Shown one piece after another: positions 1 through 64,000 of a stretch of DNA of 64,000 nt; position 1 is the stretch's first letter; each line of letters opens with the position of its first letter. The notes beneath the pieces are model-generated. The model had not been told where the DNA came from, searched no databases, and worked only from the letters and a program-made list of their open reading frames with translations. Made by a program: the position numbers and the translations under genes. The stretch comes from Nautilus pompilius (lineage: Eukaryota; Mollusca; Cephalopoda; Nautilida; Nautilidae), in the NCBI GenBank assembly GCA_018389105.1, contig JACATO010002127.1, forward strand, positions 806,001-870,000, in the 5' to 3' direction.

Positions 1-3000
1 TTTAAAGGAAGGTCATCATACATTTTTAAAATTACAGGTATCTTTATTATTTCTAACCCCTCCTTATTCATTCTGTATAATAAAAACCGCGAATCCTTTG
101 TTTAACAAATTTAACGGATGTAAACGATTTCATATGCAGTAGCAGTCCCAAGACTGGATATCAGACGTCCTTTATAATGTCTTTAAGGGTATCTTATGAT
201 ATAATCATCATTATACTCGTATAATTTTAGAAGTCAGCCGATTTGGATTAGTTGAAAAGTATAATTTTAGAAGTCAGCCGATTTGGATTAGTTGAAAACA
301 TGATAATTTTCTGAAACTCTACCGATTAACTCTTTTCTTATATTGTTCACTAACATATTTTAAGATCGTTTAAACTCCGCAACAGCAGCGCTCCCTGTGA
401 CCGTTGGTTTCAGCAAAAAACGATTCGCATACAAAACTTTCCAAAAGTAAAGTCTTTAACGTTTATCCGGGAATAAGTACACAATACCTTTTGATAAATA
501 ATTATACACACGAAAGTCAGTCGCAGTCCTCTTTCCTTATCTTTTATCACATCTTATTTAGATTCTAATTTATGATGATGTTGTTGAAAAATTTAAATAA
601 ATTTTTTTTTGCTTTAAATGTTTTAATTTTCTACAAAAAATACGTTTATATAAGACATTGAAAATATTGATGATAATTAATCATAGTAATCAATAGAACT
701 GATCGAAGTATTCAAGCTCAATGTGTCCAACATGTCTACTCAACTTGGATGAAATAAATTTCAGTAGCATTTTTTTTAATAAAGGAAAATGTGGAAGGGA
801 GAACATGCAGCAGTTAATGGATAGCTGGTGATTAGAAAAAATTATGTAGCCAAAAAAGCAGCCATCAATGAACAAAAAAAAAAACAACATGCAAACAAAC
901 GTGAACAATGGACCCGGAACAGATATCGGAATTTAAAAAGTGCAGTACAGGAAATTAAAAGAACAATCAGCTTCAGTGGTTTAAAGACTATAGTTACTGG
1001 GCTGTGGATCAAATAAGTAAATAAATGAAAATATATACGAATACATAAATAACACGAAATATTATACAATTTAAAAGCATTCTATAAACATGGTTTAAAA
1101 ATTATAAATTAAGCTGAGGAAAGAATTTTATATTTTTTATGAAAATAAATGTAATGCTATGAATAGTTATTTTTTGCAACTGGTTTTCATTATAATAACA
1201 ACTTGTTTTCAACTATAACTACTGGTTTAAATAAATAAATATTTTATTCAATGTTTAAAAGCCCCGGATTAATGTTCTTGTCATCGTTTTCATTAAGTCG
1301 CATAATATGTTAAGTTTTTTTTTTTGTGTTGTCAGAATTATACTTTCTTCGCTTTAAGAAAATCTTACAGCTGATGTTGACTTCATTTTCCACTAATCAA
1401 TGACCCCATTTGACACATCCTGATGAATAATTATAATCACTTTCGTAGAATTTGTTATTTAAAATGTTTCAAAAGAACAAAACGACAAAGAAAATGTAAT
1501 CAGTAAATTGCATTTTAATTTAATAAAACACATTTTAATTAATTTTAATTGTTATTTAATTTAATTAACAATAAATTATTAATTTGAAGATGATTTCAGA
1601 TAATGTGTTTATTTAGAATTTTTATTTAACTTTTTGAAAGCAGTTTTGCTCCACGCAGTCACATTTACTGAAAATTTTCAGTATTGTTGTAGTTTAAAGT
1701 AAACATCACATTTGCTCGCTGTTTTACTGTAAAAGCACTTACTTTCTACTTAGAACCAATAATTTTTTTAACTTATACCATTCATTTGCATTTCTTTGAA
1801 AATCTTATATAACTTATTTCATTTATTATTTGTTTTTCAAGACAAATCACGTTTTCTAGTTTTTTCTTCACATCTTCGCCATTCTAGAAATTCCAAAATA
1901 TTTTCATGCCTGCTAGATGCATCTCAGAGCTACAATTTATTACCAAATTATCATTTAATTATGATTTTTTCACCAGTCACTATTGTAAAAGGAACTCTGC
2001 ACCATTATACTGCATATATACCTGTAAGAACTGTGATATTAGTGCAATATCGCATTTGGTGTGCTTGAAATTTATCATAAAGAAAACAAACTAGTGGCGA
2101 TAAGGAATACAAGATTTTCAATGATAAAAGTGTTATAAGCCGAATGTGGCGTCTCTTAAAATTAGCTGACTAATGCTGGAAATAGACAAAAATCTCAGTG
2201 GATAGTGTCCTAATCAGAATGGCAGATCATAAAACGCCTAACATTAGCCGCATATCACTGGTTAGTGTTGAAAAATATCAAGTATAAATTAATTACCGAA
2301 AGCACTAAATTTATGAACTTTATTTGAGCATAATTTTGGATCACATTAAGTAATTTTTTTACTAAGGATTTTGCGAAACAGTGTTTTCTGCCCACAGTAC
2401 TTTAATATCTAGTTATAGAAACATAAGTAAAGAGGGATCTCAACTGTTCAGATGACATGAATATCGGTTGGACAGGAAATAATTAATTTAGGAGGTTGTC
2501 AGATCAGAAAATGAGAGAAACCAGTATTAAAATTCCAAATAAGCCTGATCATCATGCAACTATAAAATAGAAGTAATAGTAATGGAAACATCCGGAAAAT
2601 GCCGATTTTAGGAAACTTGCTCTTATATGTTGCAAGGAAAACTTGAATGAAGTATAAAGTCACAAAGTAAAACAGCTTATTTACAATTGCAATAGTTCAT
2701 CGCACATTTTTTTTTTGTAATTGCCTCCTTTATAACCTTGTTGCCTGAGAACGACCACCACTTGTCATTCACATGTTGACTTTAGGACATTGGAAAAACT
2801 AATCAACTGACACATAAGACATTGCAAACAGTGAATTGATTTTTTCTCTGTATAAATATTTTACTGTTCCTTCTTAATCGCCGCTCTGGGTAAAAATTCT
2901 CCAAAATGCACTGGTGAAACTACTGTCAGAACATCGCATAAATTACCCTTTCTTCGATCAGTATCTGAAACAGGGATCCTGAATTTGATTCCCAACTCTG

Positions 3001-3017
3001 GCATGTTAAAACACTTT
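1..3017. other. 5' flanking AT-rich DNA
   Basis: Apart from the 40-bp tandem duplication listed separately, I see no gene. The open frames here are short, AT-driven and resemble no family I know. Long A and T runs and ATTTA-like words dominate. It lies upstream of the only recognised gene. Confidence 0.6.
219..298. repeat. Tandem duplication of a 40-bp unit
   Basis: Two adjacent identical 40-bp units, 219-258 and 259-298, each beginning GTATAATTTTAG and ending GGATTAGTTGAAAA. No third copy is seen on either side. The identity of the units implies a recent duplication, or an assembly artefact. Confidence 0.95.
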
Positions 3018-3993
3018 GAAAGATACGTCTTTCAGGTTTTTTCGCTTGAGACTGAAGCCTGTTTGAGCGAGCACTAGATTGTATTTCCTACTTGTTTTTT
3101 TGTTGTTGCATGTATTTTTCACAAAACATCTGATCCGTAATCTTCTTCGCCAAGTTCGTTATTCATCTCGTACATCTTGAAACAACACGATTTGTCTTCA
3201 CAGCCAACCCACTAATTGCCCCATACTATGTAAATTCTTTTTCTTCCTCCTGAGATGAAGTTGCTGCTAAGTAGATTTTCATCACCATTTTTAACTTTAG
3301 ATGGTAAGTACTCACCATTTTAATAGTCCCCACGAATCGTTATTTACTCGGCCAGTTATTGGTATCATTTGTTTGCATCCAGGTGGTCGATACTTCGAAA
3401 ATACAGAAAATGTCTAGTACAAGATGTGCCATCTCTTCTGCACCCTTTGTTTTCCGATCCCCAAGCTTAAAAAATTTGATGGTCACGATACATCAAAATA
3501 TATGAAACCACCGTCTCTATGGGGCTGCACATTAACTAGATTGACCTGACATCGAGAGTTTGTCACCGTTAAAATCGTAAGTTTTACCACTATATCTGTG
3601 AGGTAAATTTTGTTATGGTTTGTGTAATCTTACACTAACAGTGCTTCTTACATTTCCGCTTCAACTCAAACAGCGTTATTTGTCTTCTCCCGTGTCCAAT
3701 ATTCCCGTGAGTTACTTACAAAACAGCAAAAAAATCTTTATTTGTGACAGAGTAAAGAAAATTCATGTTACCATGCTACTGAAGCCGTGAACTTGTCTTC
3801 TTCAATGTCTATGAAAACATCATAGCCTTGTACCCAGCGGTAGTCGAGCACTGATTTCTTTTTACCTTTTCTTTTTAACTTTCACCACTCGTCTTAGGCT
3901 CAGAAATTATACTACGTCGTCATCCCACTTTTTCTCTAATATTATATTCAGGTTTACATAATATCGAGAACAGGTGCGCGCGCCTCCTCCGTG
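3018..3993. repeat. Dispersed repeat, copy A (matches 32332-33401)
   Basis: This stretch aligns by eye, in the same orientation, with 32332-33401. Shared blocks include AAAGATACGTCTTTC (3018-3032), CGTGTCCAATATTC (3691-3704, one difference in the partner), a GAGTAAAG..AAATTC block near 3750 and an AGCC.TGAACTT..CTTC block near 3783, followed by a match through GAGC.CTGATTT. The copies differ by many substitutions and indels, so both are old. No terminal repeats, poly-A tail or recognisable protein were found on either strand, so the class is unknown. A decayed DNA transposon or LINE is possible. Confidence 0.65.
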
Positions 3994-4684
3994 GCCGTTA
4001 TTTCATATAGGAAATAAAAACTGGCAATATAAATCTCCTTTTATCAGTGATTGCTGATGCTGGCATTCATTATTTAAAATAAATTGTCTGACCGGTTAGA
4101 AATATTATCACTTTAGCGGAAAAGGTAAATAAAAACTGTTTGGTCCATTTTCTCAATCTTCATTTTAAAATATGAATATTTTCCAGACATAGTAAGCTAG
4201 GGAAGGCATAATAAAAATGGCCAGAAGGAAGCAGACTGACTTATCCCCGGATCCGCATGCACAAGAGCCCTGGTTTTAAGTAAAGCAAATGGAGTACAGT
4301 AAGTATCGAGCATAGCAATATTTTTCTGATACTAAAAATCATTAAAATGGTTCTTTATAAGTATGGTATTATATACCTATCTACTTTGATCATACCTGCT
4401 GAATGAAAGATAAAGAAATATTAACGCATATGTTTATTAAGCACTATGAGCAAACAACTGGGTTTTGAATTTATTACGAATTACACACTCAAATACAAAA
4501 AAGATAAAATTAATTGATTAAATATTTTTGAATAACTTGTGAAATTTTAAGGGACATGGTATTTAGATTTGTCTGCCATTGCTTCAATAAAGCATATAAA
4601 TCCCTGGAACATAGCTATGACTTGCCATCTGATTAAATAATAATTTGTTTCGGCTGAATTCAATGAAACCATTAATAATTGCAT
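3994..4684. other. Non-coding flanking DNA
   Basis: AT-rich sequence with no supported gene or repeat. A CG-alternating word near 3974-3984 marks the junction with the repeat above. Confidence 0.5.
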
Positions 4685-4970
4685 AGTTTTAAAGTATTTA
4701 AACAACGACGTCATGTCAGACCCCGAAGTGTCTGTAAGACAACGTCACGGTGTACGACGGTAGAGAACTGCGAGAGTGCAGCTTTTTATCTTCATGGCGA
4801 ACCCCTGGTGACATCGCAGAGAGATGGAAGGTTACGCACCCAAAAATCCCTACTAGAACTCTGAGGAATTCCATGTGACCAACTGGTGAAAAAGAACGGG
4901 AAGAATATATGCCATAGACCATCGTGAAAGGAAAAGAACTTTTAAATATTTAAATATTTAGCTATCTGAA
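4685..4970. other. GC-richer block, possible decayed retroposon
   Basis: This block is clearly richer in G, C and CpG than its surroundings and ends close to a trinucleotide microsatellite (4985-5155), an arrangement often seen at the 3' end of SINEs or LINEs. Frames of 61 codons (+) and 68 codons (-) cross it but resemble nothing I recognise. No tRNA A or B box was found. The retroposon reading is inference only. Confidence 0.25.
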
Positions 4971-4984
4971 GTGGAGTTCTTCAT

Positions 4985-5121
4985 CTCTTCTTCTTCTTCT
5001 TCTTCTTCTTCTCTTCTTATTTTTTTATTCTTTTATTCTTATTATTCTTTCTCTTTATTATTATTATTATTTCTTATTATTAATTATTATTATTATTATA
5101 TTATTATTATTATTATTATTA

Positions 5122-5155
<34 letters not shown>
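4985..5155. repeat. Compound (TTC)n-(TTA)n microsatellite
   Basis: A TTC/CTT run (about 4985-5017), a short T-rich bridge and a long interrupted TTA run to 5155. The apparent Ser/Leu/Tyr-rich open frames across it are artefacts of the repeat. Confidence 0.95.
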
Positions 5156-5156
<1 letters not shown>

Positions 5157-5889
5157 AGATAAATGCTAGATTGAAGCAATACAAAATTAGATTAAATCAA
5201 CTTTTGTGCACTTATTAAAAGGAATTACACACTAAATCGAGATCTGATCTTTTTTGAGCAGAACAAAAAGAAAGGGTGCAAATGAGAGCTAAGGAACATG
5301 TACTATTCGAAATTCATCTTTACCTGGCTGTATTAGAGAACGTTCTCTACATAGCACTTAATTACATCCACTATCTTTAATATCGTGCAAATGAAACGAA
5401 AATCTGTTTTTATTTTTTAAAGTGGTGCTAATGAAAGAACGATAAAAGATGAATACTTGATTTTATAATATAAAACAGCATTTTTACCATAATAAAGTCA
5501 AATAATCATTGTTTTAATATTCATAAAACTTCTAACCTAAAATATTCGTAATGCATAAATTTCTCTCGTAAATAAAAATTATAGAGCAAATAAAACGATA
5601 AACATTAATAGATGTGCATATTGCAATAATGTCTTGAGTAAAGTGCATTAATTTTCCAAAACGAATACATAAATGATAAATCAGAAAGAAGCAAATGCTT
5701 AGATTTTTCATAAGTTATAGCATAGATTATAGAATAGATTCATATAAATAGAATCAGAATTATTTAGAGTAGCGCAATAATTTTGTGCCATGTAAGTAAT
5801 TTCTGATGTAGTTTTATAGAATAAAAATGCTCAGCATCATTATAATTTTTTCTTCGCCAGTTTTAATTACTCAGTGTAACCGTATACAT
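5156..5889. other. AT-rich flanking DNA
   Basis: Nothing recognised between the microsatellite and the GC-richer block upstream of exon 1. Confidence 0.5.
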
Positions 5890-6190
5890 TTCCCTTGTTC
5901 TCTCCTCGCTCAAGGCTGCCTACCATGCGGTCTTCAAAGGGTGCAGCGGTTAGCACATTACTAGCAGCGAACTTTCTACTGCGTATGCATACGATGTTGA
6001 TTGCCGTTAAACAGATCAATGATTTATGCACATGCGCTCTGCTGCTATTGATCAGGATCTCCGCTCCGATTTATCATAGATGTAGCGCCGACCGATAGTG
6101 TGGCTTCCATCAAGTACATTCTATGGCGGGCTGAAGCCCTTAAAATATATGGTATGAACTCGACAGATATGCGGAACATTCAGCATACAA

Positions 6191-6246
6191 TGTGGTGTGT
6201 GTGTACACATATATATATATATTTGTTTAATTTATATATATATATT
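6191..6246. repeat. (TG)n/(TA)n microsatellite upstream of exon 1
   Basis: GTGGTGTGTGTG followed by two TATATA runs separated by TTTGTTTAATT. It is mostly alternating purine-pyrimidine and self-complementary in the TA parts. It lies about 220 bp before the start codon and could vary in length between individuals. Confidence 0.85.
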
Positions 6247-6377
6247 GTATGTTGCCTGCTTAAATTTTTTCTGCTGGTGTTGTTTTTTTTTAAGACAGAA
6301 AATTTAGCTCTATAAAGCAGTAACAGTAGGACAGAAAGAAAGAAGAATTCGGTTATATTACGAAGCATCGAAACCTT

Positions 6378-6450
6378 ATGAGGTGGACAGCGCGCGATGT
6401 CTACCCGCTCGGGAGAGATTGGAGCCTGTGTAAAATCAGCTGACACATGA
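6378..6450 (+). other. Short uORFs ahead of the nAChR start
   Basis: Three ATGs precede the main start. The one at 6378 runs 21 codons to TGA at 6441-6443. The one at 6397 runs 17 codons to TGA at 6448-6450. The one at 6447 gives ATG AAC TGA. All end before 6470. They matter only if the 5'UTR extends upstream of 6378. Confidence 0.4.
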
Positions 6451-6469
6451 ACTGACGTAAGACTGAAAA

Positions 6470-6554
6470 ATGAAAGACAGGTTGCAATGGAAGCTACTTC
6501 TTTTACTGTTCACAGTCGCGACCTACTTGGTAAAAGTGTGCTCTGAAGTTATAG
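6470..6554 (+). CDS. nAChR subunit, exon 1 (signal peptide), partial gene
   Basis: The first coding exon encodes 28 residues plus one base. After a charged start (MKDRLQWK) comes a hydrophobic core (LLLLLFTVATYLV) and a polar end (KVCSEVI), a classic secretory signal peptide, with cleavage probably near the Cys-Ser. The start is fixed by an in-frame TGA at 6464-6466, two codons upstream, and an A-rich context. The exon ends in phase 1 at a strong donor, GTAAGT (6555-6560). The phase fits the acceptor at 56185/56186, giving an open reading frame into the receptor's ligand-binding domain. A separate signal-peptide exon is usual in nAChR genes. Signal peptides do not identify a family, so the assignment rests on exon 2. 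A transcript spanning the junction would settle it. Confidence 0.75.
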
Positions 6555-6560
6555 GTAAGT

Positions 6561-8372
6561 ACCAGTTTATACCCCCCTATTTCGTGCCTACAGTCAGATT
6601 AGGAACGTTCTTAACATAGCTGCCCCCAAGACTCCTAGAAACAAACGTACGATTCATTCACCCTTCGTCAAAAGGTGTTCGAGTTACTTTAATCTAACAA
6701 AACAAAATAATATGAAGACAACAGCAGCGAAGAAGAAAAGACAAATAACAAAAAACAGAAAGCAATAAAAAAGAACAAGTAAAAAACTATATACAAACCA
6801 ACAATAATAAATACGTATAGATTTTTCTACATGAATACAGAAATAACTGGAATTTATATATTAAAAAAAATGTATTTAAAAGACGATTACAATGAACAAC
6901 ATTGCAGGCGGACGTTAAATATTACCTCATAATATATATAAAACATTGAGAAATTTCTTTTTTTTTCATTAAAGTTTAATTTTTAAAGTTATCTATAATG
7001 ATATAAAAATATAATTTTTTTAAAGTTTTAGTTAAAATTTTAAAGATAAAATGTAAATATTAATTAAGGTTTCAAAGTTTTGAAATACTAGAAGTAACAT
7101 AACTAAATAGGAGAAAGAATAATAAATATATATATATATATTTGTATATTATAATTAATATTAAATTTAATTAAAGTTTCTAACGTTAAAATCATTTCTA
7201 GTTTTATACGCTTAAAATGTACAGTTTTTGTCTGCATAAAAATTGATATTTTCCTTTTAAATAATATTTACCTGCAAAGCATTTAATTTCCGTTAGTGCA
7301 TGTAAGTATATATATACAGTTTTCAAAGTAAACTGTATTTACATTAATTATTTAAATTTTTTATTTAAAATAATCCACAAACGAGACTAATATTTTTAAA
7401 GCAGTTTTTTAAAAATGTGAACAACAGAAAACATGAGATATAAATTGTTAAAAATGTTAAATTTATACAATAATCCAATTTTTTGGTATTTTTTTTTACC
7501 TTTATGATTATTCTTGTATTTTATTATTTTAACGTGCATCCAACTATAACACAGAAAATAGGGCATACAGATAAATAACTATAAGATCATCTAAACAAAA
7601 AATTTTACGAAATAATAAGTAAATGATAGAAATGTAGTGAAATAATTTTTGGAACTGCATTAAGTGACTAACAAAATCTTACAGAATTTATAGCTTTGTT
7701 CAAAAATTCTGATAGTAAAATAAATTAAATATTTTTAATGGTGTGGTAAACATCACTATACTATGGCGTTTCGTCTTGTTGAATATGCTATTTCCTCTTA
7801 AATAATAGGCAGTTGGTTTAGGTTAAACAGTTAAAGTTGCATTTGTGCGATTTTGGGTGAATTGAGAAGCTCCTCAAACTAACGCTCACCAAGACAGTTA
7901 GAAAATTTGTTTTTGAGAAAAGATTTTTGTTTGCTTTTGTTTGTTGATTTAAAACAGAAAATAATTAATTAATTAAAATATTAAATAATAATAATTATAA
8001 CCAACTAATAAAGTAGCTTTAATAATATCATAATTGAGATAATGAATAAAATAAGTTGAAAAAATTAAAACTGTTTTTTCAAAACAGAAATTAAAAAAAT
8101 ATATATATATACATATCATGGATTGATACTTTAAATCCGACTAAAAGAATCTCATTTTAATTGGAAAAGAAATGAGATTTATCACTGAAAGAAATGTCGG
8201 ACGTTAAATACACCAACTAACGTTAACTAAAACTGAAGGTCTCACTAATTGTGTTATTGTCAGGAAAGAAGACAAAGCAAACGTCTACATGAAGCAGCAG
8301 CACTAGTTTTGTCTTTGCGCAAAACGAAACTGTGAAATCATAACAAAAATACAAAAGGTCTATAAGCATATA
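6561..8372. other. Intron 1, AT-rich segment
   Basis: Long A/T runs and short TA repeats (for example about 7125-7141). No gene or mobile element recognised. Confidence 0.5.
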
Positions 8373-8640
8373 TACAGGGTATCGCAAAAAGATAGAAACC
8401 CACTTTCATAACCTACCATATAAAGGAATTTTGCCTCTCAACGCTAAAACCTTTTACATTCGAAGCTCACATATAACGGTATGGTGCAACGCAAGTACTC
8501 GCTTTTATGACGTCACTTGTCGTTAGGGTGTGGTAAAAACTGAAGGACATTTCTAAATGTACACTTTACTGAGAGACCCAGTGAAGCACCGGTGCCGTTT
8601 TCCAGATCTCAAACAAATTTTTCTCTCTTGAGGTTTGTTG
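8373..8640. mobile_element. Possible terminal fragment of a DNA transposon
   Basis: TA followed by CAGGGTATCGCAAAAAGATA and an AACCCACTTT word (8373-8407) looks like the outer end of Tc1/mariner-type elements. The following 230 bp are less AT-rich than the flanks. No matching inverted end and no transposase frame were found nearby, so this would be a truncated remnant. A full CRE-type TGACGTCA lies at 8508-8515. Confidence 0.25.
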
Positions 8641-11600
8641 GAAAATAAAGGTTTATGCCTAAATCCAGCTCTGATCCACGAACTCCCATAACGAATTAAA
8701 TATTGATGTTTCAGCAACTATTCGTAGAAAAAACTTGTTTATGTTGTTTTGTTGTCTGGTGCTGTGATGGCTGCGTAGATGGCAATTGAGAGAATTTTCA
8801 ACACCTACTGCAGTGTAACACATTTGAGGTTTTTAATCTATAAAGCAAAAAATTCTATCTAGCAATATTTTTTTTTGCTAGGCTAGAGAAAAGTATCATA
8901 TGCATAATTTTTCGATACCACTTATTTATCCTTTCCAAATGTTCTTATTTGGAGTTGTCATTTCCAAAGAAAAATTTAAAAATGCATTTTTATATATTTG
9001 TAAATGTTCAGATACTTTTTTCTTTCGTTTTTCTACACGATGCCAAATTAAAAAAAATTTCTTTTTGTTTATTTATCAAACAGAAAAGAAAATGTAATTG
9101 AATCTTTTTTGTGTGAAAGGTTAAATTTAGTTTATAAACTTTTATAATATTCAGTTATTTCTAATTTTGGTAAAAATCTGTTTCTTGAAATTGATATGAG
9201 TATCATTTGATATAAAAAGAAGTGAAACGAATTATTATTTATTCTCAAATATTTCTACCCACGCCTTATAAGATGTTCGAGAAATTTCTCATCACATATT
9301 TCACAAGGGAAAATGTGAATGGATCAGAGATGAGGAGTAAATTTCTAAAGTTACTTTGTATTAATTAACGAGATATGGCCTTCATAAAGAAGTCTATCAA
9401 CAGATTTACTATTAGAGATGTACAGAGAGTGGGCAAGAAATATTAGAAGATAATTTCGATATTACACAGAATTAATCTTTGCAGATCTGTAGACTAGAAC
9501 CTTGATCCATTGTTTGATTTTTCAATTCTATTACACACATTGCACACAGCATGCAATGATGCGCGGATGAAAACACACACACACACACACACAGAGAGAG
9601 AGAATTACAGATTGATTCAGTGTTCAAATCAGGGTAATTAACCGTCGTGCCAGTAAGCATTTATACGATCTTATACTTTCTACCTACGCTTTTTTAAACA
9701 TTAGTATTAATGACCAATGCTGAATATTCTATAACTGATAATATTTTAACAATTTTAAAAAACTTTGAAAGTAAATTTTGACTTATTTTTCCAAATTCTT
9801 TTTTAAAATTTTGCTCAGACTCTCGTTTATTATAAAAAAAACACGTGAGCGACAACCAGTACGTAGCAGCTGATAAATCATTCAGTATATTCTTCTTTTC
9901 TTTCTTTTTCTGAATATTCTGGCCTAACTAAAAAAAAACAAACAAACTGCATTATTCTAGTGTATATTCTCTTCCTGATTTTAAAATGTGGTTCGTTCAA
10001 TAACAAAAGCTCTAATGCAGGAAGATACCAAAAAAAAAGATTATATTGTATAATACACTTCTATAATACCATTGAAATATTAATTACTGACCGTACACTC
10101 GTATATTATGTTACTTAAACCATCCTGTATTAGTCAATAGTGCTGGGTTTTCATCATAAAATTTCTAACTACATTTTCAGATTAATATTTTTGGCATAGA
10201 ATTTCACAAAGTGACATAAATCGATTCTATAAGTTTTTGGAATTATTATACAAATACTCACCACCCTTATTTTTCAATAACGTTTTTATTTAATCTTCTT
10301 ACTTTCCATTTTTATAGCATTTTTCATAGAATTTTATTTTTAGATTTACTTCTACATTTACAATGAACTGTCCTGTGCTTTTATTTGTGGATGTTTCCCA
10401 TCATCAGCATCTCGTTATCATTTCATTCAAGAGTCCCTTCAAGAGAAGAAACCACTCAGGATCCCAAATTTCTTTTACATAATAAAAGCAATACTTTTTC
10501 TGCTGATGTAAAAATTTTATATGAAATTGGAACAGTTTACTCTACAAAATAAGAAACAAGTTGTGCTTTTATTTTTTTAAAAATATAAATATATAAAGAT
10601 ACATTTTATTGTATCGAATTTTAGATTTTCCTCTCAACCAGCAATAATGCACTGTACTTTCCATAGATCATATGTAAATTCCTTTTTACTATAATAATAA
10701 AAACAATGAGCAGTACATATTGTTATTCTGTGATAATAGAAAGCATATTAGACATAACTACCACACGTAAAAACCAAGAAAAAAAAGGAAAATCGAATTA
10801 TATTTTGCTTTATTAATGGAAAAGAATAGAAATCAGGTTTCGGCAGCACGATTGTTCTCATATTAACTATTCGTTTAAAATGTTAGTTTTTATCTGATAC
10901 CCTCTGGCAGGTATTTTTATACCCCAGACTAGAAACATTAATATTCAACTTGAACTAGTTTTCGTATATTGTCAACACACCCGTGGCACAAAACATGTGG
11001 GTTGGAGCGATGCCGATTCGTGACTACAACGGGCTATATTAATGAGGAAGCTGGTATGCACCACAACTCTTATGGTTCAACCTGTGCTGTGTAACGCAGA
11101 TTTGAAAGTGAATGAGTACACATAGTTTTAATATATTTTGTATTTCAACTAATTCTGAGTTGCGACTGTTATTTTAGTTATAATTCTAACTAATAATACC
11201 AGTTCATTAATACCATAAAACGAAACATTCTATAAGATAAAAGCTCGTTTATTAAGAATTTTCTGATGAATAAATGAGAAAATAAGCCATTGGTAATATC
11301 ATGATTATATATACTATTCGGATATTGAATAAAAACTATTGAACTAGTAGTTGTGGAGCTGAGACGAACATAAGTCAGCAACATCTATGATTGAACAATG
11401 AGTCCCTCATAATCGATATCTAAACAAAAATATTTTCTTGATAATGCAGTGTCTTTATTCAACTATAGCATCAAATAGATTTAATTGGTGATATAATGTT
11501 ATTCTATACTATTTGATCAAAATTATTTTTTTTTAAAAAGAGAAAATCAACTTTGAAGCTAATTGTTTAAAATAATATTATTTTTAACGGTATAGTTACC

Positions 11601-11683
11601 TTAAATGATTTTAAAGTCACCTTGTCACTTTTCAATTATTCTTTCAAAAGTTAAACTTAAATAACAAAAAAATGTCGTCAAAT
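8641..11683. other. Intron 1, AT-rich segment
   Basis: No gene supported. Contains the CA/GA microsatellite at 9573-9602 and a slightly GC-richer patch at about 10975-11100 of unknown nature. Confidence 0.5.
9573..9602. repeat. (AC)n(AG)n microsatellite
   Basis: About ten AC units followed by about five AG units. Confidence 0.95.
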
Positions 11684-11685
11684 TA

Positions 11686-11795
11686 CACAGGTCAACAAAA
11701 TCTAACCCTTTCTTTTTTTAATCGAACTAAAATATATTTTCTTAGAGTACCTTTTTACGCTGAATTCGAATCTGTTTTTAGAATTTTTCTATATC
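11686..11795 (+). repeat. Left terminal inverted repeat
   Basis: About 110 bp inversely matching 13713-13810. Best blocks are the outer GGTCAACAAA, then ACGCTGAAT and AGAATTT.TCTATA. Several small indels separate the arms, so the copy is not recent. Confidence 0.85.
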
Positions 11796-11951
11796 GTATG
11801 GTTTTCAAGTTACAGAGGAATCAATTTTTACAATAAGTGTACAATAGTACATTCATAAATAAGGCTTTTATTGCACTTAGAAGAGGTAAAAGTTAGTTCA
11901 GAAATGTACAATGTATGTTTTTCGCCTATATTTGGCCTGTGGAACATCCCT

Positions 11952-13557
11952 CTATAGTGTCAAGCAATAGTTCGCCAACATGGAGGGGCTCCACTTTCCC
12001 TGGTACCGCTTTTCCATGTCCATAATGTCCTGATGGAATCGTTCTCCCTGCTCATCACTGACTGCCCCGAAATTTTCGGGGAAAAAATCAAGGTGTGAGT
12101 CTATTAAATAGATTTTTAGACTCATGTTGCACCCGAGAGCTTTGTATGATGTCAGCAGGTGTTCTACAACATCGCGGTAATTTTCTGCCTTGTGATTCCT
12201 CAAAAAATCGCTGCAAATTCTTTTAAAGGATAGCCATGCAGTTTCTTCACATTCATTAAGCTGATCATCGAAATCTTCATCACGAATAAGTTCCCTGATC
12301 TGGGTCCTACAAAAATACCCTCCTTTTTTTTGCATCACTGATCTTGGGGAATTTATTCGTGATGTAGGTAAATCCAGGGCCAGTTTTATCCATTGCTTTG
12401 ACTAAGTTCTTCATCAGCCCCAGTTTAATGTGCAAAGCAGGGCAGGAAGATAAATATTTTTAGGATCAACAAGTGGAGAGTTGATGACATTCTTCTTCCT
12501 TGGGGTCAGTGATTTTCGTGCTGGCCACACCTTTTGTTCGTAATGGTTTTTTTGTCTCTGCTGTCCCACTCGCAGAGGAAACAGCAGTACTTGATGTAGC
12601 CAAGTTGCATTTCGAGCAGCAGTGCCACAACGTTTAGGTCACCGCATATATTCCATTTAAATTCCCCATACTTGATTTTTTTCCAACAGAAGCTTCATGT
12701 TATCATACGATTCCTCCATGTCGGCTGCGTGAGCCACAGGAATGGAGGGGAACTTATTGCCGTTGTGGAGTAGAACGGCTTTTGTGCTTACTTTCGATGA
12801 GTCGATGAACAAGCGCCACTCATCTGTGTTGTATTCATGGCCGAGTTCCGCCATTACAGAACAAATGTCATTACAATACACCACACCATTTTCAACGGAG
12901 AAATAATCTTTAAAAATTTCATGCCGACGACGATAAAAACAAACTTTAGTATCCATATGGAGATAATTCCAGCCTTTTAACCTGGAGGCCAAAAGTTCGG
13001 CTTTCTGCTGAGACAAATCTAAATCGCAAACGAGATCATTAAGTTCTTCTTGAGTTATGAAATGCTGTTCATTTGATGAATGGCTTGGTTCGAATGTTGG
13101 ATCCATATCATCCTCTACTTGGTGTACTTTCTCATCATCAGACTCATCGTCACTAGGTGTCATGTTGTTTGGAGGCTCTGGCATAGGTAATTCCTGACTG
13201 CCTGGTACAGGCCTCATAGCAGATGGTAAATTAGGATGCTTCACAGTATGTTTGGTTCTTGATTATATACCCTTTATATCTGTCAGGCAGAAGTAGCAAT
13301 CCAATACGTGATCTTTGGGTTCTCTCCAAACCATAGGAACGGCAAAAGTCATACGGGATAAACCTCTTGCCCATTGTTTTGAGACGCGTGACACATTGAC
13401 GACAACAAATATGGGGCACCCAACTTTTATCCTGGTCACCCACTTTACAACCAAAGTAATGCTCATAGCATTTTTTAATGAGGGGTGTGAGAGAACATTT
13501 TTGGGATTTGAATGTCAAGTTTCCGCATCTGTAGCAGAAAGAATTCGGACTATTCAC
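11952..13557 (-). pseudogene. Broken transposase-like gene with N-terminal Cys-rich zinc finger
   Basis: It reads from ATG at 13557-13555 to TAG at 11954-11952, about 530 residues if continuous. Residues 1-65 carry CYRCG, a later Cys and CCRQC, a zinc-ribbon-like arrangement. An acidic linker follows (SDDESDDEK near 13135). The conserved core contains WRLFIDSSK, LLHNGNKFPSIP, NICGDLN, CCFLCEWDSRD, LHIKLGLMK and, near the C-terminus, LGCNMS, DFFPENFGAVS and QGERFHQD. I know this arrangement as an uncharacterised multicopy family in invertebrate genomes. Asp in FIDSS, Asp in GDLN and Glu in QGERF could form an RNase-H-fold DDE triad, with CCFLC as an inserted Cys pair; that is inference. Frame breaks lie near 13256-13262, in T7 at 12676-12682, in T7 at 12547-12553, near 12436-12446 and in T8 at 12324-12331. 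The gene sits inside the TIRs listed around it. Confidence 0.8.
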
Positions 13558-13712
13558 ACAGTTTCTCGGAATTATAATGGTGGATGAGTGTTACTCACAG
13601 CATGGTAAGGATCTGAAAGTACGACAGATATATTATTATTGACAGGAAACGGAAATAAGTACAAATATACAAACCAGGAGAAGAATTTCGGGGCTTCTCA
13701 CCCCAGCCCTGA

Positions 13713-13810
13713 GTTATAGACAAATTCTGGAAACATATTTGGATTCAGCGTGCAAAAGCACATAAGAAATAGTAATTTGTGTGTAATTAAAAAATCTTTG
13801 TTGACCAGTG
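13713..13810 (-). repeat. Right terminal inverted repeat
   Basis: Inverse partner of 11686-11795, ending GTTGACCAGTG at 13810. The arm overlaps the region upstream of the transposase-like ATG and may contain its promoter. Confidence 0.85.
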
Positions 13811-13812
13811 TA

Positions 13813-14610
13813 ATTATTTAAAAACAAATTAAAGATGGTGAATTAATACAGTAAAATTATTCTAAAAAACAAATAAAAGAAACTAATATTTAATGTTTGC
13901 GTAGTTTCTCAATAATATAACATTAAAGGTGAGTTTCTCTAATCAAATTTAAAAAAAAAAATAAAACCGTGCAGCAAATATTTTTTTCAGAAAATCTGAA
14001 ATTATTTTAATCAAGAAATTTCGATATATGATAATTTATTTCAGAATACAAAAACAGAGTGTTTGGTAGATTTCGATCACTGCCTTAAACACACTTTATC
14101 ATCCGGTAATGCCTTTTATATCACATAATAATAAATAAATTAATTAATAATTTATATGAACAGATAATAAAAACAAAAAACAACCTTTTAATTTTTCTAT
14201 TCCATAAAACAAAGTAGATATCTGGAGTGAGCTCAGTGTAGCTTTTCTAAAATCTTGACAGGGCCGACATAGATAAAACCCAGTTAAAAATTTAAGATTA
14301 ATTAAAGTGTCTGACCAGCGCACTGGTTGGGTGTCTTGTGTCAAATTGTCGGCGAGAATAATCGCGAGTTTAAAGAATAAAAAGAAGCGTACACATAAAA
14401 TACACATTAATAGCACATGAAACATATAAGGTAATTATTTATAGATGGTTATTCAAAATTCTGCTACAAAAATAAATAATATCTCGAACAGACTGCAAAT
14501 TACAATGTTGTTTTATAAATAGTGGTAGCAATAATTAATCGTAAAGGTGAGATTTTTATTTACCAGAATTTTTTTTACTGCAGCTGTTAGATGCTTTAAA
14601 ATTTCATATT

Positions 14611-14649
<39 letters not shown>

Positions 14650-15536
14650 TGTGTTGTGTGTGTGTGTAATATCTTATGTATACACCAGAAAAAGATATGA
14701 AACTTTGCATTTTACCCGTACGTACAAATGTTTTTGCATTGATTAAGTGTAAAAAGCGACTGCATATCTTTGAGACGAAGTTATATTTGACAGTCACGCC
14801 ACTAGATTACTCAAGAGATTTCAGTAAATCCATTTTGGCGGTATCGACAGATAAAACATCAAATTATCATTCAGGTACAAATTAAAATTATCAACTTATT
14901 TGTATATATTGTTGTGTCATAATTTAAAGTTAAAGCAAAACTTTTAGATTCTTATACTACTTTATTTTTAAAAGAGAAACAAAAATTATCTACAATGGCA
15001 GAAAAAATCAAAATAAAAAATGAATCGTTTTTGATTGGAACAATTAATATTCTTTAATTAATTTAGCTTGATAATGCCTATTTTTGTAAACAGAAAATAT
15101 GAAAAACGCGAATATTTAATTTTATTTTTAAAATAGGCTATTTAACTTATTGTCTTTCGTTTTAGAAAATATTTGAAAATACATTTGTTTGTATTTCCTT
15201 CTTGTTGCACATTAATTATTGTATTTGATATTTATTCAGAAACAATGGATAAAATTTTAACTCACTCCATTTTAAATAACTTCACAGAAAAGTTTTAGAT
15301 TCAGTGGACAAAAGCTTTCTAAGAAAATACGGTATTTAGTAGTAAAAGATCTACTTTACGTGATATTTTGCGACAAATAAGATTTTCTGCAGCAACTGTT
15401 TCAATTTTTAAAACTTTTATAATAGCTTAAATAAATAAATCTGTTGTTGTTTTCAACTTTTTAATCATATTTATTGTACTTTTAATAATTAATAATTTTT
15501 TTGCTTTTATTTGAGCATATAAAATTTTTTTCGTAG
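13813..15536. other. Intron 1, AT-rich segment
   Basis: No gene recognised. Contains the TG microsatellite at 14614-14667. Confidence 0.5.
14614..14667. repeat. (TG)n microsatellite
   Basis: About 54 bp of TG/GT with two small interruptions (GGG and GTTG). Confidence 0.95.
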
Positions 15537-15599
15537 GCACTTCTCTACAAATGTTACCAGCACGATAAAGAACAACGGTACTTCTGGCTAGCTGATATG
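15537..15599 (+). other. Possible cryptic cassette exon in intron 1
   Basis: A T-rich tract ending TTTTTTTCGTAG precedes 63 bp that end at a good donor, GTAAGA (15600). The segment is open in its own frame 0 (begins ALLYKCYQH, ends FWLADM). The flanking exons join in phase 1, and in that phase it contains TAA after ten codons, so inclusion would truncate the receptor. It could be a poison exon, a chance arrangement, or part of something unrelated. Confidence 0.2.
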
Positions 15600-18500
15600 G
15601 TAAGACAGAAATGAATCCCTTTCAGCTTACGTTCGTTATATAAGTACACTATTCAAAGTACAGTGTAGTTTAATATTTAACTGTGTAGCGAAATAGCCGT
15701 TGTTTAACAAAAAGCTAAATATGTTAGCAAATGCAAATAAAACAAATAATTTAGTCAGAAAGAATAAATACCAACTTTTAAAAAATTCATTAAATTTAGT
15801 ATCGGGTAAATAAATTTTCCCAAAAAAATGATAACATTTCTAAGAGTAAAAATCAGCACCGAAAATGTACACTATAAATAAGATGCTCTAATTTTACTCT
15901 AACTACCCTTAATAAGTTCATATGAATTACTTAGAATATAGATGCGATTTGGAAATTGTTCGTATAATTATGTATTTTATTTTAAATCATGTGTAAATGT
16001 AATTTTTGTAAATATTTTAATTATAACATCTCATTTCGCAGTATTACACCAATACACAGTAAGACCTGAAAATCGATTTATAGCACACAATACCGACATT
16101 TTACGCTAATAAATTCTAAAGTAATATACGTTTATATACTAGAGAATCCTTGTTTAAATTGATAATTAAATTGCGTGGAAAAATACATAATGCCCCCCAA
16201 AAGGGTTCATTTCCCCTTTAATGTACTAAAAGAAACTAAATGACTTTCTAGATATCATGGTAAACGGTAGATAATGCATCGCAGTATTTTATATCACATT
16301 TTGGTCTTTCATCATTTGTATTATAAAATAGTATACCTTGTGCTTTTTGCGTTTAATGGCGCGTATCACCAACAAAAGCTTGATGGTTTTCTCTTCATTG
16401 TGTATATGTTTACATGTGTGTATACATACATTCTTCAGTAGGTAACTTTTAGGAGAAAAATCTTTAGATGAAGTGTGTGATTTATAAGGCGCATGGTTTT
16501 GAAGAATCTGCTTTCCAGAATTTATTTTATGGAAAACTAAAACGTGGATTTTTATTGGTTATGGAATCCAATAGCTTGCTTGGTTTAATTTGATGTTGAA
16601 ATAATTCAAATGAAAATTTAAATAAATTAACTATATATAAACAAACAACAACATTATCGTACAAGAAGGGCTCTTTAAATAATTTGTTATGTAATAATAA
16701 GGCGGTTTAATCAGACAGGAGTGGATAGACATGGTCTAGTATGGAATAAATCAAATAAAAATTATTTGGATAATGTCTTTTTTGTTAATTATATCGGCTT
16801 AGACACTATTTTCTTGGCTTTTTCTACAGCTAAACAAAAGTTTTCACAGGGACTATCTACTTAGTCGCCTATTAGAACTAGTAATTCTGCATTAAGTAGG
16901 CAGCCGAGAGAGACACATCACAAGCGCAGATATATAATAACAATATATAAGGCCTTTTCACACCATTAGCATAATCAAGAAACTATAATTTTAAAAGATC
17001 AACGTAATGAAATGTTTATAATGAACAATGAATGAGTTTTATGGGATATCCATCTTATGTCAAGTTTGTAATCCGTGAAAAATATTTATGCAAAGTTAAA
17101 TATTTGTTTTGATTTTCATAATTTATTTATTGTATATCTCTTTGCCTAATCTCGCAGGCATTTCATACATTTACCAAAATCATTGGTTACTTTTGTATTA
17201 AATATAATAAGTTTTATATCTCATTTAAGATCAATGAAAACTCAAGATGCATATGTGCTTGCAGTTGCTTCTTCAGTATTCACTAGTATCAAATAAATAC
17301 ATATTTTTCTTAATAAGTTTTGGGTCATTAAGTGCAAATAAATAGAGATACATTTACGAAAGAAAGCCGAGTAGAGAGAAAAATATGCATTCCTGATATT
17401 ATCATGTTATTTTATATTTGTATTGAATTAGAGTGGATTCCATACATTTCCTGGTTTTTCGCCTGAAAATTTGACAGATAATGTGAATTACTTTTAAATA
17501 AGGATATACCTGTAATAATGCAAAAAAAAATTAATATTCTACAGTATATATGGTTTATAGCTTGTTAGTGTACATAAATGTGGTAACAAAAAGTATATTT
17601 TATCTGTGTTTTTAAATGCTTAGTCCAACAGCTAAAACTGGTTTACCATAACACTAGAATTTCGCCAGATGTAATGAGCTGTTTAACAACTCTGATTAGT
17701 TATGGAATACTTTCTTTTCTTTCTTTATAATTTTTATCCCTGACTGCAATATTATAGTGTATATATTGTATAGTAATAATTTTTATTTATTTTTTATTCA
17801 ATCACATTATCTTTACATACAGGACACCAATTTCGTCTAAATGACTAAGTTTTTGATTAATTTATGTACCGATTTAAGTCGATTATTATGAAATTTTCCC
17901 GTTTACTTTCAAAAACCTAGTTTGGAAAACCTTTTGTTTTTTAGCTGGTATACATATTAATATTCGAATAATCCATATATTAAAATATGCAAATTAAAAT
18001 AATCTATATTATTACCTAATATTTATGCTGGAATTTTTTTTTATAGTTTAACAGAATTTAGTGGAAAATTGGGACTTGTGTCTGTCTATACAGAAACATT
18101 ATAATTTTTGTTTAATATATTTTCTTTGTTAGCCACTGTTTCTGTTTTCTTGTTCATATTAATTTTTGGTGTTTCATAAAATTAACTTTCACATTAAAGT
18201 TTTCAAAATTTTAAGGTTACCTCATGTGAACCATTAAAACTGTATAATTCACAAGAGTCGTATGAAGATATGTAGCACGTATCACAAGAAGGCAGATGAA
18301 TATTTCTGAGAGTGCTAATGACTATTCATAGAATTGAAGAATAACTTTGGTTTTGCTACTGGAGTTTACACAGTACAAAATATCCAGTTGTGAAGATACT
18401 CAAAACTGGTTTGGTACATTTGCCATAACACTGCATATTTTAGCTGGTTGCATCCATCAAAATTTGATCTCGACCTAAGCTATATTTTCCGGGGATAATT

Positions 18501-21500
18501 TTTTACATCGGCTGTCTTGAGCTACATGAGTGACATAATTGAAATATTGGTTAATTCCTAGTTTGTTGAGGGGCTACTAACCAGTTGCTCTAGTTTGTGA
18601 TTTGTCAGTAATTAATACTGGGGAAGAAAGCATTTCGTATTTGCATACGGACTCATTTTGCCTTTATTTAGAAACTTGAAGACGGTCTTTTTTTACATTT
18701 AGCGTTTCTAATTATTTTTACTTAGCTATTTTAGAATGTTTTTGTAGAGTATTTAAAATTTTTTCTTTTATGACCAATTAACATGAAAATTTTTGAAAGG
18801 GGAAAAATGACAACCATAATACATAATGGTCGTGAAATTATTGACGAAAATTAAAGACAACGCAAAAATTGTATTTAGACACAACGCAACATGAACATGA
18901 ACATGGAAAGTGACTACAATATATAGATTCTGTGCAATAAATGGTTAACGTTTTCACTTGCTTAGCAAAACCTCTTTCGTTACAGATGGAAATTAGTTGG
19001 AAAAATAATTAGGTTAGAAAAAATATAAAGTTATGGAAATGTAGATCATTTTAATTTAATGCGTCGATCTGGGTTGTTGCGCTAGATGACGAAACTTGAA
19101 TTTTCAGCGAATAGCTTTTGTTTCCAGTCTTAGTTCTATAGTCTCAAACATCTCTGAGTTATCTCCTGTATGATTTCCCCCCCTTTACTTAAATAGAAAA
19201 GATTTCAATCTTTCTGTTTAGGGAAACCAAATTTTGTCGACTTTTCCAATAATTTATTAAATTAAAAAAAAAAGTAATTGGCTTTCATGAATGAAATATG
19301 CCAAGTTTGGTTTAGGAAAGAATCTAAATTACCTTTTGTTCTTTCTATTTTTAAGCTATAATATATTCAGCAGAGAATTTCTGATTTGTCACTTATAAGA
19401 TGGATGACTGCCGCAAATATGTAGAGCCATTTTCTTTCTTAGTTTTGGATGGTGCTTCATACGGAATGTAAGGTCATCTTTACTTCCTCCTATGACTGCC
19501 ATAATGACTCATACGTACGATGTATTTAAATGGAATTTTCTGCCATGTCATATTTAATGACAAGTAAAGTTATGCATAAATTGTCTTTATGGTTCTTGAA
19601 GTGTCATTAAAGTCAAAGTAAAGATAATTTTTCGTCTTGTATATGTTTCATATTTTATATAAAATAAAATAAAAATCAAGTAATGTGTTGTTTGTTTTTT
19701 TGTCATAAAATGCATTGAATTGTATTTTTTGTGTATATGATGAAAAACAACATGCATTTATTTCAAATTTATATCAACTTTAAAAAATACATAAATAAAA
19801 AACAAGAGGGAATGTAATTAATTTTTAAAAATTAATTTTGTACAAAACACGGTATGAGATTAGTGAGGAAAGATCTATCTCAGATAAATATTTATTTTGG
19901 TAATTAATTGAATTCTCACCAACAGAATGTTATGATGATGAAATGTTTCTCCCTCCTCCCGGGCGTGCAGAACTGATCAATGTGCGATAGCTTCATCAAT
20001 AAAGCTTTCAGCCTTTTATTATTATTATTGACAAAAAATATTATTAAAAAAATATATCAAAGGCCTTTTGTCGTACGTTCGTTGTCCTGCGTACCAAAGC
20101 GTGCCAACGAGGAATCCGTGACTTCTTTGGTCAGATCGAAATCAACTGGTGGCGTATTCATTGTGCGTATCACAGTTATTTCCTTTTTTTGAAAATATTC
20201 CTTTAAATTATGTGCTTATCAACAGAATTCAAATGTTATCGAGGGAACTTGGTTACGTAAAAGTGATATGGTTTAACATTTTAGCTATGTTCAGTCAGTA
20301 GGCGTCTGTTCATAAAGACAACCTTTCCCGCAAAAATAACTTAATGCAAAATAATTCTTTAGGAAAATTAATATACACATGATTTCAGTCACATTAATAC
20401 AGTTTGGTAAAAGATGGATTAAAAATCGATTTGAGCGGATAAAATATCTGATCGAAATTTTTATGAAAATAATAGGATGTAGGAAGTAATCAGTAATCAT
20501 ATAAAATCTACACAAACTTGTCATAAGTAAATAGACACGTCTGAAATCAAATATGCTATTCCAGTCACATGAAAACGAAACTGTAGACGATTAAAAAGAA
20601 GAAAAAACAAAACCGATTCTTTAGTAGACTTACAGCACTATGATGGATTAGCAAGTTTATGAATGCGCATTCGTAAAAAGTGTTGAAAATAAATTTATCT
20701 TTTATATACTAAGAAGATAAAGCGAAATACAAAACCGACGAGGCCACAATAACACGTCTCGTACGAGAACCGGTCCGCGACTTGTTGATCTCTGCAAGAA
20801 AAAAATGTAATTTTGCTGCTTCAGAAAATAGTTGATGGAAAGGTATCTTAATTTTTTTTTAAATGGGCTAATATCTTTACATACTGTAGTGAAATAGTGT
20901 GTAATTAGAAAGGCGATCCCACGTTATAGGCCCAACGCTGGTGATATTCTAGATTTTGTCTTTGATCATTTTTCTTCGATTAAATTTTGAAGTTACGATC
21001 TCCTCTCGGATTTCAAGATATTTTAGATATTTTCAACTTATGCGCATTTTATTAATAATTGAAAGTGCTAGAAATTAATTTTATAGAACATTTTCTATGT
21101 AAAAAGTTTTAAAAGATAGCAGACAAGTGTTCACATTTAATAAACATGCTATAGAATGTAAATATTTATTGTAACTATTTAGTTTATTTATCGCACAAAT
21201 CTTCATTTTAGAGAGACAGAAAGTATATTTCATCGTAACATTTACTAATAATACTATGACATTACAAAATAATTAAAATTTTGATTTTTTCCAGCAGTGG
21301 TTATTAGAAAATGCAAAACGTCATTAGCTTTTACACATGATCACCAGGTTGTTGAGATATCTATGGATCACTAGTAAATGCCATTTTTACTTTACCTGTA
21401 ACAACTGACATGAATAAAAGAGCCACTATCTTTATATATCATTTACATGACATTAAATACTACAAGGAACAAATACTAAATAAATATTATAAGACTTTTC

Positions 21501-24500
21501 GCTCTTTTACTCAGTGATTAAAGATAAAGTAAAAGGAACTTTTTATCCAGTGTTTATAGCTTTTAGACGGAGTAATGATGCTACTAGTATCAACAAATCT
21601 AAATAATATCAGAATCTGTTAAGTGTATTCTATGAATAATTATCCAAAGTAACCATCAAGTATAAAAAAGCAAAGATTATAGCTAAAAGTTTTGTATCAT
21701 TCTAGAACTAAAATAACAAAATCTATAGTCAAATCATGCTAGTATAGGTTGACTTTCCACCAATAACCACTTCTAAATTTCTGTCATTGAATAGTTCTAA
21801 TTAACTCACACTTGTCAGGATTTATGAGATACTTGCGGAAAACGTTCATAGTTGCAATGTTGGATTTCAAATTGATACATTTTCAATTTTTAAATCAAGT
21901 ATGTGGAAAACTACAAAGCGGTATGCACTTCAATACCTTAACGTAACACATTATGCAAATTTAAATTTATTTAGACTTCATTACGGAAAATTGTAAAATT
22001 ACGGGTTGATGCAAAACCTTTTGGTATGGACATAGATCCTTAGTTTGTGTAAATCTGCAATACATTGTGGAAGCGTCAATTTGAACATTTTCAGCGTTGA
22101 GTCTTTAGAATGTTACCAGCTCTCAAGCGTTAGCCTGCAGAAAACTCAAGGAAGAGTTTTAAAATAATTCAGATTTCTGTGGAGATAGATAGTAACAGAG
22201 TACTTTGTTTATTTGCAAAAAGATTAAGCTGAGAAATAGAAAATTTAAAAAAAATTTAGTCTAAAGGTTGCAACTAGATTTAAGAAGAAAATGCAGATTT
22301 CTGCTAATAATTATAATGCAGACTAGTTTAACAATCAAAATGAAAGGCAATTCTGCATTGTAATAACTAAACTGAACTCAAAGACAGTTGTCACTGAAAC
22401 TTTTCATCTTTATTCGCATTAAAAAGAAAGGTTAGAAAATAGTCGGAGAGAGAAAACTCTCACCACTAACTTTTAAAGCCTTTACCTGAGAGGATTCTCA
22501 GTGGATTTTAATATGAGAGAGAGATAGTGGAATGTTTACTAATGAGTGACAAATGCTTCAATGCATATGATTAAAGGGGAAAATGAAGAAATCACATTCT
22601 GCTTTTTTATATACCTCTCTCAAAACTTTAATTCCTACATTCATTTTTGTTTGGCAGTTGAACAATCATTGTGTTTCTTAGCAGGAAGAATATTCAACTG
22701 CTTAAAGGAGAATACTGTAAGTGAGATACATGATTATTTACCATTCATATGCTTTGACTCATCTGCAAAGACTTTAAATATTTTTAAACTATGTTTATCT
22801 GTGTGCACCTGCAAATAAATTCCATATTGCTATCATAAATAGGAATTTGGATAATAATCGGGAATGACTGATTTGGAAAAAAAAAAATATATATATACAC
22901 ATATACATTTATTCATTGAGGGTCGACTTTTGACCAGATCAATTCTATTATATGCTCAGAATTTGATGGAGTGGATGTCAATGCGTACAATAGTTGTACA
23001 ACATATGCATAGCAGATCCGACAGATCCAGACTCTAATTCTATAATCACGTAGAAATAACATTTTTTGCATCTTCTATGATTGAGCATTTCTTCAGATGT
23101 AAGATGAATGCTACATGACATGCGGGCTTACGCGAAGAACGCGGTCAAGACAAGGGCTGAGATCGGTTTTGTTTTATGATTCTTGTGGGTAAATGTGGAA
23201 TGAGGTCATTCAAGGACATCGCAACAGTTAAAGCTGAAATATATCCAGTTATCATAAAATAGGTAACAAAAACGAATTGTATTTAAAATTTGATTATTTA
23301 TTGCTGCTTTAAATATTGATTTGTTCTCTATACATATATAATATTTTTTCTTTATTGAAAATATCAACAATAGACAAAAAGTAATTCATATTTAATCTTT
23401 AATGTCTGAATAAAATTGTGTCCTGTTGTCTTTTTTGTGTCGCATTTACATGCCATTTAATAAGTGCTTTCTCATTTAATGTCGTGTAAATTCCACGTAC
23501 AGGTGGTATTTTTGTTATCTTTTCAAGATTTCAGGAAGATGACTTATATTGCAGTTCAATGAGTAAAGAGGAACATGCTATCAAAGTGTTACTTCATCCC
23601 TAAAAGGAAAAGTCCTACAATTTGATCACTGTTGTGTTTGTACAGAAATCCAAATAAATAAAGCAAAGAAATATGTTATTAAAGTATATATATACGAGTA
23701 TATGTATTTATCATCGATATTCATAATGTGTAATGGTTATGAAATGGGAAATAAAATAACAGTATCAATATATATGTATCAAGCAAAAAAACTGAAATCA
23801 AAAGAAGCAAACCAAATAAACTTTGGTATAGAAAACAAATTTATTTATAATTAAAATAAATAAATGAATCAAATGATAAACTTTGAACTATTCTTTACTG
23901 AAATCGCAGTAAAGTGCTTCCAATAGTAAAGACGTTCCAAGATCGAGAAGAAGGATTGGTTTTAAACAATAAATGCTAGTTGGTGTTTAATTATTTATAT
24001 ATATATATGCATTCATACGTAATATTTAAAATTAATACTTACCGCCATATATCCAAGTTTGCGGTGAGATTAAAACGAATAAGATCACAACATTTTGAAT
24101 TCCTATCTGAATTAGATAAAGTTATTGCTTTTATTTACTTTTGCATACGGAAGACCGCTAGATGGTACAGCTACAGTAATTTATAATTGGTTAAATCATG
24201 TGACAGCGATTATAGATTCATCTTTACGTAAACATATGATGTCGATTATGCGTACATTTAATTAAGAATTTCTGGTTTTGTAATAACTTATCCCTGCATT
24301 AAATTGGCTTCTGTCTTTCCTACAATCATTTTTATAGTTTCTATCTTATTTCAAACGCTATTATGTTACGATGTAAAGAGAAGGTAATGATAAAATCCGC
24401 AATACACCATTTGTTTTTTATTTCCCTTTTTACGAACAAACATTTTTTTAAAAAAATTTCTTGTTTTCTCGCATCGCTTAATTAAATTACGTAACCTAAT

Positions 24501-24589
24501 ATAAAAAATTAAAACGCGTGTACTTCCGATACATACTAGCAGAGTGATCTTTCCTTCTTAATTAATCACTAATCTAAAGAACCGAGAGG
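15600..24589. other. Intron 1, long AT-rich segment without recognised genes
   Basis: About 9 kb. I found no convincing frame, transposon terminus or tRNA-like promoter. Moderately less AT-rich patches (18430-18610, 19380-19560, 20740-20800, 22910-23180) match nothing I recognise. Confidence 0.5.
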
Positions 24590-25210
24590 GCGTTATTACA
24601 TGATATCTGCACGAAATTTAATATGAAACAGTAAATGCCATTTGAATGCGATGTAAAGATGACTTTTCGTTCGTTGGTGTACTCTTTAAAAATGCAATTA
24701 AAGCTGACTGTGCTTCGTGACGGCGGTAATAAGACCAGCGAACGAACGTTGGTAACATATTTGTAGAGAGGCGTTTTGCATTTCCTTGTGCAAGGCGGAA
24801 GAGGAAATTATTAATTGCGTGGATGAAATCAAGAGAATTCAGGTTCTTCTCAATTCACACATATTCCACCGTTATAGTTTAAGGCGCGCAGTGTAAAAGA
24901 ATCAAAAAGGCATAATGTTCTAATCTTCGGTGCACCCCTTTAAAAAGAAATTAAAGCCAAAAGATACTGCCAGAGCTTCATGATAATGAATGCCAAAGAT
25001 AGTAAAATATTTACGAGTTATTTGACGGTTTTATTTACTAAAGTCGACAATAAATTTTAAAGCCGTTATTGACCTCCGATTAGCAAAGATCGTCATGTCT
25101 TGCTATTGCAGTCTTTAAAATAACTCACCCTGGGGCTGAATATAATTTACTCGGTGTTGGTGACGTAGCGGTACAACAATCGGTATGCGCCATAAAAAAG
25201 AATCCGATTC
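24590..25210. promoter_or_regulatory. CpG-containing non-coding island, candidate enhancer
   Basis: CpGs and mixed-sequence words rise sharply against the AT-rich surroundings (for example 24705-24760 with GTGACGGCGG and GCGAACGAACG). There is no protein frame, simple repeat or transposon end. Homeodomain-type ATTAA/TTAAAG words recur. The composition resembles conserved intronic enhancers; no conservation data are available here. Confidence 0.25.
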
Positions 25211-27489
25211 CAAACAAAAGCAAATCAAGGCAAAATAAATTAAAAAAAAAAACAGAGACAAAAACTAAACCGTGAAAAGATGTCTCCAAATATCGCACAA
25301 AACTGGTTTAAAAATTAGGCTATTTTAATTAAATTTTTGAGCCGATACTTTATATCTACATATAGCATTAAACATCTATTATATCTATCTGCAGCTCTAT
25401 TCGAATATACTTCAGGCTGCGCATGGAATTTGAATTATGTTTTTGTTTCTTCTGGTAATTAAAATATTTCCATAATGTATCACTAGGGAAGATAACGTAC
25501 TACTAGTTAATCTAGGTTAAAATTATACTGCTCAAAAGCCTGCCCGAGTTCGTTATGCAGTTACTGGGTACCACACGTACAACGATGTTTGCAGTTTAAA
25601 GAGCGGAAGGAAAAGATTTTTCTCAGGTTTATTTTGGCGCCTGCGTGCGCGAGAGAGACCGACCCTCGTATCACAGCATTCTGGGAAGGTTTTCCTTCTC
25701 GAACATCGGAGAAAGAAGTCTGCTTTAGATTCTATACCCGCTTTGTTTAGACGGAGAATTTTCTGCAGAATTATAAGGTTGTTTGCATAAAATAAAATTT
25801 AATATCTGTCACTGCTAAATGTGGGTTTACCGGTAACAGGCTTTTCCTTCGTCAGAAAAAAGGTCTGTAAAAGAAACAAGCAAAGCATCGGACCGCATTC
25901 TGTTCATATCTTTTGGGTACGTTAAAAGAATGATGTAACTCCACAGTGTATGTCCAGTAATTATCTCTAATAAAGGTTTTCAAAATTATCTGGAGTACAA
26001 GTAAAAAAAAATATTCAACAATCATATTCATTTTTAATGAATTGAAAGGAAATGTAGTCAACATTAAAGAATCAAACTGAAGAAAAGGTGGTCAAACAAG
26101 ACAGAGACATTTTAAATAACAGAAATTTTCAAACATCCTTAACTAAAGGAATATATCCCTTACATCTACTCAGAATATATCACTATATATATGTTAAATT
26201 TATTTATTTTACTTATGAAAATGATAAACTTTCAGCATAAAACTATCGTAATTTTCCCGTATTTGTTTGCTTTGTTTATTACTATCTTGATTTAACAACG
26301 GCTAGTTAGTAAATCAGATTGCACTAAGCAGTGAAAGCATGTTGTAAAATTATTAGTGTTTGCTCAACATTTAAATAAGATTGAGAAAGGCTGTCTGTTT
26401 TAATTCTTTTACAGCTTTTTAAATTGAATTTATGAGAATGTTAATACAAGAATACTGGATGACACCAGATGGAACCTTACCCGCAGTGTTTCAACAATAC
26501 CTTTGCACTATTATAATAACTTGCCTTCAATAACATTTTGGAAAAATAGTTGTATACTTTTGACTTTGTGAATTCACAGATTTTTCACACGTATTTACAA
26601 AGGTAGTAAAGGTTTGAAATGTTTTAAGATAATTGATCTATCATTAACGGAATAATCTTAAAACCTATTTGCAAACATTTTTCCCAGATCACTTTATATT
26701 TTTAACATTTATATATAAGAAAAGTAAGCCTAAAAATTAAATTAGTAGACATTCTTTTCATTAATTTAAGTTACATAGAAATACAAAATAATTCTTAAAT
26801 TAAAACAATCTAAATTTTACCTTTACTTACATTATATGAATGATTTTCGGTGTTATTCCTACAATTAATGGTACTCATTTTTTATTCGTCTGAAAAATTA
26901 GCAGTCTATTGTAAAATCGCTATAGTTTAATTTTGTTTTACAAATCATAACGTTTTTAGCCAGGTTTGCTTTTTGAAAAATGCAATCTCAATCTAATAAT
27001 TTTAATTTCTATTACTTTATCATTATTTATTAATTAATGTTGACAGTATTTAAAAAAGAAAGAGGAATGCTGAATAATTTTCCAATAATGAGGCCGAGAA
27101 AATAAACAAAATGCTTAGGTGGCTTGATTTTGAGGAATACTCACAGCTGACATTTCAAACCAATTAAGAATACCTGTGTAACAAAATACATATTCAGCCG
27201 AAAATATGTGGATTCACAACTTCATGGGTGGCATGGTAATCTTGCAAACTCACTAAATATGCGAAAACACTGAAAGTTTCCTTCCTTACTATTAATCAGA
27301 ACTGACTAATTCTCTATTTTAATTTAAAGTTACTTCATTAAATTTACTGTCATTGGGATATTGCATATTTTGTATTTGTTGTTTCCGGCAGACAAGCTTC
27401 TCTAACATATAGAGAAAGCTCTTTCTCTTAAGTCAGTTATGCGTCTTTCACTAAGTTAACGGTTCTGATTTTCTAATGCGCCAGAGAAG
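25211..27489. other. Intron 1 segment with a small CpG patch
   Basis: Mostly AT-rich. A patch at about 25550-25750 includes GGCGCCTGCGTGCGCGAG and could be regulatory. No gene recognised. Confidence 0.45.
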
Positions 27490-28240
27490 ACTAAAATTTC
27501 ATGGTGCTGTTATTTCTTTATTGGGCTTTACAATGGACCACTTATAAACCTGCTCAAGGGCCGTTGTGCTGATGCAGTGAAGTGAGAAGAAAGGGTTCGC
27601 GCAGTGCATTTGCGGAGAATGAGAATTTAACCAGAGACTAATTCTCACTGACGTCACCACCTCGCTAAATTGAAGCATCGCATGCAGACACGCTCTCTCC
27701 CACACGCAAGAGCGCATAATAATATTGGCTTCTACTCACTGAAAAATCCAGATTAGTGCCCTCTGTTCGATACCTGGCTGAAGTTCCATTGGCAGAGAGA
27801 TTTTGAAATTGTTGCTCGACAAAAACACATCAAGCTATCTCTAGCCCTCGGGGAATCCAAGTCGATTTTGTGAACAACGACCTGACCGGATCTCGCTACA
27901 AGCTCTTTGGCTTCCATTCCGCGATGGCTTCCTTTTTGTGACGGATTAGCCTTGGACCATAACATTTGCCACAGACGTCACAATCAATGGAAGCTACTGA
28001 AGTGGGCTTGTTTATCTAGGCCGGTTGAGCCCAACACCGGGAATACGACTCAGCCCAGCTTATATGCACAGAAAGGAAGACGCCTGCGCAGGAAGGGCTT
28101 TTAGAGAAGTGGGCAGTATCTCACAATTTGGGGTTCACCTGCCTCACGTTGGCACAAAGAACACAAGCTTCCGTAAACCTTGGTCATTTGCACGACTGAA
28201 CCGTCTTGGTGGACAAGAAACGAGCGCTTGTCTCTAAATT
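27490..28240. other. GC-rich block of unknown origin (LTR or retroelement remnant?)
   Basis: This 750-bp block has balanced base composition, unlike its flanks. On the - strand its lower end carries AATAAAGAAATAACAGCACC (complement around 27499-27518) and, about 140 bp upstream of that, a palindromic CRE, TGACGTCA (27649-27656). That order of promoter element then polyadenylation signal is what an LTR would show. No TG..CA borders, target duplication, second LTR or pol frame were identified. Frames of 60-70 codons on both strands are unrecognised. Confidence 0.25.
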
Positions 28241-29413
<1,173 letters not shown>

Positions 29414-29415
29414 TA

Positions 29416-30953
29416 CAGGTGCATCTCAAAAAATTAGAATATCATGGAAGAGTTCATTTTTTTTGTCAGTTATTTCATAAAGTGAAAATTGTATATATTA
29501 TAGACTCATTACATGTAAACTAAAATGTTTCAAGCATTTTTTAATTTTAATTTTGATAATTACGGCCTACAGCTAAACAAATAGAAAAATGTATCTTAAA
29601 ATATTAGAATATTTCATAAGATCAATAAAAAAACGATTTATAATATAGAAATGTCGAACTTCTGAAAAGTATGTTCATTTATGCACTCAATACTTGGTCG
29701 GGGCTCCTTTTGCACGAATCACTGTATCAATGCGGCGTGGCATGTAGGCGATCAGCCTGTGGCACTGTTGAAGTATTATGGAAGCCCGGGTTGCTTTGAT
29801 AGCGGCTTTCAGCTCGTCTGTATTGTTGGGTCTGGTGTCTCTCATCTTCCTCTTGACAATACCCCATAGATTCTCTATGGGTTCAGGTCAGGCGAGTTGG
29901 CTGGCCAATCAAGCACAGTAATACCATGGTCAGCAAACCAGTTACTAGTAGTTTTGGCACTGTGGGCAGGTGCCATGTCCTGCTGGAAAAGGAAATCAGC
30001 ATCTCCATAAAGCTTGTCAGCAGACAGAAGCATGAAGTGCTCTAAAATCTCCTGGTAGATGGTTGTGTTGACTTTGGACTTGATAAAACACAGTGTACCA
30101 GCACCACCAGATGACATGGCACCCAAATCATCACTGACTGTGGAAACTTCACACTGGACTTCAAGCAACTTGGATTCTGTGCCTCTCCAATCTTCCTCCA
30201 GACTGTGGGACCTTGATTTCCAAATGAAATGCAAAATTTACTTCCATCTGAAAAGAGGACTTTGGACCACTGAGCAACGGTCCAGTTCTTTTTCTCCTTA
30301 GCTCAGGTAAGACGCTTCTGACGTTGTCTCTGTTTTAGGAGTCGCTTGATACTAGGAATGCGACACTTGTAGCCAAATTCCTGGACACGTCTGTGCGTGG
30401 TGGCTCTTGATGCCAGCCTCAGTCCTCTCCTTGTGAAGCTTCCCCAATTTCTTGAATCGGTTTTGTTTGACAATCCTCTCAAGGCTGTGGTCCCTCTTGC
30501 TGGTGCATCTTTTCCTACCACACTTTTCCCTTCCAGTCAACTTTCCATGTATAGGCTTTGATACAGCACTCTGCGAACAGCCAGCCCTTTCAGCAATGAC
30601 CTTCTTACCTCCAGGGTGTCAGTGACTGACAACTGGTGGAGCACCCCCACTTGCCAGACAGTGAGTCTCTTGGCAACCAGTCTGACCTTCCATGATTGTA
30701 CAATAGTGGCCAAACTCAGATGTGATTATGCAATATAATATTACAAACTTAATGGAATATTTTCTATTTTCTTACTTTATATTTGTAATTTTATTAATTT
30801 TAAAAATTAAAACTAATTATTAAAATTAAAATTAAATTTGAAACATTTTAATTTACATGTAATGAGTCTAATATTTACAATTTTCACTTTCTGAAATAAC
30901 TGACAAAAAATATTAAACTCTTCCACGATATTCTAATTTTTTAGATGCACCTG
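29416..30953 (-). mobile_element. Tc1-like transposon, degenerate
   Basis: A 1538-bp element. Both ends read CAGGTGCATCT followed by an AAAAAATTAGAATATC block, flanked by TA (29414-29415, 30954-30955), the Tc1/mariner target duplication. Inverted homology runs inward about 130 bp with few differences (shared GTCAGTTATTTCA, AGTGAAAATTGTA, AGACTCATTACATGTAAA). The transposase lies on the - strand and is broken. From memory, the termini and the internal sequence closely resemble a Tc1 family abundant in fish and frog genomes. This suggests horizontal spread, which only a database search can confirm. Confidence 0.95.
29687..30700 (-). pseudogene. Tc1 transposase, DD34E, multiply broken
   Basis: A cut-and-paste transposase of Tc1 type. 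N-terminal helix-turn-helix remnants appear in different frames (KCGRKRC and HSLERIVKQNRFKKLGKLHKE, then RATTHRRVQEFGYKCRIPS). The catalytic core contains FSDGSKF (first Asp; Gly where Glu is common), QQDMAPAHS (second Asp) and, 34 residues on, the Glu of IENLWG (29873-29875). The reading ends at TGA 29689-29687. Lesions: a frame shift near 30405, TGA in place of an expected Trp codon at 30305-30303, a shift after 30234 compensated by a lost G near the WGAMSS-like motif, and a lost C at the LNP/IENLWG junction (about 29880). It cannot encode a full enzyme. It sits within the TIRs of the element. Confidence 0.92.
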
Positions 30954-30955
30954 TA

Positions 30956-32331
30956 TATCTTTCTAGATGCCTTGAGATATGCAGCGATTTTTAGAGGAAA
31001 ATAGTTTCAGCAGTCAGCTATGTTTAAACTTAATCGTAAAATATAATATTTATAAATATTTATGAGAAAATTTGCACGTTGATAGCCATTGTATGAAACT
31101 GAAAGGATTTAAGATTCATAACCTTCAAAAGAAACTGGTTTGAACTCAGAAATTTTTACGTATAATACATCGTCATATACACAGTAAACCCTTAATGGCT
31201 GTGGTAAAATCACTGAAATAAAATACGGTCTGTCGTATGTAATTTAGGGCTGAACGTCACATTTTTAAGGGATATCAAGACCTCAGGAAAGTATAAGAAG
31301 TAATTTACTTGCATGAAGTACTATACATAATCTTAATTAAGCAGAAAGCTAGCCAGGTGATTATCTCGTTGAATGACTATGGATCCTGACCCAATCACTA
31401 TTCCAGCGGGCACCTGCTCGGTTTGACGAACCACTCTGGAATGGTTAATTTCTTCTTGCTTTTACTAGGCATCCGGCCGCCGGAATTCTACTTTTTCAAA
31501 CATTTCAAAATGAAGTTTTGTTTCGTAGTAACTTCCAACGACAATATTCCAAGTGTACCAGGCGCCTTCGTGCCGACTTTCATTTTCTATGTTATACATC
31601 CCCTTTTCCCCGCCAAAATAGTGTTCCAGGGCCTGGTCTACGAATAAAGATCAGGTGCAAAAGAACCAAGTAATAAGGGGAAGATAAAATAGTTAAAATA
31701 CATTAGACTAATGAAATGTTTTGATACCAAAGACGCATCGGAAAGTGTTGGGAATGTATGAAATATATACATTTATAAGAAAAGATTTTGATTCGATATC
31801 AGGAATTGGATTTTGATATTGTGTAATATCGGCCTGGGTAACTGTACCAAAAATAGTAGGAGAAAACAGCGTTGATGTTTTAAAGATAGAGATATATTTT
31901 AAATGTTCACATAGCTGGAATAATATCGATTTGACAGGGAATAACTGACTGAAATTATTCCAAGAGATTGAATGAATAAACCTGTTATGGCAATAACCAA
32001 TTATTTTATATATTTGAAACTATACAATGGAAATGATAGTGAAAACATCAGCTCAAAAAATTACCACTTCAGAGAAACGTCATTTTGGTAAAATTCTCTA
32101 TTGTTTACTGACATGAAAAAAAAAAACATTGTGCAGATCACGCCTTTCTCGGTCTACATTTGTGAAGGGATTCTCATCGTTATTTCTACACTGTCCGCAG
32201 TCAAATGATTTTGGCATCATATGCGCACCATCTACATCACATACGACTGAAACTCGTCCAATAGACTTCTTTTCCTTTTTTGGCACGAATTGCGAGCAAG
32301 CTGAAATAACATAACGCAATTATGAACCTCA
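30956..32331. other. Intron 1 segment between Tc1 and repeat copy B
   Basis: No gene recognised. A less AT-rich patch at about 31385-31650 has a 74-codon + frame with no resemblance I know. 32098-32319 has frames on both strands, also unrecognised. The latter adjoins copy B of the dispersed repeat and may belong to it. Confidence 0.4.
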
Positions 32332-33401
32332 AAGATACGTCTTTCTGAGCAGGGCTTTCGGATGATTACTAGCTGCTCAGACTAATAATAGCACTCTTTA
32401 AGCAACTGGTATCTTCATTTTAGCTACATTCTTGGAAAATGTTTTGTCCATTTTTTCGGTACTTCTAACCCTGCTTACAACATCGCTTGGTAGAAACGAA
32501 GTTGCAAGGCTAATTTCTGTCGACACTCAAAGATTGCTTTGCAGGTCAACTTTTTATTTCATTATTTTATGTTTTTGAAATTGTAGTCCACGAGCAACTA
32601 AAGGATACTTTTGTTTTGTATCCAGGTTGCCCATATGTTTCTGATTCTCGGTCATCACGTTCCGAACCTTTCTGACCAGCATCTCAGCTTCTGGTACACC
32701 ATTTAAAATTTTTCTCGCCGTTCTTGAACTCGTTAACACTTTCTTTTATTATTGAACTGAAAGATGCTCGACACTTCGAAAAGACAGAGACATTTATAGT
32801 GAATAATATGCCGGTTTTCAGCAAACTTTATTTTCGGATCGTAATAATTTTGGGATGGCCACAAAACATCAAATTATGTGAAACCATCATCTTGATAAAG
32901 CTGCTTATCAGAAACATTGATCTGATATGTAAAATTTGTGTCCATTAAAAGCTTAGGTTGTACAACTACACTTGTGAGCCATGTTTTGTTGTCATATTTT
33001 TCATAAGCAAACGTTTATTAACAATGCTTCTTGAGTTAGCTTTAATTTCCTCTAACTAAACTTCATTGTTTGTTTTCTTCCGTGTCTAATATTCACATTT
33101 GTTTTTTGTTTTTTTACAAACCATCAAACAGTTTTTAATTTATGACCGAGTAAAGGAAATTCGTGCGACCTACCATTATTGGAGCCATGAACTTTTCTTC
33201 CATGTCTGAGAAAACAATAGCGTTTTACTCAGTGGTACTCGAGTGCTGATTTTATTTGAATACCTTTCACAGCTCATTATTGTACTCTTCAATTAATAAA
33301 TTCACCACGTTGTCGTTCTGCTTCTCATCCATTTTTTAATTCAGATTTACGTAATATGAGATCACATGCACACGATTTCTCCATTGCTGGTATAATACAT
33401 A
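32332..33401. repeat. Dispersed repeat, copy B (matches 3018-3993)
   Basis: Same orientation as copy A, 29 kb away. AAAGATACGTCTTTC at 32332-32346 is identical to copy A. CGTGTCTAATATTC at 33081-33094, GAGTAAAGGAAATTC near 33150, GGAGCCATGAACTT near 33180 and CTCGAGTGCTGATTT near 33238 align in the same order. Copy B is about 90 bp longer, mainly in its first third. On the - strand a short coding-like run occurs around 32780-32990 but is interrupted. The family was not identified. Confidence 0.65.
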
Positions 33402-35575
33402 CAACAAATCAAGCATGAGTGGATCCGTTTCTTCTTCTTGGCATGCAGATTATCAGGATAATCTTAAGAGTAGACATAATTCGATCTTATCTTTAATGAG
33501 TGCGTGCGTGGATATTCAAACTTCCTGGTTATCTGACCAAGTATATCTTCATTATATATGCTTTTGAATATTATTAATATTTCCACAAAATTGTTAGTTA
33601 TGTAATCTTTAATATCTTACTAACAGTTGCACGCAAAAATATCTTTAAAAACATTTTAAAAATTATAAAAGTAGGCCATTTTTTTCAAAAATGGATAATA
33701 TCATTAAGTGATGCCATAAAACAATTAAATAATTTAAATGTAGGTCAGGGTAATATAAATGGAAATCATCGAGATGCTGTTACCCGTGGGAAAAGAATAC
33801 ACACATGTTCTCGCTTATGTATCATGTAAAATTCCTGCCCAGGTTTAACTGAAAAGTGCGGACGAGACAAAGGTGATGTTGTGTGACATCTTTTTTGTTG
33901 TTTATAACTAATGCAAAACTTTGTTTCACTCGACTTCATGTTTTTTAACTGACTTTTTTTCATTGCTCTGCTTTATTTGCACGTTCTTACAAAATTGGAA
34001 ATATGTTTATTGAAGGATCTAGGTTCAGTGTATAACGACCATTATGTACCTTGTAATTATATATATTTTATAAACAAAAAAGATGGCCTTACCTGATGTC
34101 ATATCAAATAAATAAATGTACAAAAACAACGATAATTAGACTTGATTGAAGAGGGACTTTATTAACATATAAACATTTTAATTTAACACATACATACAGG
34201 TGAAATTTCGCGAGTCAAAGAGAAGTTACCTGAGCTCGACACTAAAATGGAAACTAAAGGTGACACATTAACTCTTCATTTGTGAGCTGTGATGAAGACT
34301 TTTTAGCATTCGTGTCTGCCAAAAGGGAGGAGAGAGAACCCAAAATGTGACGTCCTGTTAGCTGTATCAGAACTATCACAATCTCTGAGTGTTGATGGGT
34401 GACTGGAGGCTTATTCAGAAAGACAGCAAGAAAGACCGATTTGATCATTTACGGTTAAACAGTTGCTACCATTAAAAACAAAAGCAAGAATATATCAAAG
34501 GTAATTTATTATATGTAAATGTTAACTCATCTATCTTAGGTATCCAATTGTAAGTATGCCATTTTTACCAGTTTTATTCAGTTTCATTTTACAATTAATA
34601 TTGTTCGTTCCATACTATAATACACTCAAACCCCAGCGCTAATTTGGAATTCTTTGCAAGTAATTTGACTGTGCCAAAAATTATTGCAGTATCTGCAGAT
34701 ACAGTGATATAAAACATAGGTGGTAAATTATGCAACTAATCCTGATAAATAAATTCTATTCCTTGGAGTATACTTTGCTCATAATGGAATTTGTGTTGAG
34801 GGTATTGATTTTTATTTTGCATCATGCGATAGGTAACACGTGGACGTGTGTAGCGGTTCAATCTCATGAGACATTTTAATGTTATTTCAATATACTTTAT
34901 ATTTAATGGAATTCTATTTTTATCTTTTAAAAATGTGGCCATAATCTGTATCGCTCTATTGCAGTCGAACGTGGGATCATCATTAGTGTAGTGAAAATTA
35001 TTCAGTCTGCCCATACTCTAGATGTATTTGGAAATTCTGACTCTAACAAAAAAAAAAACAAAAAACAAATCTTTCTCATAGGAATTAGATAATTAGATAA
35101 TATCACAAGCATTACTCCAACCCACGTGGCCCTTAAAAATCTAATGTCAGTTAAAGCTTTTCGGAGCTCCAGGTGAAATAAAGTAACCATGTCTTCGATG
35201 ATGGTTTAAACAATGAAAATCGAAGATATCTGTTAGTAATTTATTGGATTCCATTGCATTTATATTGCTAGTTATTTATAGTCGTCCGTGCCGATACATT
35301 AGTTGGCTTATAGCTATGGTTCTAGTATTTTAAACCGAAAATAATTTGTATACACAAACTGAAAACTTTTAATTATTCCCCCCCTTTTTAACATACAGAA
35401 CTAGGTAAATATAATGGAGTAACGACACACGACGACTTAATCAAAGCTTTCGGGAACATGGAATTGGTAATTTTTAAATTGAAGAACAGAGATTCGGTTA
35501 ATATGTTTTTGATGTAGCTAATTTTATGCCATTAAGATAATTTATTGTCTTAAAAACAGGGCTAAATAAATATTT
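33402..35575. other. Intron 1 segment without recognised genes
   Basis: Mostly AT-rich. 34200-34450 is less AT-rich. A 92-codon - strand frame at 34736-35014 looks like nothing I know and lacks supporting context. Confidence 0.45.
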
Positions 35576-36080
35576 TCTTAAGCTGATCTCGCGTTTCTTC
35601 TCTGTGGTTTAATATCGTGGATGCGGAAGCCGCAGCGATTCGCGGAACTTCGTCCACTTTCTGGCGGTCTTTTGAAATTGATCTACACGGGTCATTGTCG
35701 GCCTCTTCTATGCTGCAGGTGATAGGCGTCGTGTTTATAATTTTAAACCGCGGAGCAGCCGCGTGATTAATAAAAAAAAATAATAGGTAGACATTAATGA
35801 CAGATGAAGAAATATATTCTTATCTGCTTATTAAAAACCGAAAGTACTTCGGATGTAATGCAATTGCTCTTGTTGCTAGATGCTGCTCTACCAATTTCTT
35901 TTGCTTTATTTCCTGTTTCGTGTCGACTAGGGTTTGATCTTTAATCACGCTTTTACTGACGGAAGCAGATTTGCCGAGGTCAGCGATTTTCTAAATCAGC
36001 TCGGTTCTTTAAAGTAGCGCAGTGGTTCCATCAGTCGAAACACGCAGCATCTTACTTCCGAAGTGTGCGACCTTTTCTCC
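35576..36080. promoter_or_regulatory. CpG-containing non-coding island, candidate enhancer or alternative promoter
   Basis: A sharp rise in GC and CpG (GCGGAAGCCGCAGCGATTCGC at about 35620-35640 and AAACCGCGGAGCAGCCGCG at about 35746) is followed by mixed non-repetitive sequence to about 36080. There is no open frame of note and no transposon ends. The position deep in a long first intron fits an enhancer or internal promoter; this is inference from composition. Confidence 0.25.
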
Positions 36081-37247
36081 CTTTTTTTTTAAAGACGTTT
36101 AAAAGTTACTAACTTCCGGTAGTCAGAAAACAATGTATATTTCATACTACGCCACGAAAGGGAAAAAAAGTAAATAATACTGATAGCCAGATAATATCCA
36201 AAAGTTTAACGACAACCTTCAAAACAAAACTTTTTAGATATGTAAATGACATAGAATGTCTTTCATCTCTGCCTGTTATCAGGGATATAAATTAGTGGTT
36301 TTCCCACTTGTTTCGAAAAACCCAGGCCTACTTAAATAAGATGCGCAAAAAAAAAATTAAGTGGAGTTTAGAATTTCAATATGCACGCACATAAAAAAGT
36401 AATGAAACAAGTTGAATCACAGACCAATTGATATCGTAGTATAGAAGTATAAAATACCATTCGAAAATTACCTTCATTATTTCGGTACTCTTTTGGATAT
36501 CAAACCAAACATATATTCATATTATCTATCAAGTTATATACACACGCCCACAATAGTTATCAAAATTTTGAAAGAAAAGCATATTGCAGAGAGAAAAATT
36601 TGTGAGGGATATTATAACATAAATAAATAAATTACATTGACGAAGAATTAAAACCAAGCAAACAAGTTTATTTTAACATATATCTCTCATTCTTCAAAAT
36701 GAAACAATATATATATTGTTAAGTTGGGTGTGCTAATTTAAATGCCCGAAAACTGTTTGATTTGTAGTTAGTTGCCAGCGGGTTATCAAGTCTATAAATT
36801 ATTCAATTTCACTTCCTATTTATTTCGAAAATAATAAAAAACAAAGATAGATATTACATACAATATAGGTGCAAGTTCTCAAATTTCATAATTCTTCCAC
36901 GTAAACAAGAGCATCTTTGTTAACAATGACTGGCGTTGTCAGATCTCCCAAACTGACTTCCACTTTACTTCACTGTTTAAATTACGATACCTTTTAATTT
37001 GATGAAAATTTTATAAACATTGAAAAATTGTGGGGTAAATATAATCTGGTATTAAATCAGATGAAGCTGGGTAACGGCGTGGTAATCAGGCATTTCATTA
37101 TTAATACTGATAAAACCAAAGATTTAAATATTTTTCTCAAATTATATTGGATTTGTTTGCATAATTTTTGTTTCATATGCTTTAAATAAGTTTCTTTTTT
37201 ACTTTTCTGTAGATAAATAATAACCAACAAAAACTGGTATAATTAAA
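36081..37247. other. Intron 1, AT-rich segment
   Basis: No gene or element recognised. Confidence 0.5.
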
Positions 37248-37249
37248 TA

Positions 37250-38505
37250 TTAGGTCGTCACGAATGTTTTGTCGGTTTTTATATTATGTTAATTTAGGGT
37301 TAATTTTTTGCATGCTTGTGAAGGTGTACGTAGAAAAGTTATATATCGTTCTGTAACCTGTGCATTGGCATACATTATGCAAAATCTACGTTTTCAAAAA
37401 CCACAAAAAGGGATATTTTTTCAGGGTCCTGAGTGAAGCATGGATAGAAAAGTTTTTCGTGCCATTTTACTTCACGAGTTCAAACCAGGCCACAAAGCGA
37501 GCGAAGCAACTCGCCACATTAACAAGGATGGGGCGAGGACACAGCAAATGAGCGCACAGTACAACGATGATTTGCAAAGTTTCGATCAGGAGATGTGAGC
37601 CTCGAAGATAAGGAACGTGGTGGACGCCTTTCCAGCTGTGATGACGACCGTCAGAAGGCCTCATTTGAAGCCGATCCAAGAAAAACAGTGCAAGAAATTG
37701 CTGGAGAGTCACATAAGCACTGCAACTGTTTTCCGGCATCTTGACGTAATCGGCCAGGTGAAAAGGCTTGACAAATGGTTGCCTCACGAGTTGAATAAAC
37801 AACAACAAAATCGGCGATTTAGATCTGCTCTTCGCTTCTCGTAGGAAACAAAAATGACCCATTTCTTGACCGAATCATTACGTGTGATGAAAAATGGATC
37901 CTTTACGACAATCTAAAATGATCAGCACAGTGGCTCATGCGCCTAACCACATTCAAAACCCAGCATCCACCAAAGAAGGTCATGGTCACTGTCTGGTTTA
38001 CTGAAACTGATGTCATCTACTATAACTTCTTGCAACCTGGAGAAACCATCACAGCTTAAAGTCACTTCAATTAAACGTTGTTCATCAGAAACTCTCACAA
38101 CAATAACCGGTGTTGGTGAATCTAAGAGGCCCAACATGACATTGCTCGACCTCATGTTTCAGAAGTGACTCTTCAGAAGCTGAACACTTTGGAGTACCAA
38201 GTTCTCCCTCACAAATCCTATTCAACAGACCTTTTCCCCGCTGACCACCACCTTTGTAAACACCTTGATTGCTTCCTCCGTATGAAATTCTTCTCCAACC
38301 AAGCAGCAATTGAAACTGCCATCCAACAGTTTATCGACTCCAGAAATCCAGATTTTTCCAAAACCGTATAAATGCTCTTGTCACTCGATAAATGTGTATT
38401 CATTGTAATGGAACTTACTTTGATTAATAAACTTCACGTTCAGCAACGATATGAAGTCTCATCGTTGCTGTAAAAAAAATTGAGAAAACGTCTGTAAAGA
38501 CCTGA
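37250..38505 (+). mobile_element. mariner transposon, degenerate
   Basis: A 1256-bp element, normal mariner size. The left end is TTAGGTCGTCACGAATGTTT (37250). The right end, complemented, is TCAGGTCTTTACAGACGTTT. They share about 20 of the first 30 positions. TA lies on both sides (37248-37249, 38506-38507). The transposase on the + strand is broken, and the divergence between the ends indicates an old insertion. Confidence 0.88.
37440..38371 (+). pseudogene. mariner transposase, DD34D, broken
   Basis: Starts at ATG 37440 (MDRKVFRAILLHEFK, typical mariner N-terminus with the first helix-turn-helix). VSLEDKERGGRPSSCDDD marks the linker. ITCDEKWILYDN holds the first catalytic Asp (37886-37888). 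HDIARPHVSE holds the second (38138-38140). Exactly 34 residues later, the Asp of FPADHHLCKHLD (38243-38245) completes DD34D, the mariner signature. It ends at TAA 38369-38371. Damage includes a lost base near 37527, TGA at 37568-37570 where Trp is expected, a further frame change near 37840 (KQQQNRRFRSALRFS then a different frame), and scrambled sequence at about 38040-38110. It is not functional. Confidence 0.9.
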
Positions 38506-38507
38506 TA

Positions 38508-40303
38508 GTAGAAAGGCTATATCTTTGTTTTGACTGATATTACATTTATTGCTGTATTTTGGGAGAGCTCTTTTTGTTTACTTTCATTGTGTCATGAATT
38601 CCATTCATCTATTGACCATAATTAAAATCAGCATTATTGCTATCATCAATATCTTTATTAATTAAACGAAGACTAGTATCATTAGTGATGTATGTCCAGA
38701 CAAAGTATTTAGATGATTCAAAACGATTACAAAAAACCCCTTAGGGAATTTTGTTTTTTTAAATCTAGTTGCCCTGTATAAGCCATAATGGCGTCCTGGT
38801 TTCTGTAGCATCTATACCAAATTAAAATGAAATATTCTGCAAGAAATCAGTATTTCATGAAATGCGCAGCCGCGCAAAATTGCAGATATTTGAAATAGCA
38901 AGACATTGGTACTATAAATTACTGTAAGTCATAATTCCATTAAATGGATTATTATTCTGAATGACAGAGTATCAAAATACGTACCTTTGATTCTGTACAA
39001 CTTTGAAAACCCACTGTAAGTTTACGCCTTTGCTAAATTAACTTTAACACATCGGCCAACAAAGAATTTACAAATGCTTGGATAGAACTGAATATCTGTT
39101 AATGAAAATAAAAGATAAAATTAATCTTACTTTCTGCATTAAAAAATCTGTAACTACTTTAGCCATGCGTGTCACCGGAGCAAAACAAATTAATGGGCAA
39201 ATTTTCAAGCGAAATGAAAGAACTCCTGTTACCGATTTATGGAATTATCGATGTATCACTGTTTAAGCAAACAAGAAGATAGTAAAAGGTGCTTATCATT
39301 CCCGCACCTTGACACATACAGGAAGTTACGCGTTATATGCCCAGTTTTCTTGTAGATCTATAAAAAAGTAAATAACGCAGAGTTTAAACTTTTCCAGATT
39401 TAATTTCGGAATTATAACTCGCCTGCATCAAAGAAAACGAACGATAGCCAATTAATTCATTTAATTTTGAAGAATTTATTTAGCTTTTATATTATTTGGC
39501 TCTCATTCAAAAATCTAATTTCCGAATTAACAAGAAGTAATCATTTGGCCAACATAATAGAATATTTCCAAGAACCTCTTATGTGGTTTATGTACGTACA
39601 TATAATATTTTCGGTATTTAGCAAGTTGTAATAATTTTATTGGCACCATTTTAGTGATAAAGATGAGAATAATGATAATAATATAAATGAGAAGAAGAGA
39701 GTATAACGTTTATAATGTTGCCAATATCATTAATATAAAAATATCAAACAAACAAGTCAGTATCATAATAATATCTCGCAGACTTTATGACTTCTTATAG
39801 TGCATCGGGGTTATCATATATCCGATATTTCTGCTGCACCATCATTTGTCGAGTTGACAATAAATTTCGCTTGCGGAAAGCGTTGATGATTACGACAAGA
39901 TTGCTGCTTCAAACCACAAAGCGACAAGATGTCGAGACTGGAATGAGCAGCTAAAATTTGTGCCTTATGAATTCTTTTTATGGCGACCATTTCAGCAAAC
40001 AGACCCTGAGTGCGTTATTTACTGCTCTATGTTGCCTTGTATTTCATCAGAAGGAAGCCTCAGACATCATCAGAAATAAGTCTAACTTTTTTTACAACTT
40101 CATTTTACGGTGCATTCGTCAGGTACAACAACTTGGGCGAAATCATCTACAAAATCCACTTTTGAAAATCAATTCAATGTACGGAAAAAACGTTATGGAA
40201 CAGAAAGAGATCAGTTTACTCTGAAAATACCGATAGGTAACTGAAAATGAACACCGTTAATTGCCGGAAGACAATCCTCGCAGAATCACATCGGGAAAAT
40301 ATA
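38508..40303. other. Intron 1 segment without recognised genes
   Basis: AT-rich. An 88-codon + frame at 39958-40224 shows no known motif. Confidence 0.5.
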
Positions 40304-40357
<54 letters not shown>

Positions 40358-40380
40358 TATTATCAGCATCATTATTATTA

Positions 40381-40469
<89 letters not shown>
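40304..40469. repeat. Compound (CAT)n-(TTA)n microsatellite
   Basis: About 18 CAT units (40304-40357), a short imperfect zone, then about 30 TTA units to 40469. It produces long His/Tyr, Ser/Leu and Asn/Asp homopolymer frames that are not genes. Confidence 0.97.
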
Positions 40470-43400
40470 GAGTAAATATAAACCTTTTGTGATATTTAAA
40501 AGTTTTTTGCTTTGAAATACCAAACGTTTTCACTATTTTTTGAAAATATAAAAACAACATAAAAAAAAACTAGTTTTGAATTAATATTTTTAAATTCCGA
40601 CTCATTAGCCCCCCCCCGTGTTACTTTGCTACTGCCCAGTCTTGTAATAGTCGTTGTGTTAACAGTACATTTTTAACAGACAAAAGCAAATAAAAATCTA
40701 CAAATGCTTTATATTTTTATCAGAGTACCAGTTTACAAGAAAACCATTTTAGCACTGTTAACAGTATCAGAAGAAATGCACGTACAATGTGGAAACTAAA
40801 TAAAGAATCTGAAAAAAATAGGATGTAAACGGAATTACTAACCTTAAATGTACGCAAATCGTATTTAAGTTATTGATCATGTGCGCAGTTATGTAATAAT
40901 ATCTAACTGTAATTGTTTCATAAATGGAAATAAGAAACCTCTACATAACCATATGATGTTACAACCACAAGTTATTGTATTTACTTTAGCAATGTGTTGA
41001 TTACAGACGTGGCTCTGAGAAGAAAATGCCTTGATATAAGCATTTAATGTGAATGTTTTGTCACCTGAGGAATATTTCTTGAGACAAATTTAAGCTAAAC
41101 AAAGCTTCCCAAAGTATTGTAATTAAGAATTTTAAAATATTATCTAGAACTGTCAAAAATAGTAAAGATAACGTCAGAAATTCTGTAACCTATTCCTAGG
41201 CCATGCTAAATATTTAAGGTAATGTTTTTTTGCGTGACAGATGACGATATGGTAGAGATGATCCGATATAAATACAAGCGTAACTGTCACAGAAGGGACA
41301 GTAAAAAATAGTGTAGACATTTTAGTTTTAAATAATTTTAGGAAAAAAAGAGAAGAAAACTGAACAGATGAAATGGCCGTTGGGATATAAACAGTACAAA
41401 GAAAAAGAAAAAAATTGTTTACGTATGAATCAAAACTTTTATTTGAAATCGATTGTCGGCAGTTTGTCCGACTGCTCGAAGGAAAAGGTATAAGTAACCA
41501 ATGCACAATTTCCGAAAAGCATGGAGACAGATCGATTCGGGATTAAAATTATGCGTAGTTAATAGAGCCCAGATATACATTCAAGAATGAGTATTTTAAC
41601 TGCTGGTAATGATAAACAGATTCTATACATAGTGCAATTCGATCAGGAAGGGATAATTTGGGAAACAGCTTCATTTTCCAAGAAAACAATCTGAATTTTA
41701 TAAGAAATGTACCAATCAATGCACACAAAACAGAATGATGTTGTGATAAAAAATGTGTTTGCCTATGAATGAATATCATTAAAGCTCTGTAGATTTATAT
41801 GAATATAGAAAAAAATTAAATATCAACCAAACAACACAGCTGTTTTACGGAAAGTTATCCAGGACAGGTGGAGTAGTGTTAATTTTATAACAAGTTGTAT
41901 TCTGGCATAGCAGCAAGGTGGTGCTCTGTGTAACTGATATACACTTTATGTGAATTGAAGATAATAAAATTATAATAGAAATGCAATATAAAGTTAGACA
42001 TGCGCGTACAAACAATTTGAAACTTATTTTCCTCACATGCAAATATAGTGAATTAAATCTATAACTTAAATTGCACAAATTTATCTTGGTATCTTACTCT
42101 GTCATTTTTTTTTTTACTTTCATTCATTTATTCAGTTTTAAAGGAAAATACATTTATTATAAACTATAGCTTTCAAAACAGCTACTGTGATTGTCAAAAA
42201 CAGTTTAGTTGATTATTTAGCATTTGATTGATATGTAAAAAAAATCACTTTGATAAACCTACAAAAGGAATAACGCATTTTAAGACAAAAATCTCAACGG
42301 CACGTATTGTTTCTAGACATTTATATATATATGCATTTCATTTTCGTTTGGAGCGTTCATTAAAAAACACCCAAACTTTGCATATCTACAAAAATACTAT
42401 CGATAAAACATTCATCATCTAGTCGCCTTTACTCTGATTTATAATAAATAAACAAAATTTGTGTTGTTTATTAAAAGAAGGATATACGAATAGCAAGAGC
42501 GGACAAATTAATTGAGTTTCATTGCTACAAGAAAGCATCATTTCACATGTTAAAGCTCACCAGAAAAGAGAAATGGGCATGAACAATTCTTAAATTTAAC
42601 AATATTAAGTATAAACAAGAATATTTTTTAATTGCCAACCGTTCCGAAACCTTAGTTAATTTGTAATTGTAATCCATAATATTAGTAAATGTACATAAAT
42701 ACAAATTTTTTTTCCTCTCCACAACCTCAAAAAGCAAATCTCTAATTACCTAGACTGGACATAAGTAAATAGACAGCCAAGTTTGAGAGAATTCCTGTTT
42801 ATTCCAGAATTATATTTTTCCATCTTAGTGTCGCACAGGCAGTGTGTAGAAAGATATTCCATAAAGACAATGTCCCATTTTTGAACAGCTGATCATTTGC
42901 ATAAAAGCGCATTTCGGAAAATGTCGATATATTTGGCAGAAGGTACTATTTCTTCGCAGACCACGAGCTGTAACTGTCCATCGACCGAAACTGCATTCCA
43001 CACTATGGAAAACAGACCTCTATATTTTAAATATCTTGCAGACAATTGAATAAAATAAATTATGTGCGGATGATGTCACGACCATAACATATTAATTTTT
43101 ATATAAAAAAAAAACTTGTGAAAATCTCAATTTATCTAAAAAAAAGTGACAGTGTTTCGAAAAGTTGGAAGGTGTAGAAACATCCGTGTTGCCTACTGTT
43201 GTTGATACCTGACATTTCGTGGTATGAAGAGTGGTTAGAGTTTATCTATTTTTCGGTTTACCTTGCGCTGTAGACATCTGCTTTTTTTCCCCATAGATAC
43301 TTGCACATGGTCAGCCAATTTTATGGGATTTTTCATTGATGCTTTTCTTTATAGCATAATGTTTCGTTCATGCGGCTTCTGGGGCCCAGTAGGAACACGC

Positions 43401-43984
43401 ACCAGTTATCCGTGAATCTCCTGCCGATAATATGGCTGGCGGAGGATTTTTATAATTTATACCCGTTTTTTCGTACAATTATCTTTTTATATGGAATTGG
43501 TATATGCGAGTCATAGAGAATTCATTTTTACTTATTTTACGTCTTTGTATTTTTAAAACTTCCATTGTGTAAAATTAAAACTTGGTATATCTAATAATTT
43601 TAAACGCATTTCAAATGCTTAACACCTGGAAATATTTTAATTGTGAAAATAGTAAACAGTCTTTAATAAATCGATATCTTTTCTTTAGTGAAGCCTTTAT
43701 GCCAGCAAACCGAATTAATGACATGGAGAAATCAAGAGATGTTTTAATTAGGCATGTGTTAACGCTATTCGAGTTTATAATTTTCATCCACATTATTCAC
43801 CTAAATATATCCCTGACGCGTCCAAGGAAAAACGAGTCCTTTGCTCATATTTCAACTGTTACAATTTTTAAATGCATATTTTAATTTTAGCAAAGATTAC
43901 TTGAACATTTAGTTGGACCCATTTCCGAATGATATAGAAGATTTCCATTTTATTTGATCGCTATTATTACAAATTTTTTTATAG
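40470..43984. other. Intron 1, AT-rich segment
   Basis: Includes a C9 run near 40611. Frames of 60-110 codons (for example 41174-41506 on the - strand) show no family resemblance. Confidence 0.5.
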
Positions 43985-44290
43985 GAAGGTGCAAATAAAA
44001 ATCTGCCGGCAATTAACAACGTGTTCCCATAATGCGACGGCGCGGAAGCTGAGATAATGCACGGCTCTCATTGAACAAGGCTAAGAACTAAATGTTCCCA
44101 AAAAATAGAAATCATTCTGAAGTTGCTGACGCAGATAATGGATGTGCAGAAATGCGGGAGGGAGGGAAAGTGGCAATTAAAATGAACATTGAACATGAAT
44201 GCAGTGCACTTAAAGTTTCAGAGCGTTAGCCTTTATAGCACTGCACTGTGCAAGCGTTTGATTAACCTAACGTGGAAGACATCCCTGTTT
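43985..44290. promoter_or_regulatory. CpG-containing non-coding island, candidate enhancer
   Basis: GCGACGGCGCGGAAGC (44033-44048), GAGATAATGCACGG and GGCAATTAAAATG lie in a 300-bp stretch that is much less AT-rich than its flanks. It has no repeats or open frame. Homeodomain-like CAATTAA and GATA-like words occur. Candidate regulatory element, inferred from composition only. Confidence 0.25.
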
Positions 44291-45539
44291 GAGATTTCAC
44301 ACTGGCCATATTTAAAGAAAGAACCTTCTTTTTTTTTTAGAAAAAAAGACTTTTAAACTCTGAAAATGCCACTTAAAAAACAAACCTTTATTCCATCTAG
44401 TTTAACTTTCCAAATGTTTGTGATCGCGAGGCAGGTGAGATTTTATTGTTATTTTCAAGTTGTTTTTTTTTATTTTGATACGTAAAGTGTCTTTCGTTTT
44501 TATGCAGGAAATGTCAGTTCACACATCTACATTTTGAGCAGATTCCTTCTCGATCGGGACATCACAAGGATAACATGTAAAGCTACGGTAGCGTCATTCA
44601 GTTCTGCGACCAAGTGCTGCACCACGCGAATCAGTCATTGTGACGTCATCCTCTAGTCTTCCCTCGGTTTCACTTTTCCAAGTTTGGATGATGACTGCTC
44701 AGGGTTAAAAGATAAGCGGTTAGGGGGCGACATGTCGAAAAGAAAATTAATCAAAGAAGATATTTTCAAAGACAAAAGCACCCCGCACTATATTCAAAAG
44801 GGAACGTTATTAAAGTTAAAATTTAGCATTAGCAAGTTTCTTCTAACAATAATCATTATAATTGGTGCTAAAATATTATCTAAGCTCAAACTAACAATAA
44901 AAACACAGACGACGGCTAACAAACCATAGTTTAAATGAGAACGATATCGTGGAACATCACAAATTTCATTAATTTTTGGTTGACTTATTTCTTACCCGCA
45001 GTCTATATAAATTCGCTTTTACAGGGTAAAAATGTTTTTTTTTAATCTTCTATTTCTTTATTTTACATCAGCTGTCATTCTATATATATTTTTTATTTCT
45101 CTACTTAATATTTTTTTATAATTTTATTTTAGTTTTGATTATGTAAATTTAACAAAGATTCACGTAAATCTATTTACAGCTGGTACATATTAAATAATTT
45201 TTGCAAGCATTTTATTAATATTACAAACTGTTGTGTATTTTGGGAATAAACAAAGAGAGAATTTACATTTAATTTAATTAAAATGTATTAAAAATTGAGA
45301 AAAGGAAATTAAGCACGACTGGTCCTTTGCTAAAGGGAAATACTTTTTGAGACTAGATAAATATTAATTAATATTTTAATATTCCAAGTTTTTAACCAAC
45401 TTCATTCATCATATTGTAGCAATGCATTTTTCTAGTACTGATAACAGATTGTTTACTAAATTCTGGTTGCGTTAACGTTCAGTTAACTAACGACAGTGTA
45501 AATCTGATGGAAAACTGAATTTAACGATCAAGTGGAAAA
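44291..45539. other. Intron 1 segment with a CRE motif
   Basis: Mostly AT-rich. A perfect TGACGTCA occurs at 44641-44648 within a less AT-rich patch (44500-44700). The 81-codon + frame at 44684 has no known motif. Confidence 0.4.
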
Positions 45540-45935
45540 CAAAGGTGATTCCTTTGCAAGTCCCTATCTTGAGTTTCGGGGTCTAAAGACATCTCACAGC
45601 AGGGAGCTAGAAGGAGGGGGTATGTATAGCATCAACTTTGGTGACCAAGAGAGTTATCTAGGTAGGTTTGGGGGTCGCTTGTGCAGGGGTCAAGGTGAAG
45701 GCCACTTGAGCGTTACCCGCAGAACATTCTCCACGTACCGGGAAACCATGACTAAAACTTTTCCTTTTCAGATGTGGGAAGAAATTAGGGTTTCCGGCAG
45801 AAACCCTCACGGTTAGCTGGTAAATTAAAGTGAAGATAAACCTCGTCAAGAAGATATGCCGAACTGAGTGGGTCCAGACAAGGATTCGAACCCCCATCCA
45901 CTAATCATAGCCCACCACTGGGCCAGTAGCAGATT
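45540..45935 (-). mobile_element. tRNA-derived SINE
   Basis: Read on the - strand, the head contains TGGCCCAGTGG (45925-45915), a perfect fit to the RNA polymerase III A box TRGCNNAGTGG. Thirty-three bases on is GGTTCGAATCC (45892-45882), a perfect B box. The spacing is that of a tRNA. Downstream, a GC-richer body unlike the flanks extends to about 45540. No poly-A tail or convincing target duplication was found, so the 3' border is approximate. The head does not fold convincingly as an intact tRNA, so a functional tRNA gene is unlikely. The body could be one of the conserved central domains known from mollusc and cephalopod SINEs; I could not confirm this. Confidence 0.65.
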
Positions 45936-48900
45936 CAAAACTCCAATCTTGGTTTATTTTATTAATTTATGTATTGCATTGTATTCACTTAGTAACCCCA
46001 ACAGACCTATAACTAAAGAAACAAATGCTGTTTTTGACTTCTGGTCGTCAATTTTACTCGCTCGCTGTTTTGAAAAATGTTTATTGGGAATTTAATATGC
46101 TTATAATGAGGTATTTGCTTCTGAATTTTCTGCAGTAATTTCTATTTGATCAGTTTTATTTTATTTTATGAAGCAATTAAATGCGAGTTTGTATTTCTAT
46201 CTTTGTCCTAATAAGATTGAGTCGATCGCATTCATTGCATATTCCCTTGTTATTTAGGTTTTACCTTTGTCTGGTGCACTTATAATTATAACTGATTAGT
46301 AATATCTGTTTTAATGATTCTTTGATAATTAGCGTTGTCTGATTTCTTATTTTAATTATCCTTTATGGTCAGTAAGCAATGATTAAGGTTTCTTCTTTTC
46401 TGTTATGATCATTTCCGATCTCCAGCATTTATTTATTATACCTTGAAATTAATATTTTCCCCCAGCTTTTAGTATCCGCTTTTGTCAGACTAGTTAAATT
46501 GTTCTTTGTAATTATTTCGGTTGCCTGTTGCTACACGAATCTTGGTTGATTATTTTACGTTTCTTAGCTGGAGTAAACACTGCAATATTTACCGAGGTTT
46601 CCCCTTTTGTGGTTAGCAGCAGTCGTATCCATTTTGGTGAGAACAGTCCCCCCCATCACTAACAAAGATACATTGCTATTTCGAACGAAGCTAAACTTTG
46701 CTTGCTCGTCTGGGTCTATTCTCTAGATTATCCGGTGGAGACCAGGTGTGCGAAAGGGACGGGTAACATACTAAAAGCAATCAAAATTCGTAAAAAAAGA
46801 AAGAAATTTTCCGATATTAGTGGATAAAAATCCGGGAACTCAAGGATTTGACCTCCACGTTAGTGAAATGGTACAAAAGGAGTAAATTACGCTAAGGGCT
46901 ACAGTATTGGGCACACAACCATGAAGCAAACCCTTCGTCGATGGCAAAAGTATTAAATTAGAGAGTAAGATGAAAAACAAATAAAAGTCTTTGTAAATCT
47001 GCCAGCCTTTACACATTTGAATATTTTTCCCCTTTGGCTTGACTTGTGCTTTCTTTCAAGTAGCAGCGATTACAGTTTCAGCAGCCCAGCGGTGGAGCAG
47101 AATAATATAATCTCTAAAGAAACCTTTCTGCTGTGGTTCCTGTCTACAGGAAAAATAACCAAAAAACAAACAAAAACAGACTGGCTAAAGTTTTCAGGAT
47201 GTTCCGGAGGTAATCGGTTTTGCCATAATGGCACCGAAGCCGATCTTATCAGGCATGATGTTTGACTGGTCAAGAGTCAAGAACTGCAGAGCATGTAGGG
47301 CCACCGCGGGTGGCGGAAAAGTGTCGTCTTCAATTTTCCAAAAGTGTAAATGACGGTGCTGCAAATGCAAACAGCGACAACAGCACAATCGATATCGATA
47401 GCATCATGCTATTCTATAATTTTGTAGAAAAAATCGACGAAAAATCGATTCCAAAAATTCAGATAATGCACGTCATTACTATAACAGTTTGCGTGTCATA
47501 TTCATCCTAAAAATGATTAAAGAAGACTTTATTAAGAACAATTATAATTACGTTTACCATAGATTACAGAACAATTTATAATTTCAAATTGTGAACGTGC
47601 ACAAGGATATCACTGTCTTTTCTTATAGTACATTATTAAGTCAGTCTGGTTAATGCTATGAAATGCAAAATTCTATTACTATAAATAAACGTAATTTATT
47701 GCGTGAAGACGGAAAATATTTCGAAATGATTCCCAAATAATTTTATTTATCTGCATGTTAATTTTTAAAAAGGAATATTACACATTAGAGACGTTCAACT
47801 AAGTCCATGACAGAAGAACATCGCATTAATTATAACCAGACGGGTTTCATTTGAACGTCCCTATTGTAGTTTTTTAAAAGGTCTTTAGTTAAAAGTACAT
47901 AATTTCTACTTAAAATTGTAAAATATTATTTAGATTGAGCATATATTGTATAATTTAATTTCTAACTTGCGATAAAATGCATAATTGATTTTTTCTCTTA
48001 TTGGTATGCGGAAGTGCACTTATCGAGCACCGTCTTTTTCTCTTTCTAGAAAGCGATACTTAACACGATCTTCCCTGACGCTAATTATCCTCTTAGTTGA
48101 GCAGAACACTAATTATTTTGTTACTTCTGCATGAAGCACCGGGACAAAAATTAGTTTACCATTTTACTTCATGTGAATTCACTCTCCCTTTAGGCTATAC
48201 TAACTTATGGAAGAACTTAGGAATTCCAACCGGCTAAGCGAGCGATGGTCTGAAGATTACTTTATGAAACTTTGTATTAAAAGCAACAAAAATTAATAGA
48301 GTCAATATATTTTTTGTATAATATTTCCATGAATCATGCTGTTCCTTGATATTAACTTCAAAGACTTTATTCATTAAAAGAAAACAATTTAAGATCAAAG
48401 GAACACTTTAAAAAGAAATTTTTCTAATAAGAGAATTATCACTTTGAAAGGAATTTCTATAAATTTAAACTTCAGTACTTTTTAAATATGTATGAGTGAT
48501 TCCAGATCTCTTTCTCTTTCTCTCTCTCTCTCTCTCTTGGTAATTGTGTTCTGATCTCATCTTTTCTATCCAACAGCGCTGAGAAATGCAAGATTTACGT
48601 TTCCAACGCATCGTCATTAGTACATGAGTTACTGTAGCATTGAAATCGAACAATAAATAAACATGTGTACGCGTATATTGAAGTGTGTACTTTCTGTTCT
48701 TGTTAAATAGTTTTTCCAATCCAGAATTCATCGACTGTACAGTATCATGTCTGCCATTCTCTTCCAGCTTTGCTTTTTCTAAGCTGAACCGCGTGAGCTT
48801 GTCTTTTGTTCTCTCTCTCTTTCTTGTCTTTCTTCAGTAAATAGCGTTAGAGGTTTTAATGGAAACCTGTAGTTCCAAAACGCCATTTCGTTTACTATTT

Positions 48901-51900
48901 TGCTAATCAAATTTCTTTCAACAACTTTCATCTCCAAAATTCTATTATTTAACACCTTTTCTCAAACATGCCTATACAATATATCTTTTCTACTTTCTTA
49001 TTGCCCCTGATTTTCATCCTTTGTCAAGCTGACAAAATCAAAAAAAAAAATTTTTCTCCTTGTGGATATTGTTATTTTTCGCTTTTGTAACATTACCTTT
49101 TCGTCCTGTATACACGATATTAGCTGATCGTTTCATTTTTCCTATCTCTGCTTTGTTGCTTCCAACTTTAAGACACGTTTTTGAATACACTACTTTAAAG
49201 ACATTTTTTGTTTAGCGCAATGTTCATGTTCATAAATGACCTTTTACTCTTTAGAATTATCACGCACCGCCATTTTCACGTTTGTCTTCAGGCCATGTCC
49301 CTTCTTTGCCTCATTCAGTCTCTCTAAAACACTTTAATGACTTTAGGCTCAACAGGAAACTTCAGAACACTATACCAAAAATGTTTCTCTACCGTATAGC
49401 TTAGCTATGCTAATTTAAAAAAAAACTAAATAAAATGTTTGAAAACTAGAAATTTGCTTTCTTCACAAAACATTTTCCAGAAACAAAACCTCGATGAAAG
49501 AAAATGTAAACGGCCAGATTTTTCCATGTCATAAATTCTACCAATGTTTGGCTGGCTGGGTAAGATCCTTGATAACACATACATATTGGTGTGTTTTCTG
49601 CGAAGAAGTTGAGTTTAAGAAGTAAGCGAACTACACTGAATTTTTTTTATCAAAGCCAAAATGTCTTCAGATTAACAAAACTTTTTAATATTGATCTCTT
49701 CTCGATGCACTTAAAGGCTGTTTTAATTGTTGTTATATTGACCCCCAATAGTATAAAACCGTACATAGTCTTAGTTGGTTAATAATATGGAAATTAACAA
49801 CCATAAACAACACGTGGATTAATAAACGATATTTATATATTTTTTAAAAATCTTCCTTTAAATCTGTCTGCTTAAAACCTCTAGTGTAAACGAAAACGCC
49901 TTTCCGGATTAATGCTAACCGTCTGTCTGTGAGTGCTAAATGAAACGGATGATTTATGCTTGTAAAAAGAAGGATAAAACATTAAGGGCGATCAGGGTAG
50001 AAATAGCCAGCTACGAAGTCAAAGAAGGGCATGGAACGTCCCTCACAGCAACACTGCTAGGGATGGTCTGATCACTGAGGCAGGATCTGAGGGAGCACTA
50101 TCTCCGCACAGGACTGTCAAATTTCCAATTTCCCACATCAAGGCTATGTTAACTTTCCGAACTACTACAGAGGAGAGAGAAACCATTATTTTAGTCACAG
50201 CGTTTAGATATCTACGGCTTCGTTAGCAGGCGCCCAGGCAAAGTTACGGACAAAAAGACAACAACAGGTGATTGGTTATTCATTGCTATTTCTTTGAACA
50301 AAGTTGCTGCGGAATTTTGTCAAACAAGTTCAAGCTTCATATGTTACTGCAGGCAGCCATAGATCATGTTTCTATAAAAAAGATTGTCATTTAAAAAATT
50401 TTTAAGTAAACTAAATTTTTACCAAACCCGTTGTAATAAACTATTTTGTTTCGGTTTTAGCTAAATATATTGTTTTTTAAAAAATATTTTGGTTTTTAGT
50501 GAGCTACGTTATTCGATAAATGAAGCAGGCTGACTCTTTTACGCAAGCAAAGAGAACCCCAAACTGTTATTATACACATTAATTAGTGTGCATAATAATC
50601 GCATGAAACCTGAAATTGGGTGTCGTGTATTTGGTATGTTGCCAGTGGCTTCAGAGAAATTACTCAGTATAGACCGTATATAAACCAACATTTATTATTT
50701 TGATTCTCTATTTACTGCTAATACATAATAACGTCCGAATTTCTAGATAGAATGAAAACGCGATTTTTATAACGCAGTGTTTAGCTCCACTAAATCAACC
50801 TTCTGCTACAGTCTCACATCCATTGCTCAATTACCTTCTCATTTAGAAACTTATGAGGATTTGACTGATCAGGTATTACAGCAACTTTCGCCAGAAAAAT
50901 TTTTTTTCTAAATAAAAATATGACATCAACAAAGAAATCTTATTCAGTAAAACTTTTATCGATAAAACACAATTCGTTTTTAAAATCAATTCTTATGTGG
51001 TTACTTATTTTACTACTATAACAGAAACTTAAATAGCTACACAAAAACGATTCTTTAACGACTTTTCTGAGCTTTTTAAGATTAAATTGTAATCAGTCTC
51101 AAATTGTCTCTCTATAAACTAAATACAAATATATAAATTCATGAAGACAACTTCTAGTTAAATGGATTAAGTTGCAAAAATTTTTCAAAAATATTTGTAT
51201 GCTTTTTTGGAATACAAAGAATAAAATTAAACTAATCAAATATTTTACCTTGACGTTTGAAGTGAAAAAAATTTTTCAGTGGTACACATAAACATTCCAC
51301 CACGTTTTTTTAATTTAATATTGTTAAAAAACATTAAAGTGTTTACATATTTTATCATACAAAATTCATTTTTAAAAATCGTTTTGTAAAAACAGGCTTG
51401 AAACTAGTCAGAGTTTAGTCTTCAGAGGAGAAAGTTTCCACAAGAAAAGAAGTTTCTGCCAAGTTAAAGGGAAAAGTGACTGTCGTTAAATAAATCTGCA
51501 GTTTTGTGCCTTAACTCTAAGGAGCCGGAAGCGTCATTTAGCACGTTCGCCGACATCAGTTATTTGCGGCATGCTATTTAAAGTTGCAAATGCTACAATA
51601 ATCTGTGAATTTTATAGAAAGAGGAACGTTTTAAAAGATAATCCAATTGAGAGAACCCGAATGAAGCCACGTAAAAGCTTTTTACTACGATCAATAAATT
51701 GGAAGTTTACGAAAAGAGTATTTGCCAATTCAGGTAATCTAAACGTTTTTTTCCAGATTGTAAACAAAATGGCGATAAAATAAAAGTAACAGGACATATT
51801 CTGAAGTACTTAGTTTAAGACTAACCGAGTATTAAAGATCCGATGCCTCTATAAATGGACAAAATCTTAAATATCTAAAAAAATGTATTTATGTTTGGGA

Positions 51901-54394
51901 TGTTGACCTGATTGCATAACAGATTAAGAGGTTTCTCGAGAGATTAGGAACTAGCAGGTTATGGATCTGATAGTAGCTCTTGCCATTGAGAAAATAGTTT
52001 CGAATAACAACAAATTTTAACTTTACACCAAAACATCTCTTCTAAGAATTCGTAGTTACGATGACAGCAAAGAATCGGTAAATCAGTTTTAAAACAAACT
52101 TTCTATTAAATGGTCGTATTTATCTTATTTTCCAAACTGTAATTCGTATTCTAAATCTTAATACTTAATAATTTTCCAAATATTTAATTGCTTTAAATAC
52201 ATTTTTGGTCTTCTAAGGTTACCAAATTCCATGAGTTGTGCGAAGACAGTAACTTAATGCTGCGACTGAGCGGAACAGCGGTGAATTTCGATATGAACAT
52301 GAACTTAAGTTTAGCACCCCAGGGTCTAGTTGCCAGTGATGCAGTTGGGTTGTCAAATAACCTCTCTATAACAGAAATTTAGGATGCAACAGCTACACGA
52401 TGTATTGATATCAGATATAAAATAAAATGTTGACTACAAACTTTTTGTTTAAAAATTCCGCCTGTTTTAAGTAGATTATTTCTTCACTGCTCTAATCACT
52501 GAAGAAATATGCAGCATTTCAAATAAATCCATAATATTTAAATGTTGTCAAAAACAGTAGAGAATAAGCAAATATTTTTTCCAGCGGATTTTGGTAACAG
52601 TTAAAAATCTTTTATTTGAATGATTCATTTATTCATAAGTTGGCAATTCGAAAGGTGTAGCGCTTTACTGCTTACAAACCAAAATAGATGAAATACGACA
52701 CTGGCTGAATCACACAACGGATTTTTTATGAAATAAGGTAAATCAAACCAAAGTCGTTCTACTTCGTTTACTCTTAAACCAAATGTCTGACATTTAAATG
52801 AACAAAATCTAAGGAATTTAGATATATGGACAGAATATCAAAAGTAAGCTTAATAAGAAAATAATTTAAGATTTTTTTTTACGTTTGCATATACATCTGC
52901 AGTTGTTTCGAAAATATTGACTGATAGTTTTATTTGATTTTTGTGACATCGTCGTCAGGGAATATTTACATATCCGGCTTTTCATAGGCAAAGGAAGACA
53001 AGTTCTTGTTCCATGTGCATATGGCTCTGGCAGTTCTTTGTATGATTCTTTGTTAGTCTTTTTATTTCAATTATGTTTTCATGACGTGTGGCTTCTCGAA
53101 GTCTAGCAAACTAATGCTAAAGTATTTACTTGTCAATAAAGCGAGCTAACGATTTCTATTTTAAATAGCTTTCTATCTAAAAAAAAATCTAGCTGAGTTA
53201 GGGTTTCGATATAAAGCCTAGACAGACAATATAATAAATTTAATTAATTTGAATTCTATGCACTAACAAACTTTTCAAGAAAGCGGCGTTTGTGTTCAGC
53301 GTGAAATTAATCGTTTGAAGCTAACTGTAAAGATTAATGTAGCGTAAAATCTGAAAAATCTTACTTTGTCTATAAAAGCGAATAAGTACTAATTGGATGT
53401 GCTAATCCATACTAACGATGTTAAATTGAAAGAATTTATCATGATACATGCCATACCTTCCATAACAAAAGCTGCCATAGTAAATTTCACTACGATAATT
53501 ATTGTATATCATACTATCAGTTTTAACTATACATGCATATATATACATAAACTAGAATATTTGGGTTATTTGACTAGAGTAATAAACAAAATATTAACAT
53601 TCCTTTAACGAATACAAAAAAGAAGTCACCATCATGGGTTAAAAATACTAATTTTCTTTCTCGCTTAAATAAGACAATTCTGGATAATACCAGAAGTGTA
53701 CAGAGTTTAAATACAATGCAAGTCAATTATGCTTATTCAACTTTATAATTATTTTAAAGATTGTAATCTATTTTATGTTATTGAATTCGCAGTTTTGATA
53801 AACTAGGATAGAGGGAAGTAATCCCATAATAACTGAAATAGTTACAATAATTAGTTAAGGTAATTAATTGCTGAATGATACATTAATTGGTTCCTTTTAA
53901 CTTAAACTCATTTCGTTGGATAAGAAAATCGATTAAAAGGTGCACTTCCTGATTCTTGTTATATGAAGGCATTTACTATTTTTATTGTTTACTGAAGCTG
54001 CAAGCAGCTACTTCCTGAATTAAAAACTTCTTAAACTTAATGATTAAGCAACCAAAAAAATTTCTTTAAATAAATAAAATTGTGGCTTCGGTGGCTTAAC
54101 GTTTAACACTAATGACGAGAACGCTTGACATTCATTATTGTTTTTCGTTAATTTCATTCTCAGTTATTTTCTTTTCGAATAGCCATTAATAAATTGTAGG
54201 TATTACTATGTTAAACATTGTATAAAAAAAGCGCTCAAAGACATGCAATTAAGCCCATTGTGTGCTCACATTGTGTATACGCTAAATTTATTGTACATGA
54301 AACTAAAAGTGAAATTCCAATATTAAAATCATTTCTGCTTGGTACTTAGTCCACATTAAGTCTGGGTTTATTTATACAAATTTATTACATACAG
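45936..54394. other. Intron 1, long segment without recognised genes
   Basis: Mostly AT-rich. Less AT-rich patches at 46600-46760, 47040-47400, 49880-50290 and 52250-52370 could be old repeats, but no termini or protein motifs were recognised. Contains the TC microsatellite at 48508-48537. Confidence 0.45.
48508..48537. repeat. (TC)n microsatellite
   Basis: An interrupted TC run of about 30 bp. Arg/Glu-rich - strand frames across it are artefacts. Confidence 0.9.
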
Positions 54395-54426
54395 GCGCGC
54401 GCGCGTGCACGCACACACACACACAC
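54395..54426. repeat. (GC)n(AC)n alternating tract, possible Z-DNA former
   Basis: Thirty-two bases of strict purine-pyrimidine alternation: a GCGCGC run, then GTGCACGC, then ACACAC. It is the only long CG-alternating run in a very AT-rich intron. Confidence 0.9.
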
Positions 54427-55767
54427 TTAGCAAAAGCAAATAGACAAACTAAAAGAAATCATTCCGCCCAGGTAACAAGCGCATGGATGGAAGCAATGGT
54501 ATAGACTCAGCCTACAGACAGCCATGTCAAAAATAGGAGTTTTACGGCAACTAGTAAATTTGAAAGTGGTGCATATAAATGGGACACTGGGCGCTTGTTT
54601 TGGTCAGTGGAAGGGAAATTCTAAGGCACTGGATATTTCAATGTCGACAGCTAACAGAAATATCTTTTACAACAGTAAAATAAGTTAAAATTACGTCGGT
54701 TGAAAGTCTGGTTTCCACTAATAAAATTTTGGTAGCTGATATTTTGCTAAAATAACAATTTCCAAAGACTAGCCTCTACAAGAATCTATAGCAGACACTA
54801 AAAACTAGATATACAAGCAATTTTACTTTATATAGTAGATTTTGCATTTTAATTGAATCTATTTAATTACAGTTTCTTAGACATAATTTGCAGAGGTCCT
54901 GACTGTGTATTATTTATTTTAGGTGACTTTTAAAGATATGTATTCTTTATAGCACCTACTAAGCTTGTAGAACAAACAGATCACCCTGGTTAATATTTAC
55001 CAAATCAATACACTTAATGACGGCGGCGGAGCAATAAAATATTTTATTTTGTGCATTCAGATAACATAAATTCACTCTGTAGTCTAAACCGTCACGTATT
55101 ATGTAAATTAAACCAAACTTGGCAGCTCGGACAGGGTTGAACTTTCTCCCCACAAAAATCAATTCCCGCTGCTATCGAATCCAGCAAAGCCTTTTCTTTC
55201 GGTTTACTCGTTTTCATTTTCTGTATCGTGAATGAAAACCTAAAGAGCTAAGGACACACTTTTCTTATCTGTCCTCCTAAAAGCCTTGCTTATATCCGGA
55301 GAGAAAAGGTTCTGGATAGAAGTCGGTTCGCAAACTGGGCCATAGCAGAGCGACTGTGAACGAACGCTGAGATAAGCCGACTACTCCAGCTACGGGATTT
55401 TCTTACTTTCTTCTATGAGAAAATGGGAGATAAGGAAAAGGATTTGAAGTAATCTTAAGGAAATCAGTGCTTCGTTTGAAAATTCTACTAGGTTTCTTCA
55501 CCAGTCTTCATTTTTTTTTCCAGATGAGAAATTCTCTTACTTGAACTGTCTAGGTTATTAATAAATATTCTGTAGGTGAGGTCTCAATGACCAGACAACA
55601 ATACTTAAGTAAAAAAAGAGCAATATCCGAAAAACCCTACGCAGACGAGATGGTGCGGAAGAAATTAGAAACCGAACCTCTTAAATGTTCACTACCAGAA
55701 ACGATACTCGAGCCATCTGTAAACTATTTTTACTCTTACTTCTGTTTAATGCTCTTCACATTTTGAA
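54427..55767. other. Intron 1, distal segment
   Basis: No gene recognised. 54959-55162 has a 67-codon - strand frame inside a less AT-rich patch, and 55300-55400 also contains several CpGs. These may be old retroposon pieces or regulatory DNA. Confidence 0.4.
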
Positions 55768-55775
55768 AGGAAAAC
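55768..55775. other. Target-site duplication, left copy
   Basis: AGGAAAAC, identical to 56077-56084 on the other side of the MITE. Eight bases is the hAT target length. Confidence 0.9.
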
Positions 55776-56076
55776 CAGTGGCGAGGCTACAGGGGGGGTA
55801 GGGGGCGACCCCCCCCCCCTGGTCGGATTTTGGTACCGTCGGTCGGAAATTTACATGTTGGAAAAAAAATGTTCTTCACTAGCGCTATTATTTCACAACT
55901 ATCACATCATTGAATTAATTCACCTGCATCAAAATTTGTCCCCATTATAATGGTCCCCTATAATGCTATTATGTACAGTACATTTTTTTTCCAACATGTA
56001 AATTTCCGACCGACGGTACCAAAATCCGACCAGGGGGGGCGACCGCCCCCCTGCCCCCCCTGTAGCCTCGCCACTG
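55776..56076. mobile_element. hAT-type MITE (fold-back element)
   Basis: A 301-bp element with no coding capacity. Two arms of about 97 bp (55776-55872 and 55980-56076) are nearly perfect inverted copies, both starting CAGTGGCGAGGCTACAGG, the CAGTGG-type terminus usual for hAT elements. Differences are confined to the G/C homopolymer zone. A perfect 8-bp duplication AGGAAAAC flanks it. The near-identity of the arms and the intact duplication indicate a young insertion. It would need a hAT transposase in trans. It ends 110 bp before exon 2 of the receptor gene. Confidence 0.95.
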
Positions 56077-56084
56077 AGGAAAAC
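56077..56084. other. Target-site duplication, right copy
   Basis: AGGAAAAC, the partner of 55768-55775. Confidence 0.9.
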
Positions 56085-56185
56085 CATTGTCACACTGCCG
56101 ACTTATTTCTGTTATCAAATTCGTATAACGAGCAAAATATAAATTGTTTTGCTTTTTTTTTCTTTTTAAACTTTTTTGTTTTTAG

Positions 56186-56343
56186 TTTCAGAAAAAGAAA
56201 AATGGCGATCTGAGATGACCGACGAACAGCGGCTTCTACAAAAGCTGATGATAAACTATGACAGTTCGGTTCGACCCGTGATTCGTGCTTCACATGCCGT
56301 GCTTATAAAACTCGGAATTACCCTCACTCAGATAATGGATATT
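56186..56343 (+). CDS. nAChR subunit, exon 2 (start of ligand-binding domain), partial gene
   Basis: Encodes residues 29-81 when joined to exon 1. MTDEQRLLQKLM is the N-terminal helix. NYDSSVRPV and then IKLGITLTQIMDI form the first beta strand, among the most recognisable blocks of Cys-loop nicotinic receptor subunits. The exon ends in phase 0 right after QIMDI, at donor GTAAGTA (56344), where nAChR genes usually have their exon 2/3 boundary, just before the DEKNQ block. The acceptor follows a long T/C tract. Two AGs in tandem (56184-56185 and 56190-56191) allow a 158- or 152-nt exon, both in frame, adding or dropping Val-Ser at the mature N-terminus. The rest of the receptor (Cys-loop, Cys-Cys pair, M1-M4) lies outside the window, so alpha or non-alpha type cannot be told. 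The reading resembles heteromeric subunits more than alpha7. Confidence 0.92.
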
Positions 56344-59300
56344 GTAAGTAAAATAAATCTAAATTTTGCCATATGGTCACCATCTTCCTGCTGCAATACA
56401 CTACAAAATTGTCAAACTTTATTTTAAATCTTGCCTCGCATGAAATTATGAAAAATTTGCATACATTTAAGCCTAAAACAGAATTTGTTCATTGTATAGC
56501 AGGGTTCTTTCTTTATAATGATTAATGACTTTCATTTCGAGATGTTTAAACAAATATTTATTGCTTTTAATTTCTCTTGAAAAAGCGTGGAACGTGCATG
56601 AGCAAGGATTAATATAAAATCGTTAGTATAAATTATGTCAGATTTTATTCGCTGAGCCCATCCCGCCAGCCAGACGTTTTCGCTGGAGATCACCGGCTTA
56701 GCTTGATGCTCATCCTCATCAACATCTTGAACATCTCTAGTTAAATTCGTACTATATCTGTGCGAATGGCTTTGTCGTTAAACACAGAAATATGATTAAA
56801 AGCGCATTTTCGCCTATGCCACTTTTGCGATTTTGTAAACATCCGCTTTAATTTTTCATTATTGGTTATTTAATTTTAAGCGCTTTCCACTACGCTACAA
56901 CCTTGAACTCCAGCCTCTTACCGATGATAGATACCCTATTTGTTTCGTCTCTTGTTGATTGTGCGGATTTGATTGCAAATGTTTTGCTTGGTGCCTAACT
57001 TTAAAATTTACGATGATACCCAGGGGAGATATTGGTATCGACCTGCATTTACTGAAAATATTCAATTCCGTTTAAAGACCATTCAGCAGCTTTTAAAATG
57101 CCACTTAGCTAACTTGGTATTAGCTGAGACCAAAATAGCTTCATCTTTTGGAGTGACACTCGACTTAACATTTACCACTTAAAGACAAAGTTCATTTCTT
57201 CCTTGTTTTTAGCGGATACCAAAAGGAACCAAGATTGCACTGTTATCACTACGCGGTAATCATATAACATTAACTATACAAGATAGTACATTCCATAAAA
57301 CGTGGTCTTTTAGTATCCTTGTGTAATATGAAAAAGATTACTTTTCCAAAGTACCAAAAAATATTCTTTTTTAATCTAAAACTTAATAAGATACCATACG
57401 ATTTTAATTTTAACTTCGACGTCTTCAAATTTATTTTCGGGTAGTGGGATTATTGCCACTCTAAATGAAAAATTCCTTCTTTCTCTAAAAATCCAGCTTC
57501 CTTAAAAATGACAATGGACTGATTTCTTTTGCTTCTATCGGAAATCTCTGTTTTCTAAATGATTAAATTTAGCCTTGATGTTTAGTTATTCAATTTACAA
57601 TTTTTTTTGAGTAATTTATGAGTAAGAATAATATGCCACAGTTAAAATTATTCTGTTTTGAAAACTAAAGATCTAATTAAGACAGTCCTTCGTACAAATC
57701 AATAATTGTCCATTAATTCTTAACTAACAAACTGCTTCATCAATGATGCACCCGCCCATTTTCATTCTCTGCCATTTTTTTTTTGCCTTCTTTTGTCTCG
57801 CCTGCTAATCTTGATTTTCCGCTTCTCCTGCTGATTTAATTTAATTCGAAATAACTTAGCTCATGTAAGAAAAAAAAGATTTTATTTCAACTGAATGTTG
57901 GCCAAACGCGACGAATTTTAGCCATCTATCATGTACTGCCAAATGCCATCTGCTTTACAAAATTAGATTTGAGTCTCATTTATTTACTTCAGCTGCATCT
58001 TTTACAGTCAGATTTTAACGAGTCGGCACAGACGTTTATCGCCTCTTTACTCGATAGTTTTCAACATTTGTCATATAGCATTGGTTTTCTTTCGTTTGTC
58101 TAGTATATGATCTTTTATTTTATTGAAAACATTCGTCGTTGGCCCAACCTTATAAAAAGAAACTAAAAAGAAAAAAAACAAACCCTGCTGATTAAACTCT
58201 AGTATAGCCATCTGTATGTGGAAAATGTTGTCATTCGTCAAAGCCCCAGGAGTATGTCCTTCCATTTCAACACTATAGAGTATATTCAATAGTATGTTCT
58301 GCCCTATATCTAACATCCTTTTAATTACGGCTGTGAATTTTAAAACAATGTTCCACTGATTAACATCGCATTATTCACATTATTTATGGTCTTTTTAACA
58401 TATCTAAAGGTTTTTCTCTGACAATTGACAGATAAATGCCACCAAATGGTCTACGCTGCTCGTTGTTTCACGAGAATTCTTTCAGTAAAATCGACCACTC
58501 ACCTATTTTCTTCAATCTATTTTCATGTGCCACCTCGTCTGTTTGGCAAACTTTCTGGTGGATCATTAATTCACCGTGGAACGGGAGCAATAACAGGGTA
58601 TACTCTCTTTTATCTAGCACATTTACCTACTCTGATTTGGCTGCCAAAAAAACTGAAATAATTTTTAGATAATGAAACAAAGATTGATATTCAAGTAGTG
58701 AAGTTTACCCCACGTAAGCGATTCTGTCAGGAGATGATTTTCTTATCAAAACGAGTTTTGTTAATGGCACTATCACTAATATGCCGTTAGAAGTTCAGTT
58801 TTCTCGACAATATATTTCCAATGATCTTTCAGCTGTTTTCAGTATCATACACGCTCCTTACCGACGAAAAGTCTTTAAAACATTTTTTTTTACCAGCGTA
58901 TTGAGAACGCAATTTCTTTAGTTTTCTTCTTGAACCTAGTACTTAAACTGAAAAAAAAATGTGCATTGATTTCTTCTAAAGTGAATTGGCAAGAAATTCT
59001 TGTAATAATTGAAAGTCATTAAAAATGGCAGGAGTGGTTTTCAATAGATATTATTACTTGAACCTTGAATCCATGTTCACTTGATCAAGTATTGCTTATT
59101 TGTAAAGGAAAATTAATGACCATCTGACACAGACTAAGTTCATCGAAAGTGTTCATTTATTTCGTGCCATAATAAATCAGTGATACATTAAGTTTCATAT
59201 TTATCATGATACTCATCTAATTAAATACATTGTGATTTACTTGCATGTAATATTCTAGATTTACCATTAATTCTAATAATGACAGATTCATTGTATTCTT

Positions 59301-61259
59301 TTATCTTTGCAAACCCTCTTTTGTGTGTATGATTTTTTAATGCATGAACATTGAAAGCAAAAAGTTGCCGAAGGCTAGGAAATCTTGGGATTACTTTTAT
59401 GTGTTTGATCTTCAATCGGTGATAAGTTAGAACAGCGATAATTGTCTGACGTTGTGTATATTAAACAATCCGAAAAGAATGCGAAAACCCATCTCAGAAC
59501 TACCAGAAGGCTCTTCTTCTATTAACGCAAGGAAAGGAAGTTCTGTCTTGTTGGATATCAAAACACCACTCAAACAAAAGCAAACAATTATTTATTTTTT
59601 AAAGTGAAAGAAAATGAAAAGAGAACCAAAAGGCGAATCATCGCCAAGAGATTATTATCAAAAGAATAAGAGAAAAAAGAACAGTGTCATTGACTTACAG
59701 TCAACCTGAGCGGTATAAATCACAGAATATTTTAGTTTAAATCATCATTAGCACAGGGGAAAAGATATTCTTTAATATCTAATTTTTACCAGTTTTTTCT
59801 ATATGGTATTTAGCGTCAAAGGTAGTAAATTTGTAGGTTGTAAATACGATATCTTAGATTTTAAGCTAATAATTAAGCAACGAACAGAAGATTGTTTGGG
59901 CCAATGTAGAGAGAAAATTAGAGAAATAACGAACAAAATTTTTTGGAAAAGAATTTCTGTTTGATTTTTAACCGCATATGCAATGTTCTGTTGAAACCTT
60001 TAGCAGTTATTTAGCTTCAAGCATCGACTCAACGGATTTTTTAAAAATGTTGTAAAAACCTGAAAACTAATCTGTTTCTGTGTGCTGTAGCTTTCGGTTT
60101 TTTGTTTTAAAACTCGCAGAAACACCAATATGTCATTAACTTTCTTCACCCTGAGAGATATTTGTGCTGGAAATAGAACAAGATAAGATTCCGGAAAATG
60201 CTGTTTTTTTCTAAAGAAAAGAAAAAAAATTATTAGGAAACCGCTACGCGTTTGTCTAACTTTTTACATTTTGGAGGCTTTGTAATTTATCTTTTAAAAT
60301 GGTCACTTCGCAATAACTTTTCAGATTTATAGGCAAACGAACTAATTTACTTTCCCTTAGTGACTGGAATATTATTTAGTTTTGAGTATCAGTTAATAGA
60401 GAAATTGGAGTAGAAATAAACAGGGGAAAAAATTTATTTCAATGTATAAAAGAAAACGTATGGTTATTATTGGGAATTGAATATATCAGCAGGAGGACGT
60501 AGACGATACATTACGTTAAGTTTAACATACTTATAAATATTGTTTATTAGCAGGAATCATTACTAAAAATAAATTTATTGTAGCAACGTTTTAAAAATTG
60601 ACGCATCCACTTATTTCACAAAGTAGGCCGAGACCCGAGGGAGCTTCTTTGGCTGTGTTACTTTTATCATGGAGTTGGAACGCAGCTAACAGCGGTTGGT
60701 TTCAATTATTTCTGTTTGCTCAAACTTCTCAGTCGGCGTCGAGGTACAGAAATCAATGGAAGTGAATGTCCGCCATAAGTCGATCAGTAAATTGAATCCT
60801 CCATTGACTGGAAAGCTATTAAGATTCCTGCTCATCATTGCTAATTCTGGGTTTGTCTGCCTTAATGGTGATATACACAATCAGCAACTAATGGTATTAT
60901 ATTTAAATATCTTGTTTTTATACTGACAAAGAGTATAAATGAATGAGTAAAATAAAACAGGTTTATTTTGAATTTGAAATTTAAAAATTTTCTCCTACTA
61001 AGGCCACAAGAATTACAATATATATATAGGGAAAAAATGAAATAATTTATACCAACAACTGTTTATTTACAGTTATGTTACTAAAATGTTTGTCTAAAAA
61101 AAGCAAAATCTGCGCAATAGTTGGAAACAAAAATCCAGGAGAGGCATCTTATTAGCAGAATGGGAAAGAAAGGCGCCGAGAATGAAATAGGCAACAAATA
61201 GTTTGTAGATAATATAACGAACGAGGAAGAAACGTTGTTTGTAGCTACATATATAAGAT
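56344..61259 (+). other. Intron 2 (start), no genes recognised
   Basis: AT-rich after the donor at 56344. I looked for exon 3 (a short DEKNQ..W-type exon) and did not find it. Frames of 64-81 codons here match nothing. Confidence 0.5.
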
Positions 61260-61785
61260 CGGAGAGACGCCATTTGCTACTATGTCAACCATATTTAGAA
61301 GCAGAACAACGATTTCAACTACAAGATCTGCTTCAGACCCTAGAAACCGCCGGCCATCTAACAGGATGTGGAATCCTGGCAGAAAGCAGATGTCTGCATA
61401 ATTTATAGTATCCTCACTATATGTATTCTTTGGTGTGTGATAAGAAATTAATAACTATAATGTCAAAATCAGCTGGTGGAAACACACTAAAGCAAATCGT
61501 AGAACGGGAGGACATCTTCATTAGCTTCGATACCTGTGAACAGAACACTTCATTACAACAGGCCAGACAGCATCATTCGAGACAAAAAAGTAAAGAACCT
61601 CAGACAACTAAATGTTGCATCTACTAATGTCACTAACACCTATGAGAAATCAAAGGAAAGATTGGAAACTATGGTCCATTAAACTGACAACCTTCAGAAA
61701 ACGCAAATTCAAATCATTATTGGCACAACTATTAATAGTTTAGTCAGCATTTACCAAAACAGTGGTTGCAAAAACTTAATGTGAA
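61260..61785 (+). mobile_element. Decayed LINE 3' fragment
   Basis: The frame from 61343 reads LETAGHLTGCGILAES (His and Cys spaced as in the CCHC knuckle after LINE reverse transcriptases) and stops at 61406. From 61554 a second frame reads YNRPDSIIRDKK, then LRQLNVAS, then YEKSKERLETMV, with a stop at 61680, and continues in the same frame as KTQIQIIIGTTINSLV to TGA at 61782-61784. The order of zinc knuckle, RPD...D.K block, EK-rich helix and a hydrophobic IIIGT block follows the C-terminal region of LINE polyproteins with a restriction-like endonuclease or related domain. No reverse transcriptase core remains. Borders are approximate. Confidence 0.45.
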
Positions 61786-64000
61786 CATTAAACCTGGGCA
61801 CCCTTCAGATAGCAATAATCAGAGATGGCGTAACCATTACATCAGCATCCATAGCCACTTTCAATAAGTAAGAAAATAGTTAATCAGCTTTAGCCGAAAG
61901 ACTGACTGGAATTTGCTACCGGCTTTGTCGAGCATTTGTACAGTATTATTAATACTACTACTCTGCTATTACTAATGTTACTACAACACTAACAACAACA
62001 AATTCGATTAGCAGGATGGTAAAATGCACTGCGCTTAAAATTAATTAGATAATATAATGACACTCAAAGATCTGTAACTGAATAATACATTTTTATTAAA
62101 TATCAATTCAGTAACAGGGAGATATAACTAAATTAAATGGAGTTACAGTATAATACGCTTCTTTAGGAAAGACAAAAGATAATTCTAAAGAATAGCATGT
62201 ATACTTTGCAAGATAATATTGTACAATGATATAACATTTTGTTACTCGAAATGGCAGCAAAGTCAGGTGGTCGTCAGTCAAGACTGGATGTTGATTATTT
62301 CCACCGTTTTATCAAGCAAATGTTAAATAAGGTTTACAAGAAGTGTTTGCCGAATACAGCAGCTAGAACTATCTTCTCGTTCTTCTTTCTGTTGTTTTTT
62401 TTTTGCTTCCTCAACGTTTATATTTTAGCCAGAAAATCAATGTTATAAACAATATAGCGATACGAATTATGGGAATAAACTTCAATAAATAGACAAATAT
62501 TTCGTCGTCGTCACTAAAGTAGAGCACAAAATACAAAGATTAAAGTTACCAAAATCTTTGTGAAATCTATTGAACACATATTTTGGATTTAAATTACGTT
62601 GCAGTGCGAAAAACTTAAAAAAATATATATCTACCCTGTAACTCAAACAAAAGAAACTGATATTTACTGAATCATTTTCGTGTCGCTGTTGTATTTGACG
62701 TAATTACTTTGCCATTTGGTTATCGTGATTAGGACGACTTGAAATATTGTCTTAAGCATCAGTCAGAATGTTCTTCGAATAGCTTTGAATTCTATAAAAA
62801 TAAAACAATTAATTATTTATAGGATAAAGGCAAAATTAAGTCTTAATTCATTCAAAATCTAACGGATTTTAATTTTTGCGTGAAATCATAGTAACTGCTA
62901 TAAACTTCTCTGCTGTTTGTTTCTGAGCTGCTTAAAACTTCATCTTCATCAAGGATAACGAAAAATGGGCTTAGACTCGTCACGGTCGAGTTCTTAACCT
63001 GGGCGCACACTTAAAGATGTCTAAACATAATATTCGTAGGCTTAACAGCCTCCTTTTTACTATTGCGTAGGTCGTCTTTTTATGTGCGAAATGTACTCGC
63101 AAAAAGGATGCGAAGCTTTTCTAAACGATGGTAATCTAGGAGAACGTTGACTAGTGGCTTCTTCGACATGGTCATAGTTTAGTTAGCAATTCCTACTTAT
63201 AAACTGGATAAGGTTTAGTATTATAAAAGGTCCGTCTCTCGAACCTTCTGGTCTTCTCTGCTCAGCAGATGGCTTGGAGGGAGTAGACGTACAGCTTTGG
63301 ATGACAGTAAATCCAGTCCAACCGAATTAATATACTGAAGATACGTAAAAAGTTACTTATGCATAAATATGCGGTCATGAGTTCCATTGCGCTTGACAGG
63401 TTACAATTTTCGAAAACATTATTAATTAACCAAATATTAGGCCCGCCTGCAGGGCAAAGAGTTAATTTTTCACCCTTAGATGTGCTTTAAATAAAAATTC
63501 TCTCGACTTAGGACGAACTCCTCGGTCAAAAAACTTTTTCCAGACGGAGACAGCCACAGAAGCTCCACTGATGTAAAGAATCGATATTAAGCCGAGTAAG
63601 TGGCCAGGCTTTAGTTGTGTTCAACACCTGGCGAGGACGATGAGATCACGGAAAACCGTCTTTTCTCTTGATTGACTAAAATGGATTTTCTCTTACAACT
63701 CATAAAGACGTCATACAAAGAGTAAACTGGGGGCAAGCACTTGATAAATCGCACCTCTCCTGCACGAAGGAAGGAGTTAGGTGTTCGGCTACCTCTTTAG
63801 TCTCTTAAGTGTAGGATAAGCCTCACTCAGAAACAGCTAGGACAACCGAACGTGGAGCCGTTCTAGCTACGCTGCATACCTTTACATCAAAGGTAGCAAC
63901 CTTCAAGACTGAATCAATTCTTAAGCGCATCAAAACCAAAAAAGATCTGATAAATCAACCAGATTACGAAACATTGACAAACCAGCACACAAGCAGCTGT
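61786..64000. other. Intron 2 continued, no genes recognised
   Basis: AT-rich to about 62900, then less AT-rich (about 62930-63320 and 63480-63990). No motif, terminus or receptor exon was recognised in the GC-richer part. Confidence 0.45.

What the first reader, a model, noticed from the sequence alone, without database searches (positions are those of the whole stretch)
11686..13810. DNA transposon with about 100-bp TIRs and an unplaced zinc-finger transposase-like protein
Matching inverted ends (GGTCAACAAA outer core, ACGCTGAAT inner core), flanking TA dinucleotides and an enclosed - strand gene define a complete 2.1-kb element. The protein has an N-terminal CxxC...CxxC module, an acidic linker, and a core with FIDSSK, GDLN, CCFLC and QGERFHQD blocks. 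I know such proteins only as uncharacterised multicopy genes. Linking them to TIRs would identify them as transposases of a poorly described or new DNA transposon group. The DDE assignment is inference.
Basis: partly seen in the sequence, partly recalled or inferred. Interest (0 to 1): 0.75.

Follow-up and report, generated by a model that had tools for sequence, protein, structure and literature searches.

The report
Decayed Chapaev3 DNA transposon copy
A dead copy of a cut-and-paste jumping gene of the known Chapaev3 group, whose enzyme is a distant relative of the enzyme that rearranges antibody genes; it is an ordinary member of a described kind.

The parts
11686..13810 (.). complete Chapaev3-type DNA transposon copy, 2125 bp
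   Evidence: borders shared with other copies; near-full copies 88-92% identical
11683..11685 (+). left target-site duplication TTA (A before it)
   Evidence: sequence; TWA here in 22 of 23 two-ended copies
13811..13813 (+). right target-site duplication TAA (T after it); the middle base differs from the left one in this insertion
   Evidence: sequence; identical 3-mers in 18 of 23 two-ended copies, this one not among them
11686..11793 (+). left terminal inverted repeat, outer core CACAGGTCAACAAA, inner block ACGCTGAAT
13715..13810 (-). right terminal inverted repeat, CACTGGTCAACAAA on the - strand
13231..13590 (-). transposase remnant, N-terminal CxxC...HxC zinc-finger-like part (candidate Chapa domain)
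   Evidence: ORF; CYRCG at 13522-13536, HIC at 13405-13413; aligned with relatives
12657..13262 (-). transposase remnant: acidic linker and first catalytic Asp (FIDSSK, 12792-12809)
   Evidence: ORF
12506..12694 (-). transposase remnant: second catalytic Asp (GDL, 12635-12643) and C(2)C (CCFLC, 12572-12586)
   Evidence: ORF
12418..12435 (-). LH motif (LHIKLG), legible in another frame than its neighbours
11952..12401 (-). transposase remnant: second His of H(4)H (the first reads Tyr here, 12093-12110) and catalytic Glu (GERFHQD, 12027-12047)
   Evidence: ORF

Best explanation
The feature is a dead copy of an autonomous Chapaev3 transposon (CMC/CMCT group of DDE transposases). Its protein most likely bound the CACWGGTCAACAAA ends, cut the element out with an RNase H-like DDE active site braced by a split C2/H2 zinc site as in RAG1 and Transib, and joined it to a 3-bp staggered cut at ATWAT-like targets, leaving TWA duplications. 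Shown: element borders, target duplication, empty sites of one copy, many copies, loss of the reading frame, motif order and spacing, and a predicted RAG/Transib-like fold in relatives. Inferred: end binding by the N-terminal zinc finger, the cutting chemistry, and descent from Chapaev3, since no reference Chapaev3 protein could be compared.
Against: No reference Chapaev3 transposase was at hand, so there is no tree. No Pfam family reached its cut-off; RAG1_imp_bd gave E 0.069 (13.2 bits, cut-off 23.3) in 1 of 17 members of A4 and E 6 in L033, and nothing in the genome at E 0.001 (no control genome rang either). Foldseek alone had no hit below E 1e-3 (P element 6e-3, RAG1 2e-2). Fold alignments have large rmsd (4-6 A), and other HzTransib states score only 8.9-11.1. 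The N-terminal domain was modelled with low confidence. D1-D2 and H-E spacing differ from RAG1. Not every relative keeps the triad: L067 reads Ala at D2, and L011 and L013 read Asn at D1, which I take as decay. PMC4079192 calls CAC/GTG invariable, whereas 6 of 25 left and 4 of 28 right ends deviate here. CAC/GTG ends with a 3-bp TSD also fit EnSpm (PMC12730594, passages). The window copy's two duplications differ in the middle base.
Confidence: 0.93

Rival explanations
1. It is an animal EnSpm/CACTA-type element (same CMCT clade), not Chapaev3: same DDE chemistry, CAC..GTG ends, 3-bp duplication.
For: PMC12730594 (passages) takes CAC..GTG termini and 3-bp TSDs as consistent with EnSpm and reports C(2)C and H(3-4)H across the CMCT clade.
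Against: TWA between A and T is reported for all Chapaev3 examined in PMC4079192 and was seen here in two families. No CACTA transposase model of Pfam appears among the matches of the 17 members of A4 (E up to 1) or the 10 proteins (E up to 10).
Confidence: 0.04
2. It is a new lineage of the CMCT clade, sister to Chapaev3, sharing its target preference.
For: No Pfam family reached its cut-off, and no reference Chapaev3 protein was compared.
Against: The Chapaev3 marks that could be decided (TSD, its neighbours, termini, core motifs) were met.
Confidence: 0.03
3. A host multicopy gene family that happens to lie between inverted repeats.
Against: The borders coincide with the CAC/GTG ends in unrelated flanks, and 11 paralogous places match one copy's joined flanks without the element.
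Confidence: 0

Closest known systems
Chapaev3 transposons (Repbase Chapaev3 families; Merrow, Garfield, Conan)
   Same: TWA duplication inserted between A and T, CAC/GTG ends, DDE with C(2)C, LH, H(4)H (PMC4079192, passages)
   Different: own terminal sequence CACWGGTCAACAAA; not matched to any named family, and the proteins could not be compared here
Transib transposase and RAG1
   Different: D1-D2 is 54 here and 108 in RAG1; D2-E is 198-199 here and 254 in RAG1; 3-bp duplication, whereas Transib makes 5 bp (recalled)
EnSpm/CACTA
   Same: CAC..GTG ends, 3-bp duplication, C(2)C and H(3-4)H (PMC12730594, passages)
   Different: target fixed to TWA between A and T; no Pfam CACTA transposase match

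Membership tests
Chapaev3 | 3-bp TWA target-site duplication | tested here: met
   identical 3-mers in 18 of 23 two-ended copies, TWA left 22 of 23, right 21 of 23; single TTA in 8 of 8 empty sites of one copy
Chapaev3 | insertion between A (5') and T (3') | tested here: met
   A 20 of 23, T 23 of 23
[quoted passage not shown]
   CAC 19 of 25 left ends, GTG 24 of 28 right ends (counted by hand; the rest read as decay); both copies of the sister family L077/L078
Chapaev3 | DDE triad with C(2)C, LH and H(4)H | tested here: met
   4 of 4 long frames measured; the window copy keeps all but the first His of H(4)H, spread over three frames; some relatives have lost a triad residue (L067, L011, L013)
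Chapaev3 | N-terminal Chapa zinc finger (RAG1 N-terminal type) | tested here: inconclusive
   CxxC...HxCxxxC-like pattern seen; RAG1_imp_bd E 0.069 in 1 of 17, below cut-off, E 6 in L033
Chapaev3 | grouping with Chapaev3 transposases in a tree | not testable with these tools
   no Repbase library held; phages, viral contigs and prokaryote genomes gave no relative
EnSpm/CACTA | CACTA-type transposase by sequence profile | tested here: inconclusive
   no such Pfam match
Transib/RAG1 | RAG1/Transib-like core fold | tested here: met
Transib/RAG1 | 5-bp target duplication (recalled) | tested here: not met
   3 bp in copies and empty sites
PIF/Harbinger (TWA duplication, recalled) | Harbinger transposase | tested here: inconclusive
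   no such Pfam match; the fold points to RAG/Transib

The most novel reading that the evidence does not exclude
The genome carries an unusually large radiation of Chapaev3 families, many with open frames at the same time, and families only about 50% identical in protein share the terminal CACTGGTCAACAAAA. The transposase of one could then still mobilise the ends of the dead family, the window copy included.
Probability: 0.25. Interest if true: 0.35.

Novelty: new member of a known kind. Interest (0 to 1): 0.15.

Why it matters
The genome would be a good source of open-framed Chapaev3 transposases for biochemistry. For this window it removes a claim of a new transposon group.

Tried and rejected
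Rejected: host gene (empty sites); TA-only duplication as in Tc1/mariner (the three bases are identical in 18 of 23, and empty sites show one TTA); new superfamily (Chapaev3 marks met).

Led nowhere: Pfam with the window pieces (only Fucose_iso_C, E 0.19); PDB by sequence (best E 0.17 and 0.81, not transposases); tblastn of the L039 core against phages (24); the search for related loci with A3 in viral contigs (41) and with L076 in prokaryote genomes (42); RAG1_imp_bd in the genome (43). A scan for TWA-flanked CAC/GTG pairs in 38 loci, L039-L076 (some of which overlap each other), found candidates in 2, L049 and L055, and in none of the mismatched controls; the loci may stop short of the ends or the copies may be truncated. 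A paper search for 'DNA transposon', TWA, superfamily and CACTG together gave 0 papers. I made no search for whether this particular family is in print. For 22 of 23 two-ended copies no place spanning both joined flanks showed among the 40 scored candidates.

Full report
What is there. Window 11686-13810 is a complete DNA transposon. The ends read CACAGGTCAACAAA on the left and CACTGGTCAACAAA on the right in inverted orientation. The 18-mer that includes the end occurs in the window only at these two places (up to 3 mismatches; 4 of 100 shuffles also had 2 or more). The gene on the minus strand is present in pieces (13590-13231, 13262-12657, 12694-12506, 12401-11952), with FIDSSK, GDL, CCFLC, LHIKLG and GERFHQD spread over three frames and the first His of H(4)H reading Tyr. 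The TIRs are strong over the terminal 14 nt and an inner block; over 112 nt the gapped identity averages 0.60 (0.50-0.65) in 23 copies against a best shuffled value of 0.57.

Other copies. The window lies in a 728-Mb genome of 2558 contigs. A DNA search gave 51 matching stretches, 40 of 393 candidates being scored, so counts are lower bounds. I fetched 38 stretches: 30 of this family, the window copy included, and 8 of a relative about 66% identical in DNA. Of the 30, 23 keep both ends; 7 lack one end or both as fetched. Two of those 7, L018 and L019, show the same ends and frames and may be one duplicated copy. Twenty-two of the 23 two-ended elements (L027, with a large nested insert, left out) have a mean pairwise identity of 0.916, range 0.895-0.940. 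The longest frame that bears a transposase motif is 289 aa in the 30 copies, so the family as sampled is old and dead.

Target site. In the 23 two-ended copies the 3 bases next to the ends are TWA on the left in 22 and on the right in 21; both 3-mers are identical in 18. The base before the left 3-mer is A in 20 and the base after the right one is T in 23. The window copy is one of the five without identical 3-mers: TTA left, TAA right. The joined flanks of all 23 were searched in the genome (40 of 3899 candidates scored). One copy, L012, lies in a repeat, and 11 other places match its joined flanks across the junction; the other 22 copies showed no such place in the scored list. Eight of the 11 were fetched and aligned: 8 of 8 carry a single TTA where the occupied site has CATTA-element-TTATCT; one of them, L085, has three extra bases a few positions to the right, outside the TTA. 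That shows insertion with a 3-bp duplication.

The protein. A core from the relative L039 found 121 matches in the genome, 120 of 6870 first-look candidates being scored; dozens of those about 50% identical have no stop inside the match and lie in frames of 330-634 aa. Two such copies of one family (L077, L078) are 99.4% identical over 2318 bp, each with a 582-aa frame, in different flanks, with CACAGGGGAACAAA ends and TAA/TAA or TTA/TTA duplications between A and T. In four long frames (L078, L076, L073, L069) the order and spacing are D1-54-D2-19-C-3-C-46-LH and H-5-H-17-E. Not all relatives keep the triad: L067 reads Ala at D2, and L011 and L013 read Asn at D1. RAG1 has D600, D708, C727, C730, H937, H942 and E962 (PMC4914335, passages): D2-C, C-C and H-H are equal, D1-D2 and H-E are not.

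Filing. PMC4079192 (passages) reports for Chapaev3 or Chapaev: TWA duplications, A before and T after, CAC/GTG termini, C(2)C, LH and H(4)H, and paralogous empty sites that confirm TWA. Each of these was met here, with some decayed ends. EnSpm also has CAC/GTG ends and 3-bp duplications (PMC12730594, passages), so the strict A-TWA-T target is the main sequence-level argument for Chapaev3 over EnSpm. A tree was not possible.

Abundance. TWACACTGGTCAACAAAA with up to 2 mismatches has 1811 + 1849 matches in the genome against 191 + 157 for the reversed control (only the first 100 places are listed). How many of these ends belong to short non-autonomous copies was not tested.

Verdict. An ordinary, dead member of a known transposon group. 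What could still surprise is the size of the Chapaev3 radiation in this genome and a possible cross-use of shared ends.

Noticed in passing
L027 (C1058:33714-38112): A copy of the family carries a nested insertion whose frames look like a mariner-type transposase (name recalled from motifs).
   Followed up: no
L037 (C1354:195675-200522): A copy carries a nested insertion whose frames, one of 355 aa, look like a non-LTR reverse transcriptase with RNase H (recalled from motifs).
   Followed up: no
L018 and L019 (C2034:735088 and C2034:438853): Two copies on one contig show the same match statistics, right ends and frames, which suggests a large duplication or an assembly duplicate.
   Followed up: no
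G000:C2025:739787-740776: A relative with an open 472-aa frame lies on the window's own contig, about 65 kb before the window.
   Followed up: no
genome G000: Dozens of open Chapaev3-like frames, several with identical scores, suggest recent activity of other families.
   Followed up: partly
window 37467-37874: Apart from two transposase pieces this is the only stop-to-stop frame of 130 aa or more in the 64-kb window.
   Followed up: no
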